The notes under the pieces are model-generated. The model searched no databases, was not told where the DNA came from, and saw only the letters and a program-made list of their open reading frames with translations. This document shows, piece by piece, positions 1 to 64,000 of a stretch of DNA of 64,000 nt. The stretch covers positions 1-64,000 of the forward strand of contig LNFK01000053.1 in the NCBI GenBank assembly GCA_001464315.1, in the 5' to 3' direction. How positions within the stretch are numbered: position 1 is the first letter of the stretch; each line of letters opens with the position of its first letter. A program made the translations under genes and the position numbers. The stretch is from Sphingomonadales bacterium Ga0077559 (lineage in GTDB: Bacteria > Pseudomonadota > Alphaproteobacteria > Sphingomonadales > Sphingomonadaceae).

Positions 1-1
1 C

Positions 2-2872
2 GAAGCCCGCGTGCTGATGATGTCGACCAACAACATCCTCTCGCCAGCCAATGGTAAGCCAATCATCGTTCCTTCGCAGGATATGGTCTTAGGTCTCTAT
101 TATCTATCGATGGACCGTAAGGGTGAGCCGGGCGAGGGTATGATGCTGTCGGACATGGCCGAAGTGCATCAGGCGCTTGAGGTTGGAGCGGTGACGCTTC
201 ACTCTAAGATCATCGCCCGCGTCCCGCAGACCGATGAAGATGGCACCCAGCGCATGGTGCGGTTTGACACCACGCCGGGCCGTATGTTGCTTGCCGAAAC
301 GCTGCCGCAGAGCCACCGCGTGCCCTTCGAAACCGTCAACCGCCTTCTTACCAAGAAGGAATTGGGCGACGTTATCGATCAGGTCTATCGCCACACCGGT
401 CAGAAGGACACCGTGCTATTCGCCGACGCGATCATGTCGCTTGGTTTCAAATACGCTTTCAAGGCCGGCATTTCGTTTGGCAAGGACGACATGATCATTC
501 CAGAAGAAAAAGAAGGAATGGTTGCCGAAACCAAGGCAATTGTTGCCGATTTCGAGCAGCAATATCAGGATGGTCTGATCACTCAGCAAGAAAAGTACAA
601 CAAGGTTATCGACGCCTGGTCGACCTGTGGCGACAAGGTTGCCAACGCCATGATGGATAAGCTGAAGGCTTCGCCGATGGACGAGCATGGCCGCGAATTG
701 CCGGTCAACTCGGTTTACATGATGAGCCACTCAGGTGCGCGTGGTTCGCCAGCACAGATGAAGCAGCTTGCCGGTATGCGTGGTCTGATGGCCAAGCCTT
801 CGGGCGAGATCATCGAAACGCCGATCATCTCGAACTTTAAGGAAGGTCTGACCGTTCTCGAGTATTTCAACTCGACCCACGGTGCCCGTAAGGGTCTGGC
901 CGATACCGCGCTCAAGACCGCAAACTCCGGTTATCTCACACGCCGTCTGGTGGATGTCAGCCAAGATTGCACCATCGTTGAAGTCGACTGCAAAACCGAA
1001 CGTGCGCTGGAAATGCGCTCGATCGTCCAAGGTGGTTCGACGATCGCCTCGCTCGGTGAGCGCGTGCTCGGTCGTACCACGGCTGAGGACATCATGGGCC
1101 TCGATGGCAAGGTACTGATCCCCGCTGGAACCTTGCTCGACGAACCAATGGTCACCGCGATGGAAGAAACCGGCATTCAGGCCCTCAAGATCCGCTCGCC
1201 TTTGGTGTGCGAATCCAAGGTCGGCGTGTGCGGAACCTGCTATGGCCGTGACTTGGCGCGTGGTACTCCGGTCAACATTGGTGAAGCTGTCGGCGTTATT
1301 GCGGCTCAGTCAATCGGTGAGCCTGGTACCCAGTTGACGATGCGTACATTCCACATTGGCGGTGCGGCACAGCTCAACGAACAATCCAACCTCGATGCAA
1401 CAGCGGCGGGTAAGGTCATGTACCGCGATCTGCCGAGCATCATCGACAAGCGCAAAAAGCGTCTGGCGATGGCACGTAATGGTGAGCTGATCATCGTCGA
1501 CAAGGATGGCCGCGAAATGGAAATCCACCGTCTGCCTTATGGTGCGACGTTGGCATTCCCTGATGGCGCTGAGGTCAATGTCGGTGATCGTCTGGCTGAA
1601 TGGGACCCGTTCACCATGCCGATCATCACCGAAAAATCAGGTATTGTGAAATATCAGGACCTGATTGACGGCAAGACGCTGGCCGAACAAACCGACGAAG
1701 CAACGGGTATCGCCCAGCGCGTCGTTATCGAGGACCGTGCAGGTAGCCGTACCAAGAAGGAAGACCTCCGTCCGCGCCTGACGCTTCTCGACGAGAAGAC
1801 CGATGAAGCGGCACGCTATCTTCTGGGTGTCGGCACAATGCTTTCGGTAGAGGATGGTGCAGAGGTTCAGGCAGGCGACGTTCTCGCCCGTGTGACCCGC
1901 GAATCCGCTAAGACCCGCGACATTACCGGCGGTCTGCCGCGTGTTGCCGAACTGTTCGAAGCGCGTATTCCGAAAGACAACTCGATCATCGCCAAGATTT
2001 CGGGCCGTGTCGAATTCGTCCGTGACTATAAGGCAAAGCGCAAGATCGCGATCGTCCCGGAAGAAGGCGACCGGATTGAGTATCTAATCCAGAAATCGAA
2101 GGTGCTCGATGTGCAGGAAGGCGATTTCGTCCGTAAGGGCGACAACCTGATTGCTGGCTCGCCGAACCCGCATGACATTCTCGAAGTCATGGGCATCGAG
2201 GCGCTGGCCGAATATCTGGTTGCCGAAATCCAGGAAGTCTACCGTCTGCAAGGCGTGAAGATCAACGACAAGCACATCGAAACGATCGTTCGCCAGATGC
2301 TGCAGAAAGTTGAAATCACCTTTGGCGGCGACACCACCCTGCTTCCCGGCGAACAGGTCGACCGTGAAGAAATGGACGCGATCAACGCCAAGCTGACCAA
2401 GGGGCAGGCGCACGCAACGGGTAACCCCGTGCTGCTCGGCATCACCAAGGCTTCGCTGCAGACACGTTCGTTCATCTCGGCTGCATCGTTCCAGGAAACC
2501 ACCCGCGTGCTGACGCAGGCGGCGGTTGAGGGCAAGAAAGACATCCTGACCGGCCTGAAGGAAAACGTGATCGTCGGCCGTCTGATTCCGGCGGGTACCG
2601 GTTCAGCCATGAACCGGATGCGGATCGCCGCAACCAGCCGCGATGTCGCGCTACGTGCTCAGTATAAAAAGCTGCAGGAAAGCCTGATTGCGCCCGATAC
2701 GGCGGAAGAAGAGCATGCAGCCGAACTGGCACAAGGCCCCGAAGCCGCGATTGGTGATGATCCATTGGGCGCCGTAACCGGCGAAACCCACGGCACCGAC
2801 GAAGATGCCGGCGAGTATCTGAACGAAGATGCAAGCGACGTCATGGTCGAGGATGCGGGCGAGAAAGAGTAA
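2..2872 (+). CDS. rpoC: DNA-directed RNA polymerase subunit beta' (C-terminal part, 5' end outside window)
   Basis: The reading frame is open from base 2 and enters the window already inside the protein, so about 956 of roughly 1,400 residues are present. The catalytic Mg-binding NADFDGD loop lies upstream of the window. Visible are the bridge-helix/F-loop region ([12 protein letters not shown] near 719-755, then the THGARKG segment), the second zinc-binding cluster with one Cys near 970 and the CX6CX2C set near 1208-1240, the trigger-loop segment ([14 protein letters not shown], near 1300-1340), the interrupted beta' jaw/clamp sequences and a very acidic C-terminal tail. RpoC is the largest core subunit of RNA polymerase. 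No internal stop or frameshift is seen. The GTG at 11 is an internal Val codon, not the start. A hairpin terminator follows directly. Confidence 0.98.
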
Positions 2873-2902
2873 AACTTTCCGCTGGCGTTATGCGCTGAAA
2901 AC

Positions 2903-2937
2903 AAAAGCCCGCCGGGAGTGATTCTGGTGGGCTTTTT
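2903..2937 (+). terminator. Rho-independent terminator of the rpoC transcript
   Basis: The 11-base arm AAAAGCCCGCC (2903-2913) pairs with GGTGGGCTTTT (2926-2936) with one G-U wobble, loop of 12, followed by a T run. It starts 30 bases after the rpoC stop codon and is the expected end of the rpoBC transcript. Confidence 0.9.
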
Positions 2938-2958
2938 GTTGGTCAACCATTACGTGCC

Positions 2959-3183
2959 CTCAATTCTATCGCGTTGACCAATCGCGGTCGCGAGGCGCTC
3001 ACCGGTTTCGGAATCGATCTGGAAAGCCTATACAAAAAGCGCCGCCCGCTCTGTCACCCCTGCCTCGACTGGAGCATGCGGCGTTAGCATCTGGCGCGCA
3101 GCGTGAGTGCGGCGTTGCTCGACCGGTTCGTTGCCTTGGGATGGATGACGCGCGCAAATGACGGCCGCATCATCCGTGTTTGA
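2959..3183 (+). pseudogene. Decayed C-terminal fragment of a winged-helix ArsR-type regulator
   Basis: Frame 2959-3183 encodes a recognisable tail of the long (about 220 residue) ArsR-type regulators: LTNRGREALTGFGIDL, then RRPLCHPCLDWSMRR, then a TAG stop at 3085-3087, then HLARSVSAALLDRF and a final TGA at 3181-3183. In intact relatives the segment reads PCLDW-S-x-R-R-x-HLAG-xLGAALL, so the TAG replaces one codon in an otherwise aligned frame. There is no N-terminal helix-turn-helix or start codon upstream; the sequence before 2959 is the rpoC terminator. This is therefore a truncated remnant with a nonsense mutation. Family membership is inferred from motif recall, not from a search. It lies next to the arsenic operon but is a different regulator type from the functional ArsR there. 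Confidence 0.75.
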
Positions 3184-3229
3184 CCATCCGGTGAAGCAGC
3201 ATTCAGGAAATTATTGGGCTAACTGCGCC

Positions 3230-4303
3230 TTACCTATCACGGGCGGGAACGCTATCCTTGAACCACCGTCTCCCGAACCAGAACGCTACGTTGACCAGCA
3301 GTACCAGCACTGGGACCTCGACCAATGGTCCGATCACCGCCGCAAACGCTACCGGTGACGCTAAACCGAAGGCGGCTATCGCCACTGCAATCGCGAGTTC
3401 GAAATTGTTTCCGGCGGCGGTAAACGCAACCGCTGTCGTCTTGGGATAGTCCGCCGAGATCAGTTTGCCCATGAAGAAGCTGATGGTGAACTGGACGACA
3501 AAATAGATGGTCAGCGGGATTGCTATTCGAATTGTGTCCATCGGCAACCGGACGACGTCGGCACCTTTCAGGCTGAACATCGCCAGGATCGTGAACAGCA
3601 ACGCAAAGAGCGTAATCGGCCCGATACGCGGCAGGAAACGTTCCTCATACCACTGCTCCCCTTTACGCGCGACGAGCGTACGCCGCGTCAGGAAACCGGC
3701 GAGGAACGGGATGCCGAGATAGATCAGGACCGCCTGCGCAATCGTCCAGAAACCGACGTCGATCACGCTACCCTGAAGCCCGAGTAACGACGGCAGATAG
3801 GCCAGAAAGAACCACGCATAGACGCTGAAAAACAATATCTGGAACACCGAGTTGAACGCGACCAGAGCGGCGACATATTGGTCGTCACCCTTTGCAAGCT
3901 GGTTCCACACCAGCACCATCGCGATGCAGCGCGCCAGACCGATCAGGATGAGGCCGGTCATATATTCGGGATAATCGCTCAGGAAAATCACGGCGAGAAC
4001 GAACATCAATACCGGGCCGATAATCCAGTTCTGAATCAGTGAAATCGCCAGCTCACGTTTATCGGCGAAGACCTTGGGCAGCTCCTCATAACGCACCCGA
4101 GCGAGCGGCGGGTACATCATTAGGATAAGTCCGATGGCGATCGGAATGTTGGTGCTGCCGACCGACAGGCTGTTGAGCGCCGCTGGCAAGCCGGTGAAGA
4201 CGGTTCCGAGCAGGACGCCGCCAGCCATCGCCAGAAAAATCCATAAAGTCAGGTTACGGTCGAGGAACGAAAGCCGGTCGGGCCGGGCTTCTGGTGAGGA
4301 CAT
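3230..4303 (-). CDS. acr3: Arsenite efflux permease, ACR3 family
   Basis: A 357-residue polytopic membrane protein with about ten hydrophobic segments, the usual ACR3 length. Cys126 in the IGLARC segment of TM4 and Glu302 in [11 protein letters not shown] of TM9 match the Cys and Glu reported as essential in characterised Acr3 proteins (Cys129 and Glu305 in the Alkaliphilus protein). The family exports arsenite as an anion or thiolate-exchanged species, driven by the proton gradient. It is the last gene of the arsR-arsI-arsC-acr3 operon, starting 10 bases after the arsC stop, so it should be co-transcribed. It could also carry antimonite weakly; true ArsB (12 TM) is excluded by sequence type. 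Confidence 0.96.
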
Positions 4304-4313
4304 GGATTACCCT

Positions 4314-4832
4314 TCAGGCCAGCTCGGATTGGTTGGTCGCGCCTGCCTTGTGGCCGATCTCGTTCAGCCGCGATTGTAGAGTCATCGCTTCGATGCTGTC
4401 CAGCGGAAGCGCCAGAAACAGGTCGATGCGGCGCTGAAGAAAACCGAAGGCGGTCATGAAGGCTTCACGCTGTCTTTCGCCCTCGACCGCCGCCGGGTCT
4501 TCGATGCCCCAATGCGCGGTCATGGGATGGCCGGGCCAGATCGGGCAATTCTCTCCCGCCGCATTGTCGCAGACGGTGAAGATGAAATCGAATACCGGCG
4601 CACCGGGTGCCGAAAACTCGTCCCAACTTTTGGAGCGAAAACCGCTTGCATCGAAACCGAGTCCATCAAGCACCGACAGCGCCATGGGATGAACCGCACC
4701 TTTGGGAAAGCTGCCCGCGCTGAACGATCTGAAGCGCCCAGCGCCATATTTTTCGAGCAACGCCTCAGCCATTATAGAACGTGCCGAATTGCCTGTGCAC
4801 AGGAACAGCACATTATAGATGCGGTCGGTCAT
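4314..4832 (-). CDS. arsC: Arsenate reductase, low-molecular-weight phosphatase (thioredoxin-coupled) type
   Basis: 172 residues with the LMW-PTPase P-loop C12-TGNSA-R18 (CX5R) near the N-terminus and two further cysteines, C88 and C96 (FTVCDN...ENCP), that in this class relay the disulfide to thioredoxin after arsenate reduction. A DP pair (IEDPAAV) provides the general-acid Asp. Length is slightly over the 130-140 of the Gram-positive pI258 type because of a C-terminal helical extension, as in many proteobacterial members. It converts As(V) to As(III) for export by the downstream ACR3. The gap to arsI is only 7 bases. Glutaredoxin-type ArsC is excluded by the CX5R loop. Confidence 0.95.
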   Translation of the reverse strand: MTDRIYNVLFLCTGNSARSIMAEALLEKYGAGRFRSFSAGSFPKGAVHPMALSVLDGLGFDASGFRSKSWDEFSAPGAPVFDFIFTVCDNAAGENCPIWPGHPMTAHWGIEDPAAVEGERQREAFMTAFGFLQRRIDLFLALPLDSIEAMTLQSRLNEIGHKAGATNQSELA

Positions 4833-4839
4833 GTAGGCC

Positions 4840-5319
4840 TCAGCAGCAGGCGGCGGACAGGTTCGGCTTCACCGGCGCTGCAGGCGTGCAGCATGCACCC
4901 GCCGCTGCGTTATCCAAGACAAGCCGTTGCAACTCTGCATTGTCGCCATAGACCGTCGCCTCGCCGTTGGTCAGAAACGCTTCCCACATGATGCCGTCCG
5001 GGTCGGCTATCCAGCTCTTTTCAGACTTGGCGTAGCAGCAGGTCGTCGCGCCTTCTTCGACGACCGGGCCATTGGCGGCTTTCAACCGCCCATAGACCTC
5101 GGCAAGTTCGTCGCTGTTTTCGACCTGAACCCCAAGATGTTCGATGCCGCGTGCAACGCCTTCGTGCGTTGAGATGGCGAAGTTCACGCGTGGATCATCG
5201 AGCATCCATTTGGCGTAATCCGGTTTGATGACGCTTGGTTCAGCGCCGAACAGGCCTGAATAAAAAGCAACCGAGCGGTCGAGATTTTTGACCCCCATAT
5301 GAACGTGAAACCGCTTCAT
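4840..5319 (-). CDS. arsI: ArsI/CadI-family C-As lyase (glyoxalase/dioxygenase fold)
   Basis: 160 residues when started at the ATG 5319-5317, which overlaps the arsR stop in an ATGA; the frame stays open further upstream but that would invade arsR. The sequence fits a vicinal-oxygen-chelate dioxygenase: metal ligands are predicted at H5, H61 and E113, and the vicinal pair C94-C95 matches the Cys96-Cys97 that binds the trivalent organoarsenical in characterised ArsI. The C-terminal tail is Cys-rich (ACCTP..., ends AACC). Known members cleave the C-As bond of methylarsenite and trivalent aromatic arsenicals using Fe(II) and O2. Older databases call this cadmium-induced protein CadI. Its position between arsR and arsC supports a role in organoarsenical detoxification. 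Confidence 0.92.
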   Translation of the reverse strand: MKRFHVHMGVKNLDRSVAFYSGLFGAEPSVIKPDYAKWMLDDPRVNFAISTHEGVARGIEHLGVQVENSDELAEVYGRLKAANGPVVEEGATTCCYAKSEKSWIADPDGIMWEAFLTNGEATVYGDNAELQRLVLDNAAAGACCTPAAPVKPNLSAACC

Positions 5320-5654
5320 GCGACATTCCTTTCTTCTGAAATTGAACAGTTGGCATCGGCCGCGCAAACCGCACCGGCGCAGCAATTTTTGGTGAGATAA
5401 CCCATCAGGCCGTTCATCGCGGCATAATCCGCCGAGTAGATCAGCGATCGTCCCTGCCTTTGTTGCCGGATGAGACCGGCGTTGGTCAGTTGAGCCAGAT
5501 GGAAAGAAAGCGATGAGTTAGGAAGCTGTAACGCTTCGGCGAGTGTTCCAGCTGACAATCCGCTTTCCCCGGCCTGCACTAGCGCGCGAAACGCGGCGAG
5601 CCGGTGTTCCTGCGCCAGCGCTCCCAATGCACGGATTACTATGTCGGCCTGCAT
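5316..5654 (-). CDS. arsR: ArsR/SmtB-family repressor with C-terminal Cys cluster
   Basis: 112 residues from the ATG at 5654-5652, chosen because it has an AGAGG ribosome-binding site and because the upstream ATG at 5699 lies inside the operator palindrome. The winged HTH is clear (LSAGTLAEALQLPNSSLSFH recognition region, then a basic wing RQQRQGRSLIY). The alpha-3 ELCVCDL metal site of classic ArsR is absent. Instead cysteines sit at C91, C92, C97 and C103 after the last helix, similar in layout to AfArsR (Cys95, Cys96, Cys102). It should repress the operon until arsenite or an organoarsenical binds. First gene of the operon, ATGA overlap with arsI. Confidence 0.94.
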   Translation of the reverse strand: MQADIVIRALGALAQEHRLAAFRALVQAGESGLSAGTLAEALQLPNSSLSFHLAQLTNAGLIRQQRQGRSLIYSADYAAMNGLMGYLTKNCCAGAVCAADANCSISEERNVA

Positions 5655-5667
5655 ATCTCTGCCTCTA

Positions 5668-5699
5668 ATGATTCGATAATCGTAGAAATATCGAATCAT
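5668..5699. promoter_or_regulatory. ArsR operator: perfect inverted repeat
   Basis: Arms ATGATTCGATA (5668-5678) and TATCGAATCAT (5689-5699) are perfect reverse complements separated by 10 bases, giving a 32-bp dyad immediately upstream of the arsR start. The position, 14 bases before the start codon and overlapping the predicted -10, suits an autorepressor. Assignment to ArsR is inferred from location. Confidence 0.8.
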
Positions 5700-5712
5700 G
5701 GCGCTTTGTCAA
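5684..5712 (-). promoter_or_regulatory. Promoter of the ars operon
   Basis: On the minus strand a consensus -35 TTGACA (5712-5707) is followed after 16 bases by TATTTC (5690-5685) as a weak -10. The -10 lies within the operator dyad, so repressor binding would block RNA polymerase. The -10 choice is tentative. Confidence 0.55.
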
Positions 5713-5830
5713 TTATCATTTCGAATTTTATGGAAATAATAGTGGCGGGGCGATGATTATCCATAACTGCTAGCCAGCAGCTATCTCACTCAATATACAC
5801 AGGCTCGAATACGAGACGGGGCGGAAAATT

Positions 5831-7108
5831 ATGCTGGCGATCATAACTTCATGGGTGAAGCGACACCCGATCTGGTCAGGCATCATCGTCCTTGTGCTAC
5901 TGTTCATGCTGTACCGCGTTCTGCGCCCCGCCCCGCATGAATATGAGTATCTCAGCGAGACCGTTACCCGCGGCGAAGTACTTCGCAAAGTCTCGGCCAG
6001 CGGCAAGGTGCGGGCGCTCAACACGATCAAGGTCGGTACTGAAGTGTCGGGCCAGGTCACCAAGGTTTATGTCGATTTCAATTCGGTCGTGAAGGCGGGG
6101 CAGGTTCTGGCGGAGATCGACCCAACCCGAGTGAACGCCCGCGTGCAGCAATCCGAAGCGCAAGTGGCGCTCGCTCGCGCGAACCTGCAGCAGACCGTCG
6201 CCAATATGGCGCGTGCGCGATCTGAGCTCGAAATTCAGGAACGCGATTTTGCGCGACAAAAAGCGCTGGCCGATCGTGGTTTCGTATCAAAAGCTGGGCT
6301 CGACATCGCCCAAAGCAAACTTAACAGCGCGCGCAACGCGGTTCAGGTGGCACAAGCCCAGACGCAGAGCGGAAATGCACAAATCCGGCAGGGCACGGCT
6401 GAACTGTCCTCGGCTCAGCTCGATCTAAACCGGACGGTGATTGTCGCGCCTGCCAGCGGGGTGATCATCAACAAGCTCGTCGAACCCGGCACAACGGTCG
6501 CCGCGAGCTTTCAGACGCCAAACCTGTTCGAAATCGCCGCCGACACCACCAAGATGCAGGTCGAGGCATCGGTTGACGAGGCCGATATCGGTCAGGTGAA
6601 GGAAGGCCAGAATGTCCGCTTCACCGTCGACAGCTACCCGCAGGACGTGTTCATCGCCAAGGTTCGTCAGGTCAGGCAGGCACCTGTCGAGACGCAAAAT
6701 GTCGTCAGCTATCTGGTGATCATCGACGTCGACAATCTCGACGGCAAATTGCTTCCCGGAATGACCGCCAATGTCGAGATCATAACCGGCGCGAAGCTCA
6801 ATGCGCTCCGTGTACCGACCAACGCGCTTCGGTTCCGTCCCCGCATCGAGGATAGAATCGAGGAAGAAGCCGACAAGCAGCCAGCCGATCCGGAAAAGAA
6901 ACGTCCCGGAGAGACTGTCTATCTTGCCTCCACCGATGCTTACCGGCCAACCAAGAAGCGCGTGCAAACAGGGCTTCAGGGCGATGATTTTACCGAGGTG
7001 ACGAGCGGCATCAAGGTTGGCGACAAGGTTCTCGTCCGGACGAAATCGTTGAAGCCAAGAGCTCCCACCGACGACAGCGCGGACGAAGATGACGATTCCG
7101 CTTCTTGA
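5831..7108 (+). CDS. MacA-like periplasmic adaptor (membrane fusion protein) of an ABC exporter
   Basis: 425 residues: an N-terminal cytoplasmic stub and one transmembrane helix (about residues 14-31), a biotinyl-lipoyl half (TEVSGQVTKVYVDF...VLAEIDP, about 70-100), a long Ala/Gln-rich coiled-coil hairpin (about 100-195), the second lipoyl half (APASGVIINKLVEPG) and beta-barrel/membrane-proximal domains. The C-terminal segment carries an acidic, Pro-containing insertion (EEADKQPADPEKKRPGE). MacA-type adaptors bridge the ABC transporter in the inner membrane to a TolC-like channel. The ATPase gene starts 20 bases before this one ends, so the three genes form one operon. Substrate cannot be told; macrolides, peptides and lipopeptides are known for the family. 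No TolC gene is present here. Confidence 0.9.
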   Translation: MLAIITSWVKRHPIWSGIIVLVLLFMLYRVLRPAPHEYEYLSETVTRGEVLRKVSASGKVRALNTIKVGTEVSGQVTKVYVDFNSVVKAGQVLAEIDPTRVNARVQQSEAQVALARANLQQTVANMARARSELEIQERDFARQKALADRGFVSKAGLDIAQSKLNSARNAVQVAQAQTQSGNAQIRQGTAELSSAQLDLNRTVIVAPASGVIINKLVEPGTTVAASFQTPNLFEIAADTTKMQVEASVDEADIGQVKEGQNVRFTVDSYPQDVFIAKVRQVRQAPVETQNVVSYLVIIDVDNLDGKLLPGMTANVEIITGAKLNALRVPTNALRFRPRIEDRIEEEADKQPADPEKKRPGETVYLASTDAYRPTKKRVQTGLQGDDFTEVTSGIKVGDKVLVRTKSLKPRAPTDDSADEDDDSAS

Positions 7109-7805
7109 GACGCATGATCTTGTAAAAGATTACGAGATCGGTGGCGAAGTCGTGCACGCGTGCAATCATGTGTCGCTGTCGATTGCGCGCGGCGAATTTG
7201 TCGCGATCATGGGGGCGAGCGGATCGGGCAAATCGACCTTCATGAACATGATCGGCTGTCTCGACGTACCGAGCTCGGGCACCTTGCTGCTCGATGGCGT
7301 GGACACCAAAACGCTCGACAGCGATGCCTTAGCCGAAATCAGGAACCGCAAAATCGGCTTTGTTTTTCAGCAGTTCAACCTGCTCGCCCGCACCAGTGCG
7401 CTCGACAATGTTGCGGTGCCACTGATCTACGCCGGACTTGGCTATGCTGAACGGCGCGAGCGGGCAAAGGCAAAGCTCGAAGAGATGGGCCTCGGCAACC
7501 GGCTGGAGAACACGCCAGCAAAGCTTTCGGGCGGCCAGCAGCAGCGCGTGGCGATTGCCCGCGCACTCGTTACCGGCCCGCTGATGTTGCTTGCTGATGA
7601 ACCGACCGGAGCGCTCGATACGCAAACTTCGCTCGATATCATGGGCATTTTCCAGAAGCTGAATGACGACGGTATCACCTTGGTGGTCGTCACGCATGAG
7701 CCTGATATCGCCGAATATGCGGCGCGGCGCGTGGTGTTTCGCGATGGCAAGGTGATCGAGGATGCTGCGGTCAAATCGCGGCGCAGGGCAACTGCTCATG
7801 CCTAA
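7089..7805 (+). CDS. MacB-type ABC transporter ATP-binding protein
   Basis: 238 residues, a single nucleotide-binding domain of the MacB/LolD/FtsE group. Walker A GASGSGKST at 42-50, Q-loop FVFQQFN near 91-97, signature LSGGQQQR at 146-153, Walker B LMLLADEP at 165-172, and the H-loop (VVVTHEP) are all intact. In Escherichia coli MacB the ATPase and permease are fused; here they are separate genes, as in many alphaproteobacteria. It energises conformational changes in the permease encoded next. It overlaps the adaptor gene by 20 bases and the permease gene by 8. Confidence 0.95.
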   Translation: MTIPLLETHDLVKDYEIGGEVVHACNHVSLSIARGEFVAIMGASGSGKSTFMNMIGCLDVPSSGTLLLDGVDTKTLDSDALAEIRNRKIGFVFQQFNLLARTSALDNVAVPLIYAGLGYAERRERAKAKLEEMGLGNRLENTPAKLSGGQQQRVAIARALVTGPLMLLADEPTGALDTQTSLDIMGIFQKLNDDGITLVVVTHEPDIAEYAARRVVFRDGKVIEDAAVKSRRRATAHA

Positions 7806-9048
7806 TATCCTTGGCTCGCTCGCTGGTTGGGGCGTCAACGTGGCGATTGCCATGACTGCGCTGCGTACCAACCTGATGCGCTCCATTCTGACCACTCTCG
7901 GCGTTATGATTGGCGTATTCTCGGTGATACTGGCAGTCGCTGTCGGCAACGGTGCTCAGGTCTCTGTCACTCAACAGATCGCCACGCTTGGTTCGAATAT
8001 GGCCATCGTCGTGCCGCAACCCGATAGCGGCAGCGGCCCTCCCCGACCGACCGACCGGGGCCGCCTGACCGAACGAGACGGACGGGCAATATTGCGTCAG
8101 GTGTCCGGCGTCAGCGCGGTTGCCCCGCAAATCCGCAGCAGTGTACAACTGGTGGCGCCGGGCCGAAGCGCCACAACGCAAGCGACCGGCGCGACGCCTG
8201 AATATGGCGTGGTCTCCAACGTCACCGCGTCCGAAGGCCGGTTCCTGACCGAAGGTGACGTCAGCGCTGCGGCGCGCGTCGTGGTCATCGGCCAGACAGT
8301 ATCGGACAAATTATTCGCGGACGCCAATCCGGTCGGCGAAACTGTACGGATTAACCGTGTGCCGTTCACCGTGATCGGGCTGCTCGAAAGCAAGGGAAGC
8401 AATCTCGGTAACGATAATGACGACCAGATTGTAGTGCCGATTACCACGCTGCGTCAGCGGCTACTGACCACCGCCACGCAGGGGCCGGATGATGTAACGC
8501 TGCTATTTGTCGGCTTCGACGATGAGGAGGCGCTGCTTGCCGGACAGGTCGAAATCAAGCGCCTGCTGCGCGACCGCTACCGGGTCCCCAAAGGCCGGAT
8601 CAACCCTTTCACTGTTCGCACCACGACTGAAATTGCTGAGACGACCGGACAGGTGACGCAAATATTCCAAGCCGTATTGGTTGCCATCGCCTCGATCTCA
8701 CTGCTCGTCGGCGGCATCGGGATCATGAATATCATGCTGGTCAGCGTCACCGAACGGACGCGCGAAATCGGGCTTCGTATGGCGCTAGGGGCAAAGCGAA
8801 GCGACATCCGCAACCAGTTTCTGGTCGAAGCCGCGGTATTGTGCGTCATCGGCGGCGCCATCGGCCTGATACTGGCGATGGTCGCTGCCGCTATTTTCCA
8901 GCAGCTCGCGGACTTTCCGGCTCCCATTGGCATCGACACGGCGCTGATGGCCGTAGCCTTTTCAGCGGTGATCGGGCTCGTCTTTGGCGGCTACCCCGCG
9001 ATCCGTGCGTCCCGGCTATCTCCTATCGAAGCGCTCCGCAGCGAGTAA
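7798..9048 (+). CDS. MacB-type ABC transporter permease (FtsX-like)
   Basis: 416 residues from ATG 7798; the frame is open upstream but the ATG overlapping the ATPase stop by 8 bases is the natural translationally coupled start. One transmembrane helix (about residues 20-50 after an amphipathic stretch), a large periplasmic MacB_PCD domain (about 50-285), then three helices of the FtsX domain with the conserved segment GGIGIMNIMLVSVTERTREIGLRMALGA. This is the four-helix mechanotransmission permease layout. It completes the MacA/MacB/permease exporter. The stop TAA abuts, with no gap, the stop of the convergent TonB-receptor gene. Confidence 0.94.
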   Translation: MPNILGSLAGWGVNVAIAMTALRTNLMRSILTTLGVMIGVFSVILAVAVGNGAQVSVTQQIATLGSNMAIVVPQPDSGSGPPRPTDRGRLTERDGRAILRQVSGVSAVAPQIRSSVQLVAPGRSATTQATGATPEYGVVSNVTASEGRFLTEGDVSAAARVVVIGQTVSDKLFADANPVGETVRINRVPFTVIGLLESKGSNLGNDNDDQIVVPITTLRQRLLTTATQGPDDVTLLFVGFDDEEALLAGQVEIKRLLRDRYRVPKGRINPFTVRTTTEIAETTGQVTQIFQAVLVAIASISLLVGGIGIMNIMLVSVTERTREIGLRMALGAKRSDIRNQFLVEAAVLCVIGGAIGLILAMVAAAIFQQLADFPAPIGIDTALMAVAFSAVIGLVFGGYPAIRASRLSPIEALRSE

Positions 9049-11157
9049 TCAAAACTTGCCCGACAGCGTCAGCTGCCACAACGGATCGAGAAAACGCTGT
9101 CGGTTGACGATTTGCGTGACAGCGCCCGTCGCGCGGGTGCCAGTGTAGATAAACCGGTCACGGTTGAAATCGGCTATGCTGGTATATTGCAGCCGTAACG
9201 TGCCGAGTTTGAACTTCTTATATTCAACGAACAGGTTGGTACGGACGCCCTCTTTCTGGCGGCGGAATTCGTTTAGAAAATAGGCGTTGCTTGCCTCCTG
9301 CACATATGTCGTGACCCCGTAAACAAAGCCGCTATCGGCAATATCGTGGCGCAGTTGCCATTCCTGATGCCATAACGGCCGGTTAGACATCCGCCGTTTT
9401 TCTCCTGTTACGGGATCGGTAACGCGGCTGCCATGATAATGGCCGGTATATTTGACCTCGATGCCCGTTATTCCCGCCGGCTTGGTCAGCCAGTCGAACG
9501 GCAGCGTGATTTCGAGCTCGCCATCCCATCTCTTGCTGCTGCCGATATTGCCAGCGCCATCGAACTGCGCGGTAATGTTGCCCGCCGCATCGCGCTGCGT
9601 CACCGGCACCAGATCCTGCGTGTCGCTGACGAACTGATACGAACCACGAAACTGGATGCTACCGCGTTCAAGGAATTTGTGGCGGATCAGCGCCGACAGA
9701 TTGGTGACCTTCTCGGGCACCAGATCGGCATTTCCCGCATCGACCTGGTTGCCCAAAGCAACGTCGATTGAAGTCGCAAACTCGCCGAAATCGAGTTGCG
9801 CCACCTGCCGTTCTGCACGAAATTCAAGCGTAGTCTGCGGCGTAACCGTCCATGTCGCAATCGCACGCGGTTTGATGAACTTGAAACTGCGCGACGCCGT
9901 GCTGTCGCCCGACAAGGTCAGCTTTGAAAATTCAGCGACGACACCCGCCTCAATTTTCCATTTAGGGCCAAGCGTCCAGACATCGGTTACAAATGGCTCT
10001 AGCCGAGTTTCCTTGACCAGCACATCAGAAGGCGGGAAGTTGGTTGTCGCGCCGCCAACGGTATTAGCCGCTGAAAACCGGGCATCGAGCCGGTTATAGG
10101 CGATCTCGCCGCCGAACTGAACCGCGTGGTTGCCGATGCCGCTCCAGTCGTTCTGGATGCGCGCCACGGCTTCGGAGGGCTTATTCCGGCTACGCGTTTC
10201 AAACAATGCGGTCGGTTGACCCAAGCGCATAGCCTCAATCGTGGAATCATTGCTCTCGGTGCCTGACCGATACAGCCCGATAATTTTGGTGTTCAATTTG
10301 GGCGCGACCCCGAACTCGATGTCGCCGCCAACTTCATAATTGAGGTCGCTGATCGGCCCGCCGCGAAGCAATATTTCGTCGCCGGTAATTGCACCTGCAA
10401 CATCGGAATATTCGCCCAACCGGCGGTCAAAGCCATCATTCCACCGGAGCCGTCCGTTGAGATTTATCTTCGCGCCGCCAATCCGCGACTTGATCGCACC
10501 GCCGATGCTCGCCTCGTCATAGCCGCCCTTACCGCGGTAATAACGCCGTTCGACAAGCGCGCCCGTACCTGTTTTGAAATCTTCCGGCCCGTAACCGTAA
10601 ATCCGTTCAGAATAGGACGAAAAGTTCAGTTCATAGGTGGTGTCGCCGCGGCGCAAAGTTGTCGACGCGCTGCCTGAAGGCCTGAAACCATAACGGTGGC
10701 CAAAAACCAGATTGCCTTCGTACGTCCCGCTGATTTTGGCCGACACTTTGCGCACCACATTGACGACCTGCCCCTGCCCTTGCGTTTCGGCATCAGCCCC
10801 CGCTTGCTCGGTCAGTGCGAGATGGTCGACTTCGCTTGCCGGAATGCGCGACAGGATCGTGAAAATGTCGTCGGACTTTGTCGATGGTCGGTCGCCGTCG
10901 ATCAATACATTACCCGCGTTGTCGCCAAAACCACGCCGGCCGTCGCTGCCTTCAATAGAAAAGCCAGGAATCCGGCGCACCATGTCGAGCGCGGTTACCG
11001 GACCGTAAGCGGCAAAAAAGTCTGCGCGAAATTGGCGCTGACCGTCAACTGGCGCCTGCGCCACCGGAGCGGCTGCGTCCTCGGCGTGTACAACGCTCGG
11101 GATGGCGACCACCGTGCTACTCAGCAGTAGAGAAATAAAGTGTCGTAAATCAGTCAT
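9049..11157 (-). CDS. TonB-dependent outer-membrane receptor
   Basis: 702 residues with a signal peptide ending near VVHA-ED (residue 25), an N-terminal plug domain (about 45-140; ALDMVRRIPGF, NVLIDGDRPSTKSDD, VNVVRK) and a long beta-barrel with alternating aromatic strands, ending in Phe (LTLSGKF) as expected for BAM-dependent barrels. No CarboxypepD regulatory-like or FecA N-terminal signalling domain is visible. The substrate is not evident; receptors of this sphingomonad group take up siderophores, oligosaccharides or other large solutes. It is transcribed alone, leftward. An inverted repeat at 11264-11307 lies about 110 bases upstream and may be regulatory. Confidence 0.9.
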   Translation of the reverse strand: MTDLRHFISLLLSSTVVAIPSVVHAEDAAAPVAQAPVDGQRQFRADFFAAYGPVTALDMVRRIPGFSIEGSDGRRGFGDNAGNVLIDGDRPSTKSDDIFTILSRIPASEVDHLALTEQAGADAETQGQGQVVNVVRKVSAKISGTYEGNLVFGHRYGFRPSGSASTTLRRGDTTYELNFSSYSERIYGYGPEDFKTGTGALVERRYYRGKGGYDEASIGGAIKSRIGGAKINLNGRLRWNDGFDRRLGEYSDVAGAITGDEILLRGGPISDLNYEVGGDIEFGVAPKLNTKIIGLYRSGTESNDSTIEAMRLGQPTALFETRSRNKPSEAVARIQNDWSGIGNHAVQFGGEIAYNRLDARFSAANTVGGATTNFPPSDVLVKETRLEPFVTDVWTLGPKWKIEAGVVAEFSKLTLSGDSTASRSFKFIKPRAIATWTVTPQTTLEFRAERQVAQLDFGEFATSIDVALGNQVDAGNADLVPEKVTNLSALIRHKFLERGSIQFRGSYQFVSDTQDLVPVTQRDAAGNITAQFDGAGNIGSSKRWDGELEITLPFDWLTKPAGITGIEVKYTGHYHGSRVTDPVTGEKRRMSNRPLWHQEWQLRHDIADSGFVYGVTTYVQEASNAYFLNEFRRQKEGVRTNLFVEYKKFKLGTLRLQYTSIADFNRDRFIYTGTRATGAVTQIVNRQRFLDPLWQLTLSGKF

Positions 11158-11263
11158 CTAGCCTCCCGGCGGGGCCGATGATTAAAACATCTTGCCGTCC
11201 TGTGGCAGCGACTACATCCGTAAACGATATCATGGCAGCGCTGTTCGACAAACGCGCCGCGCG

Positions 11264-11307
11264 TTCGACCAAATACAATATGGCCATACAATTATGCGTT
11301 GGTCGAA
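11264..11307. repeat. Inverted repeat TTCGACCAA / TTGGTCGAA upstream of TonB receptor
   Basis: Perfect 9-bp arms TTCGACCAA (11264-11272) and TTGGTCGAA (11299-11307) with 26 bases between them. The arm centres are 35 bp apart. It is in the only gap between the receptor gene and the small lipoprotein gene, and it has no T run. A transcription-factor site for the receptor promoter is possible; no factor is known. Confidence 0.45.
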
Positions 11308-11336
11308 TGAACTCGGCGGTTTGTCACGAGTGCGCT

Positions 11337-11642
11337 TCAGTAAGGTGCGTCTTGTGCCTCGGCGATGCGTTCATCGATTTCAGACATGCGCTCGCACGCG
11401 TCCCGATTTCCATCTTCACATTTTTCGCGGGCTTTATCGCGTTGCCGGGCGAGCTTGCCCAGTTCCTCCTCGCGCTTGCGCATCTCGCGCCCGCGCTTTT
11501 CATCGGATTCGGACTGACTGGTGGTCAGCACATCGGCGGTTTTCGATACGATCTTGACCGGTGCGGTGACGACGTCTCCAACCAAAGAGGCCACACACCC
11601 TGAGAGCATTAGCAGTGCGCCCGCAGCAAAAATCAAACGCAT
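11337..11642 (-). CDS. Small predicted lipoprotein, charged coiled-coil
   Basis: 101 residues. A lipoprotein signal peptide with lipobox LSGC (Cys16) is followed by a short hydrophobic/Val-rich stretch and then a highly charged helical region (about 45-95; KRGREMRKREEELGKLARQR) likely to form a coiled coil, with two cysteines in the CEDGNRDACERM segment that could form a disulfide. It should be anchored in the outer or inner membrane facing the periplasm. I do not recognise a named family. It is monocistronic, between galU and the receptor gene, on the same strand as both. Confidence 0.75.
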   Translation of the reverse strand: MRLIFAAGALLMLSGCVASLVGDVVTAPVKIVSKTADVLTTSQSESDEKRGREMRKREEELGKLARQRDKAREKCEDGNRDACERMSEIDERIAEAQDAPY

Positions 11643-11715
11643 GAGAAGCCTCCCAACTTAATTGTCGCGACCATTTTAGGTCAGAGATGATGAGCGCCTG
11701 CTGAATATCACGTCG

Positions 11716-12585
11716 TCAGGCCAGCAAATCCAATGCGATCGCACGGACCTCATCCGCCATATCCGGGCGTTCAAGCGCGATGGCCAGATTTGCCTCGATA
11801 TACCCAACCTTAGACCCGCAGTCATAGCGTTTGCCATCAAAGGTGACCGCATGAAACGGCTGCTTGCCGATCATCTGCGCCATGGCATCGGTGAGTTGGA
11901 TTTCACCACCAGCACCTTTTTCTTGCCCTTTGAGCACGTGCATCACTTCAGGCTGCAGGATGTACCGACCCGAAATGATCAAGTTCGACGGCGCGTCCTC
12001 GGCCTTTGGCTTTTCGACTAATCCCAGTACTTCTGTTACCGCGCCTTCGCTCGAACCCGGCGCGATCACACCGTAGCTCGAGACTTTGTCATGCGGGACT
12101 TCAAGCACACTGATGATATTGCCGCCAAGGCGGTGATAGGCATCGACCATCTGTTTCATGCAGCCTGGTGAGCCGTGCATGAACTCGTCGGGCAGGAAAA
12201 TCGCGAAGGGCTCATCGCCGACAATATCGCGCGCGCACCAGATCGCGTGACCAAGCCCTAACGGCTCTTGTTGCCGGACATAGGCACAATTTCCAGCGCC
12301 AAGTCGCGTCGGTTCAAGCACCGACAAATCCTTGCCGCGCTCGGACATCGTCCTTTCGAGCTCATAAGCAATGTCGAAATGGTCTTCGATCGCACTTTTG
12401 CCGCGACCGGTAACGAAGATCATTTGTTCGATCCCCGCCTCTCGCGCCTCGTTGACCGCATATTGGATAAGTGGACTGTCGACAATGGGAAGCATTTCCT
12501 TCGGTATCGCCTTGGTCGCAGGCAGGAAACGAGTGCCAAGTCCAGCGACTGGAAACACGGCTTTTCTAATGGGTTTCAGTATCAT
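11716..12585 (-). CDS. galU: UTP--glucose-1-phosphate uridylyltransferase
   Basis: 289 residues, full length for bacterial GalU. The nucleotide-binding motif GLGTRFLPATKAIPKEML is at about residues 15-32; downstream are the PDEF segment and the LVEKP sugar-binding loop (about 190). The enzyme makes UDP-glucose from UTP and glucose-1-phosphate, the donor for exopolysaccharide and glycosphingolipid sugars. It follows msrA on the same strand after 33 bases, so it may be read from the same transcript. Confidence 0.97.
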   Translation of the reverse strand: MILKPIRKAVFPVAGLGTRFLPATKAIPKEMLPIVDSPLIQYAVNEAREAGIEQMIFVTGRGKSAIEDHFDIAYELERTMSERGKDLSVLEPTRLGAGNCAYVRQQEPLGLGHAIWCARDIVGDEPFAIFLPDEFMHGSPGCMKQMVDAYHRLGGNIISVLEVPHDKVSSYGVIAPGSSEGAVTEVLGLVEKPKAEDAPSNLIISGRYILQPEVMHVLKGQEKGAGGEIQLTDAMAQMIGKQPFHAVTFDGKRYDCGSKVGYIEANLAIALERPDMADEVRAIALDLLA

Positions 12586-12618
12586 GCTTTCGTTCCATAA
12601 AGAAACAGGGTGAATTGT

Positions 12619-13152
12619 CTATGACACCAATCGTTCCGCAAACCCCTTTTTCAACTTGGCAAGCTTGGGCGGAATGACGGCAAGGCAATATGGGTTGCGC
12701 TGGCCTTCTTTATCCCAATATTCCTGATGATAATCCTCAGCCGGGTACCAGATCGTCGGACCTTCAATGGTGGTAACAATCGGCGCTGGCCAATCGGCGG
12801 CAGCGCGCGCAATTCCGTCCTCAGCTTCCGCGCGCTGCTCCTCATCAAGCGGAAATAGCGCCGAGCGATATTGCGTCCCGATGTCGTTGCCCTGCCGGTT
12901 AAGCTGGGTCGGATCATGCGTCGCAAAATGAATGTCGAGCAGGTCGGCGTAACTGATGACCTCTGGATCGAAATGGATTTTGATCGCTTCGGCATGGCCG
13001 GTGGCACCGCCGCATACCTGTTTATAGGTCGGGTCGACGACGCTACCGCCAATATAGCCACTTTCGACGCTGCTCACGCCTTTCAGCTGGCCGAACACCG
13101 CCTCGGTACACCAGAAACAGCCGCCGGCAAAAATCGCTTCTTCATGTGGCAT
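12619..13152 (-). CDS. msrA: Peptide-methionine (S)-S-oxide reductase MsrA
   Basis: 177 residues from ATG 13152, which overlaps the RND pump stop by 11 bases; the longer in-frame start would run deep into the pump gene. Catalytic motif GGCFWCTE with the nucleophile at Cys12, the Glu/Asp and Tyr residues typical of MsrA (YxxVCGGATGHAE, NRQGNDIGTQYRSA) and the IxPKLAKL C-terminal segment. It reduces S-methionine sulfoxide in oxidised proteins. Lack of a signal peptide places it in the cytoplasm. Its coupling to the RND pump suggests co-expression under envelope or oxidative stress, which is an inference. Confidence 0.96.
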   Translation of the reverse strand: MPHEEAIFAGGCFWCTEAVFGQLKGVSSVESGYIGGSVVDPTYKQVCGGATGHAEAIKIHFDPEVISYADLLDIHFATHDPTQLNRQGNDIGTQYRSALFPLDEEQRAEAEDGIARAAADWPAPIVTTIEGPTIWYPAEDYHQEYWDKEGQRNPYCLAVIPPKLAKLKKGFAERLVS

Positions 13153-16100
13153 GGGAGATTCCTTGTATGTCTTCGGGCGGCTTCTTGGCTTTCGCCTCAT
13201 CGCCGCGCACCACCAGCAGGTACATTGCTGGCGTGACTATACGTGATAGCAAGGTCGAGGAAATCAACCCCCCGATGAGCACAATCGCCAGCGGGCCGTA
13301 CAAACTGCCGCCGAAAAGCGCGAGCGGCATCAGCCCGCCGATGGCGGTGATTGAGGTCAGCAGCACCGGTAGGAAGCGAACCTCGCCTGCCTGCTCGATG
13401 GCTGCGCGCAGGTCCACACCGCGTTCACGCAGTTGACTGGTGAAATCGACAAGCAGAATCGAATTTTTAATCTCGATTCCGATCAACGCGATGAAGCCTA
13501 TGACCGCGAGGAAAGAGAGATTGTTGCCGGTGACCACCAACGCAATCAAACCGCCGAACGTCCCGAGCGGAATGACGCCGGCGACGACCAACGCTTCTTT
13601 GAATCGGCCGAATTCCGCCACTAAAATGGCAAAGATACTAAACATCGCGATCATCACGATGGGGCCAAAACCCGCGAATGTGTCGTTGATTTTTTCGGCC
13701 TCGCCGCCAAGCTCAATCGAATATCCAGGTTTCAGAGGGATTTTATCCATGCGCGCTTGCGCATCTGCATTGACCTTGGACACCGCCCCTTCCGATATCT
13801 GCGCGGTGACGCTGACATTGCGCTCGAGATTATAGCGATAAATCGCCGCAGGGGTCGATTCGAGTGTCGGACTGCTGATCTCGGCCAGTTGCACCGCCTG
13901 CCCGCTCCGGTTTGAGACGTAGATCGATTCAAGCGCGGAAATCGGCTGCGTTTCCGACAGCGGCAACCGGACGACCACGGGATAGCTGTCGCCTTCGACA
14001 TCGCGGAAGGTGCCGGCTCGCTCGCCGCTCAATGCGAGCCGGATCGCACGGCGCGGTGCGCCGGCCGGGATATCTAGCAATGCTGCCTTTGCATCGTCGA
14101 CGCGGATATCAATATCCACTCGGTCGAACGCCACCGGGTTGTTCACATCGCGCGTACCCGGTGTATCCCGCAGCACTTGTTCCATTTTCGCCGCAAGGAC
14201 ACGAAGCTCGCCCTGGTCCTGACCATAGACGCGGAATTCCACCGGGGCGTTGATCGGCGCGCCGTTCTGGAACAGAACCAGCTTGATTCGCGCGCCGGGT
14301 ATTTGGTCAAGCTTGCTGCGCAGCCGGGCAACCATCGCTCTGCTCTTTTCGCCCTGCCAGTTCTCCATGATCGCCAGCACTTCGCCATGCGTCGGGTTCT
14401 CGCCGCGCTGGAACACATTGTAGAAGACCGGCGGATTGTAAGCGCCGACATTTTCCGCGCGAACTTTAATTGCTGGTTCGGTTTTCAAAATGTCCGAAAC
14501 CTGCTTCACAATCCGTCCGGTTTCGGCGATGCTCGCCCCCTGCTCAGCTTCTACTGTTACACGAAAATAGGACGTATCGGCGTTGGGAAACAGGCTAAAA
14601 CCCAGCACAGGGACAAGCGCGAACGCGGCACAGGTTACCGCCAGCGCACCCCATACAGTGCGGCGCGGCCGGTCCAGCGCCCAATGCAGCATCGGATGAT
14701 AGAAACGGTCAATTTTATCCATCATCCACCGAAGCAGCGCGTTGCCGCCCTCATGCTCATCGCGGCTCAATATCCGGCTGGCGAGGAACGGCACAATGGT
14801 GAGCGATACGATCATTGATGCAGTAATGGTGGCGACGATGGTTGCGATGAAGCTTTGGGTATATTTGCCTGCACCTTCGGGAAGGAAGAACAACGGGAAA
14901 AAGGCAAAGACCAGAACCCCGGTCGAGCCAATAACCGCCATGGTAATTTCGCGCGTGCCATCGACGGCAGCCTGATCGCGGCTTTTCTTCATACGCAAAT
15001 GGCGCGCTATATTTTCCACCACAACGATAGAATCATCGACGAGTAGCCCGAGCGACAGAATGAAGCCGGCAACAACAAGCTGGCTCATATTGAAGCCCAT
15101 TGCCGAAACCGCGAGCAAGCCCGATGCGATCGACAACGGGATGGAAATCATGACGATAATCGACGCGCGCCAGCCGAGCGGTAACAATGTGAACAGCACC
15201 AGGAACAGTGCAATACCAAAATCACGCGCGAGTTCGCGCAGGCGTTTGGTGATGTCCCGGCTCTGATCGAACTGCACCACCGCCGTAATATCGGGCGGCA
15301 GCAGTTTTTCCTGCAGCGCCAGCTCCTTTACCAGCAAATTGCGCAATTTGGTCGCGTCGGTACCGAGTTTCTGGTTGGCGGTAATCCAGATAGCACGTTT
15401 GCCATTATGGCTGAGTTTCACCCGCTGTTCGCTCGCCCCATATTTGACCTCGGCGACATCGCCAACGCGCAGCAGACTTCCGTCGTTGCTGCGAAGCGGG
15501 AGGTCGCGGATTTTGTCGAGATCCCGAAACGCGCCGCCCGCTTCGACGTTGAAGCGCCGCGCCCCGCTCGTGACCGCTCCGGCTGGCACATCGGCACCGC
15601 CGACGCGGATGGCATCGGCGACCGAGCTTGCGGGGACGCGCAACGCGGCCAGCCTGCCCGCGTCGATTGCCACACTGATTTCAGGTTGCGGCAGGCCGTA
15701 GATATCGGACTGCCGGACATCGCCATAGCGGCCCAAAGCCTCACTGATGTCGCGTGCGTATTTTTCCATCCGGTACCAGCTGGCAGTATCGCTGAGCAAT
15801 GCGATCTGCAGGATCGAGGTGTTGGTGGTCCTTACTTTTTCGAACGTCAGCCGTTGCAAATCGGCGGGCAACTGACCGCGAATGGCGGTGACCTCGCGGA
15901 CCGCGTCGTTGAAATATTGGTCAGGGTCGCCCGACCAGTCAAATTCAGCGCGGATGACGGCATTGCCGTCGCTGCTGGTCGAGGCGACACTCTGCACATC
16001 CTCAAGCCCCTGCAGCAATTCCTCGATTGGCTTGGTGATGGTCTGTTCGACCTCGGCGGCATCAGCGCCGGGTTGCAACGCCACTATCGACACAACGGGC

Positions 16101-16225
16101 ATCGCGAAATGCGGGTCGACCGCGCGCGGAACCTGTTGGAACGCCGAAAAGCCAAGCGCGCAAAGCAACGTAAACAGCACCAAAGTCAGCTGCCATTTAC
16201 GGATTGCGACCTCGGCTATGTGCAT
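13142..16225 (-). CDS. RND-family efflux transporter (AcrB/HAE1-like inner-membrane pump)
   Basis: 1,027 residues, the standard AcrB length, with twelve hydrophobic segments arranged 1+5 and 1+5 around two large periplasmic loops. TM4 holds the proton-relay acidic pair D397-D398 in GLLVDDSIVVVEN. Internal duplication is visible (FFP-LFFLPEGA and later GFIALIGIEIKNSILLVDF). The class exports drugs, dyes or metabolites by proton antiport. It is more divergent from AcrB than typical drug pumps and closer to the generic acriflavin-resistance group of alphaproteobacteria. The adaptor stop is 3 bases upstream; msrA overlaps downstream. No outer-membrane channel gene is adjacent. Confidence 0.94.
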   Translation of the reverse strand: MHIAEVAIRKWQLTLVLFTLLCALGFSAFQQVPRAVDPHFAMPVVSIVALQPGADAAEVEQTITKPIEELLQGLEDVQSVASTSSDGNAVIRAEFDWSGDPDQYFNDAVREVTAIRGQLPADLQRLTFEKVRTTNTSILQIALLSDTASWYRMEKYARDISEALGRYGDVRQSDIYGLPQPEISVAIDAGRLAALRVPASSVADAIRVGGADVPAGAVTSGARRFNVEAGGAFRDLDKIRDLPLRSNDGSLLRVGDVAEVKYGASEQRVKLSHNGKRAIWITANQKLGTDATKLRNLLVKELALQEKLLPPDITAVVQFDQSRDITKRLRELARDFGIALFLVLFTLLPLGWRASIIVMISIPLSIASGLLAVSAMGFNMSQLVVAGFILSLGLLVDDSIVVVENIARHLRMKKSRDQAAVDGTREITMAVIGSTGVLVFAFFPLFFLPEGAGKYTQSFIATIVATITASMIVSLTIVPFLASRILSRDEHEGGNALLRWMMDKIDRFYHPMLHWALDRPRRTVWGALAVTCAAFALVPVLGFSLFPNADTSYFRVTVEAEQGASIAETGRIVKQVSDILKTEPAIKVRAENVGAYNPPVFYNVFQRGENPTHGEVLAIMENWQGEKSRAMVARLRSKLDQIPGARIKLVLFQNGAPINAPVEFRVYGQDQGELRVLAAKMEQVLRDTPGTRDVNNPVAFDRVDIDIRVDDAKAALLDIPAGAPRRAIRLALSGERAGTFRDVEGDSYPVVVRLPLSETQPISALESIYVSNRSGQAVQLAEISSPTLESTPAAIYRYNLERNVSVTAQISEGAVSKVNADAQARMDKIPLKPGYSIELGGEAEKINDTFAGFGPIVMIAMFSIFAILVAEFGRFKEALVVAGVIPLGTFGGLIALVVTGNNLSFLAVIGFIALIGIEIKNSILLVDFTSQLRERGVDLRAAIEQAGEVRFLPVLLTSITAIGGLMPLALFGGSLYGPLAIVLIGGLISSTLLSRIVTPAMYLLVVRGDEAKAKKPPEDIQGISHAT

Positions 16226-16228
16226 ATT

Positions 16229-17284
16229 TTAACCGGGCGCTTTGATAGGACGCACCCTGGAGCCGGTGCGCAGCTTTTCGAGGCCCGATGTCACGATGGT
16301 GTCGCCCGGCTTGATACCGCCCGACACAATCACAAATTCATCGGTCACCCGCTCAATGGCGACATTGCGGGTTTCAACGCGGTTCTTGGCATCGACAATA
16401 TAAACCAGTCCCTCGCCGGTGCGTACTCCGAACAATGCTCCAGCCGGAATTTGCAGCGTATCGCCGCCATCGGATACTGGCAGCTTGATACTCGCCGTAC
16501 CAATCTGACCTGAGCGTAATTGCGGGCGGTTGGCCAGACGGAACTGCACCGAAAACGCGCCCGTCGCTTCATTTGCGCGGCCATCGATTTCTGAGATAGT
16601 GGCGCTAATCGGTGTGCCGCCCAACGACTCAATTGAGATATCGGCAGCCATGCCGACGCGCAGTTTCGACGCGTCGCGGTCGACAATTGGCACGCGGAAG
16701 ACAAAACCGTCATCCCCTTCGCCCAAAATCAGCGCTGGTGTGCCAGCGGCGATCACCTGCCCTGGCTGCACATTGCGCGTGAGCACGACGCCGCTCGATG
16801 GCGCATAAAGCTGCGCCGTTCCGCTGGCGAAACCTGCTTGCCGGACGCGGGCGTCGGCGGATGTCACAGCCGCCTCGGCGGCTTCGTAACGAGCCTTGGT
16901 CACCCAGCCATCAGCAAAAAGCGAGCGCATCCGGTCGAATTCGGCGCGCGCACGGTTGCGTTCGGCTGTCGCAACGCTCACTTCCGCGCCAACCGAGGTC
17001 GTATCGAGCGCGGCCAGTAAAGCACCGCGCTTGACGAAATCACCCTCTTCGAAACGCACGGTTGCGACTTTGCCCGCCGTTGTAAAACCGAGCGGTGTTT
17101 CGCGGCGATAGCGGATGGTGCCAACGGCATTGACCGTTCGCTGCAGATTTTCTTGCTGGACCGTGACCACCTGAACAGTGTGAATGTCATCGGATTTGGC
17201 CTTAGATGCGATTTTTTCTTCGCCGCATCCAGCCAATAGCGCAAGCGGCAGCAACCCAACTAAGATTTTGTCCTTTATGGGCAA
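16229..17284 (-). CDS. RND efflux periplasmic adaptor (lipoprotein MFP)
   Basis: 351 residues from a TTG start at 17284-17282. This start is preferred over the upstream ATG because it has a strong GGGGGAGG ribosome-binding site 5 bases before it and gives a proper lipoprotein signal peptide, with lipobox LLAGC and lipidated Cys20; the longer frame would overlap the M48 gene and bury the signal. After the Cys come a lipoyl domain (ETPLGFTTAGKVATVRFEEGDFV), a short helical hairpin, beta-barrel and membrane-proximal domains (IVTSGLEKLRTGSRVRP). It links the RND pump to an outer-membrane channel. Confidence 0.9.
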   Translation of the reverse strand: MPIKDKILVGLLPLALLAGCGEEKIASKAKSDDIHTVQVVTVQQENLQRTVNAVGTIRYRRETPLGFTTAGKVATVRFEEGDFVKRGALLAALDTTSVGAEVSVATAERNRARAEFDRMRSLFADGWVTKARYEAAEAAVTSADARVRQAGFASGTAQLYAPSSGVVLTRNVQPGQVIAAGTPALILGEGDDGFVFRVPIVDRDASKLRVGMAADISIESLGGTPISATISEIDGRANEATGAFSVQFRLANRPQLRSGQIGTASIKLPVSDGGDTLQIPAGALFGVRTGEGLVYIVDAKNRVETRNVAIERVTDEFVIVSGGIKPGDTIVTSGLEKLRTGSRVRPIKAPG

Positions 17285-17372
17285 ATCGGCCTCCCCCGTA
17301 CTGCGCTCCAGTAAGTGATAGGCTAAAGCGTCGCAGGATGAAACAGCATCCTGATATGCAACTGAAATTTCT

Positions 17373-18341
17373 TTACTGCGTTGCCAGTTCGCCACCGGCT
17401 AACAGCGGTGGCGGCAGCAGGCCGCCCTGCTTTGGAGTTGCCGCCATCAAATCGATTTCGGCCTGCATCACCTTCAACCGGTTTTTCCAGCGTAAATGCG
17501 TCCCATCGGAGAATATGCCTAGGCCGGTTTTGCGTCCGTGCCTTTCGGTAAAGCGAAGCGCGGCTTTCGGGTCATATCCTGCGTTCGCCATCAGCCACAC
17601 CGAAAGCCGGTCGGCCTCGATCTCGGTCGCCAATACTTCTTTCGTCCGGCGTCTTGCCGATTTCAACCGTTTGCGATGTCCAAGCAGATTATGCGACAAT
17701 TCATGAGCCACAACCGCAGCCAGTTCGGCGTCGTCAGTGCCGACAAAGGTCATAAGCCCTTCGGTAATCCGGACGCCATCGCCGTCGGCACCGGCGTCAA
17801 GGTTAGAACGTGCATCGACCCAGAAGTGCGAGGTGCAGACTTCGGGCGGGGATAAGTTGAATGGCCTTTTGCCGTGGACTGTATCGAGAGTAAGTTTGAT
17901 GGGCTCGCCAGTTGCCAGCTTCTGCTTGAGCTCGCGCTGGATATTCTCAACCCGTTCGGCGCTCTGCTTGCTCCGGACTTCCGTGTCCGCGCCTAACATT
18001 TCGTCGTCAAATGCAACCAACCCGTCTCCCGCTTTAATGCCCAGCTGGTCCGCCGCACCGCCGGGAACTACCGCCGATATCGAAATCGGCTGCCGAAAGC
18101 CGAACGCAGCGCGCGCTGTTTCCAGATCTGGATATTGAATTTCGTCGTGGAGCACCCATCCCGGGTTTCGCTCCCGGCGCTCGCAAAAAGGTGCATTTGC
18201 TGCCGCCAGCCGGTGACTAATGACCGCTAGGCGCAAATCCTGCTGACCTAGCGCACGATAGGCGGCAATCTGGTCAGATGACGGCGCTGAATGGGCGACA
18301 GCTGACCAGCACAACATCATAACTACAGCCAGCGCCCTCAT
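17373..18341 (-). CDS. Secreted M48-family zinc metalloprotease with PDZ-like domain
   Basis: 322 residues. A signal peptide (1-18, AVAHS-A) is followed by a helical region, a PDZ-like segment (about 85-155; AVVPGGAADQLGIKAGDGLVAFDD) and the peptidase domain with zinc motif H213-ELS-H217 and a downstream Glu in EIEADRLSVWL (E242), the gluzincin-type third ligand. There are no transmembrane helices after the signal, so it should be periplasmic, unlike HtpX. Related proteins (BepA/LoiP type) act in outer-membrane protein quality control. It overlaps tsaC/sua5 by ATGA and precedes the RND adaptor by 88 bases. Confidence 0.88.
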   Translation of the reverse strand: MRALAVVMMLCWSAVAHSAPSSDQIAAYRALGQQDLRLAVISHRLAAANAPFCERRERNPGWVLHDEIQYPDLETARAAFGFRQPISISAVVPGGAADQLGIKAGDGLVAFDDEMLGADTEVRSKQSAERVENIQRELKQKLATGEPIKLTLDTVHGKRPFNLSPPEVCTSHFWVDARSNLDAGADGDGVRITEGLMTFVGTDDAELAAVVAHELSHNLLGHRKRLKSARRRTKEVLATEIEADRLSVWLMANAGYDPKAALRFTERHGRKTGLGIFSDGTHLRWKNRLKVMQAEIDLMAATPKQGGLLPPPLLAGGELATQ

Positions 18342-19297
18342 CGTGAAGCGGCCCTGGCCAACCGGTCGTTAATCGCGGCGCCGATGCCGTGATGCGGGAT
18401 TGACGCGACCGCAATCGTTTTGGCGTCGCTCGCGTCGGCACGGTGTAGCGCATCGAACAGACGTGCTGCTGCTTGTGCCAAGTCGGACGAGGCGGAGAGA
18501 TTGTCGTCTCCGCCAAGCGCGCCGAAGCCGATCAGCCATTCGCCTACATTGCGCGAAGCGGCATTTAGCCGCAGCGGCTTAGACGGCGCATAATGGCTAG
18601 CAAGTTGGCCTGGCGCTTCGATTCTTTTATCTGTGTTGGCCGATGGCGGACAGCCAGCGACAGCAGTGATGTCTTCCGATGTGACCGGCCCTGGCCGCAA
18701 TATTTGCCAACCGTTTTCGCGTACCGCAACAATGGTCGATTCAAGCCCCGCTGCACACGGCCCTGCATCCAATATCATAGGCACCGCGCCGCCAAGGCTC
18801 GCCAGCACATGTTCGGCCCGCGTCGGGCTGATGCCGCCGCTATTGTTCGCCGAAGGTGCAGCAATATTGAGCCCGCTCGCCGCAAGGACGGCCTGCATCA
18901 CCGGATGCGCGGGGCAGCGGATCGCGATGGTCGGCAAGCCTGCGGTCACCGCTCTTGCCACCGGCGCATCGTCCCTCAAGGGCAGCACCAATGACATCGG
19001 CCCCGGCCAGAACCGCGCCGCCAGCCTGTCTGCCAATTCGTTAAACACCGCCAACCGTTCCGCCGCCGCCTTGTCCGGCACATGCACGATCAGCGGGTTG
19101 AAATCGGGACGGCCCTTTGCGGCGTAGATCTTAGCCACAGCATCGGCATTGCTGGCATCGGCGGCGAGACCGTAAACCGTTTCAGTGGGAATCGCCACAA
19201 TCTGGCCGCCGCGCAACAGGTCTGCGGCTGCTGAAACAGCAGCGTCATCGGCAGCTAGCACCCAGCCTTCACCTAACGTATTTGAGCCGAACATCAT
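18338..19297 (-). CDS. L-threonylcarbamoyladenylate synthase (Sua5/YrdC)
   Basis: 319 residues, the Sua5 rather than the short TsaC length: a YrdC-like catalytic domain (about 15-205; IPTETVYGLAADASNADAVAKIYAAKGRP, SANNSGGISPTRAEHV) followed by a linker and a C-terminal Sua5 Rossmann-like domain (PGQLASHYAPSKPL onward). It makes threonylcarbamoyl-AMP from threonine, bicarbonate and ATP for t6A37 modification of ANN-decoding tRNAs. Either of two adjacent Met codons could be the start (19297 or 19294). First gene of the leftward run with the M48 protease and the RND system; divergent from the acyl-CoA dehydrogenase gene. Confidence 0.95.
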   Translation of the reverse strand: MMFGSNTLGEGWVLAADDAAVSAAADLLRGGQIVAIPTETVYGLAADASNADAVAKIYAAKGRPDFNPLIVHVPDKAAAERLAVFNELADRLAARFWPGPMSLVLPLRDDAPVARAVTAGLPTIAIRCPAHPVMQAVLAASGLNIAAPSANNSGGISPTRAEHVLASLGGAVPMILDAGPCAAGLESTIVAVRENGWQILRPGPVTSEDITAVAGCPPSANTDKRIEAPGQLASHYAPSKPLRLNAASRNVGEWLIGFGALGGDDNLSASSDLAQAAARLFDALHRADASDAKTIAVASIPHHGIGAAINDRLARAASR

Positions 19298-19348
19298 TCG
19301 TGGTTATAGGCAGTTGCAAACCCGCTTTCACAGGATTTTTTGAGACCC

Positions 19349-21085
19349 ATGGCATTTACCGCACCCGTTGCCGAGCAATTGTTCGTATTGAAGCACATCA
19401 CCGGCATTGATGAACTTGCCGGACATAACCGTTTTACCGACGCAACGCCCGATATGGTGCAGGCGATTGTCGAAGGTATTGGCGAGTTTGCAGCAGGCGA
19501 ATTCGCACCGCTGAACCGAATTGGTGATATCGTAGGGGCGCGGTTGCAAGGCGGCAAAGTCGTTATGCCCGACGGTTTTGTGCCAGCGTACAAGGCCTAT
19601 GTCGCCAATGGCTGGGGCTCGATAAATGCACCAGCCGATTTTGGCGGCCAGGGCCTGCCGTTCAGCCTTGCAACCGTAGCGCTCGATTCGCTGGGTGCGG
19701 CGAACATGGCATTCGCACTTTGCCCAATCCTGTCGGTTGGTGCGATTGAGGCGATCAACCACCACGGCTCGGACGTGCAGAAGGCGGCCTACTTGCCTAA
19801 GCTGTCGACCGGCGAATGGACGGGCACGATGAACCTTACCGAGCCGCAGGCCGGATCCGATGTGGGGGCGCTTAAAACGACCGCCACGCCGCGCGGTGAC
19901 GGCACATATCAAATACGCGGGACGAAGATTTACATCAGCTTCGGCGACCATGACATGGCGGAAAATATCATCCATCTCGTGCTGGCGCGCACCCCAGATG
20001 CGCCTGCCGGCACCAAAGGCATTTCGCTTTTCCTCGTCCCTAAATTTCAGGTTGCGAGCGATGGCAGCCTCGGTAATGCTAATGATATCAATGTCATATC
20101 GATCGAACATAAGATGGGCATTAACGCATCGCCCACCTGCGTTCTGGCCTTTGGCGAAGAAGGCGACTGCGTCGGCGAACTCATCGGTCCCGAATTTGGC
20201 GGGCTGCGTGCGATGTTCACAATGATGAACAATGCGCGGCTCAATGTCGGCCTGCAAGGTGTGCAGATTGCCGAGGGCGCAACGCAAAAGGCGCTCTGGT
20301 TTGCCAGCGAACGTGTGCAGTCGGCCAAGGCTAGCGGACCGTCGCGCGATCCGGTCGCGATTATCGAACATCCCGATGTCCGGCGGATGCTGATGCGGAT
20401 GAAGGCAGGCACACAAGCCATCCGCGCTCTGCTATATTACGCATCGGGCTTTGTTGACCGCTCCGCCTTGGGCGAACCCGGCGCACGCGAAATGGTCGAT
20501 CTGCTCACCCCGCTTGCCAAAACCTACGGCACCGACATGGGCAGCGAAATCGCATCGCTTGGCATACAGGTGCATGGGGGCATGGGCTTTGTCGAGGAAA
20601 CCGGTGCAGCCCAATTTTACCGCGATATCCGGATCGCTGCGATTTATGAAGGCACCAACGGCGTTCAGGCGGCGGATTTAGTCGGGCGCAAACTGGCTAT
20701 GGAAGGCGGCGATGTCATCCGGCGGCATTTACAAGCAATCGCGAAGGATGCGGGCGATCAGGCTGGCCTGGCCGCGCTGACCGGCGCATGCGGTAACGTT
20801 ACCGAATATATGCTAGGCGCAAGCACCGATGACCGTTTGGCGGGGAGCTATGCCTATACCACGATGATGGCAGTCGCGACCTCAGGCTGGTTGATGCTCA
20901 AGCAGTTACGGGCCGCCGAAGCGGAGATGGCATTGGACAATCAAAACGCATTCCTGAAGTCGAAGGTCTTCGCTTGCCGTTATTATTTGGACGTCATGGT
21001 GCCCGAAGCGAATGCGTTGAGGGGAACCGCGATGGCAGGTGCCGATCTGCTATATGCGCTTGATGCTGCGGAAATGGCCGCTTGA
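19349..21085 (+). CDS. Acyl-CoA dehydrogenase with C-terminal extension (DmdC-like subgroup)
   Basis: 578 residues from ATG 19349; a TTG nine bases upstream is possible but less likely. The N-terminal helical domain, the beta-domain (MNLTEPQAGSDVGALKTTA) and the C-terminal helical domain with catalytic base Glu434 in IYEGTNG are intact, and about 130 extra residues follow. This length and the extra domain mark the group that includes 3-methylmercaptopropionyl-CoA dehydrogenase; most members in sphingomonads have unknown acyl-CoA substrates. It uses FAD and passes electrons to ETF. Translationally coupled by TTGA to the following ATPase gene. Confidence 0.9.
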   Translation: MAFTAPVAEQLFVLKHITGIDELAGHNRFTDATPDMVQAIVEGIGEFAAGEFAPLNRIGDIVGARLQGGKVVMPDGFVPAYKAYVANGWGSINAPADFGGQGLPFSLATVALDSLGAANMAFALCPILSVGAIEAINHHGSDVQKAAYLPKLSTGEWTGTMNLTEPQAGSDVGALKTTATPRGDGTYQIRGTKIYISFGDHDMAENIIHLVLARTPDAPAGTKGISLFLVPKFQVASDGSLGNANDINVISIEHKMGINASPTCVLAFGEEGDCVGELIGPEFGGLRAMFTMMNNARLNVGLQGVQIAEGATQKALWFASERVQSAKASGPSRDPVAIIEHPDVRRMLMRMKAGTQAIRALLYYASGFVDRSALGEPGAREMVDLLTPLAKTYGTDMGSEIASLGIQVHGGMGFVEETGAAQFYRDIRIAAIYEGTNGVQAADLVGRKLAMEGGDVIRRHLQAIAKDAGDQAGLAALTGACGNVTEYMLGASTDDRLAGSYAYTTMMAVATSGWLMLKQLRAAEAEMALDNQNAFLKSKVFACRYYLDVMVPEANALRGTAMAGADLLYALDAAEMAA

Positions 21086-21897
21086 ACGACAGCATTCTCA
21101 AGCGAATCGCCGAGGCGCTCGAACGGCTGTCGCCGCCGCCAGCGCCGCCCACCGATTTGTCGTCCTTTCCGGCCTATCATTGGGACGGCAAGCGCTTGGC
21201 AGCCGTCCATGAATTTCGTCCGCTTCCGGCTGAACTGATTGTTGGTGTCGACCGGCAGAAAGCAGACTTAATCGAGAACACCCGCCGTCACGCAGCTGGG
21301 GCCGCCGCCCATGATGTGCTGCTGTGGGGCGCGCGCGGCATGGGCAAGTCCGCCCTCGTCAAATCTGTCGTCGCCGCTTTGCAGGACGAAGGTTTTTTCA
21401 TCGCTTTGGTCGAGGCCGCCGCGGGACAAGTTACTAGCTTGCCAACTTTGTTTGAGGAACTAGCAGCTTCGGGCCGCCGTTATATCCTGTTCGTGGACGA
21501 TATCTCATTCGAGCAGAATGACGACGGCGCGCGACTGCTGCGGTCGCTGCTTGAAGGCGGGGTCGAGGCACGGCCGAATCATGTCCGGCTGTACGTTACT
21601 TCCAACCGGCGCAACATCGTCGAACGGACCGCAAACGATCAGGATGAGCCGGTCAATGTTCGCGACAGTATCGACGACAGCCTGGCACTTGCGGATAGAT
21701 TTGGTCTTAAGTTGGGCTTTCAATATCCTGATCAGGAAGCATATCTTCAAATGGTTGGGGCCTATGCCGGACATTTCGATCTAGATTGGGACGAGGCAGG
21801 CGCACTTGCTTTTGCGCACGGACGCGGCGGCCGGTCAGGCCGGGTGGCGTGGCATTACACCGTGGAACTCGCCGGCCGCGCCGGGCGGAAGATTTAA
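21082..21897 (+). CDS. DUF815-type AAA+ ATPase
   Basis: 271 residues from a TTG that overlaps the preceding stop (TTGA). Walker A GARGMGKS at 83-90 and Walker B ILFVDDISF at about 134-142 are clear, with a sensor-like Asn (YVTSNRRN) after strand 4 and an arginine-rich lid. This is the conserved DUF815 family of AAA+ proteins (the E. coli relatives are absent); cellular function is not established. The TTG start and overlap suggest low, coupled expression with the acyl-CoA dehydrogenase, but a functional link is not implied. The stop shares a 4-base TTAA with the convergent PQQ-type dehydrogenase gene. Confidence 0.85.
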   Translation: MNDSILKRIAEALERLSPPPAPPTDLSSFPAYHWDGKRLAAVHEFRPLPAELIVGVDRQKADLIENTRRHAAGAAAHDVLLWGARGMGKSALVKSVVAALQDEGFFIALVEAAAGQVTSLPTLFEELAASGRRYILFVDDISFEQNDDGARLLRSLLEGGVEARPNHVRLYVTSNRRNIVERTANDQDEPVNVRDSIDDSLALADRFGLKLGFQYPDQEAYLQMVGAYAGHFDLDWDEAGALAFAHGRGGRSGRVAWHYTVELAGRAGRKI

Positions 21898-23216
21898 GTT
21901 TTCGCCCGCACGCGCCAGATGATATTGCCGACATCATCGCTGACCAGCAACGAGCCGTCTTTGTGCACCGTCACCATGGTCGGGCGGCCCTGCGCATTGC
22001 CATCCTTGTCTAGAAACCCTTTCAGGACATTGACTGGCTTTCCGGCAGGCTCGCCGTTCGGAAAGGGAACGAAGATCACGTCATAGCCTGACGCAGGCTT
22101 GCGGTTCCAAGAGCCATGTCGCGCCACAAACGCACCATTGGTAAACGCCGCGCCCAACTTTGCCTGATAACCGAAGACCAGCCCCAAAGGCGCAGTATGT
22201 GCGCCAAGCGCATAATCGGGCCGCCTTTCATATTCACGTTTTTCCGGCTTGGGCGGTTGGACGCGGGCGTCGGTAAAGCCACCCCAATAATGATGCGGCC
22301 AACCATAATCTGCACCGAATTCAACCAACGCGAGATAATCGGGTACGAGATCGGAACCCAGCATGTCGCGTTCGTTCACCACGGTCCACAAACGGCCTTT
22401 GCTGTCCCAATCCATCCCGACCGGGTTGCGCAGGCCGCTGGCATAGGGAATTTTGACGTCCTTCGCGATATCATATTCGAAGACCATGGCGCGGCCGACT
22501 TCGACGTCGAGTCCGCGTTCTCCGATATTGCTGTTCGATCCGACCGCGATATAGATTTTTTTGCCATCAGGCGATGCTGCCAGATTGCGCGTCCAGTGAT
22601 TATTCGGCGCCTTTGCGTTGAGGCGGGTCAGCATTTTGCCTTCGCCCGCAATCTTCGTGTCGCCTTCCTTATAGGGGAAGGAATATAACGCGTCAGTGTT
22701 CGCAACAAACAGCCGGTTGCCGACCAATACCATCCCAAAAGGTGAATTAAGGCCGGTGATGAAGGGTGTCTTGACTTCCGCCTTACCGTCGCCATCGGCA
22801 TCGCGCAGCAGCGTGATGCGGTTGGCAGACGGAACGCCAGCGCCGGCCTTGCCCATCAGCCAGCGCATGACCATGCCTTCGATGCCGCCGCCGTCACGCG
22901 GCGGTGAGTTGGTTTCAGCCACAAGCACATCGCCATTGGGTAAGACATAAAGATTGCGTGGATGGTCGAGACCTTCGCCAAAGCGCTCAACAATGAGGCC
23001 GGGCGCGGCAATTGGCGCTTCGCCTACTTTCCAACGATCAACGTCGGCAACTTTGACCGTGGGGAACGTCTGCGGGCGCGGTTCGGTCAGCTGCGGTTGA
23101 GGCCCGGTAAGCGCGGATTCGGGGAGTTTTGCCTCATCGGGACGCGTTAGAAACCAGACGCCGATGGCACCGAGCACGATGAAGATGAGCGTGATATTCC
23201 GGATATGTTTCCACAT
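21894..23216 (-). CDS. PQQ-dependent sugar/sorbosone dehydrogenase-like beta-propeller protein
   Basis: 440 residues with one N-terminal transmembrane anchor (about 8-26) and a six-bladed propeller typical of soluble glucose/L-sorbosone dehydrogenases: PRNLYVLPNGDVLVAETN, VVNERDMLGSDLVPDYL, DYGWPHHYWGG, HGSWNRKPASGYDVIFVPF. The family oxidises aldose sugars or sorbosone using PQQ in the periplasm. Several DxD/Asn-rich loops could bind Ca2+ for the cofactor. No pqq biosynthesis genes are in the window. Gene order with the small membrane protein upstream (13-base gap) suggests a two-gene unit. Confidence 0.88.
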   Translation of the reverse strand: MWKHIRNITLIFIVLGAIGVWFLTRPDEAKLPESALTGPQPQLTEPRPQTFPTVKVADVDRWKVGEAPIAAPGLIVERFGEGLDHPRNLYVLPNGDVLVAETNSPPRDGGGIEGMVMRWLMGKAGAGVPSANRITLLRDADGDGKAEVKTPFITGLNSPFGMVLVGNRLFVANTDALYSFPYKEGDTKIAGEGKMLTRLNAKAPNNHWTRNLAASPDGKKIYIAVGSNSNIGERGLDVEVGRAMVFEYDIAKDVKIPYASGLRNPVGMDWDSKGRLWTVVNERDMLGSDLVPDYLALVEFGADYGWPHHYWGGFTDARVQPPKPEKREYERRPDYALGAHTAPLGLVFGYQAKLGAAFTNGAFVARHGSWNRKPASGYDVIFVPFPNGEPAGKPVNVLKGFLDKDGNAQGRPTMVTVHKDGSLLVSDDVGNIIWRVRAKT

Positions 23217-23229
23217 ATTTCGATCCTTT

Positions 23230-23412
23230 TCAGCCGCGCTTGCGGTCGATCAACCATATGATCAGCGCAATAGTCGCCCCGATACCAAAGCCTGCAATCA
23301 TGCCCGCCGAAGGTTGGTTTAAGGCGATCCCAGCGATGGCACCGACCAAAAGGCCCAGGGCGACAAAGATACCGCCTGCTAAACGCGGCCTGCTATTTTC
23401 AGTTTCTGACAT
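23230..23412 (-). CDS. Small two-helix membrane protein
   Basis: 60 residues when started at the ATG 23412 (MSETENSRPRL), which gives a compact cytoplasmic N-terminus. Two Gly/Ala-rich hydrophobic helices (about 13-33 and 37-55) end in a basic tail DRKRG. No named family recognised. It precedes the PQQ-type dehydrogenase gene by 13 bases on the same strand. The longer frame to 23448 would add 12 residues and cannot be excluded. Confidence 0.65.
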   Translation of the reverse strand: MSETENSRPRLAGGIFVALGLLVGAIAGIALNQPSAGMIAGFGIGATIALIIWLIDRKRG

Positions 23413-23525
23413 GATCGTCCTTTGCCACCAATGCCAACCGGCAAGCAAGCGCGAACATCATGGTAAATGCGCGCTAACCAATTGCTTTGACGGAAATGCG
23501 ATATCCGAGATGTAAACGCATTTTC

Positions 23526-23558
23526 GCAGACAGGCCAATTTCACCCGGGTCTGTCTGC
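23526..23558. repeat. Inverted repeat GCAGACAG / CTGTCTGC
   Basis: Perfect 8-bp arms at 23526-23533 and 23551-23558 with a 17-base loop, 32 bases before a small gene. No T run follows in the + direction. It could be a leader hairpin or a protein-binding dyad. Confidence 0.4.
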
Positions 23559-23590
23559 CACCCGATAATCACAGGAAGGTCGACCGCTCA

Positions 23591-23800
23591 ATGTATTTGC
23601 CGTTATATGTCGAGCCACGCGACGTCGCCCAAGCCGAAGCGCTAATCGACGAATTCGGCAAAGCGGCGGGTATTGAGGCCGCAGACCGGGCGGAGCACAG
23701 CCGCAATGTCGGAAACCACATGAATTTCTGCCGCTGGCGCCAGATCGAGCGGCTCATCATCATGCTGAGCGTTGAAACGACGCTGGGGACTATTCACTAA
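23591..23800 (+). CDS. Small conserved cytosolic protein of unknown function
   Basis: 69 residues, preceded by AGGAAGG ribosome-binding sequence. The central segment NVGNHMNFCRWRQIERLI with a terminal GTIH resembles small uncharacterised proteins that I recall from sphingomonad genomes; it has no signal peptide or membrane helix. The composition (helical, many acidic and Arg residues) is protein-like and no antisense alternative is plausible. It ends 2 bases before the convergent putA stop. Confidence 0.7.
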   Translation: MYLPLYVEPRDVAQAEALIDEFGKAAGIEAADRAEHSRNVGNHMNFCRWRQIERLIIMLSVETTLGTIH

Positions 23801-23802
23801 GC

Positions 23803-26775
23803 TTAATTTCCGTCCTCAAGCGACAGCAACGAAGCATTCCCACCCGCGCTTGTCGTGTCGGTGCTCGTCGTGCGCTCGGCGCAGAAGCGGTAGAGATAAT
23901 GCGGGCCGCCTGCTTTGGGGCCAGTACCCGACAGACCTTCACCGCCGAAGGGCTGGCTTCCGACCACCGCACCGATCATTGAGCGATTGATATAGAGGTT
24001 ACCGACGCGGGCCAACCGCTCAACCGCCTCGCTGCTACGCGCAATCCGGCTGTGTATGCCCATGGTGAGGCCGAAGCCCTTAGCGTTGACTTGTTTGACG
24101 GTCGCTTCGAGTGTCCCAGCTTTCCATGTCGCTACATGCACCAGCGGGCCAAAATATTCGGTGTTTAGATCATCTAAGTTGCCCAACCGGATGACCGTTG
24201 GCGGCACGAAGAGACCGTACGCTGGAACCGGAATGCTATGAACAATCCGATCCTTGGCGCTTTCGCGATATGCCATCAGCTTGTCATACGACGCCTGATC
24301 GATCACCGGACCGATGTCAGTCGCAGGATTTGCTGGGTCACCAACATTCAGCGTGTCCATGGCCCCGCTGAGCATTTCTAATGTGTGTTCGGCGACGTCC
24401 TCCTGCAGCAGCAACAGCCGCAACGCAGAACAGCGCTGCCCCGCCGACTGAAACCCCGACAATATGACATCGCGCACCACCTGTTCAGACAGCGCAGTCG
24501 AATCAACAATCATTGCGTTAAGGCCGCCAGTTTCGGCAATGAGCGGCACCAATGGCCGGTCGTCATCTGCAAGCAGACTGCGGGCGATGGCTTTGGCGGT
24601 GGGTACCGAGCCAGTGAAAACGACGCCGGATATGCGAACATCGCCCGTCAACGCTGCGCCAACATCGCCGCCACCAACCACCAGTTGCAATGCTGCATTG
24701 GGAATGCCGGCCTGATGCGCGAGTTCAACCGCGTAGGCCGCAATGGCCGGCGTTTGCGGCGCCGGCTTTGCAACGACGGTGTTACCTGCGACCAACGCCG
24801 CCGCGACCTGGCCCAGAAAAATTGCCAGTGGAAAATTCCACGGCGCAATTGCAACCCACACGCCGCGGCCTTCATGGCGCAGCACGTTGCGCTCGCCGGT
24901 TGGTCCGGGCAGTTCGACGGGCAGCAAATCGGTTCGTGCACGCGCGGCATAATAGCGGCAGAAATCGATCGCCTCGCGCACTTCTGACAGCGCATCGGGG
25001 ATGGTCTTTTTCGCCTCTTGGACGGCTATTGCCATAAACGCGGATCGCTTTTCTTCGAGCAGATCAGCGAGACGGTCGAGGCAATCGGCACGCGTTTCAA
25101 GCGGCGTTGCCGACCAGTCGGGATAAGCGCCAAGCGCTGCGGTGATGGCCTTTTCGGCATTTTTGCTGGCTTTGCCGTCGAGCATTGCAGGCTTTGCAAT
25201 TTCAGCAGCGATTTCGGCCAAAACTTCGGCATCGTCTAGGTCCAGCCCCAAGCTATTCGCCCGCTCGGGCTGGAACAGGTTGGCAGGCAAGGCAATTGCC
25301 GGATGACCCATGCCGCCGACCGCCATCACCTTTTCCACCGGATCGGCGAGCAGTTCATCCTCGCTGACCGATTGATCGGCGAGCTGATGCACGAAACTGC
25401 TGTTAGCGCCGTTTTCGAGCAGGCGCCGGACGAGATAGGCCAGCAGGTCGCGATGTCCGCCAACGGGCGCATAAGTGCGGCAATGATAGCCTTCTTCGCG
25501 TACCAGCCGTTCAAAAAGTCCCTCGCCCATGCCGTGCAAACGCTGAAATTCAAAATCGCGGTTGTCCCCGGCCCATTCGAGCAAGGTTGCAACGGTTAGC
25601 GCATTATGCGTGGCAAATGCTGGGCGGATACTGGCGGCGGCGAACATATCGCGCGCGCACGCCAGATAGGAAACATCTGTGGCTGGCTTGCGGGTAAATA
25701 AAGGAAAGTTGGTAAGCCCGCGTTCCTGGGCATGCTTGATCTCGCTATCCCAATAGGCCCCTTTGACGAGCCGGACCTGCATGATGCGCTTCGTTGAGTC
25801 ACCGACCGCGTTGGCCCAGGCAATCGTCGGACGCGCGCGCTTTGAATAAGCCTGAACCGCCATGCCGAGGCCGTCCCAGCCGCTGAGTGCGGGGTCACGT
25901 GCGACGGCTTCGATAATGTCAAAACTCATCTCGAGCCGCGCCGCCTCTTCGGCATCGATCGTCAACTGCACGCCAAGCGACGCTGCCGAGCGCGCGAGTT
26001 CGCGGACCATTTCAGCAAGTTCGGGAACGCAAGTCGCTGCTTGCGCGGTTTCATACCGTGGATGAAGCGCGGAGAGTTTGACCGATACGCTGTGTCCGCG
26101 ATCCACCTTTTTGCCGACGGCGGTAATGGCGCCGACATAGGACTGAAAATACCTCTCGGCATCAGCGCTGGTGCGGGCCGCTTCGCCCAGCATGTCGAAA
26201 CTGGCAGTAAATCCGCGATTGTCTTTGCTTTCCATGCGCTTCATGGCTTCGCCGATATCGCGGCCCATGACGAAGACCTGCCCCATCAACCGCATTGCTG
26301 CGCCGACAGCCTGCCGAACAAATGGCTCGCCAGCACGTGCGATCAGGCGCTTGAGGCTGCTGTCGCTATCACCAAGCACCGCCTTGCCGAGTACCAACCC
26401 CCAGGTTGCGCTGTTGACCAGAAGGCTCGACGATTGGCCTTTATGCCCGCGCCAGTCGGCGTCGGTGAGTTTATCGGCGATGAGTAAATCGGCGGTTTCG
26501 GGGTCAGGTACGCGCAAAAATGCTTCCGCGAGCGACAGCAACGCTGTCCCTTCTTCTGTCCCAAGCCGGTATTCCTGCAGGAACTGGTTCACCCAGCCGT
26601 CGGACTGCGTTTCTCGAAGGTCGGCGAGCAACTTGCGCGCGTTCGCGACAATGGCCGCCCGTTCGGCCGCGTTCACTTGCGCCGCGACAACGAGCGGTGC
26701 GAGTATCTCGGGTTCGGATTTGCGGTATAGAGGGCGGACGGCGGCGCGGGCGGAATCGAGCGATAATGTCATCAA
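23803..26775 (-). CDS. putA: Bifunctional proline dehydrogenase / delta-1-pyrroline-5-carboxylate dehydrogenase
   Basis: 990 residues (989 if the second Met is used). N-terminal alpha/arm region, FAD-binding PRODH barrel (about 180-480; SVKLSALHPRYE, LVKGAYWDSEIKHAQ, FATHNALTVATLLEWA), then the aldehyde-dehydrogenase-type P5CDH domain (about 520-980) with PWNFPLAIF, ETGGLNAMIVD and the catalytic Cys in SAGQRCSALRLL. The enzyme converts proline to glutamate in two steps with channelling of P5C. The ribbon-helix-helix DNA-binding domain of E. coli PutA is absent, so this is a minimal type-A PutA without autorepressor function. Product glutamate feeds the NAD-GDH encoded at 33 kb. Confidence 0.97.
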   Translation of the reverse strand: MMTLSLDSARAAVRPLYRKSEPEILAPLVVAAQVNAAERAAIVANARKLLADLRETQSDGWVNQFLQEYRLGTEEGTALLSLAEAFLRVPDPETADLLIADKLTDADWRGHKGQSSSLLVNSATWGLVLGKAVLGDSDSSLKRLIARAGEPFVRQAVGAAMRLMGQVFVMGRDIGEAMKRMESKDNRGFTASFDMLGEAARTSADAERYFQSYVGAITAVGKKVDRGHSVSVKLSALHPRYETAQAATCVPELAEMVRELARSAASLGVQLTIDAEEAARLEMSFDIIEAVARDPALSGWDGLGMAVQAYSKRARPTIAWANAVGDSTKRIMQVRLVKGAYWDSEIKHAQERGLTNFPLFTRKPATDVSYLACARDMFAAASIRPAFATHNALTVATLLEWAGDNRDFEFQRLHGMGEGLFERLVREEGYHCRTYAPVGGHRDLLAYLVRRLLENGANSSFVHQLADQSVSEDELLADPVEKVMAVGGMGHPAIALPANLFQPERANSLGLDLDDAEVLAEIAAEIAKPAMLDGKASKNAEKAITAALGAYPDWSATPLETRADCLDRLADLLEEKRSAFMAIAVQEAKKTIPDALSEVREAIDFCRYYAARARTDLLPVELPGPTGERNVLRHEGRGVWVAIAPWNFPLAIFLGQVAAALVAGNTVVAKPAPQTPAIAAYAVELAHQAGIPNAALQLVVGGGDVGAALTGDVRISGVVFTGSVPTAKAIARSLLADDDRPLVPLIAETGGLNAMIVDSTALSEQVVRDVILSGFQSAGQRCSALRLLLLQEDVAEHTLEMLSGAMDTLNVGDPANPATDIGPVIDQASYDKLMAYRESAKDRIVHSIPVPAYGLFVPPTVIRLGNLDDLNTEYFGPLVHVATWKAGTLEATVKQVNAKGFGLTMGIHSRIARSSEAVERLARVGNLYINRSMIGAVVGSQPFGGEGLSGTGPKAGGPHYLYRFCAERTTSTDTTSAGGNASLLSLEDGN

Positions 26776-26821
26776 AGCGCTTTGCCGGATATCGGCCAGG
26801 CAAACAAGTTACCGATGCAAC

Positions 26822-26853
26822 GAAAAAGGCCAGCACCGTTTCCAATGCTGGCC
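26822..26853 (-). terminator. Rho-independent terminator of the glycine-zipper gene
   Basis: Perfect 8-bp stem GGCCAGCA (26828-26835) and TGCTGGCC (26846-26853) followed on the minus strand by TTTTTCG. It is 67 bases past the stop of the glycine-zipper gene and just upstream of putA, separating the two transcripts. Confidence 0.8.
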
Positions 26854-26920
26854 ACCCCCGTAAGGGTTTCCGTCCGGCGGCAGAGAAGGTTCAGGGACGC
26901 CGCCGGTGGAAATTCAGGAT

Positions 26921-27325
26921 TTAGCGATAGCGACGGTTGCAGTTGCTATCGGACTTGTCGATTGCGCGGCCAGCCAAGGCGCCCACGGCGGCACCAATAA
27001 TGCTGCCTTCGGTACGGTTACCGCGGCGCGCAACTTCGTTACCAAGTAAGCCGCCAGCTACCGCACCGATGATGGTGCCGCCGGTGCCGCTATTTCTGCA
27101 ACGCTGGTAATCGTTGCGGCTATTCTGATAATAACGGTCGCCACGGCGATATTCACGGCGGTCATAGCGATCATCGCGGTCATAACGATCATAGCGGTCA
27201 CCCCGGTCGTAACGGCTGTATCCATCATCGTAACGGCCGCCAGCCGTTGCAGGCGTTGCGGTTAGGCCGGTCACTGCCGTTGCAGCGAGGACGAGTGCGC
27301 CAATCGTGTTCTTAAACTTGGTCAT
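26921..27325 (-). CDS. Secreted glycine-zipper (2TM-like) protein with Asp/Arg/Tyr-rich linker
   Basis: 134 residues with a signal peptide (cleavage near TPATA-GG, about residue 28), a strikingly repetitive segment of YDR/DRYDR units (about 30-65), and a glycine-zipper pair (GGTIIGAVAGGLLGNEVARRG ... GSIIGAAVGALAGRAID). The family is assigned to periplasmic or outer-membrane glycine-zipper 2TM proteins (Rick_17kDa-like), with suspected roles in envelope integrity. There is no lipobox. The D/R/Y repeat is low-complexity and probably disordered. It is monocistronic with a strong terminator. Confidence 0.85.
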   Translation of the reverse strand: MTKFKNTIGALVLAATAVTGLTATPATAGGRYDDGYSRYDRGDRYDRYDRDDRYDRREYRRGDRYYQNSRNDYQRCRNSGTGGTIIGAVAGGLLGNEVARRGNRTEGSIIGAAVGALAGRAIDKSDSNCNRRYR

Positions 27326-27494
27326 AGACTTGCTCCTTGCTTTGGCCTGTTTCTATTCCCCGAAGGACGAGAGAAGCAGGTGGTTTGATTTCCTGTTGAT
27401 GCTGTTATGGACTGCCATGATTGAGCGCTGGCTGAATGCGTCGTTATTTTTTGTTCATGTTGAGGGCATTTAAGATGAACAGTCTAAAAGCCAT

Positions 27495-28523
27495 ATGATC
27501 GCTCGGATTTTTCGCCTGTTGCCCGTTCTATTGCTGGTTTTTTTGACGGTCGGCGGCGTCAGGATAATTTATCCCAGCAGCAGCCAAAGCATCGTCTTGC
27601 GCCCGTTGGCGCTAGACCCTGCCCATCCCGGCCCGCGCCGTGTCGGCGATTTCATTTTCCTGAGCGCGTGGGAACTCGGCAGCAATAATGAGGATTTCGG
27701 CGGTATTTCTGCGCTTGCTGCGCTCGCCGATGGCCGTTTCATCGGAGTGAGCGATGCGGGCACGCTGATCGGCTTCGGCCTGACCCGCGACGACCAGACC
27801 GACCGCCCGTTCATCGCGCCATTGCCCGATTCGCGCGGTCTGCAAGCTACCTACAAAGACCGCGATAGCGAGGGCATCGCCCTTGACGTCGATAGCGGCC
27901 AGTTTTGGGTAAGTTATGAAGCAAATCACGCCATTCGGCGATTCTCCCGCTCCTTCGCGCGCTCAACTGGCATCGTTCGCCCTCGCGAAATGCAGAATTG
28001 GCCAATTAACAAAGGCGCAGAATGCATCATCCGGCTTGTCGATGGCCGGTTCATGGTCATTTCGGAGAGTCTTGAGGATGACGATTCGCATCAGGCGCTA
28101 CTGTTTTCGGGTGATCCGGTCGAACCCGGCACCGACATCGCGCGCTTCACCTATCGCCCGCCAGCCGGCTATCGAGTTACCGATGGCGCGCAGCTGCCCG
28201 ATGGGCGGCTGCTGATTCTAAACCGTTGGGTCGGTGTGCCAAATGGATTTGCCGCCAAGCTATCGCTGGTCGATACAAGCAGCATTGAAAAGGGCGCGAA
28301 TGTATCGGGCAAGGTTATCGCGACATTGTCTTCGCCGTTGTTGGTCGACAATATGGAGGGGATTGCGATCAGCCGCGATGGAGCACATGTTATCGTCTGG
28401 CTGGTATCAGACAATAATTTCAACATATTCCAGCGGACGCTTTTGATGAAATTCCGCCTGTCCGAGCGCAGGCAAAAGAAAAAACCGGAAGCGGTGGCTG
28501 CTCCCGGTTTCGAATCTCTTTAA
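27495..28523 (+). CDS. Phytase-like esterase-domain protein, membrane-anchored or secreted
   Basis: 342 residues. An N-terminal hydrophobic helix (about 3-25) acts as signal anchor, followed by a beta-propeller-like domain of the 'esterase-like activity of phytase' type: GGISALAALADGRFIGVSD, DSEGIALD, FWVSYEANHAIRRF, EGIAISRDG. This domain group hydrolyses phosphomonoesters in a few tested members; most are uncharacterised. No HisxxD phytase motif is expected in this fold. Gene stands alone, divergent from the glycine-zipper gene. Its 3' end contains the terminator hairpin 28485-28511, inside the coding sequence. Confidence 0.78.
   Translation: MIARIFRLLPVLLLVFLTVGGVRIIYPSSSQSIVLRPLALDPAHPGPRRVGDFIFLSAWELGSNNEDFGGISALAALADGRFIGVSDAGTLIGFGLTRDDQTDRPFIAPLPDSRGLQATYKDRDSEGIALDVDSGQFWVSYEANHAIRRFSRSFARSTGIVRPREMQNWPINKGAECIIRLVDGRFMVISESLEDDDSHQALLFSGDPVEPGTDIARFTYRPPAGYRVTDGAQLPDGRLLILNRWVGVPNGFAAKLSLVDTSSIEKGANVSGKVIATLSSPLLVDNMEGIAISRDGAHVIVWLVSDNNFNIFQRTLLMKFRLSERRQKKKPEAVAAPGFESL
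28485..28511. terminator. Hairpin at 3' end of the phytase-like gene, candidate bidirectional terminator
   Basis: AAACCGGAAGC pairs with GCTCCCGGTTT with one mismatch. On the minus strand the hairpin is followed by TTTTCTTTT. It overlaps the last codons of the phytase-like gene and could end antisense transcription from rpmB. Confidence 0.6.
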
Positions 28524-28545
28524 AAACCCAGCGCCGAAGCGCCGG
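28521..28545 (-). terminator. Rho-independent terminator of rpmB
   Basis: Minus-strand hairpin from arms CCAGCGC (28528-28534) and GCGCCGG (28539-28545), tetraloop TTCG, one wobble, followed by a TTTTTA run at 28526-28521. It starts 5 bases after the rpmB stop. Confidence 0.8.
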
Positions 28546-28549
28546 AAAA

Positions 28550-28840
28550 TCAGGCCGCAGCTTTGACCTTCTTGGCGATTTCTTTCTTCACCTTGCGGGC
28601 GTTGGTCGAAAGCTTCTCGTCCGAAGTCTTAAGCAACCAGTTGTCGAGGCCGCCATTATGCTCGACCGAACGCAGACCGTGGGTCGATACGCGGAACTTG
28701 AAGCCCTGCTCCATAGCGTCCGAGAGCAAAGTGACGTTCTGCAGGTTAGGCAGAAACGTGCGCTTGGTCTTGTTGTTGGCGTGGCTCACATTATTGCCGA
28801 CCATTCGGCCCTTGCCAGTGAGTTCGCAGATGCGCGCCAT
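28550..28840 (-). CDS. rpmB: 50S ribosomal protein L28
   Basis: 96 residues, the alphaproteobacterial length. Signature start [26 protein letters not shown] and a basic C-terminal tail ([15 protein letters not shown]). L28 is a structural protein of the large subunit, near the E site. The four-Cys zinc form is absent. It is monocistronic with a promoter at 28898-28926 and a terminator directly after the stop. Confidence 0.98.
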
Positions 28841-28897
28841 GATGTGTATCCTGTAAAAATGAGTGTATACGGAATCACTGTTCCGTGAAAGTCGCTG

Positions 28898-28926
28898 CCC
28901 CTAACCCCGAAGCCCCGAAACGTCAA
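28898..28926 (-). promoter_or_regulatory. Predicted rpmB promoter
   Basis: Minus-strand TTGACG (28926-28921), 17-base spacer, then TAGGGG (28903-28898), the GC-rich -10 form seen at strongly expressed, growth-rate-controlled alphaproteobacterial promoters. Transcription would begin about 50 bases before the rpmB start, with the small dyad CGGAA/TTCCG (28871-28886) in the leader. Confidence 0.5.
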
Positions 28927-28970
28927 GCCGCTGTGTAGCCAAATGCGCCAAACACCGCTAGCGAGACCCC

Positions 28971-29426
28971 ATGCCGCTGACCAAAGCCCGCGAAATGATG
29001 GAAGAAGCGTTGACGCTCGCAAGATCCGCTGCGCAAGCCGGGGAAGTGCCGGTTGGCGCGCTTGTCGTCAAGGACGGCGTTATCATCGCGCGCGGAGCCA
29101 ACAGGCCGCTCCAAAGCCACGACCCTACCGCGCACGCCGAAATCATCGCGATCCGCGAAGCTGCGGCGTTTCTGGGTAACGACCGGCTAACCGGCTGCGA
29201 TTTGTGGGTGACGCTGGAGCCATGCGCGATGTGTGCAGGCGCTATCGCGCATGCGCGGATCGCCAGGCTTTATTATGGTGCGGAAGATCCGAAGGGAGGC
29301 GCGGTGGCGCATGGGCCGCGCTTGTTCGATCAGCCTACCGTGCACCATCGGCCGGACGTTTACGCAGGGATTGCAACCGACGAGGCTGCGGAGTTGCTCA
29401 GGAAGTTTTTCGCCGAACGGCGTTAG
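28971..29426 (+). CDS. tadA: tRNA-specific adenosine deaminase
   Basis: 151 residues with the cytidine-deaminase-fold zinc site: H55-A-E57 (proton shuttle Glu57) and P84-C85-AM-C88. The TadA pattern VPVGALVVKDGVIIARG and NRPLQSHDPTAHAE distinguishes it from guanine and cytosine deaminases. It makes inosine at position 34 of tRNA-Arg(ACG), essential in most bacteria. A start at 28995 (MMEEAL) would shorten it by eight residues and is possible because there is no good Shine-Dalgarno before 28971. Stop shares TTAG with the convergent hydrolase. Confidence 0.95.
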   Translation: MPLTKAREMMEEALTLARSAAQAGEVPVGALVVKDGVIIARGANRPLQSHDPTAHAEIIAIREAAAFLGNDRLTGCDLWVTLEPCAMCAGAIAHARIARLYYGAEDPKGGAVAHGPRLFDQPTVHHRPDVYAGIATDEAAELLRKFFAERR

Positions 29427-30328
29427 CGCAAATTCTTCCCGAAAAAGTCCAGAGTCCGCGCCCATGACAATTCCGCTGCGGCCTTATCGAACCGAGGGGT
29501 CGAGTCGTTATGGAAGCCATGCTGCGTGCCGGGGTAGAAATGCACTTCGAATTTCTTCTGATTCGAAATCAGCGCAGCCTGATAGGGTAGCCAGCCCGCG
29601 TTGATGCGTTCGTCGACCTCCGCATAATGGACGAGCAGCGGGGCCTTGATTGCGGGGACTTCTTCGGCGCGTGGCTGGCGTCCGTAGTAAGGCACCGCCC
29701 CCCCCATTTCGGGATAGGCGACCGCAAGCGCGTTGCACACGCCTCCGCCGTAGCAGAAACCGACCGCGCCAACCTTGCCGGTGCTGTCCTTATTTTCGCG
29801 CAGGAACGCAAAGCTTGCGAAGAAATCCTCGAGCAATTTAGCAGAGTCGAGCTTGGCCTGCAATTCGCGGCCTTTCTCGTCGTTACCCGGATAGCCGCCG
29901 ACTGACGACAATCCGTCAGGCCCCAGCGCGATATAACCAGCTTTCGCAAGGCGGCGCACCACATCCTCAATATAGGGATTGAGTCCGCGGTTCTCGTGAA
30001 TGACCAGAACGGCAGGCAGCTTGCCTTTCGCCTTGGCGGGCATCGCCATTAGGCCGTTAATCGAGCCGTGGCCTTCAGGGCTTGGTACCGTCACCCGCGA
30101 CGTTACAATTGCCGGATCATCGGCTTTCACCTGCTGCGCCAGCGCATAATCGGGCGCAAGTTGGTCCAGAATCATCAGGCCGGTGATTCCAGCTGCTGCA
30201 TATTTTCCTGCCTCACGGATAAACTCGCGCTTGGTTAGCTTACCGTGGACATAGCCGTCGAAGATTTCGAGAATATAGGGGTGGAAATCGCTCGCCTTCA
30301 TGCGGCGCGCCGGGTCGGCTTCAGACAA
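29423..30328 (-). CDS. Dienelactone hydrolase-family protein (twin-arginine-like N-terminus)
   Basis: 301 residues. The N-terminal about 65 residues hold TKREFIREAGKYAAAGITGLMIL, a helix with an Arg-Glu-Phe pattern that looks like a degenerate Tat or membrane signal before the hydrolase domain. The alpha/beta-hydrolase part has the Cys nucleophile at C192 (GFCYGGG), D239 (YAEVDERINAG) and H270 (PGTQHGF), the Cys-Asp-His triad of dienelactone hydrolase, and E112 in HENRGL. The family cleaves ester/lactone bonds; the natural substrate is unknown. It is the last gene of a leftward group but separated by 86 bases from the response regulator. Confidence 0.85.
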   Translation of the reverse strand: MSEADPARRMKASDFHPYILEIFDGYVHGKLTKREFIREAGKYAAAGITGLMILDQLAPDYALAQQVKADDPAIVTSRVTVPSPEGHGSINGLMAMPAKAKGKLPAVLVIHENRGLNPYIEDVVRRLAKAGYIALGPDGLSSVGGYPGNDEKGRELQAKLDSAKLLEDFFASFAFLRENKDSTGKVGAVGFCYGGGVCNALAVAYPEMGGAVPYYGRQPRAEEVPAIKAPLLVHYAEVDERINAGWLPYQAALISNQKKFEVHFYPGTQHGFHNDSTPRFDKAAAELSWARTLDFFGKNLR

Positions 30329-30414
30329 AATACTCTCCTTCTGTGACGGTCACGCAGATGCTTTCACCTAATTGTTCACAGGGCGACGCTCAAGCAATAG
30401 GGACAATCCCTGTA

Positions 30415-31218
30415 TCAGTGCACGAACCGTGCAACGACGTCCCGATAGGAGCGGCTGACCTTCACCTGCGCACCCGATTCGAGCACCAGAAAACATTCAC
30501 CATTGGTGTGCGGCTTGACCTGACGCACTTGGTCGAGATTGACGATGGTCGAACGATGCACGCGCTGAAAAGTCCGAGGATCAAGGCGCTTTTCGAGATC
30601 CTTCATTGTCTCGCGCAAGATCAGCGAATTATCTGCGGTGTAAATGCACATATAATCGCCTGCAGCATCGATCCGTTCGATGCTTTCGACATCGACCCGG
30701 AAAATCTGGCCACGATCCTTGACATTAATGAGCTTTTCAAAACGCGTCGAAGCCGTGATGTCGTCGTCGAGCGAGGCGAGATTATCCGCTGCGTTCGGCG
30801 CAACTTCGTTGATCACATTGCGTAACCGTTCAAGCTCGTCTGATGTGCGACGGTCGGCCAAACGGCAACGCACGCGCTCCATCGTGTCGGCAAGGCGGTC
30901 AGGTTCGACAGGTTTCATCAGATAATCGATGGCCTGCGCTTCGAAAGCCTTAATTGCATGTTCTGAATAGGCGGTGACGAACACGAACAGCGGCGGATCG
31001 ATGTCCATGATGCCTTGAACCACCGAAAATCCGTCGAAGCCGGGCATCTGGATGTCGAGAAAAACCAGATCGGGCTTGAGCGTCTTGATCTTGCGGATGG
31101 CTTCACGGCCATTGTGACAGGTCGCCACGATTTCGATATCGTCAAACGGCTGCAGCCGCAGCTCAAGGCCCTGGATGGCCAGCTTTTCATCATCCACCAA
31201 TATTGTACGAATAGTCAT
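30415..31218 (-). CDS. LytTR-family response regulator
   Basis: 267 residues. Receiver domain 1-120 with D9/D10, phosphoacceptor D55 (LVFLDIQMPGFDG), T/S83-like and K102 switch positions, an alpha-helical linker, and a LytTR DNA-binding domain (about 160-262; GDYMCIYTADNSLILRETMKDLEKRL, FQRVHRSTIVNLDQV). The AlgR/LytR type binds direct repeats and controls envelope or virulence functions in other bacteria. It overlaps the histidine kinase gene by ATGA, making a cognate pair. No nearby target gene is obvious. Confidence 0.95.
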   Translation of the reverse strand: MTIRTILVDDEKLAIQGLELRLQPFDDIEIVATCHNGREAIRKIKTLKPDLVFLDIQMPGFDGFSVVQGIMDIDPPLFVFVTAYSEHAIKAFEAQAIDYLMKPVEPDRLADTMERVRCRLADRRTSDELERLRNVINEVAPNAADNLASLDDDITASTRFEKLINVKDRGQIFRVDVESIERIDAAGDYMCIYTADNSLILRETMKDLEKRLDPRTFQRVHRSTIVNLDQVRQVKPHTNGECFLVLESGAQVKVSRSYRDVVARFVH

Positions 31219-32351
31219 GCGGTTATCATTCCTTGTGATTTTGCCCCCGCTTGATTGTTCTCGACTGCGATAATCCGGCTTTGATAGGGTAGTTCCAGCA
31301 AAACCTCAAATCCACCGCCTGCTTTGACATAATGTTCGAAACGCTGATCCTCGCCATAGGCTTGCGCCAGTCGTTCGCGGGTGTTCGCCATGCCAACGCC
31401 TGTTGACAGGCTGTGGTCTTGATAGCCGGGCTGCAACCCCGGTCCTGTATCGGACACGGTGATGCGAACCCTTTGACCGACGAGTTGAGCGCTTACCGAA
31501 ATATCAGCGCCTTCTTCTTTGGGTGTCACGGCATATTTGATCGCATTTTCAACTAGTGGCTGGAGCAGGAGCGAGGGGACAAGCGCATTTTCGACCGCCG
31601 GATCAATCACGAAATAGGTGCGTAGCCGCTCTTCAAACCGCATTTTTTCGATATCGAGATAAAGCTTCAGCGTTTCGATTTCCTGCGTCAGCGGCACTTT
31701 TGCCTCCGCCTCATTAATCAATGTGAACCGCAGGAACGACGACAGTCGTGACAGCATCGCATTGGCCTGTTCGGTTTGCTTGAGCAGCACGAGCGTTGAT
31801 ATGCTGTTCAGCGTGTTGAAAAGGAAATGCGGGTTGAGTTGATACCGCAGCATGGTCAGCTGCGCGCTGGTGGCTTGCGCTTCCAACCGAAGCATCTGGT
31901 CCTGCTGTTCCTCCGCGCGGACAAAATAGTTGATCGCGTAATATAGCGCGGACCATGCGGCGAGCAGCACCGAGTTAATGTAAATCGCCGCAAGCCATAG
32001 TTGCGCGAACGGTGTTTCGTCGGCACCTTCTCGGATGGTTTGCAGCACCCAGACGTCGATATAGGCGTACCCTATGGTGGCCACCGACACCGCAATGGCG
32101 GTAACGCTCCATGTAATAAATGGTCGCTGATCGATTAAGAAACGATAGATGACCGAGAGCACCAAGGTAATCGAATAGCCGGTGACCGCTGAAATCAGGA
32201 TGGGCACGAGGAAGCTGACGGGCTGACCCTGCGCGATACCCGATGCGGCGCGCAAAATCACCGCACCCGCCCAGCCAGCAGAATGCAGGTTCCAGAATGC
32301 ACGGTTCTTGTCGGCAAAAAAGGGTTTATCGGTCAGCTCTAAAACAGCCAT
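31215..32351 (-). CDS. LytS/YpdA-type sensor histidine kinase
   Basis: 378 residues: four hydrophobic segments in the N-terminal 145 residues (about 27-42, 48-70, 80-100, 118-140), a short coiled-coil, then the His_kinase domain with H175 in NPHFLFNTLNS, and an ATPase domain with N-box LVENAIKYAV and G-box DTGPGLQPG. The N-terminal region is not a known ligand-binding fold, so the signal may be sensed within the membrane. It pairs with the LytTR regulator downstream (ATGA overlap). Confidence 0.94.
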   Translation of the reverse strand: MAVLELTDKPFFADKNRAFWNLHSAGWAGAVILRAASGIAQGQPVSFLVPILISAVTGYSITLVLSVIYRFLIDQRPFITWSVTAIAVSVATIGYAYIDVWVLQTIREGADETPFAQLWLAAIYINSVLLAAWSALYYAINYFVRAEEQQDQMLRLEAQATSAQLTMLRYQLNPHFLFNTLNSISTLVLLKQTEQANAMLSRLSSFLRFTLINEAEAKVPLTQEIETLKLYLDIEKMRFEERLRTYFVIDPAVENALVPSLLLQPLVENAIKYAVTPKEEGADISVSAQLVGQRVRITVSDTGPGLQPGYQDHSLSTGVGMANTRERLAQAYGEDQRFEHYVKAGGGFEVLLELPYQSRIIAVENNQAGAKSQGMITA

Positions 32352-32440
32352 TCAAGTGGTCTAGCCGCATTTTACGCGCGCATGAAGCCCTTGTTTCATG
32401 CTGCAACAATGATAGCATTCGATCCGAGAGGATTTGTATC

Positions 32441-33037
32441 ATGGACCACGAAGACGACCGCGCCACTTTTCACGACATGTCACAAAGCACCGCTGAGGAT
32501 TGGCAGATCATCATCAAACACAATATTCCGTTCACGCAAAACGGCGGAAAACGGATATTGGACCATTTAAGGCTGCTTGACGGCGACTTCGGTGGCTTTG
32601 CCGTGGACCGACTCACACATTCTTTGCAAACCGCGACGCGGGCGCACCGCGATGGGCGGGACGAGGATTATGTCGTGATGGCACTGCTCCACGATATCGG
32701 CGACACGCTAGGCGCAGCGAACCATCCGGATATCGCAGCGGCAATATTAAAACCGTTCGTCTCGGAAAAACTGCATTGGATTGTCCAGCATCACGGCATT
32801 TTCCAGGGGCATAATTTTTTCCATCATCTTGGCCTCGACCGCGATATGCGCGAGAAATTTCGCGGGCATATATGGTTCGCCGATACCGAGGAATTTATAG
32901 ACAAATATGATTGCCCGGCGTTCGACCCAGAATATGACAGCTTGCCACTGGAGTTTTTCGAGCCGATGGTAATGAAGCTGTTCCAATATCCGCTGAACAG
33001 CATTTACAAAAAGGCAATCGCCGAACCAGCAGAGTGA
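32441..33037 (+). CDS. HD-domain protein with PhnZ/oxygenase-like ligand spacing
   Basis: 198 residues from ATG 32441, supported by GAGAGG nine bases upstream; longer in-frame starts would overlap the kinase gene. HD motif H84-D85 (ALLHDIGDT), preceded 24 residues earlier by H60 (LTHSLQTA) and followed by H95, H117-H118 and D162 in FDPEYD. The order H-(24)-HD-H-H-D is the arrangement seen in mixed-valent diiron oxygenases such as PhnZ, although the second His that follows the HD motif in PhnZ is Asp here. Usual database naming would be HD phosphohydrolase. The substrate is unknown. A 42-residue basic protein gene follows 36 bases later. Confidence 0.78.
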   Translation: MDHEDDRATFHDMSQSTAEDWQIIIKHNIPFTQNGGKRILDHLRLLDGDFGGFAVDRLTHSLQTATRAHRDGRDEDYVVMALLHDIGDTLGAANHPDIAAAILKPFVSEKLHWIVQHHGIFQGHNFFHHLGLDRDMREKFRGHIWFADTEEFIDKYDCPAFDPEYDSLPLEFFEPMVMKLFQYPLNSIYKKAIAEPAE

Positions 33038-33073
33038 CGGCAGCTTTGCTCCAAAACCGCAAGGAGCACGATC

Positions 33074-33202
33074 ATGGCCAAGAGCCAGAAGAAGACGAAC
33101 AAAGAAACGCGCAAGCCAAAGGCTGAAAAGCCCAAAAAGCAAAACGCATCCAATCCGTCAACCAAGGGAAGTGTTGCCGGGTTGATGGCCTCTAAAACTT
33201 AG
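33074..33202 (+). CDS. 42-residue Lys-rich small protein
   Basis: ATG 33074 with AAGGAG ribosome-binding site at 33061-33066 (8-base spacing), ending at TAG 33200-33202. The peptide starts MAKSQKKTNKETRKPKAEK and finishes ASKT; over a quarter of residues are Lys or Arg. Similar short 'MAKxQxxxNKExRKPK' proteins occur in many alphaproteobacteria, function unknown, and a nucleic-acid or ribosome interaction is plausible. It is too short for routine gene calling. The stop overlaps the convergent NAD-GDH stop by 4 bases (TTAG). It may be co-transcribed with the HD-domain gene. Confidence 0.7.
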   Translation: MAKSQKKTNKETRKPKAEKPKKQNASNPSTKGSVAGLMASKT

Positions 33203-36200
33203 CGACCTAACAAGACCCGCGCCTGCCCTGCAATTTGCGCGAGCATCGCGGGTGTAGGTAATCCCGCCATTCGGGCGCGGTCGACCGTAGCCTTGAAAGC
33301 ACGGACGCGTGCAGCGTTGGTTTCGATCCAGTCCTGCGTATCGGCGAGTGAGTTTTTCGCCGAACGCCGCCTTAAAAAATCGAGCCGCATTGCCTGGAAA
33401 TCCCTTGCAAGTCCGGAAACGAGCAGTCGCTCCCACGGGTCGTGCGGATCCATTTGCATAGCCGCACCTTGCGCCCAACCGATGCCCAGCGCGTCACCAA
33501 TGGCAGTGAACGCTTTCGTCAGTTGTGCGACATCGGCCTTTTGCGCCGACGCAAGCGACGCGAGGCCGACAGCACCATCGAGCTGCGCCATCCGGACAAG
33601 CCGGTCGGCGATTTCTTTAGGAGCACCAGCCAAGGTCAAGCGAGCACCGAAGCTTTCGGTCTGGTGACGGATATCGGCTGGCAACAAATCATCGAGCGCT
33701 GCCGACAGCTGGTCGATAACCGGCGCATAGAGCGCGGTTGCGCTACTGACATCGCGGCCCTCATGCGCATTGCGGATGATGTCAGCCATTTGCGCGCGGG
33801 TTTCAACCGCCGTCTGGCTGAACAGCATCAAACGCGTCGATTCGTCCATTTTTGCGGTATCGATTGCCTGCCACAATGTCGGGAGATCATAAATGCGCTC
33901 GGCAATCGCAAATGCGGCGGCCACGTCGGCAAGGCTACAGCCTTCCTCCTCGACCAGTTCAAACGGATGCAACAGACCGAGTCGGTTGACCATCCGATTG
34001 GCGAGTTTTGTGGCGATGATCTCCTTACGCAACCGGTGTGCCAATATCGCAGATTTATGGTCGACAACCATCGCCGCAGGGAATGCAGCAAACAGTTCGC
34101 TTTCCATTGACGCATCAAGCGCCAATGGTGCGTCTTCAACTCCGTCTTGCGCGGCGAGCTTCGCCGTCGAAAGCAACACCGCCAGTTCAGGCCGGGTCAG
34201 ACCGTGACCTTCGCTTGCCCGGCGGAACAGATCTTCGTTACCGGCAATGCCCTCAACCGCGCGGTCAAGACGCCCGGTAGACTCGAACGTTTCGATCAAC
34301 CGGACATAGGCTGGCAAATCGCCGGCACCACCGGTTTGCGCAATCGACAGAGCCAGCGTTTGCAGCCGGTTATCCTCAAGCACCAGATCGGCAACCGCAT
34401 CTGTCATGCTGGCAAGCAGCGCATTACGCACTGGCTCTTCGAGCTTGCCGGCGCGCATCTCGGCGTTGAGCGCGATCTTGATGTTGACCTCATTATCCGA
34501 GCAATCAACGCCCGCGCTATTGTCGATAAAGTCGGTGTTGATCCGTCCGCCTTTCAGCGCGAAGCCAATGCGGCCCGCCTGCGTGACGCCGAGATTGGCT
34601 CCTTCGCCGATCACCTGAGCCAGCACTTGCGAGCCGTTGACTCGAATTGCATCGTTGCCGGGGTCGCCGACCTCGATATGATTTTCAGAAGCGTCCTTGA
34701 TATAGGTGCCGATACCACCGAACCACATCAGCTGCACTGGAGCTTTCAGGATCGCTGTCATCAACGCGGAGGGTTCAAGTTCCTTGTCCTCGATTCCCAG
34801 CAGTTCGCGGATTTCGGGCGTTGTCTTGACGCTCTTTTCGGTGCGCGCGAATACGCCGCCGCCTTTGGAAATCAGCTTCGCATCGTAATCAAGCCAGCTT
34901 GAGCGTGGCAGATTGAACATCCGGTGCCGTTCTTTCCAGCTTATGGCCGGGTCGGGGGTTGGATCGAAAAAGATATGACGGTGATCGAACGCCGCGACCA
35001 GCTTAAGCGACTTCGACAATAGCATGCCGTTGCCGAACACGTCACCCGACATATCGCCAACACCTGCGACAGTGACTGACTCTTTCTGCACATCGATACC
35101 CATTTCGGCAAAGTGCCGCTGGACCGATAGCCAGCCGCCCTTGGCAGTGATGCCCATCGCTTTGTGATCATAACCGACCGAGCCACCGCTCGCGAACGCA
35201 TCACCGAGCCAGAAGCCGCGTTCGAGCGCAATTGCGTTGGCGGTGTCGGAAAATGTTGCTGTGCCCTTGTCGGCGGCGACCACGAAATAGGGGTCTTCAC
35301 CGTCATGGATGACGACGTCTGCCGGATGAACGACCTTGTCATTGACAATGTTATCGGTGACCGAAAGCAACGTGCGGATGAAAATCTTGTAGCTTTCGGT
35401 ACCTTCGGCAAACCACGCGTCGCGGTCGACGCGCATATCGGGAAGGCGTTTGGGATAGAAGCCCCCCTTTGCGCCAGTCGGCACGATCACCGCGTTCTTC
35501 ACGCGCTGCGCCTTCATCAGCCCGAGCACTTCGGTTCGGAAATCGTCGCGCCGGTCGGACCAGCGGAGTCCGCCGCGGGCAACAGGGCCAGCGCGCAGAT
35601 GGATGCCCTCGACGCGGGGGGAATACACAAAAATCTCGCGCCACGGCAGCGGTGCTGGAAGACCGGGCACCAACACACTGTCCATCTTGAACGCGAGCGC
35701 TTCCGCCGCAGCAGGTGCAAAGGCATTTGTCCGCAATGTAGCGCGGATAATGCCCAGATAACGCCGCAAAATCCGGTCTTCGTCGATGGCCGCAACCGCA
35801 GACAGGCCGTCTTCGATTGCCTTGCTGTGCTTGGCGATTTCCTTTGTACGGTCACCCTTGTGTGCGGGGTTATGCGCAGCAGCGAACAGCGCGATCAGCG
35901 CCTGCGTCACGCCGACATTTTTTGCCAGCGCGGCAACCACACTTGGCATCCCGTAATTGACGCCGGTCTGGCGCAAATAGCGGTACCATGCGCGCAACCA
36001 GATAACCGCTTGCGGGTCCAAACCGGCGATCGTCACCAGCTGGTTGAAAACGTCGTTTTCGGCGTCACCGTCGAGCACCTGGCTAAGAGCGCCTTCAAGC
36101 ACCGATGCGCGCGCCATCACGGTCGGCACATCGCCAGTGCGCAGCGCAAGCCTGAAATCGTGGATATAGTTGCCATCGCCAAGTTTGGTTGGCGATTCTT

Positions 36201-37848
36201 CCAGCACGACAAAGCCGAAATTTTCGAGCGCGGGAACGATATCGCTTAGCGGCATCGCGCCGCCCTCGCTATATACCTTCAATCGCAGATGATCGCCGCC
36301 AGCCGAAAGCCGCGTGATGCAGCTATGGTCGCGCTCCATGTTGAGCAAGCCAACCATGTCGCGCGCGGCTTCGTCGGTCGAATAATGGTTGCGGTAATTG
36401 AGCGGGAAACCCGCCGCATAGCGTACAATCATAGCCGCTGCCCGCTTCTCGTCGGTCAGCCGGACGAGCGCTGCTTCAACCGCAGGCTCCCACCCGCGTA
36501 CCATGAGTTCGAGCTTGGCGTCGAGCGCAGCTTCATCAACCGCCTGATCGCGGTCGGGCAAATCGAGCGTGTAGCGCAGCAAGGCGATACCGCCATCCTC
36601 AAGCCCGATCGTCCAGCCAAGCAGCGCGCCGCCGGTGAACGCGACGAGCATATTTTCAATCTGCTTGCGCATCCCAGTCGACACGTCGTCGCGCGGCAAC
36701 CAGACGAAGATATATAGATGCCGGCCAAGCGGCGACCTCACGGCAACCAATTTGGGCCGCGGACGATCGATCAGCGACATCATCGTCAGCGTCACGCGTT
36801 CGAGATCGGCGAGCTTCAAAGACACTAATAAATCATGCGGCAGCGAGGTCAGCGCATGGGTCATCGCCTTGCCCGCATGGCCCGACGCATCGAAACCGAA
36901 ACGGTCCATCAGGCTTGCGAGATAGGTGCGTAGCACCGGTATACGGTCAGGCGCGGTGGCCAGCGCTGCGCTGGTCCAAAGCCCGGCCGTGATCGATAGG
37001 CCAGTCACATTGCTGCCCTCGCGTTGCGGAACAACCACCAGATCCAGCTGCACATGGCGGTGAACGCTCGAAACGCGGTTGGCCTTGAGCACCAAAGGCG
37101 AACGCTCGCCCTCTTCAAACCATTTTACTGCAAGCCCAACGCTCTGTTCGGACAATAAGGGCAAGTCGCTGACCCGCGACAGCCCGAGCCGCTGCGAACG
37201 CTCACCATTCCGCGACAGCTGCTCATGCCCTAGCACCGTCATATTATTGTCGAGGAACCACCGCACCAGCGCAGCACCTTCGCCGTCGGGCAGGCTGTCG
37301 GCATCGTCGGACATCGCCGCGAGCATCTTGCGCCAGTCGGTCACTGCACCGCGCACATCGCGCAGCACTGCGAGCAAATCGTCCTCCAACATGCGGCGCT
37401 CTTTGGCGTCGATGCGGTCGGTTTCGAGATAGATAAACGATTCACGGCGGTCCGCCGTATCGCGTTTACGGCTAACCGATTTCAATATGCCATCCTCGTC
37501 GCGCAACGTGCTCAGAACCGGATGGATCAGCCGTTTGACGCCCACCCCTTTGGCAGCGAGCGTCGCCGAGATCGAATCGACGAGAAACGGCATATCGTCA
37601 TTATTCATCGCAATCCGCATTGCCAGACGCCCTTGCGCATCGGCAAATGTATCGAGCGCGACTGCTGGATTACCCGACTTGCGGCTGTGCGCCAGTTCGA
37701 GTGTGAAACGCGCAGCATCCTCGCAGGCTTTTGTGTCAAAGCCTTCATTTTCCCCCGGCAGCGCGCTTTCGGAGAAGGCCGAGGCCATTGCCTTCATCAA
37801 GGCACTATCGATTTTTATGGAAGGTTTTGACGCTTTGGCAGCAGCCAT
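33199..37848 (-). CDS. NAD-specific glutamate dehydrogenase, large (about 170 kDa) type
   Basis: 1,549 residues from ATG 37848, with a CAGGAG ribosome-binding site; the longer frame adds only seven residues. The N-terminal half carries ACT-like and regulatory segments; the catalytic domain (about 690-1150) includes [39 protein letters not shown] and the NAD-binding [12 protein letters not shown] region, then a long helical C-terminal domain. The large class (L_180-like) deaminates glutamate to 2-oxoglutarate and ammonium, allosterically regulated in Streptomyces, Pseudomonas and Caulobacter. In context it is the catabolic partner of PutA. It is monocistronic. Confidence 0.96.
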   Translation of the reverse strand: [1549 protein letters not shown]

Positions 37849-38035
37849 GAATATTTCTCCTGAACCCACGACGATCCGGTTTCACGCAAGTTTATACGAC
37901 GCGAACCATTGTAATTTTATTTCAACGCTTATGCCGACGTTCGATGCACTACACAAGTAACGACCGTAACCTGTTGCGAGGATTATGCCGCCTGTGTAGC
38001 GTGGCCGAAACGCCTAAAGAGCAAGAGGGACAATT

Positions 38036-39379
38036 ATGGATAAGCGGCTGACGGTCTACATATTGATCGGGATGATATTGGGCGTGTTGGTAGGTTACGG
38101 CGTCCATGTCGGAATTGCCGCCGACAATGTCTGGTTCGAATATCTCACCAAGACCTTCAAATTGCTCTCTGATATTTTCCTCAATCTCATCAAGCTGCTG
38201 GTTGCGCCGCTGATCCTTTCGACGATTGTCGTTGGCATCGCGCATATGGGCGACAGCACAGCGCTAGGACGGATTGGCTTTCGCGCCATCACGTGGTTCA
38301 TCATTGCCAGCTTCATTTCGATTGGGCTTGGCCTGTTGATGGTCAACCTGTTCCAGCCCGGTGTTGGCGCGCCGGTGGACAGCATCGCAAATGCCGCAGC
38401 GACCATCGGCGAGATCAAGAAACTCGATTTCTGGGAATTCATCCTGTCGATCTTCCCCAAAAACGCGCTTGAAGCGATGGCGACCAATAATATCCTGCAG
38501 ATATTAGTGTTCTCTTTGTTTGCCGGTGTCGCCCTGTCGGCGCTCGGCGAAAAGGGTGCACCACTGGTGCGCGGGGCAGATGCCCTTGCCGAAATGATGT
38601 TGCAGATCACGCATTATGTGATGCGTTATGCGCCCATCGCGGTGTTCGGTGCTCTGGCGGCAGTTGTATCGAAAAGCGGACTTGCGATCCTCGGCACGTA
38701 TCTTGAGCTTGTCCTCGAATTCTATGCGTCGCTGGCGATATTGTGGACCATCCTGCTGTCGATTGGGGCGATATTCCTCGGACGGCGGATATTCACGTTG
38801 ATCCGTTATATTCGTGAGCCGATGCTGATTGCCTTCTCGACCGCATCGTCTGAAGCCGCATTGCCCAAGCTGTTCGAGCAGCTCGACCGCTTTGGCGTGC
38901 CGCGCCGGATTTCGGGTTTCATGCTGCCTCTGGGTTACAGCTTCAATCTCGATGGCTCGATGATGTATATGAGCTTCGCGACGATCTTCATCGCGCAAGC
39001 GTATGGCATCGACCTGCCGATTGCGACGCAGATCCTGATTCTGTTGACGCTGATGATCTCTTCAAAGGGCGTCGCCGCTGTTCCGCGTGCGTCGCTGGTG
39101 GTAATCACAGGCACGCTCGCAATGTTTGATTTGCCGGTGGAAGGCGTTGCGCTGATCCTTGCTATCGACCAGTTCCTCGACATGGGGCGCACGGCGACCA
39201 ACGTGGTTGGCAACGCGGTGGCGACTTCCGTTATAACCAAATGGGAAGGTATGTTGGAAGTCGAAGAGCCAGAGTTCATCGAGCCACCACATGCCCCTGC
39301 CCATACTATTGCCGGAGGCAAGGCCGGGCTTGATCTGGCAGAAGATATGGTGACCGACGAGCGGACGACCAAGCTCTAA
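38036..39379 (+). CDS. Dicarboxylate/amino acid:cation symporter (DAACS family)
   Basis: 447 residues with the GltP/DctA fold: eight transmembrane helices and two re-entrant hairpins. The Ser-rich hairpin HP1 (FSTASSEAALPKLFEQL), TM7 NMDGT-like motif as GYSFNLDGSMMY and HP2 (SSKGVAAVPRASLVV) are clear; the substrate-binding Asp/Arg region LDMGRTATNVVGN in TM8 follows. Substrates are glutamate, aspartate or C4-dicarboxylates, symported with Na+ or H+. The presence of Arg in DMGRT suggests an acidic amino acid or dicarboxylate. It is divergent from NAD-GDH and shares its 187-base intergenic region, which hints at common control. Confidence 0.93.
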   Translation: MDKRLTVYILIGMILGVLVGYGVHVGIAADNVWFEYLTKTFKLLSDIFLNLIKLLVAPLILSTIVVGIAHMGDSTALGRIGFRAITWFIIASFISIGLGLLMVNLFQPGVGAPVDSIANAAATIGEIKKLDFWEFILSIFPKNALEAMATNNILQILVFSLFAGVALSALGEKGAPLVRGADALAEMMLQITHYVMRYAPIAVFGALAAVVSKSGLAILGTYLELVLEFYASLAILWTILLSIGAIFLGRRIFTLIRYIREPMLIAFSTASSEAALPKLFEQLDRFGVPRRISGFMLPLGYSFNLDGSMMYMSFATIFIAQAYGIDLPIATQILILLTLMISSKGVAAVPRASLVVITGTLAMFDLPVEGVALILAIDQFLDMGRTATNVVGNAVATSVITKWEGMLEVEEPEFIEPPHAPAHTIAGGKAGLDLAEDMVTDERTTKL

Positions 39380-40113
39380 CTGACGAGCTTTTGCCCTAGC
39401 AGGGTGCCTTTGGCGCCCTTGCTATCCAGGATGAAACGCATGTTGTGATGTTCCTTGCGCCACCGGCGGGCAACCACGCGCTCGCCCAGCCGCGCTGCAT
39501 CATCGAGCAACACGCGGCCGCCGGGACGGAGATTAGGGAAAAGGCTAGAGGCACTGCCGCGCACATGTGGGTGGATGGCCCAAGGCGGACCGTCAACGAC
39601 CAGCAGATCGATTTGAGGGGGCACGTCGCTTAACTGATACCAATGCCCGGGCCAGCCAGACGGCGGCGGGCCGAGCGGTGCGTGGCGGATATCGGCTGGA
39701 ATGCCGTTCTCAACAATCCATTCCCGGGTAATCGCCGCAAATTGCTCGTGCTGGTCGTAACTGACGCAATGTCCGCCGCCATTAAGTTGCAGCGCACGGC
39801 CAATGATGAAACTAGACGCGCCACAGCCGAGTTCGACGACTTGGGCCGGGCGCAACTGCTCAATCGCGTGAACAATATGCCAAAGGAAATTGGTATCGGC
39901 TTTCCAGCTTCCCAGATTGGGCAAAGCGTCGAGCGGCAGATCAAGATGTTCGAGCAAGGCCACTTTGTCAGCCTTGCGCCCGCCATGCAGGCTGCGCAAC
40001 AGCCACGGCCACTGAATCGCGCCATAGGCAGTCACCATCGCCCGGTCTCCCAAAGAGAGGTCGAGACCGATATCGTCTAGCGGCAACAGGGCCGTCGTTT
40101 CGCGCGTCGTCAT
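39376..40113 (-). CDS. Class I SAM-dependent methyltransferase-like protein
   Basis: 245 residues from ATG 40113 with GGAG six bases upstream; the frame is open further to 40125. Motif I VVELGCGASSFIIG (about 100-113), an Asp after strand 2 (CVSYDQHEQF), motif IV-like DLLVVDGPPWA and a C-terminal DDAARLGE segment are typical of class I methyltransferases. Substrate unknown. The stop overlaps the symporter stop (CTAA). No operon partner. Confidence 0.75.
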   Translation of the reverse strand: MTTRETTALLPLDDIGLDLSLGDRAMVTAYGAIQWPWLLRSLHGGRKADKVALLEHLDLPLDALPNLGSWKADTNFLWHIVHAIEQLRPAQVVELGCGASSFIIGRALQLNGGGHCVSYDQHEQFAAITREWIVENGIPADIRHAPLGPPPSGWPGHWYQLSDVPPQIDLLVVDGPPWAIHPHVRGSASSLFPNLRPGGRVLLDDAARLGERVVARRWRKEHHNMRFILDSKGAKGTLLGQKLVS

Positions 40114-40289
40114 TATTATCTCCAATGACCCTGCGCGCTAAACAGTCAATCAACCATTTAACGGACTGCCCGATTTTCGGCACTGTTGGCGTTTTCGGCA
40201 GACAAACGATTGCCCTCACTATTTATCTCCAATGCTTTGACAATTCGGAAGGATGCAGGATATCTGATCGCAGGAAGAGGAGACACCGA

Positions 40290-41591
40290 ATGGCCGATGG
40301 CGCATCGACTCAGCGCGTTACCCCGACTGTTACCAATCCGAAGGTCCTGCTTTGGATATTGATGGTGGTCTATGTCCTCAATTTCCTCGACCGGCAGATT
40401 GTCAACATATTGGCCGAACCGATCAGCCGCGATTTGGGGCTTTCGGATACACAGATTGGGCTGCTAACCGGCCTCGCCTTTGCATTATTCTATACTTTGC
40501 TTGGCATCCCGATTGCGCGCTATGCCGACAATAGTACCACCAACCGCGTCGGACTGATTTCTATCTCGCTGGCAGTCTGGTCGGCGATGACCGCGATATG
40601 CGGCTTTGCCCAGAATTTCTTACAGCTTGCACTTGCCCGCGTCGGCGTTGGCGTTGGCGAGGCTGGCTGCACACCAGCCGCGCACTCGCTGATCACCGAT
40701 AGCGTGCCCCCGGAGAAGCGCTCATCGGCCATTGCGTTTTATGGGCTTGGCATTCCAATCGGCAGCTTGATGGGGCTCGTTATCGGCGGCGCATTGAACG
40801 ATGCTTATGGCTGGCGGACGGCCTTCATGGTGGTCGCGATTCCAGGGCTGATCATGGCTGCATTTCTGCCTTTCATCTTGCGTGAACCACGCAAGGCGGA
40901 AAATGCTGCACGCTTGCTGTCGGGCGAGAAGGCACGCGCCGTGCTCTCGACCAAAGAAGCACTGAAAGAAGTGTTCAGCTCGCGCGCCTTTGTCATGCTC
41001 GCCGTCGCCGCGTCGTTTACCGCGTTCCTCTCTTATGGCAAAGGCGTCTGGGCGGTCATTCTGTTCATTCGCTCGCACGGCCTCTCGCCGGGTGAAACAG
41101 GCACCTTATTGGGCATCGTTCTTGGGGTCGCCGGAATGATCGGCACTTGGATGGGCGGCATGATGGCCGACCGCTTCGGCAAAACCGACAAACGACATTT
41201 GCTCACCACGCCCGCCATCGGAATGGTGATCGCGACGCCGATCCTGTTTCTTGGCTATTTTGCCACCGACTGGCGCGTTGCGATTGTTTTGCTGTTCGTT
41301 CCCACCGCACTTAACGCCGCTTATTACGGTCCAACCTATGGATGTGTCCAAGGCTTGGTCAAACCCGAAGCGCGTGCCATGGCCGCTGCAGTCATGCTGT
41401 TCGCGCAGAACCTCATTGGCCTCGGCCTCGGACCATTGTTGTTCGGCATCATGTCCGACGCGTTCAAGCCAATGGCCGGCGAAGAAAGCGTTCGCTGGGT
41501 GCTCTACGGCGCGGCATGGCTCGGGCTGATTCCGGCGTTCTTTTTCTGGCGCGCAAGTTTGCGACTTAAGGATGAGCTCAAGAGCGGTTAG
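40290..41591 (+). CDS. MFS transporter, Spinster-like
   Basis: 433 residues from ATG 40290 with a strong AGGAAGAGGAG ribosome-binding region; twelve predicted helices. Conserved segments [50 protein letters not shown] and the A-motif-like [11 protein letters not shown] place it in the spinster/sphingosine-1-phosphate transporter-like group common in sphingomonads. The transported molecule is unknown; sugars, organic acids or lipids occur in relatives. Stop overlaps purA's stop (TTAG). Confidence 0.88.
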
Positions 41592-42877
41592 TCAGCGAAA
41601 GGATCGCGAACCAATATTGTGTCCTCGCGCTGCGGCGACGTGGAGACCAAGGCCACCGGCGTCTCAATCAGTTCAGACACGCGGCTGATATATTTGATCG
41701 CCTGAGCGGGCAGATCGGCCCAGCTTCGCGCGCCAGCGGTCGTTTCCTGCCAGCCTGGCATTTCCTCGTAGATCGGCTCGACAGCGGCCTGATCGGCGGA
41801 GTGCGCGGGCAGATAGTCATAGACCTTGCCGTTCAAGCGGTATCCGGTGCAGATTTTAATCGTCTCGAACCCGTCGAGAACGTCGAGCTTGGTGAGCGCA
41901 ATTCCCGTCACGCCCGAAACGGCGCAGCTTTGGCGAACGATCACGGCATCGAACCAGCCGCAGCGGCGTTTACGGCCAGTGACGGTGCCGAATTCATGGC
42001 CGCGCTCACCCAATTTCTGGCCGGTTTCGTCTTCGAGTTCGGTCGGGAACGGGCCGGAGCCGACGCGGGTGGTATAAGCTTTCACAATACCAAGGACGAA
42101 GCCAGTCGCGTTGGGGCCAAGTCCCGAACCACTCGCAGCGGTGCCCGATACGGTGTTGGAGGAGGTTACGAAGGGATAGGTGCCGTGATCGACGTCGAGC
42201 AAAACGCCCTGAGCGCCTTCGAACAATATCCGTGCGCCAGCCTTGCGGACTTTTTTCAGCCGCTTCCAGACCGGTTGCGCATATTCGAGGATGAACGGCG
42301 CGATTTCCTTGAGCTCGGCGATCAGCGCTGCGCGGTCGACTGGCGGCTCGCCGAAACCGGCGCGCAGTGCGTCATGATGAGCGCACAAACGGTCCATTTG
42401 CGGTTCGATCGCGTCAAGGTGCGCGAGGTCACATACCCGGATCGCACGGCGACCAACCTTGTCTTCATAGGCAGGGCCTATGCCGCGACCAGTCGTGCCG
42501 ATCTTGCCCGAGCCAGCTGCGGTTTCGCGCAGACCATCTAGGTCGCGGTGGATTGGCAGGATCAGCGCGCAGTTATCTGCAAGCGCGAAGTTCTCGGTGG
42601 TGATCGAAACCCCCTGCCCGCGCAGCTTTGCCATTTCGTCGCGCAAAGCCCAGGGATCGAGCACCACGCCATTGCCGATGATTGACAGCGTTCCGGTGAC
42701 GATGCCCGACGGCAGCAGTGATAATTTGTAGACATTGTCGCCGACGACGAGCGTGTGGCCGGCATTATGCCCGCCCTGAAAACGGACCACGGCATCAGCA
42801 CGTTCGGCCAGCCAGTCAACGATTTTGCCTTTGCCTTCGTCGCCCCATTGAGCGCCGATCACGGTTACATTTGCCAT
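41588..42877 (-). CDS. purA: Adenylosuccinate synthetase
   Basis: 429 residues, full length. P-loop GDEGKGK with catalytic Asp13, GGHNAGHT with catalytic His41, the IMP-binding [14 protein letters not shown] segment and the GTP-binding TKLDVLDG are intact. It makes adenylosuccinate from IMP, aspartate and GTP, the committed step to AMP. A perfect 7-bp hairpin (42908-42927) lies in its leader, 30 bases before the start. It is independently transcribed, divergent from the esterase gene. Confidence 0.98.
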
Positions 42878-42907
42878 AAGTTCCTCTTCTTCGAGGGCCT
42901 TTTTCTG

Positions 42908-42927
42908 CGCAAGACTATTTTCTTGCG
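42908..42927. repeat. Hairpin in the purA leader
   Basis: CGCAAGA (42908-42914) and TCTTGCG (42921-42927) are perfect complements with a 6-base loop. On the minus strand it lies just upstream of the purA ribosome-binding site, so it could be an RNA structure or a regulator site. Confidence 0.4.
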
Positions 42928-43001
42928 AAGGGATTCGCCGTGCGCCCCGTTATGACTATGGGTGGCCGACGTCCACCCTAAAGCGTCAATGGAGGCAAAA
43001 G

Positions 43002-44024
43002 ATGCGGAAATGGATATTTGGTAGTGCAGCGATCGCACTGATCGGGACAGTTGCATTGGCGCAGCGTGGCGGGCGATTGCCAGCCGAATGCCGCAAAGAG
43101 ATTGTTCAATTATGCGGCATGAATCGCGAGGCGATGCGCGGATGTTTGCAGGAGAAAGCCAGCCATTTGTCGGAGAGTTGCCGAAGCGAACTTCGCAAAC
43201 AAATCGGCAAGCGTGGTGGTGCAACTGGAGCGAAACGATCGGCTGTTGGCGCAACTGAAATGGCTTATGGCAATGACCCGCTCCAAAAGCTCGATTTCTG
43301 GAAAGCAAAGACGGCAGGCGCGCCGCTGGTGATCTTCGTCCACGGCGGCGGCTGGAAACGCGGCGACAAGGGCAATGCCACCGGGCAGTATAAAGCGCCG
43401 CATTATCTGGAGCAGGGCTATGCCTTTGCCAGCATCAACTATCGGTTGGTTCCGGGCGCAACCGTCGAACAGCAGGCTGCCGATGTCGCTTCATCAGTCG
43501 CCTATTTCCGGAGGAATGCAGCTTCGCTCGGCCTCGACCCGAAGCGCATCGTTTTGATGGGCCATAGCGCAGGCGCGCATTTGTCAGCATTGGTCGGCAC
43601 TGATCCGCAATATCTGCGTAAAGCGGATCTGGATATGACTGCGATTGCGGGCGTTATCCCGCTCGATGGCGCTGCTTATGATGTTCCGGCCCAAATGACC
43701 GATGGCGCTCGAATCATGCAGGACACCTATGAACAGGCCTTTGGAACCCAACCGCAGAGACAAAAGGTACTATCACCCTTCTGGCAAGCAGCCGCGCCAA
43801 ACGTCCCCGCTTTCCTCATCCTGCATGTCGACCGCGATGACGGCGCGCGGCAATCTGCGGCGCTTGCCGATGCCTTGCGCAAAAACGGCGTGAGGGTACA
43901 ACTGCAGGCATTCGAAGGCAAAGGTCTGAAAGGCCATGCCGAGATTAACCGCAGACTGGGTGATCCCGAATACCCGGCGACCCCTGTTGTCGATGCGTGG
44001 CTGCGTAGCGTGTTCGGCACCTAA
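43002..44024 (+). CDS. Secreted alpha/beta-hydrolase with N-terminal Cys-rich (GLG1-like) repeat
   Basis: 340 residues with a good GGAGG ribosome-binding site. Signal peptide about 1-20; then a Cys-rich module with C30, C38, C48 and C60 (AECRKEIVQLCG ... GCLQEK ... SESCRSEL), like one repeat of the Golgi cysteine-rich GLG1 family; then a BD-FAE/formamidase-like esterase: oxyanion HGGGW at 114-118, nucleophile Ser189 in GHSAGAH, Asp in HVDRDDG and His in GHAEINR. The hydrolase family acts on esters or N-formylkynurenine, but the extra module and secretion argue against formamidase. Stop overlaps hisZ (CTAA). Confidence 0.83.
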   Translation: MRKWIFGSAAIALIGTVALAQRGGRLPAECRKEIVQLCGMNREAMRGCLQEKASHLSESCRSELRKQIGKRGGATGAKRSAVGATEMAYGNDPLQKLDFWKAKTAGAPLVIFVHGGGWKRGDKGNATGQYKAPHYLEQGYAFASINYRLVPGATVEQQAADVASSVAYFRRNAASLGLDPKRIVLMGHSAGAHLSALVGTDPQYLRKADLDMTAIAGVIPLDGAAYDVPAQMTDGARIMQDTYEQAFGTQPQRQKVLSPFWQAAAPNVPAFLILHVDRDDGARQSAALADALRKNGVRVQLQAFEGKGLKGHAEINRRLGDPEYPATPVVDAWLRSVFGT

Positions 44025-45139
44025 ACCGGTTCGGCGCGACCGTTTTCCAGCACAAAAGCGCAGTCCAAAGCTTGGGCGCATTCGTCAGCACCGAGCGCGG
44101 CAACAGTCACCCAACCTTCGCTTCGCATCTGTGCGGCTTTAGCGGGAAGTGTGCCCAATGGCAGGAACAGGCGGCGTCTTTCCATGTCGCCGGTCGCCGC
44201 GTCAATTAAGGGGTCCGGGAAAAGCGAGAACCCGATAGCAACCTCTTCGCCGCCCCCCGGTTTTGCAATCGCATACGTACCGCCACGGCCGAGCGCCGCC
44301 GAATAGCCCTTGGCAAATAATGTGAAGCCGAACCAGCTTTGATAAGCGAAGCCGTGCCGCTCGGTTGGATCCAAAGTGATCGTTGCGCGGCCCGCGACCG
44401 AGGATGCAATCGCTTCGAGCGCCGCGATACGCGATGCCAGAGCACCGCCAGCATCAATCGCGCGCAATTTCTCAACCGCGTCGGCGAACGCACCGGTTGC
44501 GGCCAGCAGCGGCAGATAGGTATCAGCGCCAAGCGAACTCAATCCGCCAGCATCCTTCATATCTAGTTCGGACCTGACCGCATCGATTTGGTCAGCGGCC
44601 AGTGGTAAAGCTTTTTCGGCCAAAGTCTCGACTAGGTCAGGCAATGTGAAATCGACGGTGATGTCTTTTACGCCAGCGGCCTCCAATGCGTCGATGGCAA
44701 CCGAAACGATCTCGCTGGCGGCGGCAACACTGTCATTGCCAACAAGCTCTGCTCCCAATTGGGTAAACTCACGCTCAGGGCGAAGCTGGCGCGCGCGCAG
44801 GCGAAGCACCTGACCATGATAGCAAAGCCTCAGCGGGCGTGGAGCATCGACCATTCGGGTCGTTGCGATCCGTCCGACCTGAACTGTGATATCGCCGCGC
44901 AGCGCCAGCGTGTGCCCGGAAACGGGGTCGGTAAAGCGCAGCAGCGCGTTGCGCGCAGCACCACCGCTCCGCGCTGACAGGCTGCTTTCGAACTCGGCAA
45001 TGGCTGGACTGACCCGCGCATAACCATTCGACGCCATGACGTCGAGCATGGCGCGCGACACGCGCTCGTTCGCCTCCGCTTGCGGTGGCAAGCGGTCACG
45101 GAAGCCTTCGGGCAACAGGTCGGACGGGATATCGGTCAT
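44021..45139 (-). CDS. hisZ: ATP phosphoribosyltransferase regulatory subunit
   Basis: 372 residues resembling a catalytically inactive histidyl-tRNA synthetase: LLPEGFRDRLPPQAEANERV, a class-II motif-2-like LRFTDPVSGHTLALRGDITVQVGRIA, HGQVLRLR and ELVGNDSVAAASEIVSVAI. Short HisG enzymes need HisZ for allosteric control by histidine. The aminoacylation residues are not preserved. No hisG is in the window. It lies 139 bases after serA; the gap contains a structured element, so co-transcription with serCA is uncertain. Confidence 0.9.
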   Translation of the reverse strand: MTDIPSDLLPEGFRDRLPPQAEANERVSRAMLDVMASNGYARVSPAIAEFESSLSARSGGAARNALLRFTDPVSGHTLALRGDITVQVGRIATTRMVDAPRPLRLCYHGQVLRLRARQLRPEREFTQLGAELVGNDSVAAASEIVSVAIDALEAAGVKDITVDFTLPDLVETLAEKALPLAADQIDAVRSELDMKDAGGLSSLGADTYLPLLAATGAFADAVEKLRAIDAGGALASRIAALEAIASSVAGRATITLDPTERHGFAYQSWFGFTLFAKGYSAALGRGGTYAIAKPGGGEEVAIGFSLFPDPLIDAATGDMERRRLFLPLGTLPAKAAQMRSEGWVTVAALGADECAQALDCAFVLENGRAEPV

Positions 45140-45199
45140 GCGCGCTCTTTACTTGAAAGGAAGGAATAGAAAACCCCCGCTCGACATTTTACCGTAGCT

Positions 45200-45253
45200 C
45201 TGAGCCGTCAGTGCGCCGCACTGGGGAACGGCCGCTGCGCGACTTCTGCTCAG
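45200..45253. repeat. Nested inverted repeats between serA and hisZ
   Basis: Outer arms CTGAGC (45200-45205) and GCTCAG (45248-45253) enclose a perfect hairpin CAGTGC-GCC-GCACTG (45209-45223). No T run follows on the minus strand, so it is not a canonical terminator. It may shape the 3' end of serA mRNA or the hisZ leader. Confidence 0.45.
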
Positions 45254-45278
45254 GGCAAAGGTTTCAACCCAACCCACT

Positions 45279-46862
45279 TTAGAACTTAAGCGCTTTCACC
45301 GTTTTCACGCCCGGCAGCTTGCAGACCTGCCACAACACAGGCTCTTCGATTTTGGCGTCCATCGACAGCAGCAACACCGCCTCGCCGCCTGCACTGCGGC
45401 GGCCAAGGTGGAAGGTACCGATGTTAAGACCCGCTTCACCCAAGGTCGTGCCGACGCGGCCGATAAAACCAGGCGCATCTTCGTTGACGATATAGAGCAT
45501 GTCTCCCTCAAGCTCGGCCTCAAGGCTGATGCCGAAAATCTCGACCAGCCGCGCTTCGCCATTACCGAACAGGGTCCCTGCAACCGAGCGCGCACCCGCC
45601 GAGGTGTTCACGGTCACTCGGATCAGCGTGTGGTAAGCGCCGGTCTTGTCGTGCCGCACTTCACGGATGTCAAAACCACGCTCTTTGGCGAGATAGGGCG
45701 CATTGACCATATTCACGGCGTCGGAGAAGCGGCGCATGAAACCCGCCAGAACAGCGGCGGTAATCGGCTTGATGTTGAGTTCAGCCGCTGCACCTTCGAC
45801 TTCGATCGCGATGTTGTCGAGATCGTCATGCGCGAGTTGGCCGACAAGCGAACCAAGCTTTTGGGCAAGCGTCATATAAGGCTTTAGCTTGGGCGCTTCC
45901 TCAGCACTAAGGCTTGGCATATTGAGCGCGTTGGTTACGCCGCCATTGACCAGATAGTCGGACAATTGCTCGGCGACCTGGATCGCGACATTGACCTGTG
46001 CCTCGTCAGTCGATGCACCCAAATGCGGGGTCGAAATGAAGTTCGGGGTGCCGAACAGGGGCGATTCCTTGGCTGGTTCGGTCTGGAACACGTCAAGCGC
46101 TGCGCCGCCAACCTGGCCGCTGTCGAGCGCGTCCTTGAGCGCGGCTTCGTCAACCAGTCCGCCGCGCGCACAGTTGATGATTCTAACACCCTTCTTGCAC
46201 TTGGCGATATTTTCGCGGCTCAGGATGTTACGCGTCTGATCGGTCAAAGGGGTATGCAGTGTGATGAAGTCGGCCTTGGCGAGCAGCGTATCGAGATCGG
46301 CCTTTTCGACGCCCATTTCGATCGCACGTTCGGCGGTCAAGAATGGGTCGAACGCGACGACCTTCATCTTGAGACCAAGGGCACGGCTGGCGACAATGCT
46401 GCCGATATTGCCAGCGCCGATCAGGCCCAATGTCTTGCCGGTAACCTCGACACCCATGAATCGGTTCTTCTCCCACTTGCCAGCCTGAGTCGATGCGTCG
46501 GCCTCGGGCAATTGGCGCGCGAGCGCGAACATCAGGGCGATGGCGTGTTCGGCGGTGGTGATCGAGTTGCCGAACGGCGTGTTCATGACAACAATGCCCT
46601 TCACCGATGCGGCGGGGATATCGATGTTGTCAACGCCAATCCCGGCGCGTCCGACGACCTTCAGATTGGTCGCGGCTTCGATTAGTTCCTTGGTTAGCTT
46701 TGTTGTCGAGCGGATGGCGAGGCCATCATACTGGCCGATGATCGCCTTCAATTCCTCGGGGGTCTTGCCGGTGATGACATCAACATCGCAGCCGCGCTCG
46801 CGGAAGATTTGTTCGGCTTTTGGGTCCATTTGGTCGGAGATAAGTACGCGTGGTTTGTTCAT
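45279..46862 (-). CDS. serA: D-3-phosphoglycerate dehydrogenase
   Basis: 527 residues, the long form: substrate-binding domain, Rossmann domain with TLGLIGAGNIGSIVASRA (about 148-165), catalytic Arg in NCARGGLVDEAAL, His in TPHLGASTDEAQ, an intervening ASB domain (about 320-450) and a C-terminal ACT domain (DMLYIVNEDAPGFIGRVGTTLGEAGLNIGTF). It oxidises 3-phosphoglycerate with NAD+ for serine synthesis. It follows serC with a 151-base intercistronic region containing a multi-hairpin repeat element. Confidence 0.97.
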   Translation of the reverse strand: MNKPRVLISDQMDPKAEQIFRERGCDVDVITGKTPEELKAIIGQYDGLAIRSTTKLTKELIEAATNLKVVGRAGIGVDNIDIPAASVKGIVVMNTPFGNSITTAEHAIALMFALARQLPEADASTQAGKWEKNRFMGVEVTGKTLGLIGAGNIGSIVASRALGLKMKVVAFDPFLTAERAIEMGVEKADLDTLLAKADFITLHTPLTDQTRNILSRENIAKCKKGVRIINCARGGLVDEAALKDALDSGQVGGAALDVFQTEPAKESPLFGTPNFISTPHLGASTDEAQVNVAIQVAEQLSDYLVNGGVTNALNMPSLSAEEAPKLKPYMTLAQKLGSLVGQLAHDDLDNIAIEVEGAAAELNIKPITAAVLAGFMRRFSDAVNMVNAPYLAKERGFDIREVRHDKTGAYHTLIRVTVNTSAGARSVAGTLFGNGEARLVEIFGISLEAELEGDMLYIVNEDAPGFIGRVGTTLGEAGLNIGTFHLGRRSAGGEAVLLLSMDAKIEEPVLWQVCKLPGVKTVKALKF

Positions 46863-46880
46863 GATTTTTTCCTTGCTGTT

Positions 46881-47011
46881 CCTCTCCCCTTGCAGGAGAG
46901 AATACGGAGCCTCAGCAACTTGTTGCCTAGGCGAAGTTGGAGAGGGCCCTCTCCGCTGCGACTAATTCGCTACGCTCATAAGTTTCGCTCCTCTCCCGCA
47001 AGGGGAGAGGG
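46881..47011. repeat. REP-like palindromic repeat in the serC-serA intercistronic region
   Basis: Three related palindromes: CCTCTCCCCTTGCAGGAGAG (46881-46900), perfect GGAGAGGGCCCTCTCC (46939-46954) and CCTCTCCCGCAAGGGGAGAGG (46990-47010). The modules share the CCTCTCCC/GGGAGAGG arm. This has the look of a dispersed bacterial repeat of the REP/BIME type; copy number elsewhere cannot be seen. It separates serC from serA. Confidence 0.65.
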
Positions 47012-47013
47012 CA

Positions 47014-48138
47014 TTAGGACTTAGCTGTCTCGTAAGCCCAATCGAGCCAAGGTCCGAGCGCTTCGATATCAGCGGTATCAACGGTCGCACCGCACCAGAC
47101 CCTAAGGCCCGGAGGGGCGTCGCGGTAACCGGCGATATCATAGGCCGCACCTTCGGCTTCGAGCAGACCAGCGAACTTCTTGATAAACGCTTCGTCGGCA
47201 CCCTCGACTGTCAGGCAGACCGAGGTCTTCGAACGCGTTGCCGCATTCGCCGCGAGATGGCCAAGCCATGAACGCTCTTCAACAATCTTGCCAAGCGCTG
47301 CTGCATTGGCATTCGAACGCGCCATCAAGCCCTGCAGCCCGCCGACCGACTTCGCCCATTCGAGTGCGAAGATCACGTCTTCGACCGCGAGCATCGATGG
47401 TGTATTGATGGTTTCACCCTTGAAGACGCCTTCGGCCAATGCGCCTTTGGCCATCAACCGGAATATCTTCGGCAACGGCCATGACGGCGTATAAGTTTCA
47501 AGCCGATCGACCGCACGCGGTCCCAGAATGATGACGCCGTGCGCGCCTTCTCCGCCGAGTACCTTCTGCCAGGAGAAAGTCGTCACATCGAGCTTTTCCC
47601 ACGGCATGTCATAAGCAAATACTGCGCTGGTCGCATCGTTGAAGGTCAGGCCTTCGCGGCTGTCGCTGATCCAGTCACCGTTTGGAACGCGGACGCCGGA
47701 AGTAGTGCCATTCCAAGTGAACAGAACATCATGGCTTTGGTCAATCGCCGCCATATCGGGAAGGTGCCCGTAATCGGCGCGGACGACTGTCGGGTCGATT
47801 TTGAGTTGCTTGACGGCATCGGTAACCCAGCCTTCGCCGAAGCTTTCCCAAGCTGCTGCGGTCACAGGACGCGCGCCGAGCATCGTCCACATCGCCATTT
47901 CATAGGCGCCGGTGTCGGACGCGGGCACGATGCCGATGCGATGCGTGTCGGGCACCTGCAACACTTCGCGCATCAGGTCTATGGCGAGTTGCAAACGCGA
48001 CTTGCCGATCTTGGCGCGGTGCGAGCGACCCAGTGATTCGATTGCTAATTTGGAGGCTTCCCAGCCGGGCGGCTTTGCGCAGGGACCGGAAGAAAAGAAC
48101 GGACGCGCCGGTTTGACGGCGGGTTTACTGATAGTCAT
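47014..48138 (-). CDS. serC: Phosphoserine aminotransferase
   Basis: 374 residues from ATG 48138 with AAGGAGA ribosome-binding site; the frame extends to 48222 but that sequence is the leader. Features: RPFFSSGPCAKPPGW, AYEMAMWTMLGARP, TWNGTTSGVRVP and the PLP lysine K192 in FSWQKVLGGEGAHG. This is the alphaproteobacterial class-V variant lacking close similarity to E. coli SerC. It converts 3-phosphohydroxypyruvate and glutamate to phosphoserine. First gene of serC-serA; the 5' leader folds into a structure that hides its ribosome-binding site. Confidence 0.97.
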   Translation of the reverse strand: MTISKPAVKPARPFFSSGPCAKPPGWEASKLAIESLGRSHRAKIGKSRLQLAIDLMREVLQVPDTHRIGIVPASDTGAYEMAMWTMLGARPVTAAAWESFGEGWVTDAVKQLKIDPTVVRADYGHLPDMAAIDQSHDVLFTWNGTTSGVRVPNGDWISDSREGLTFNDATSAVFAYDMPWEKLDVTTFSWQKVLGGEGAHGVIILGPRAVDRLETYTPSWPLPKIFRLMAKGALAEGVFKGETINTPSMLAVEDVIFALEWAKSVGGLQGLMARSNANAAALGKIVEERSWLGHLAANAATRSKTSVCLTVEGADEAFIKKFAGLLEAEGAAYDIAGYRDAPPGLRVWCGATVDTADIEALGPWLDWAYETAKS

Positions 48139-48189
48139 GTAAGCTTCTCCTTGCAGAGAGCAGCGCGGCGTTGGGACCGCGTGGCCCGG
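48139..48189 (-). promoter_or_regulatory. serC leader RNA (serC-motif-like structured 5' UTR)
   Basis: On the minus strand a hairpin CGCGG-TCCCAACG-CCGCG (48181-48177 with 48168-48164) is followed by a short stem in which CTCTC pairs with GGAG/GAGA of the ribosome-binding site (48160-48145). A stem covering the serC ribosome-binding site is the defining feature of the serC motif described upstream of serC-serA operons in alphaproteobacteria. Assignment rests on position and shape; a covariance-model score was not computed. Confidence 0.7.
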
Positions 48190-48193
48190 AGCC

Positions 48194-48222
48194 GCGTTTA
48201 AGCGCGGCCCCGGTTTTGTCAA
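48194..48222 (-). promoter_or_regulatory. Predicted serC-serA promoter
   Basis: Minus-strand consensus -35 TTGACA at 48222-48217, with a TTAAAC-like -10 around 48201-48195 inside a GCCGCG/CGCGGC dyad (48191-48196, 48203-48208). Transcription from here gives a leader of roughly 50 bases, the right size for the serC motif. The -10 is weak. Confidence 0.5.
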
Positions 48223-48241
48223 CGACTATCGCATTTTGTCT

Positions 48242-48562
48242 TCAGTAACCGGCCTTGCGAAACAGTACTTCGCCGCGGCGGCCGACATAGAGTTTTTCGA
48301 GCGTCACTGGATGAAAATAGGCTTCGACCCGGTCGCCTTCAGGCGTGGTGCCGTAAACCTCATAGCAGCCGCCATCGACCTTGGATTTGCGGACGGTCCA
48401 GCCTTCCTTCGTCAGCTTGGCGGTCAAAGCCTCTTGGCTTTTCCAACCCGACTGCGGCCCAGCTTTGCAGGTGACAACGCCGGTGGCGGTTGCTGGTGCC
48501 GAGGCAAGCGCGGCTGCTGCGGCGGCACCAAGGATGAGAGTTGAAAATACACGCATGTTCAT
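48242..48562 (-). CDS. Small secreted PepSY-like protein
   Basis: 106 residues with signal peptide (about 1-26, ATA-TG) and a single domain with the PepSY-like pattern KLTKEGWTVRKSKVDGGCYEVYGTTPEGDRVEAYFHPVTLE. Two cysteines (TCKAG and GGCYEV) could form a disulfide. PepSY domains often accompany membrane redox proteins. It overlaps the membrane gene upstream by ATGA, supporting the 48562 start; an ATG at 48556 would lose the overlap. Role is presumed to be a periplasmic partner of the reductase-like protein. Confidence 0.8.
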   Translation of the reverse strand: MNMRVFSTLILGAAAAAALASAPATATGVVTCKAGPQSGWKSQEALTAKLTKEGWTVRKSKVDGGCYEVYGTTPEGDRVEAYFHPVTLEKLYVGRRGEVLFRKAGY

Positions 48563-49167
48563 GCTCCTTTGGGGGTTAATTTGGGGACTAGAAAATATCG
48601 GGTGGCGACCAAGGCCGCGAGTGGAACGAAATGGACTAGCGCCGGACCTAAATTATTGTGGATGAATATCCAATGGACTAGGACGAGGACAGCGGTCGGA
48701 TAAACAAGTCTTTGCAGACGCTTCCATCCCGCCTTTAATGCCCGCATGGACGCATCGTTACTTGTCAATGCCAATGGTATGAAGAGCAGCATAGCGGCCC
48801 AGCCAGTCCATATCCCCAGCGCCAAGAATTCGGCGAGGATATCATCGAGATTGCCCATGTCGATCAGATAGAAAATCAGGTGAAGAACCGCGTAAATGAA
48901 CGACGCGACACCAAGCGCACGGCGGCGTTTGACCAGCGAATTGAGCCATGTCCTTGGGCCAAGGATTGCAACCAGCGGGCTTAATATCATCGCAATAATC
49001 ATGAACCGCGCAGACCACTCGCCGGTTGGATGAAGCATATCCATCGCGATTTTCTCACCGCTTAGATAACCGCGCAGCATGAAAGCTGCCGGAATAGCCA
49101 GCAAAGCCCAGAATGCATATTTATTGTTAAGAATGATTCGCAAAACGGGTTGCTGATAGTTTCGCAT
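48559..49167 (-). CDS. Ferric-reductase-like heme membrane protein (MsrQ/YedZ-like)
   Basis: 202 residues, six hydrophobic helices. Histidine residues in the core helices (YAVLHLIFYLID; LVLVHWIFIHNN) are spaced as in ferric-reductase-like transmembrane domains that bind heme b. The segment LRGYLSGEKIAMDMLHPTGEWSARFMIIAMILSPL matches the first helices of that family. MsrQ partners a periplasmic MsrP; no MsrP is here, and the partner is instead a PepSY protein. The msrA at 13 kb is cytoplasmic and unrelated in mechanism. Confidence 0.82.
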   Translation of the reverse strand: MRNYQQPVLRIILNNKYAFWALLAIPAAFMLRGYLSGEKIAMDMLHPTGEWSARFMIIAMILSPLVAILGPRTWLNSLVKRRRALGVASFIYAVLHLIFYLIDMGNLDDILAEFLALGIWTGWAAMLLFIPLALTSNDASMRALKAGWKRLQRLVYPTAVLVLVHWIFIHNNLGPALVHFVPLAALVATRYFLVPKLTPKGA

Positions 49168-49305
49168 TGAATTTCACGCAATCCCGATTTTGTAACAAAG
49201 TCTGTCGGAACAGCTTTTCGCCGACCGGTGTTTGGAACGCGCCGGGTGACCGGGCTGTGTAAATAAATTGACGGCCTGTTAACCACGAATCACTAAGTTG
49301 CCAGG

Positions 49306-49968
49306 ATGGTTTTACGCTCTTGGAAAATCGTATTGACTGCCGCCGCGCTGCTCGCGCTGTCCGCGTGCGGTGGGCGCAAAGACGAGCAAGTCGTTCAACG
49401 CCCAAACGACGCCTTTAAAACCGCTGATGCGCGGATGTGTCTGAGTGATCTAAAATCAAAATCGGTAAAGTTTGCGGCCCTACCCAATCAAGATTTCAGC
49501 GGGGGTTGCCGTACGATCGATACAATCAAACTAATGGATTTCGGGACCCCTACAACCAATCTGGGCGCAATGACCTGCCCGCTTGCGTCCAACTTCACTG
49601 CATGGGCACAGAATGCGGTTCGGCCGGCGGCAAAACAATATTTGGGTTCGGAGGTTGTCCGGATCGAGACTATGGGCACCTATAGCTGCCGCAACATCAA
49701 TGGCGGACGGTCGGACAAACTGTCGCAACATGCCTTTGGTAACGCGATTGATATTTCGGCGTTCGTTCTGCGCGATGGCAGGCGCGTGTCAGTGTTGAAT
49801 GGCTGGCGCGGGGCGAAGTCCGAACAGGAATTTCTCCGCCGCCTTCACCAGTCGGCGTGCAAACGTTTCGGCACCGTACTTGGCCCCGACTACAACAGCG
49901 CACATGCCAATCATTTCCACTTCGATATGGCGCAGTCGATGAAAGATGGGTCGGCCTATTGCCGATAG
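49306..49968 (+). CDS. Extensin-like family lipoprotein
   Basis: 220 residues. Lipoprotein signal with LSAC (Cys21), then the extensin-like C-terminal domain (DUF/extensin_C): CLSDLKSKSVKFAAL, YSCRNINGG, SQHAFGNAIDISAF and HANHFHFDMA. The His-x-x-G-x-AID and HFH elements resemble metal-binding sites of LAS-type (VanY/D-Ala-D-Ala carboxypeptidase) peptidases, but family members are usually uncharacterised. It would sit in the envelope. Independent gene; the LOG gene starts 40 bases after its stop. Confidence 0.85.
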   Translation: MVLRSWKIVLTAAALLALSACGGRKDEQVVQRPNDAFKTADARMCLSDLKSKSVKFAALPNQDFSGGCRTIDTIKLMDFGTPTTNLGAMTCPLASNFTAWAQNAVRPAAKQYLGSEVVRIETMGTYSCRNINGGRSDKLSQHAFGNAIDISAFVLRDGRRVSVLNGWRGAKSEQEFLRRLHQSACKRFGTVLGPDYNSAHANHFHFDMAQSMKDGSAYCR

Positions 49969-50008
49969 GGGGTGGCAAAACCCCGACCGCACGCCTAAAC
50001 GCCGCCTA

Positions 50009-50878
50009 ATGACAGATAAAGACGTATCAGACCGCAGGTTCTATAAAGCCAAGCAGGAAGCTGGCTTCGCCGAAAAGCAGCTTTCAACCCCCCAAACCCA
50101 AAGCGCATCATACCGCCTCGCTTTTCAGGACACCGAATTCCTGCTCCGCGAAGAGTTGCGGCCTGTTCGCTTTCAGCTTGAATTGCTGAAAACCGAAATG
50201 CTGCTCGAAGAGGCGAATATTGCTTCGACGCTCGTGATCTACGGCTCCGCTCGCATTCCCGAACCCGAGGCTGCCGATGCGTTGGTTGCACTGGCAACCG
50301 ATGCGCGGAGCAAGACCATCGCCGAGCGAATGAAGGACAAGTCGCGCTATTATGAAGAATCGCGCAGACTTGCTCGACTTGCCAGCGAATGCTCGGTTAC
50401 CGATGAAAGTGGCAAACGCCATTTCGTGGTGTGTTCGGGCGGTGGTCCTTCGATCATGGAGGCAGCCAATCGTGGCGCGCATGACGTCGGAGCAGAATCG
50501 ATCGGGCTAAACATCGTTCTGCCGCACGAGCAGGCACCCAATGTCTATGTGACGCCCGGCCTTAGCTTCCAGTTCCACTATTTCGCGCTCCGCAAGATGC
50601 ACTTCCTTCTGCGCGCGCGCGCACTGGCCGTGTTCCCCGGCGGTTTCGGCACCTTCGACGAATTTTTCGAGCTGCTGACTTTGGTCCAGACCGGAAAGGT
50701 CAAGAAAATGCCGATATTATTATTCGGCGAAGACTTCTGGAACCGCGTTGTCAATTTCGAGGAACTGATGCTCGAAGGCGTCATCAGCCCACCCGATCTC
50801 GATCTATTCCAGTTTGTCGAAACAGCCGAAGAGGCGTGGGCCGCGATCCGCAGTTTTTACAACATCGAAAGCTGCTAA
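50009..50878 (+). CDS. LOG-family phosphoribohydrolase-like protein
   Basis: 289 residues from ATG 50009; the frame is open back into the extensin gene but the shorter start fits. The Rossmann-like LOG domain has GSARIPEP, the nucleotide-binding GGGPSIMEAANRGA and the PGGFGTFDEFFE motif at about 208-219 (PGGxGTxxE). The longer N-terminal about 85 residues mark the bacterial TIGR00730-like long subgroup. LOG enzymes cleave cytokinin nucleoside monophosphates or other nucleotide ribose-phosphates. The second substrate class is not resolved by sequence. Confidence 0.86.
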   Translation: MTDKDVSDRRFYKAKQEAGFAEKQLSTPQTQSASYRLAFQDTEFLLREELRPVRFQLELLKTEMLLEEANIASTLVIYGSARIPEPEAADALVALATDARSKTIAERMKDKSRYYEESRRLARLASECSVTDESGKRHFVVCSGGGPSIMEAANRGAHDVGAESIGLNIVLPHEQAPNVYVTPGLSFQFHYFALRKMHFLLRARALAVFPGGFGTFDEFFELLTLVQTGKVKKMPILLFGEDFWNRVVNFEELMLEGVISPPDLDLFQFVETAEEAWAAIRSFYNIESC

Positions 50879-50910
50879 AATCCAACTGCTTTAAGCTTTT
50901 TGTTTCCATT

Positions 50911-50969
50911 ATCCCGAACTCGTTCCGGGCAACAAACGGCGGCGCGCTATCCTGAAACAAGTTCAGGAT
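50911..50969. repeat. Paired palindromes between LOG and cytochrome genes, possible terminator/REP-like element
   Basis: CCCGAACTCGTTCCGGG-like imperfect dyad (50913-50929) and ATCCTGAAACAAGTTCAGGAT (50949-50969), a clean 8-bp stem. The same GGATCCTGAA-type motif recurs in sphingomonad genomes as far as I recall. It lies between convergent genes and could work in both directions, though there is no T run. Confidence 0.5.
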
Positions 50970-50983
50970 AACGATCCTTCTGC

Positions 50984-51619
50984 TTATTGAGCGGAAGCAG
51001 CAGCAGCCGGTGCCGCTTCGGCGGGTACCGCAGCAGCGTCAGCCGCAGGCGGCGTGGCACCATCTGCAGGTGCTGCGGCCGCTTCAGGTGCTGGAGCCGC
51101 AGGCAACGGAAGGTTCGATCCTTGCGAGTTCAGATACAGCATAACCGCAGCACGCTCTTCTGGATTGCCGAGCCCCGCGAAAGTCATCTTGTTACCCGGC
51201 GCATATTTCTTTGGATTTGCGAGCCACTCGTTCAACGCTTCAAAAGTCCAATTACCGCCCTTCGTTTTCAACGCGTCCGAATAAGCAAATCCAGCATGGC
51301 CTGCCAATGGCTTACCGACGGTTGCCCAAAGATTCGGGCCAATGCCGTTAGCACCACCCGACGCGATTGTGTGGCAAGCAACACATTTCTTAAAAATGGC
51401 TTCACCCTTCGCAACATCCGCTGAGGCTAGCAAGGTAGCAATTGGCACAGCCGCAACCGCGCCAACATCACCCGACTCAACGCCTTGTATCGCGTAGCCC
51501 TGCTTACCGCCTTCGGGCGCCTCAGCCTCGAAAAGCATGCCCGATGCTATGGTCAGACCCAAGGCGGCAATGCCTCCGCCCAAAACCCAGCCAGCGATAG
51601 TGTTGCTACGAGTATCCAT
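50984..51619 (-). CDS. Membrane-anchored c-type cytochrome (CycM/c552-like)
   Basis: 211 residues: N-terminal transmembrane anchor (about 10-30, no cleavage site), a class-I cytochrome c domain with C79-VA-C82-H83 and axial Met145 (GNKMTFAGL), and a C-terminal Ala/Pro-rich tail of about 55 residues (PAAPAPEAAAAPADGATPPA...). Membrane-bound CycM carries electrons from the bc1 complex to cytochrome oxidases in alphaproteobacteria. The tail is unusual in length and probably disordered, extending the reach of the heme domain or spanning the periplasm. Monocistronic. Confidence 0.93.
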   Translation of the reverse strand: MDTRSNTIAGWVLGGGIAALGLTIASGMLFEAEAPEGGKQGYAIQGVESGDVGAVAAVPIATLLASADVAKGEAIFKKCVACHTIASGGANGIGPNLWATVGKPLAGHAGFAYSDALKTKGGNWTFEALNEWLANPKKYAPGNKMTFAGLGNPEERAAVMLYLNSQGSNLPLPAAPAPEAAAAPADGATPPAADAAAVPAEAAPAAAASAQ

Positions 51620-51680
51620 GAAATATCTGCCCTGAATATAATTCGGACTATCGTTGCCGATAGCCCTGATGAATCTGCCG

Positions 51681-51703
51681 CCCCTCTAATCCGGGTTAGG
51701 GGG
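51681..51703. repeat. Dyad CCCCTCTAA / TTAGGGGG upstream of pheA
   Basis: Arms (51681-51689; 51695-51702) match with one bulged base. No T run follows, so it is not a simple terminator; it lies 65 bases before the pheA start and could be a regulator site shared with the divergent cytochrome promoter. Confidence 0.35.
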
Positions 51704-51767
51704 CCGTGCAAGTGCCGAAATCCGGTCTTGCCCGATATTGCGGCGTCCCCTAACGCGCAAAATCACT

Positions 51768-52661
51768 ATGAACAGCTATCCCGCAACTGCACTTGCAAAA
51801 GTCAACGATATGGTTGCCGCCGCTGCAACCGCTCGCGACCGTGCCGTCGCCTTTCAGGGCGCGCCGGGTGCCAATTCGCATCTCGCGGCGCTGGAATTTG
51901 ATGCAGACTGCCTGCCGCTGCCGTGCTTTTCGTTCGAAGATGCGATTGATGCGGTCAAAGACGGGACTGCCGCGCGTGCGATTATCCCGATTGAAAATTC
52001 GTTGCATGGCCGCGTTGCGGATATTCACTTTCTGCTGCCCGAATCGGGCTTGAGCATCATTGCCGAGCATTTCATGCCGATCCGCCATTGCCTGATGGCG
52101 AAATCGGCGAATGCTGCGCTGACGACCGCGATGAGCCATCCGCAAGCGCTTGGCCAATGTCGCCATTATTTGCGTGAGCACGGGATTATTCCGGTCGCTT
52201 ATGCCGACACCGCAGCGGCAGCAGCGTTTGTCGCTGGTAGCGATGACGCAGGGGCCGCTGCGATCGCACCTGCGCTGGCCGCAGAATTATACGGCCTCGA
52301 AATGGTGCGCGAGAATATCCAGGATGCCGACCATAATATGACCCGTTTCGTCGTGCTTTCACGAGAAGCGCGTGCGGGTACGCCGTTCGACGGTACGGTC
52401 ATGACCACTTTCATCTTCGAAGTGAAGAACATCCCAGCGGCGCTTTATAAAGCCATGGGCGGCTTTGCCACTAATGGCGTCAATATGACCAAGCTGGAAA
52501 GCTATCAAAATGGCGGCAGCTTTGCTGCGACCGAATTTTTTGCCGATATCGAAGGGGCACCCGGCGACGCGGCGGTCGACCGCGCACTCGACGAACTGCA
52601 TTTCCACTGCAATTCAGTGCGCTTGCTTGGTACTTATAAGCAAGCCCGCAAACGCGGTTAG
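51768..52661 (+). CDS. pheA: Prephenate dehydratase
   Basis: 297 residues from ATG 51768. PDT domain with VAFQGAPGANSHLAAL, ENSLHGRV, and the catalytic T192-R193-F194 in HNMTRFVVLS; then an ACT domain (about 210-290; NIPAALYKAMGGFATNGVNMTKLESYQNGG) that binds phenylalanine for feedback inhibition. The usual GALY/ESRP ACT motifs appear as AALY and ESYQ, the form common in alphaproteobacteria. It converts prephenate to phenylpyruvate. There is no fused chorismate mutase. The stop overlaps the glycosyltransferase stop (TTAG). Confidence 0.96.
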   Translation: MNSYPATALAKVNDMVAAAATARDRAVAFQGAPGANSHLAALEFDADCLPLPCFSFEDAIDAVKDGTAARAIIPIENSLHGRVADIHFLLPESGLSIIAEHFMPIRHCLMAKSANAALTTAMSHPQALGQCRHYLREHGIIPVAYADTAAAAAFVAGSDDAGAAAIAPALAAELYGLEMVRENIQDADHNMTRFVVLSREARAGTPFDGTVMTTFIFEVKNIPAALYKAMGGFATNGVNMTKLESYQNGGSFAATEFFADIEGAPGDAAVDRALDELHFHCNSVRLLGTYKQARKRG

Positions 52662-53716
52662 GCCGCTTTCAGTGCCATTCCCCAAGCATTATCCAAGGCG
52701 AAGATAAACTGATCGGCTGCGTTATCCCAAGTGAAACGCGCGCCATATTCGGCGGCCGTTTTGCGGTCGCAGCGCAATGCGTCCAAAATGGCCTGCTGAA
52801 GCAAATCCGAAACCGCGCCGACCGCATCGCCAAGCTCGTCCGTCGGCCCAAGTCCATTTGCTCCGATAATGTCGAGCGGCCCGGGCACCGGGTACCCTGC
52901 GACTGGTACCCCGCAGGCCAGCGCCTCAATCATTACGAGTCCAAAAGTGTCGGTTTTGCTCGGGAACACAAAAGCATCGGCAGCGGCATAAGCCTGAGCA
53001 AGTTCAGAGCCGCTCAAACTGCCGGTGAATGTGGCAGCAGGATATCGCGCCCTGAGCTCCTCTAGAGCCGGACCATCGCCAACGACCACTTTGGTGCCTT
53101 CGACATGGGCATCCAAAAAGCTTTCTAGATTTTTCTCGATTGCCACCCTGCCAACCGACAACAGGATAGGTCGCGGCAGGTTTGCCAAGGTGGGATGCGG
53201 ATCGAGCCCGGGTTTGAATATCGCGGTATCGATCCCTCGGGTCCATGGCCGTGTATGAGTAATCCCTCGCCCGGCAAGTTCATCGCTCAATCGCGGCGTA
53301 GCCGACAGCACCGCGCGCGATGGCGCATGGAAACGGCGCATCACTGGCCAAAAGTAATCAGGTGAAAGCCCGGTGCGAACCGAAGCATAATCGGGGAAGC
53401 GGGTATGAAACGCTGTCGTGAAGGGCACGTCATTCGACAAACACCAGCGCCGTGTGCTCCAACCGATAGGGCCTTCGGTCGAGATATGGACAATGTCAGG
53501 CCTGAATTCTCCAAGCTTTTTCCGCAAACCGAAGCGTGGGGCCAGCGCCAGCCGAATTTCGCCATAACCCGGACATGGCAAGGTGCGAAACTGGTCGGGA
53601 CTGATGACGATCACATCATGACCACGCTCGCGCAGTAGCTTAACCGTCATCTCCAATGTCCGGACCACACCATTGACCTGCGGTGCCCATGCATCGGTCG
53701 CGATGGCGATTCTCAC
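52658..53716 (-). CDS. Glycosyltransferase family 4 (GT-B)
   Basis: 352 residues, two Rossmann domains. N-terminal PQVNGVVRTLEMTVKLLRERGHDV and C-terminal YAAADAFVFPSKTDTFGLVMIEALACGVPVAGYPVPGPLDII, with the E-x7-E motif (E260-like) of retaining GT4 enzymes. This type is related to alpha-mannosyl- and sulfoquinovosyl-transferases (MgtA/SqdX-like) that glycosylate lipids. Acceptor unknown; in a sphingomonad a glycolipid or the core of a capsule is plausible. It overlaps the phosphoesterase gene (ATGA), forming a two-gene unit. Confidence 0.88.
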   Translation of the reverse strand: MRIAIATDAWAPQVNGVVRTLEMTVKLLRERGHDVIVISPDQFRTLPCPGYGEIRLALAPRFGLRKKLGEFRPDIVHISTEGPIGWSTRRWCLSNDVPFTTAFHTRFPDYASVRTGLSPDYFWPVMRRFHAPSRAVLSATPRLSDELAGRGITHTRPWTRGIDTAIFKPGLDPHPTLANLPRPILLSVGRVAIEKNLESFLDAHVEGTKVVVGDGPALEELRARYPAATFTGSLSGSELAQAYAAADAFVFPSKTDTFGLVMIEALACGVPVAGYPVPGPLDIIGANGLGPTDELGDAVGAVSDLLQQAILDALRCDRKTAAEYGARFTWDNAADQFIFALDNAWGMALKAA

Positions 53717-54603
53717 GCCGCGACCTTGGCGAGCTTATCGGCGAGGCGACGCTGGCGCGTGTGTTCGGCCCAATCGACTATCGACATGTTGCCATGCTTG
53801 TCCTCAACCAAAGCGGTGCAACTTTCGACCCAGTCGCCATCATTATAATAAGTCACGCCATCAAATTCGCGAATTTCGGCATGGTGGATGTGGCCGCATA
53901 CAACGCCGTCGACGCCGCGCTCGATTGCTGCGCGTGCCACTGCCTCTTCATATTGGCCGATAAAGGCCACTGCGTTTTTGACTCGCAGCTTCATATATGA
54001 GGAAAGCGACCAATAAGGCAGATGGAACCTGCGGCGCACCGCGTTCAGCCAGACATTGGCTTTGAGCAGGAATGTGTAAGCCGCATCGCCCAAAAAGGCC
54101 AACCATTTGGCATAAAGCACGACGCTGTCGAACATGTCGCCGTGGGTAACCAGCAAAAGGCGTCCGTCGGCGGTTTCATGGATTGCTTCATGCGCCAGCT
54201 CGACGCCGCCAAAACCGAGGCCGACATAATCGCGGAACATCTCGTCATGATTGCCGGGAACATAGACAACGCGCGTGCCTTTATGCGCCATTTTAAGAAT
54301 TCGGCGGAGTACTTCATTATGGCTCGACGGCCAGTACCAGCCTTTGCGCAAACGCCATCCATCGACGATATCGCCCACAAGATATAGCGTTTCGCATTTG
54401 ATGCTGTGCAGGAAATCGAGCAGCAGTTCGGCGTTGCACCCCGATGTGCCCAAGTGGATATCCGATATCCACACAGTCCGGTATTTTTGCTTCGGCTGGT
54501 AACTGCGTGGTTCTTTTTCATGGAACCAATCGGGCATTTTTGAGTCAAATATACTGGTGACTTCGCCCTTGTTCAGAACGCCACCTTTTAAAACATCAGT
54601 CAT
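53713..54603 (-). CDS. UDP-2,3-diacylglucosamine diphosphatase-like metallophosphoesterase (LpxH family)
   Basis: 296 residues, about 55 longer than E. coli LpxH (240). Two-metal ligands are complete: D48-x-H50 (WISDIHLG), D78 (VGDIVDGW), N118-H119 (VPGNHDEM), H154 (VTHGDM), and GHIH near the C-terminus. The HD-like region FHLPYWSLSSYMKLRVK is typical of the LpxH-like group in alphaproteobacteria that lack lipid A. Since sphingomonads usually contain glycosphingolipids instead of LPS, the substrate may be another lipid pyrophosphate. Precedes a glycosyltransferase with ATGA overlap. Confidence 0.85.
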   Translation of the reverse strand: MTDVLKGGVLNKGEVTSIFDSKMPDWFHEKEPRSYQPKQKYRTVWISDIHLGTSGCNAELLLDFLHSIKCETLYLVGDIVDGWRLRKGWYWPSSHNEVLRRILKMAHKGTRVVYVPGNHDEMFRDYVGLGFGGVELAHEAIHETADGRLLLVTHGDMFDSVVLYAKWLAFLGDAAYTFLLKANVWLNAVRRRFHLPYWSLSSYMKLRVKNAVAFIGQYEEAVARAAIERGVDGVVCGHIHHAEIREFDGVTYYNDGDWVESCTALVEDKHGNMSIVDWAEHTRQRRLADKLAKVAA

Positions 54604-54641
54604 GAATTTCCCAGTCGTTACCTTAACTGGAACTGCCGAAT

Positions 54642-54683
54642 AACTGTCACGCGTTACGCGTTCACGTCATACGCGTGACAGTT
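54642..54683. repeat. Perfect 13-bp inverted repeat upstream of the LpxH-like gene
   Basis: AACTGTCACGCGT (54642-54654) and ACGCGTGACAGTT (54671-54683) are exact reverse complements with a 16-base loop that itself contains ACGCGT-like words. It sits 39 bases upstream of the LpxH-like start and 31 bases after the TonB-receptor stop. No T run follows on either strand, so a DNA-binding site or RNA structure is more likely than a terminator. Confidence 0.6.
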
Positions 54684-54713
54684 TCGAGTCAAATACCGCT
54701 TTTCTGCGTCAGT

Positions 54714-56987
54714 TTAGAACTTTGCGCCGACCCGGATGCCGTACAAACGTGGCTCGGCGGGAATGAAGGTTGGTATACCAAATGCGCCGCCGGTATTTCC
54801 CGCATCGAGCAAATAGTCTTCGTTTAGCAGATTGCGGGCAAAGGCCGAAATCTCGAAGCGGTCGCCACCAAAGCGGAAACCTGCGTTGACATTGACCAGC
54901 GTCACCGCATCCTGGCTGGTGACAGGGTTATTTGGAATTTCGAAGAACATGCTGCTACGATAGGTTACCGAAGGCGTGGCAAAGAAGGTAACGCCGCCCA
55001 AAGGTGCATTTATCGTGAAACCACCCGATGCTTGCACTTCAGGTTGCAAGCGGAACTTGGCGCCCCGGAAATTGGCGGCAATGGTCGGTTTGTCGTCGAT
55101 CCCTCCGTCTATGTAACCGATATTGCCAAAGATGCTCAGCCAGCTTGTCGGTTTGATCGTCAGTTCGGCTTCAACGCCCTTGTTCGTTGCAGTACCGGCG
55201 CTTTGTGTTTGCGTGGTGCCGTTTGGCAAGACAACGCTGACCTGGAAATTGTCATAGGTCAGGTAATAAGCGCCAATTGACCCCGAAAAAATGCCAACAG
55301 CCCCTTTCAACCCTACCTCATAATTCCAGATATTTTCGGCGAGCACTGGCGTAAAGTTTGCAGCGGGGCCAGTTGGCGTGGTGCGTGCACCAAGTTGCAC
55401 CGTAGCCGAGCGGCGGCCCTTTGAAACAGTGGCGTAGCCATTGAAATTATCTGAGAATCGGTACAGCAAGTTGAAGCGCGGCAGAACCGCAGCGAAGCTG
55501 TCCTCGGTACGGAATGTCTGGCCTCCGGTATCAATTTGCCCTGGCACCACGGATGCGCCACCAGTGACAGCCGAACGCGGAACCCGCGCAAAGAAGCCCG
55601 AGCGACGCTTTTCAATTAAGACACGCGCACCAGCTGTGATCTCTAACTTCGGCGTGGGGATCCAAGTGCCATCAGCAAACATCGAATAGCTATCGTTGCG
55701 GCCCTTATTTTCAAAAACCGAGCTGTAGGGAACAGGAGGAAGTGCTTGCGCCGGAACGCTTCCATTGGGTGCAACGCACTGCGCCCGGGTTGCCGCAGTG
55801 CTCGTCAAACAAGCAAAAAACACCCGTTCGTTCGTCGAAAAAGGGACATTCTGAATGCTGTTTTCGTGGAAGAAGTTGAACCCGAACGACCCACGGAAAT
55901 TGTTGTCGGTATATGCAAAGCGGGTTTCATGATTGAACTGGTCGCCCTTGGCCAGCTCGGTAAATTCAAGATACTCAGCGGCTGAACCATCAGCATCGAA
56001 CACTTCGAGCGAGTCAAATTTGCGATAACCGTTGACCATGGTCAGCGCCCAGTTGTCGGCAAATTCATAGTTCACGATAAAATTGGCATCGTAAACGTCG
56101 CGGGTCAGACCAAGCTCTGCCTGATACAGATCCTGCAATGACCGTGATGACCCACCGAGATATGCATCACCAAACGGATCGCCTGGACCGGACGCTGTCG
56201 GTAGCGCCCGCGACACGAAGGCGGTGCCCGGGTTACGCTGACGATCGTAGGTGAGAATAAGATCGGCAGTCAGCGCGTCGTTCGGCGTGTACCGCAGCGA
56301 ACCGCGAACACCGAGCTGATCCTGTCCGTTCAAATCATCTTGATTGGGGGCCAAATTGTTCACATAACCGTCGCGCTTTTTATAGGCGAATGCGACGCGT
56401 CCGGCGATAATGTCCGATCCCAGATTAAGATTGCCGGTCAGCAGCCGTTGGTCATAATTGCCGATACCTGCGGTCAGCGCGCCCGAAAAACCCGGCTTTG
56501 GCCGCGCTGAAATGATGCTGATCGCGCCTACTGCCGAGGCGGTACCAAATAACGTCGCCTGCGGGCCTTTGATGACTTCGATACGCTCGACATCATAAAT
56601 ATCCTGATAGGAACCACGCGACCGCGAGATGTCGACGCCGTTATAATATAGCGTCACCCGCGCCGCCTGTTGCGCCGATCCAGAATCGGAGGTTATTCCG
56701 CGGATCACGATGCCTGGGTTGTTCGCGCTCTGCTCCTGAACATTAAGGCCGGGAATATAATTGGCGAGTTCGTCCAGATCGCTGACGCCAAGTTCTTCGA
56801 GCCGTGCTTGGCTGACGGCGCTGATAGTTACCGGAACATCAACAAGACGCTCTTCGCGTTTTTGCGCGGTAACGATGATATCGCCTTCGAACGCCTGATC
56901 GTCGGCTTCGGCTGTTTGGGCAAACGCAGGCATCGCTGTCGTTGCGCAAAGAATGGAGAAAGTTGCAGATATATAGGGACGACGCAT
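54714..56987 (-). CDS. TonB-dependent outer-membrane receptor
   Basis: 757 residues with signal peptide (about 1-23, PAFA-Q), plug domain starting with DIIVTAQKREERLVDVPVTISAV (TonB-box-like and the typical sphingomonad plug start) and PGIVIRGITSDSG, a beta-barrel, and a terminal LYGIRVGAKF. Related receptors in Sphingomonas import siderophores, flavonoids or oligosaccharides; the substrate is not evident. No neighbouring uptake enzymes. The promoter region is 185 bases to the DUF2171 gene on the other strand. Confidence 0.9.
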   Translation of the reverse strand: MRRPYISATFSILCATTAMPAFAQTAEADDQAFEGDIIVTAQKREERLVDVPVTISAVSQARLEELGVSDLDELANYIPGLNVQEQSANNPGIVIRGITSDSGSAQQAARVTLYYNGVDISRSRGSYQDIYDVERIEVIKGPQATLFGTASAVGAISIISARPKPGFSGALTAGIGNYDQRLLTGNLNLGSDIIAGRVAFAYKKRDGYVNNLAPNQDDLNGQDQLGVRGSLRYTPNDALTADLILTYDRQRNPGTAFVSRALPTASGPGDPFGDAYLGGSSRSLQDLYQAELGLTRDVYDANFIVNYEFADNWALTMVNGYRKFDSLEVFDADGSAAEYLEFTELAKGDQFNHETRFAYTDNNFRGSFGFNFFHENSIQNVPFSTNERVFFACLTSTAATRAQCVAPNGSVPAQALPPVPYSSVFENKGRNDSYSMFADGTWIPTPKLEITAGARVLIEKRRSGFFARVPRSAVTGGASVVPGQIDTGGQTFRTEDSFAAVLPRFNLLYRFSDNFNGYATVSKGRRSATVQLGARTTPTGPAANFTPVLAENIWNYEVGLKGAVGIFSGSIGAYYLTYDNFQVSVVLPNGTTQTQSAGTATNKGVEAELTIKPTSWLSIFGNIGYIDGGIDDKPTIAANFRGAKFRLQPEVQASGGFTINAPLGGVTFFATPSVTYRSSMFFEIPNNPVTSQDAVTLVNVNAGFRFGGDRFEISAFARNLLNEDYLLDAGNTGGAFGIPTFIPAEPRLYGIRVGAKF

Positions 56988-57172
56988 TTTGGGAGGCTCC
57001 TGCGGTTGGGAAACCGGCCCTATGCGCAGCGATGGCGTCAGTATTGCGAAATTCCTGCGACAGTTCCGCTCTCAAAATAAGAAGATTTTGCGACATGGCC
57101 GATACGGTCATTTTACATGGACCTTCCTGTCATCTGGCGCGTTAAGCCTGGCCCATGCAAAGGAACACTAAA

Positions 57173-57436
57173 ATGGCAGACCTATCGCAAATTCAGGAAC
57201 ATGCAGAAGTCATTGGCGCCGACGGCGTCCATGTTGGCACGGTTGATGGCGTTGAAGGCAATCGCATCAAGCTGACCAAAAAAGATTCAGGCGAAGGCAG
57301 CCATAAAGGTCATCATCATTATATCGACGGCGGACTGGTTGCTTCGGTTGAAGATGGCACCGTCCGGCTTTCGGCCAATGGCGATGTTGCAGTTGCCATG
57401 GAATCTGAAGAAACCGAAAAAAACATGCCGATGTGA
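57173..57436 (+). CDS. DUF2171 domain protein
   Basis: 87 residues from ATG 57173, preceded by AAGGA. The domain pattern EHAEVIGADGVHVGTVDGVEGNRIKL and YIDGGLVASVEDGTVRLS is the DUF2171/PRC-barrel-like fold found in small stress-linked proteins of sphingomonads and others. There is a polar, His-rich loop (GSHKGHHHYID). Function unknown. Convergent with polA, 23 bases between stops. Confidence 0.85.
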   Translation: MADLSQIQEHAEVIGADGVHVGTVDGVEGNRIKLTKKDSGEGSHKGHHHYIDGGLVASVEDGTVRLSANGDVAVAMESEETEKNMPM

Positions 57437-57459
57437 AATGAGTTAGGGGCGCATCTGCC

Positions 57460-60279
57460 TTAGTGCGCTGCTCCCCAGCTCGCTCCGGTTCCGATTTCAA
57501 CGCCAAGCGGTACAGTCAGCTTGACCAACGGCTCCGCTGCGCCCGCCATGACCGCCTCGATAACCTTGCTCGCTGCCGCGACGTCCGCCTCGGGCAATTC
57601 GAAAACCAGTTCATCATGCACCTGCAGCAGCATTTTGACATTGGGCAGGCCCGCATCCAGCAAGGCAGGCCTCATTCGAACCATGGCGCGCTTGATGATA
57701 TCGGCGCTTGTCCCCTGAATCGGCGCGTTGATCGAAGCGCGTTCGCTACCCTGCCGTTCAGCTTGATTGGGTGACTTTATCCGAGGGAACCATGTCTTGC
57801 GGCCAAAGAGCGTCGTCGAATGGCCGACCTCGCGTACCTCTGCGAGCGTCTCCTGAATATAATTCGAAATGCCGGGAAAGCGTTTGAAATAGGCGTCGAT
57901 CAACGCTTGGGCCTCGTCGGAAGTCGACTCCAATCGCTTTGCCAATCCCCACCGCGAGATACCGTAAAGGATCGAGAAGTTGATCGTCTTCGCTCGCCCG
58001 CGTGTGTCGCGATTGACCTCGCCAAACATCTCCATTGCTGTACGCGCGTGGATATCCTCGCCCTTTTCAAAGGCATCGCGCAGCGGTTCGACATCGGCAA
58101 AATGCGCCGCGAGCCGTAGCTCGATCTGGCTATAGTCGGCGGAAAGAATAACATTGCCCGGTTCGGCCACAAAGGCATCGCGGATTTGCCGTCCGGTTTC
58201 GGTGCGGATCGGTATATTTTGCAAGTTTGGATCGGTTGAAGACAGGCGCCCGGTTTGAGCGCCAACAAGGCTATAACTGGTGTGAACTCGGCCAGTCGCC
58301 GGATCGATCTGCTGCTGAAGGCTGTCGGTGTAGGTCGATTTGAGCTTCGATAATTGCCGCCAGTCCAAAACCTTACGCGCTATTTCGACCCCCTGCCCGG
58401 CCAAGTCTTCGAGCACTGTTACATCAGTCGAATATTGCCCGGACTTGCCTTTCTTACCGCCTTTGTGACCCAATTTGCCGAACAGGATTTCTCCCAGTTG
58501 CTGCGGACTGCCGATTGTGAATGGTTGACCGGCGAGCGCATGGATTTCTTTTTCCAGCACCTCCATTTGCGCCGCAAACTCGCCCGATAGCCGTGCCAGC
58601 ACAGCCCGGTCGACCTTGATGCCGGTGCATTCCATTTTGGACAGCACTGGGACGAGCGGTCGATCGACGAGTTCATACACGCTCGTCGCCTTTTCGGGGC
58701 TAAGCCGCAGTTTCAGATGGTGCCAAAGTCGCAAGGTTATGTCGGCATCTTCGGCGGCGTAGCATGTGGCGTCGGCCAAGGGCACGGCCGCAAAGCCAAT
58801 CTGGCTTTTGCCAGTGCCGGTGACGGTCTTGTACGAAATGCACTCGTGGCCAAGATGCACTTTGGCCAGCTCGTCCATGCCATGCCCCTGTCGCCCCGCG
58901 TCGAGTGCGAAGCTCATGACCATCGTATCGTCATAGGGGCTGATGGTAACACCATGCCGCGCGAGCACCGACATGTCATATTTCAGATTCTGCCCGATTT
59001 TAAGGACCGACGGGTCGGTCAGCAACGGTTTCAACCGCTCGATAGCCAACGCCATTTCGACCTGCTCCGGCTTTTCGGCAAACATATCGGTGCCGCCATG
59101 GGCGAGCGGCACGTAACACGCCTCGCCCGGCGCAACCGCCAGAGAAAAGCCGACAAGATTGGCGCTCGCGGCCTGCAAGCTGTCGGTTTCGGTATCGAAG
59201 CCGAGCGTGCCGGTTTCATGTGCGCGGGTGATCCAATGGTCGAGCCGCGCCAGGTCGGTTACGCACTCGTAGCTTTTGGTGTCGATGGGCGGCATCTGCA
59301 TAGGCTGAGCCGAACTTCCCTGGGCCGGTGCAGCCGCCGCACCATCACCGTTGCTCGTGGCCTTGGGATTACCCGCGATCGATTTATTAGCAGCAGCGGT
59401 ATCGCCGGTTACCAAGCCGATACGTTTGAGCAACGAGTTGAACCCATGATGCTGGAGGAAAGCCGCTAGTGGTTCCTCGGGGATCGCGCCGAGTTGCATA
59501 TCGTCAATCGCAATTGGCAACGGGCAATCTTCCTTGAGCGTTACCAATACCTTCGACAGCCGCGCTTTTTCGGCATGTTCGATCAGATTATCTCGCATTT
59601 TCGAAGGCTTCATACCGGGCGCGGCAGCCAGCACGCTTTCGAGGTCACCAAATTCCTGAATGAGTTTGGTTGCGGTCTTCGGACCGACCCCAGGAACGCC
59701 CGGAACATTGTCCACGCTATCGCCCATCAGCGCCAACACGTCACCAACCTTTTCCGGACCGACGCCGAACTTCTCGGTCACTTCCTCGGTGCGGATGCGT
59801 TCATTTTTCATCGTGTCGAACATGTCGACGCACGGTTCAACGAGCTGCATCAGGTCTTTGTCGGAGGACACAATGGTGACATGCCACCCTGCCCGGCACG
59901 CCGCCTTGGCATAACTTGCGATCATGTCGTCGGCTTCGACATTATCTTCTTCGATCATGGGCAGCGAAAAGGCACGCGTGGCATCGCGGATCATCGGGAA
60001 TTGCGGGCGCAAATCCTCCGGCGGCTCAGGCCGGTTAGCCTTGTAGAGGTCGTAAATTTCGTTGCGGAACGATTGGCTCGATTTGTCGAGCACGACTGCC
60101 ATATGCGTCGGCCCGTCCGCCTTATGCAAGTCATCCGCCAGCTTCCACAGCATCGTGGTGTATCCATAGACTGCGCCAACAGGCTCACCGTGCTGATTGG
60201 TCAGCGGCGGCAGGCGATGATAGGCACGGAAAATATAAGCGGAGCCATCGACCAGGTAGAGATGCTTTTGTTCGGACAT
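57460..60279 (-). CDS. polA: DNA polymerase I
   Basis: 939 residues. N-terminal 5' nuclease (1-290; LYLVDGSAYIFRAYH, DVLALMGDSVDNVPGVPGVGPKTA), 3'-5' exonuclease with intact acidic residues (FDTETDSL, NLKYDMSVL, YAAEDADITLRL), and the polymerase with motif A DYSQIELRLAAHF, O-helix RGRAKTINFSILYG and motif C VHDELVFE. Proofreading is therefore predicted active, unlike some Thermus-type enzymes. It removes RNA primers and fills gaps in repair. Independent gene. Confidence 0.98.
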   Translation of the reverse strand: MSEQKHLYLVDGSAYIFRAYHRLPPLTNQHGEPVGAVYGYTTMLWKLADDLHKADGPTHMAVVLDKSSQSFRNEIYDLYKANRPEPPEDLRPQFPMIRDATRAFSLPMIEEDNVEADDMIASYAKAACRAGWHVTIVSSDKDLMQLVEPCVDMFDTMKNERIRTEEVTEKFGVGPEKVGDVLALMGDSVDNVPGVPGVGPKTATKLIQEFGDLESVLAAAPGMKPSKMRDNLIEHAEKARLSKVLVTLKEDCPLPIAIDDMQLGAIPEEPLAAFLQHHGFNSLLKRIGLVTGDTAAANKSIAGNPKATSNGDGAAAAPAQGSSAQPMQMPPIDTKSYECVTDLARLDHWITRAHETGTLGFDTETDSLQAASANLVGFSLAVAPGEACYVPLAHGGTDMFAEKPEQVEMALAIERLKPLLTDPSVLKIGQNLKYDMSVLARHGVTISPYDDTMVMSFALDAGRQGHGMDELAKVHLGHECISYKTVTGTGKSQIGFAAVPLADATCYAAEDADITLRLWHHLKLRLSPEKATSVYELVDRPLVPVLSKMECTGIKVDRAVLARLSGEFAAQMEVLEKEIHALAGQPFTIGSPQQLGEILFGKLGHKGGKKGKSGQYSTDVTVLEDLAGQGVEIARKVLDWRQLSKLKSTYTDSLQQQIDPATGRVHTSYSLVGAQTGRLSSTDPNLQNIPIRTETGRQIRDAFVAEPGNVILSADYSQIELRLAAHFADVEPLRDAFEKGEDIHARTAMEMFGEVNRDTRGRAKTINFSILYGISRWGLAKRLESTSDEAQALIDAYFKRFPGISNYIQETLAEVREVGHSTTLFGRKTWFPRIKSPNQAERQGSERASINAPIQGTSADIIKRAMVRMRPALLDAGLPNVKMLLQVHDELVFELPEADVAAASKVIEAVMAGAAEPLVKLTVPLGVEIGTGASWGAAH

Positions 60280-60671
60280 GCCGCATTCGATAGCAGCGGC
60301 ATTCGCCTGCGCCTATGGCGAATTAACGAACGGGACACCGAACTTAGTCGGTTATAGCGGGCTCAGCGGCGCGGCGGGTTTGCAATTCGACGTAGCCGCG
60401 CTTGAGAACAGCCATCCCGCGGCTGCATGCACGTTTATCGGTGCTGTTATTACTGCTGCAAACGCAGCGCAACTTTGCAAGAACTTTTCGGGCAGAGTAG
60501 GTTGGGCCGAATTCGTACAAGTATGTACTCGGATTGGCTATGTAGGCCGGGTCGCCAGGAAAACTATTTACCATCGGGTTCGCCAATCAGGCGCTGCTTG
60601 ATGAAAACGCCAAAATTACGCTTGCCGCAAACACACGCATTCGATCTCTCCTCGATTCCCTAAGCCAACAA
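60280..60671. other. 392-base region without a supported gene (polA 5' flank)
   Basis: Two overlapping frames are open (a + frame of 107 codons that begins inside the polA start, and a - frame of 80 codons) but neither has a ribosome-binding site or recognisable motif. The stretch contains an imperfect dyad GTACAAGTATGTAC (60517-60530) and probably the polA promoter, since polA starts at 60279 leftward. A 20-codon ATG frame ending at 60663 is too weak to call. Confidence 0.4.
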
Positions 60672-61358
60672 TCACGCCATTCCTTGCCTGAATTCGGGAT
60701 GAATATCGGGCTTTGCTAGCATGATGTTTGCAGGTTTTCCGCCATTTATACGCACCAGCTTGGGCGTCCCTTCGGTCATATATTGCCAGCGAAAAAAGCG
60801 GAAGGTTATCACCTGATTTATCGTTACTGCGCCCATCCGCTTGTGTGAAAGCAGCGATGGCAAATTATAGTCGGCAATCCAACTCATCGACCAACGCCTG
60901 TCATGTTCGCGGAGCCATTTTGCAGTTCCCGCCCACAATGCGGCAAATCCCCTGCCAAGCCGATGCTGCGGCTTGATCCACAGGCCTGCATCCCACGCGG
61001 CATCGAAGGGCACATGAAAGCGGATCGGCATCGCGTCTTCTTCGAAAGGGCCAGCCCCGACCCACGTGACGCCGACAAGTTCGTCCTTGCGATTATAGGC
61101 AGCGAGACATGTCATATTTTGTGCGAAGCGGAGGCGTTGGACATCTGGAGGCACATCGATAATGTGACCCAGCAATGCGCTCGGCGATATCGGTTCGACC
61201 CGAAAGCCTTTTGGCATCACGGGCATGCCTGCAACCGGAACAGCGACGAGCGTCAACCGGCTATACCCGACCATACCCGCCTTTGCGGCCAACCGAGCAG
61301 CGGCGTAGGAGACCACACCGGCAAGTCCCAATAACTTCAGACTGGCAATGTCAGGCAC
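60672..61358 (-). CDS. GNAT-fold protein, N-terminal hydrophobic segment
   Basis: 228 residues. The C-terminal half shows the GNAT layout: a strand (DAGLWIKPQHRLGRGFAALWAGTAKWLREHD) with the R/Q-x-x-G-x-G/A acyl-CoA-binding pattern in RLGRGF, followed by SWIADYNLPSLLSHKRMGA, where the Asn and Leu-rich motif B is typical. An N-terminal hydrophobic stretch of about 20 residues suggests membrane association, or part of the fold. No acetyl acceptor is known. Stand-alone gene. Confidence 0.7.
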   Translation of the reverse strand: MPDIASLKLLGLAGVVSYAAARLAAKAGMVGYSRLTLVAVPVAGMPVMPKGFRVEPISPSALLGHIIDVPPDVQRLRFAQNMTCLAAYNRKDELVGVTWVGAGPFEEDAMPIRFHVPFDAAWDAGLWIKPQHRLGRGFAALWAGTAKWLREHDRRWSMSWIADYNLPSLLSHKRMGAVTINQVITFRFFRWQYMTEGTPKLVRINGGKPANIMLAKPDIHPEFRQGMA

Positions 61359-61500
61359 TTCATACTCCGATGCATATTTGCGTTGTATAGCGCAATTTCA
61401 AGAAGAAATCCTGAATGGATTGCTTGGTGCGATGATTGAAATGCAACGACTAAGTGCGCGCGACTTTATCCCGTAAGCGCAGGAATATTGAATATAAATT

Positions 61501-61800
61501 TCAGCGAACACCAAGCCGCCGATCTGATTTGACCATCACCCAGGCCGATGCCTTGGCCTTGTTTCGGCACACCCATTCGATTTTGCGCACTTGGTGGCCC
61601 AATTGGTCGTTGGCGAAATCGCACACTTCCCGCGCAGTTCGATCAATATGCAAGGCGAGGATTTTCTGACCCTTTGAGGTGTTCAAATTGATGTCATCGG
61701 TGCGGACGCTGACCGAATGGGTTTCCTCCGACGCGGCATTTGCGGCTAAAGGTAGCGTTGCGAAAATGGCTGCCATTGCCAATTTTGTAAATACCAACAT
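61501..61800 (-). CDS. UrcA family secreted protein
   Basis: 99 residues from ATG 61800 with AGGAG seven bases upstream; the longer frame to 62058 runs into the divergent regulator and is ignored. Signal peptide cleaves near ANA-AS (about residue 22). The mature part carries the UrcA pattern SVSVRTDDINLNTSKGQKILALHIDRTAREVC ... WVCRNKA, two Cys likely disulfide-bonded. UrcA proteins are small periplasmic proteins of unknown function common in sphingomonads and Caulobacter. It is divergent from an AraC-type regulator and a tandem-half-site element (61889-61922) lies between them. Confidence 0.85.
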   Translation of the reverse strand: MLVFTKLAMAAIFATLPLAANAASEETHSVSVRTDDINLNTSKGQKILALHIDRTAREVCDFANDQLGHQVRKIEWVCRNKAKASAWVMVKSDRRLGVR

Positions 61801-61888
61801 GAAATTCTCCTGATTGATATATTGCGCCGGAACGTTTCGCGATGCGCGGACAACAATTTGCAGGAGGAGAGCGGACTTTCGTGCTTGC

Positions 61889-61922
61889 TTCGAAACGCAG
61901 CTAGCCGATTTCAAAATCGACC
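61889..61922 (-). promoter_or_regulatory. Predicted regulator-binding element between urcA-type gene and AraC-type gene
   Basis: Read on the minus strand, GATTTTGAAATCGGCTAGC and then TGCGTTTCGAA repeat the sequence found at 63017-63050 (GATTTCGAAATCGGCTAGC, CCAGTTTCGGAA). Within each element two TTTCGAA-like half-sites lie 20-21 bases apart, two helical turns, as in AraC-family operators. Orientation points toward the UrcA-type gene, 89 bases away. Confidence 0.7.
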
Positions 61923-61978
61923 AGAGCGCTTGGGCAAAAGAACTTGTCGCTACGCATTCGGTCTGGCAGCCAGCTTCC

Positions 61979-63022
61979 ATGTCTATCTTCAGCCAAATTG
62001 ACCTGATGGCGCGTGGCGGTTCTATTGCATTACTTGCTTTATGGAGCTGGTTGCTCATCCGCGATCACCGCCCAGTCCTTGCGGCCAGAGTAGCGGTGCT
62101 AATGAATATCGCGATTATTTGCTATTTGCTGACTACTGCCGATTGGATGGACCGGCATTTTAGTGTTCTTGGCCTTACCATTGCTTTGGGCGCAGGTTCG
62201 GCACCGGGGTTGTTTTGGCTTTTTTCCAAAGCTTGGTTCAACGACGAAAAGCAGATCGGCTTGAGCAGCATTTACCTAGTGCTGTTTTCGATTCTCAATA
62301 TGCTGATAATGCAACTTAGCTTTATTGAAGGCGGCGCCGTCAATCAAATTACCGGGGCTATTTTTCGTCTCGGCATGTTGGCGTTTGCTGGTGCAGGACT
62401 GTGGGAAGCATGGCGCGGACGAAATGGCGATCTTGTCGAGGGACGCAGGAGATTGCGGCCGCGGATCGTTGCGGCAGTCGGCGGCTATGTCATCATTATT
62501 GCGTTTACCGAAATCGCTGTCTTCAACGCCGCTGCCCCGCGTTGGATTATTGGGATTGTCGGCAGTAGCATCGTTCTGATTACATTCCTGTTTTGCGCGG
62601 CGATGTTCGGAATGCGGCAGGCGGATTTGTTCGGCCCAGTAAATGGCGGAAAGCCGATAACTGCCAGAACTGTTGCCGACGACCCGCTTGCAGAAAAACT
62701 GTGCAACCATATGGAGCGCGAATTGGCATGGCGTGACGAAGGTTTATCGATCGCCGCACTTGCAGCCCAGTTGGGCGAGCAGGAATACCGGTTGCGCCGT
62801 GTTATCAATGGACAGCTTGGCCATCGGAACTTTGCCGCGTTTCTGAACGGGTATCGGCTCACCGAAGTAAAGGCAGCACTTGCCGATCCTAGCCAAAAAG
62901 AAGTGCCAATTATCACCATCGCGCTAGATGCAGGTTTTGGTTCGCTCGGTCCGTTCAACCGCGCATTTCGTGAAGCCGAGGGGATGACGCCCAGCGCGTT
63001 TAGAGCACAAGCCGCTGGCTGA
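61979..63022 (+). CDS. Membrane-anchored AraC-family transcriptional regulator
   Basis: 347 residues from ATG 61979. The N-terminal about 215 residues contain six or seven hydrophobic segments (LLALWSWLLIRD, VAVLMNIAIICYLLTT, LGLTIALGAGSAPGLFWLF, SSIYLVLFSILNMLIM, and others), then a linker and a C-terminal AraC HTH pair (about 245-345; GLSIAALAAQLGEQEYRLRRVINGQLGHRNFAAFLNGYR, IALDAGFGSLGPFNRAFREAEGMTPSAFR). A sensory membrane module joined directly to a DNA-binding domain makes it a one-component membrane regulator. Its own stop codon lies within the downstream operator at 63017-63050. No strong ribosome-binding site is visible before the ATG. Confidence 0.85.
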   Translation: MSIFSQIDLMARGGSIALLALWSWLLIRDHRPVLAARVAVLMNIAIICYLLTTADWMDRHFSVLGLTIALGAGSAPGLFWLFSKAWFNDEKQIGLSSIYLVLFSILNMLIMQLSFIEGGAVNQITGAIFRLGMLAFAGAGLWEAWRGRNGDLVEGRRRLRPRIVAAVGGYVIIIAFTEIAVFNAAAPRWIIGIVGSSIVLITFLFCAAMFGMRQADLFGPVNGGKPITARTVADDPLAEKLCNHMERELAWRDEGLSIAALAAQLGEQEYRLRRVINGQLGHRNFAAFLNGYRLTEVKAALADPSQKEVPIITIALDAGFGSLGPFNRAFREAEGMTPSAFRAQAAG

Positions 63023-63050
63023 TTTCGAAATCGGCTAGCCAGTTTCGGAA
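63017..63050 (+). promoter_or_regulatory. Predicted regulator-binding element for the desaturase gene
   Basis: GGCTGATTTCGAAATCGGCT at 63017 onward and AGCCAGTTTCGGAA to 63050. The TTTCGAA and TTTCGGA half-sites start at 63023 and 63043, 20 bases apart, same orientation. A TAAACT at 63060-63065 is a possible -10. It overlaps the AraC-type stop codon and ends 63 bases before the desaturase start. Almost identical to the element upstream of the UrcA-type gene. Confidence 0.72.
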
Positions 63051-63113
63051 TGATGCGAGTAAACTGCGCGTTAGGCAGGCAGGTGAATTGTATTTACTGC
63101 CAAGGACCACACT

Positions 63114-63929
63114 ATGACCACTGGATTTCCTCCCCTCGACATTCTGCTCAACCATGGGCTGGATATTGTCAGCTTCGATATGGGGCGATACCTGATCGCT
63201 GCATCGCTTACCTTTGCAGTCGTCTGGATGTTACGCCGCACCGCGCTTAAAACCCGTAAGATACAGACACGCGAAGCAACTTCAGCCGACATGCGGCGCG
63301 AATTTTTGCAATCGCTTCAATCAGTGTTTGTTTACACAATTGGTGTGTGCTTCCTGATCTGGGGCCGCGAGGTTGGCCTGTTTTACAGCATTCTTGGCGA
63401 AGGGATCGGGATTTGGACCGACCTGTTCATTCTCGCTGCAATAATCATTGCGCACGACGCCTATTTCTATTGGGCGCACCGTTTCATGCACCATCCGAAA
63501 CTGTTCAAGACATTCCACCGCGCGCATCACCGTTCGATCACGCCGACACCTTGGGCCGCGTATAGTTTCGCCATGCCCGAGGCTGTGGTCATGTTCATGT
63601 TTGTGCCCATCTGGCAGTTCTTCGTTCCGACACCGGGCTGGGTGATGTTCACCTGGCTCAATTTCCAGATCATCCGCAATGCCATGGGCCATGCCGGCTT
63701 CGAATTTATGCCACGCTGGTGGCTGGCGACGCCGCTGACCAGCTGGATCAACACAACGACGCACCATGACTTGCACCATAATGGCGGCTTCAACACAAAT
63801 TACGGCCTATATTTCACGTGGTGGGACAAATGGATGGGAACCGAACATCCCAAATATCATGCGAAATTTGCCGAGGTCGTCGGACGCGGCAAAGAGCAGA
63901 TCGGAGTGCCGGAAACCGCGCTCGCTTAG
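63114..63929 (+). CDS. Sterol desaturase / fatty acid hydroxylase superfamily protein
   Basis: 271 residues with about four to five transmembrane helices and the three His boxes of the membrane diiron hydroxylase superfamily: H114 and H122-RFM-HH127, H135-RAHH (HXXHH) and H217HDLHH222 (HXXHH). These enzymes use Fe2 and O2 to hydroxylate or desaturate lipids, sterols or carotenoids. The actual substrate is not indicated; in a sphingomonad, fatty acyl or sphingoid chains, or hopanoid-related lipids, are possible. The promoter region holds an AraC-type operator. Stop overlaps the next convergent gene by TTAG. Confidence 0.9.
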   Translation: MTTGFPPLDILLNHGLDIVSFDMGRYLIAASLTFAVVWMLRRTALKTRKIQTREATSADMRREFLQSLQSVFVYTIGVCFLIWGREVGLFYSILGEGIGIWTDLFILAAIIIAHDAYFYWAHRFMHHPKLFKTFHRAHHRSITPTPWAAYSFAMPEAVVMFMFVPIWQFFVPTPGWVMFTWLNFQIIRNAMGHAGFEFMPRWWLATPLTSWINTTTHHDLHHNGGFNTNYGLYFTWWDKWMGTEHPKYHAKFAEVVGRGKEQIGVPETALA

Positions 63930-64000
63930 GGCGCTTCTTCACCCCATAGACGTTCGTCTTCGATATAGCCAAAGCGGCCGGCATTTTCAAAACGGCACCA
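63926..64000 (-). CDS. 3' end of an unidentified gene, partial (starts beyond window)
   Basis: The minus-strand frame is open from the right edge for 24 codons to a TAA at 63928-63926, encoding WCRFENAGRFGYIEDERLWG followed by EEAP. The amino-acid composition and the 4-base overlap with the desaturase stop, as at several other convergent junctions here, support a real C-terminus. Too little is visible to name it. Confidence 0.55.
   Translation of the reverse strand, partial: WCRFENAGRFGYIEDERLWGEEAP

Follow-up and report, generated by a model that had tools for sequence, protein, structure and literature searches.

At the distal end of the window, i.e., the whole 64,000-nucleotide stretch analyzed here, an AraC-type regulator gene (araC) is followed on the same strand by a gene of the fatty-acid-hydroxylase superfamily (FAH; sterol desaturase family) and preceded by a divergently oriented UrcA-type gene (Table 1). 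Two tandem elements lie at this locus, one between the UrcA-type gene and araC and the other at the end of araC, whose TGA stop codon (positions 63020 to 63022) is located inside the downstream element. A polA-like gene, named by eye, is found at positions 57460 to 60279 of the window, and because it also adjoins the locus in two relatives (L041 and L042), the chromosomal location of the araC-FAH unit may be conserved within the genus.

Table 1. Genes and sequence elements of the araC-FAH locus (window coordinates)
Feature	Position	Strand	Description
araC-type regulator	61979-63022	+	347 aa; PF12833, 56.4 bits; PF00165, 28.9 bits
FAH (fatty-acid-hydroxylase superfamily, sterol desaturase family)	63114-63929	+	271 aa, membrane enzyme; PF04116, 92.3 bits (cut-off, 31)
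UrcA-type gene	61501-61800	-	99 aa; NCBIfam TIGR04433, 53.3 bits (cut-off, 25)
Upstream element	61889-61924	-	36-mer CTGGTCGATTTTGAAATCGGCTAGCTGCGTTTCGAA; 88 bp before UrcA ATG
Upstream element, half-sites	61924-61909 and 61904-61889	-	CTGGTCGATTTTGAAA and CTAGCTGCGTTTCGAA; tandem
Opposite-strand half-site	61901-61916	+	CTAGCCGATTTCAAAA; overlaps upstream element; 78 bp before araC ATG
Downstream element	63015-63050	+	36-mer CTGGCTGATTTCGAAATCGGCTAGCCAGTTTCGGAA; overlaps araC stop; 63 bp before FAH ATG
Downstream element, half-sites	63015-63030 and 63035-63050	+	CTGGCTGATTTCGAAA and CTAGCCAGTTTCGGAA; tandem

The presence of a membrane-anchored AraC-type regulator between the two neighbors, as proposed in an initial annotation of this DNA, was corroborated by Pfam, which detects the AraC helix-turn-helix (HTH) domain, and by an AlphaFold2 model based on an alignment of 48 sequences (mean pLDDT, 90), in which seven long helices are followed by the HTH domain. 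The long helices are predicted to be membrane helices, so that seven transmembrane segments would occupy approximately residues 3 to 210 and an AraC double HTH approximately residues 235 to 346. HTH_18 is present in 48/48 aligned homologues (E ≤ 5), and the regulator matches HTH structures, including those of AraC/XylS activators, at a Z score of about 15. Residues R28, D151, R156, and R160 of the membrane half are invariant or nearly so and, by our own reading of the model, would be placed at its cytoplasmic ends. The assignment of the downstream neighbor to the sterol desaturase family likewise holds, since FAH matches PF04116 and its histidines H122, H126, H135, H138, H139, H193, H217, H218, H221, and H222 are invariant in 36 aligned sequences; a PDB sequence search for a solved relative of FAH returned chance matches only. 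The start of the UrcA-type protein resembles a signal peptide, as judged by eye. FAH is the presumed main target of the regulator, and UrcA is an optional neighbor and a possible second target.

Both elements of the initial annotation are present on the respective strands with a common core, and the spacing of 20 or 21 bases given for their half-sites was borne out, with cores 21 bp apart upstream (TTTTGAAA and TTTCGAA) and 20 bp apart downstream (TTTCGAAA and TTTCGGAA). The half-sites had been described as TTTCGAA-like; such tandem cores do exist, but the repeat unit is larger, namely, a 16-bp half-site in direct repeat. The columns of the two halves correlate at 0.71 in direct and at best at 0.43 in inverted orientation, and 0/2,000 permutations gave an equally high direct-repeat correlation. 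Within the window, the core GATTTNGAAATCGGCTAGC has five matches with at most three mismatches (0.06 expected), comprising two perfect ones and three others, one of which overlaps the downstream element. Across the 2.86-Mb genome, GATTTYGAAATCGGCTAGC has two perfect matches, i.e., both elements, one match with two mismatches that overlaps the downstream element, and seven with three mismatches that lack a second half-site (six score <6 and one scores 8.6); no other strong copy was found in the whole genome. With a 36-bp weight matrix from 25 relatives, excluding the genome itself, the downstream element scores 57.5 and the upstream element scores 37.7, versus a best score in 40 random 64-kb first-order Markov sequences that averages −1.4 and has a maximum of 7.8. 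Because this strict matrix missed or underscored sites with a period of 21 (L070 and L077), a half-site pair model was adopted, which assigns 44.9 to the downstream and 32.7 to the upstream element. A possible stem (GGCAG...CTGCC) is located at positions 63065 to 63110, just 5' of the FAH ribosome-binding site; beyond the window, it was seen in no more than some of the near relatives, and its interpretation as a leader hairpin before FAH was dropped.

In relatives, the element is a tandem direct repeat of the half-site CTRGCYGRTTYCGRAA with a period of 20 (sometimes 21), and in a matrix of 26 loci, whose regulators are 44 to 100% identical, the conserved halves are CTGGCYGATTYCGRAA and CTAGCCGNTTYSGRAA, again directly repeated with a period of 20. 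Seventeen of these loci came from a protein search and nine from the core pattern; the latter are not independent, because the pattern itself retrieved them, and only the 17 are unbiased. All 17 carry the element on the araC stop, with scores of 26.9 to 47.7 when each locus was left out of its own scoring. Relatives with the genes but without the elements, which according to the initial annotation would make the unit coincidental, were thus not encountered among these loci for its araC-FAH half. The stop codon is TAG in 14/26 loci, in the middle of the element, and TGA in 12/26, at its start; these stops belong to different reading frames of the same element, which indicates a constraint on the DNA rather than on the protein. 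In 22/26 loci, the element lies 62 to 70 bp before the FAH ATG, as extrapolated from alignments, and in one orientation towards FAH. It is conserved across several genera, and in the suggested search of other sphingomonad genomes, for which 397 genomes of the family were scanned with the exact core GATTYCGRAATCGGCTWG, 16 sites were obtained in 14 genomes; 15 of these sites adjoin the regulator and one (L070) adjoins FAH only. Left out of the 26-locus matrix were L057, a near-duplicate of L051; the more distant loci L017 to L019, which are among the 18 same-order loci below; L016 and L046, in which the automatic stop placement was wrong and the element is visible; and L024, L058, and L065, in which the gene is cut by a contig end or a run of N. 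Loci with the same stop region (L041, L042, L043, L063, L066, L075, and L076) were removed before counting.

As judged from sequence comparison, the local core unit is araC plus FAH, and the same comparison establishes the conservation of the putative operator, its direct-repeat architecture, its fixed position, and its linkage to the regulator and FAH. Among 119 relatives, both genes were found in 20, araC only in 6, FAH only in 4, and neither in 89 (Fisher, 8e-14; thresholds of E ≤ 1e-20 for the regulator and E ≤ 1e-40 for FAH), and the site was present in 0/5 FAH loci without the regulator (four genomes). That the downstream element points at the sterol-desaturase gene agrees with its position immediately before FAH in the window and with genome G231, where araC and FAH are about 2 kb apart with other genes between them and FAH has kept its own copy (score, 29.1); the element behind araC scores 16.0 in this genome and is followed by an open reading frame (ORF) for a 37-aa membrane peptide. 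Tiny membrane-peptide ORFs directly behind the operator were seen in two loci, L018 (1288-1392, minus strand) and L077 (1261-1371, minus strand); the peptides of 35 and 37 aa are 42% alike over 24 residues (E, 0.3) and possibly represent an unannotated further target. In Ruegeria sp. THAF33, araC and FAH are divergent, and a weak site at the junction (score, 11.4; nominal P = 0.007) faces FAH, lying inside the gene by its annotated start and about 90 bp before a later in-frame Met by our own reading. Sites with a nominal P of ≤0.01 were present in 8/8 loci with FAH versus 1/11 without it in a survey of the class. This linkage was not repeated in the phylum survey (P ≤ 0.015 in 2/3 loci with FAH and in 15/19 without), and the site therefore appears to go with the regulator more than with FAH, which would be only one output. 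In L207, FAH is present and the site is found only before araC, with none behind it.

The upstream element had been interpreted as pointing at the UrcA-type gene and the whole locus as a three-gene regulon. In the window, the upstream array indeed scores higher facing UrcA (32.7) than facing araC (19.3), but 7/7 UrcA relatives examined have an extra tandem at about −122/−101 that scores higher facing araC than UrcA. The araC-FAH unit with its operator remains of the proposed regulon, whereas UrcA is optional: the gene and araC are divergent in the window as well as in L044, L045, L047, L048, L051, L057, L065, and L069 and codirectional in L052, and no UrcA match was obtained in the other ten same-genus araC loci (L012 to L016, L018 to L021, and L024, the last of which has a run of N before araC). 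The second UrcA gene of the genome has no element nearby, and no UzcR-type motif (CATTAC-N6-TTAA) was found within two mismatches near the UrcA-type gene of the window. A half-site is located 56 to 59 bp before the araC ATG in 15/17 loci that were chosen because upstream sites were suspected; its counterpart in the window is at −78. Other loci are without upstream sites, e.g., L012, L049, L052, L053, L055, L056, L061, L062, L064, L071, L072, and L074. Calls of half-site orientation are weak, because the cores are palindromic and score on both strands. In L049, L053, and L055, araC directly follows an ABC-transporter-like gene (by eye), the end of which is at most about 20 bp from, or overlaps, the araC start, and this arrangement together with the missing upstream operator suggests cotranscription. 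The pattern on the upstream side hence makes autoregulation the more general reading and control of UrcA a local one.

Looser patterns were searched in 18 genomes and gave 147 matches versus 116 for a reversed-pattern control and, for a second pattern, 150 versus 31, the reversed pattern being a poor control for coding bias. From the resulting 297 rows, 60 were fetched, and a full tandem (≥12) was present in 30/32 loci near araC or FAH genes and in 0/28 elsewhere. Weaker sites elsewhere in the genomes are possible.

The association extends beyond the family. With the Sphingomonadaceae matrix, which contains none of the loci in question, a score of ≥12 behind the stop was reached in 13/18 same-order, 6/19 class-survey, and 12/22 phylum-survey loci and in 0/76 ends of other long open frames (maximum, 10.2). 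The control ends belong to open frames of ≥250 codons that are not confirmed genes, araC loci were excluded, and the control leans towards matches because it was taken from loci fetched for weak pattern matches. Even at a nominal P of ≤0.05, the site is absent from 3/18 same-order, 6/19 class, and 3/22 phylum loci. Nominal P values run low (≤0.015 in 6/76 control ends and <0.05 in 2/18 and 2/22 internal controls), and we therefore rely on the scores. Eight of the 18 same-order loci are of the same family, and L025 and L030, in which a paralogue within an array was scored, were counted as misses. The 22 phylum loci (L193 to L214) are among the matches listed, minus the previously seen L188 to L192, L181, and L183; nine belong to a single genus (f150 g340), and the gene of L193 was also counted, as L036, among the 18 same-order loci. 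As a profile, the membrane half alone was detected in at least 19/289 class genomes and at least 40/397 sampled Pseudomonadota genomes, own genome included, both of which are lower bounds with at most 10 (class) and 7 (phylum) candidates scored per genome; the AraC DNA-binding domain was found in 19/19 class and 22/22 phylum loci checked. Three to seven membrane-AraC matches per genome, some head to tail, were seen in L025 to L040 (G075, G092, G096, G109, G113, and G115; family f5).

On plasmid pHALHY01 of Haliscomenobacter hydrossis (Bacteroidota), the regulator gene adjoins an FAH-DUF2147 fusion, and a weaker site between both genes faces the regulator (score, 16.5; nominal P = 0.003). Dshi_3702, a Dinoroseobacter shibae fatty acid hydroxylase (PMC8831719), was considered as a relative and dropped, as it was absent among the plasmid matches at 1e-20. 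Other genes downstream of the regulator encode a methyltransferase and a DUF2147 protein (Pfam) and, by eye and in families other than that of the window, proteins resembling serine hydrolases (L196, L197, L198, L203, and L211) and two-heme c-type cytochromes (L208, L210, L213, and L214); the downstream ORF looks spurious in 6/20 loci checked (L194, L195, L200, L201, L204, and L205). FAH fusions with DUF2147 at the C terminus are found in L186 (4811-6232) and L187 (1941-3281), and in L026 a free DUF2147 gene follows the araC stop behind the regulator, which suggests that DUF2147 and FAH may act together.

We propose, with a probability of roughly 0.7, that the locus represents a one-component membrane switch, in which the receptor would act on FAH by binding the tandem repeat located where its own gene ends. 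This inner-membrane receptor with seven helices would have its AraC DNA-binding domain facing the cytoplasm, and binding of this domain to the tandem direct repeat would control, and most likely activate, FAH, which starts 63 bp further on. The half-sites before araC would allow autoregulation, and the second tandem site in this genome could also serve the divergent UrcA-type gene. The receptor would sense a membrane or periplasmic signal, and a membrane lipid would be the substrate of the FAH product. The architecture of seven helices plus HTH is a prediction of the model; from the sequence, we infer binding by the regulator, the sign of regulation, autoregulation, and the control of UrcA. 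Membrane or lipid state as the signal is speculative, the lipid-enzyme neighbor being the only hint. Since distantly related bacteria have comparable arrangements, the locus may exemplify a compact, little-known sensor-to-gene switch. A broader reading, for which the odds are somewhat unfavorable, would see here an undescribed class of GPCR-like seven-helix receptors joined to AraC, with the operator beyond the receptor's own stop and any gene behind it as the output (FAH, DUF2147, serine hydrolase, c-type cytochrome, or methyltransferase), i.e., a portable cassette across Pseudomonadota and a Bacteroidota plasmid.

A regulator that keeps FAH (and UrcA) repressed and is released by a membrane signal would differ from the proposed switch in sign only, and we regard this version as rather unlikely, albeit the most serious competitor. 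No sigma-70-like promoter was matched between the elements and either gene in the window, and an activator or repressor geometry is therefore not readable from the sequence; given this negative result, the site could overlap the core promoter, where two bound half-sites could block RNA polymerase. However, one-orientation repeats at 62 to 70 bp before the FAH ATG resemble the sites of AraC-type activators. It is a good deal less probable that the site is owned by a different DNA-binding protein, which controls araC and FAH, with araC merely adjacent. The regulator is a putative binder of the site, and araC itself has upstream half-sites, but the site follows the regulator and is missing from the five FAH loci without it, exact-core matches in the 397 genomes occur only beside the araC/FAH pair, and in other orders and classes, where different genes lie downstream, the regulator is likewise accompanied by related sites. 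Moreover, direct repeats at 20 to 21 bp suit AraC-type double-HTH domains.

Marginally less probable still is an element that acts mainly as an RNA hairpin, i.e., a terminator or 3'-end stabilizer of the araC mRNA. The sequence CUGGCYGAUU..AAUCGGCUAG is able to form a 10-bp stem, which is part of the minimum-energy fold in four of six stretches folded, with z-scores of −1.94 and −2.15 in the window, −0.88 in L044, and −4.73 in L050, and the palindrome is kept by paired changes in L050 and L019. However, the stem is absent from the minimum-energy fold in L049 and L187, the element has neither a T-run nor a terminator call nor an Rfam match at the gathering threshold, the conserved second half-site at period 20 lies outside the stem, and the same half-sites are also found upstream of araC and upstream of FAH genes located away from any araC 3' end. 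Finally, two functionless elements that arose by recent local duplication or resemble each other by chance would account for the 19-bp core common to both elements and for the lack of another strong copy in the genome, but the chance of this is negligible in view of the conservation in several genera and of scores (57.5 and 37.7, own genome excluded) that contrast with a null maximum of 7.8.

If the proposed membrane switch is right, the regulator, the binding site, and the target would be named in one step for a family of membrane receptors, and it would become testable how a multihelix membrane protein that includes a DNA-binding domain can locate and switch a promoter without leaving the membrane. 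With the operator at the 3' end of the regulator gene, the binding site and the receptor would more readily stay together when the pair moves. For sphingomonads, the locus would offer a handle on the control of an unassigned lipid-modifying enzyme. The initial annotation knew of no description of this unit, and in the open-access literature, to which our search was confined, we found none of an AraC regulator with seven helices that is associated with FAH or has its operator on its own stop codon.

AraC-type activators with tandem sites are textbook knowledge, the AraC operator being a tandem direct repeat with about two helical turns between the half-sites. The AraC/XylS activators AraC, MarA, SoxS, Rob, and ToxT resemble the regulator in the double-HTH domain and the tandem direct-repeat operator; their sensory half is soluble, in contrast to the predicted seven-helix membrane domain, and the operator on the regulator's own stop codon is a further difference. 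Regarding the output, the fatty-acid-hydroxylase superfamily also includes OlsE, and FAH, which was placed by PF04116, is comparable at the superfamily level only. OlsE is described as a lipid hydroxylase in ornithine-lipid hydroxylation (PMC11631085). In Pseudomonas aeruginosa, the AraC-type regulator GliR (PA3027) activates neighboring lipid-metabolism genes from more than one site (PMC8151288); it is likewise located beside lipid genes, but its targets are others, and the term "transmembrane" is absent from the available text of that paper. Bacterial seven-helix receptors of the 7TMR-DISM type are also joined to cytoplasmic output domains (PMC1592074), and the corresponding Pfam family PF07695 gave a weak match in 2/48 members of the regulator family (best E, 0.23). 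The membrane half aligns with GPCRs at Z scores of up to 15.2 (rmsd, 4.4; 207 residues; 8% identity), but helical models can score as high as about 14 even where no clear match exists, and Foldseek returned no match at E ≤ 0.001; the GPCR-like helix arrangement may be only common seven-helix packing. A microbial rhodopsin was rejected, as the helix at residues 189 to 210 of the window protein contains no lysine and the retinal lysine of helix 7 is required. In Caulobacter, UzcRS controls UrcA, a periplasmic protein to which no function has been assigned (PMC8963506), and this system, according to the available text, shares with the present locus a regulated or putatively regulated UrcA gene and differs from it as a two-component system with half-sites of the type CATTAC-N6-TTAA.
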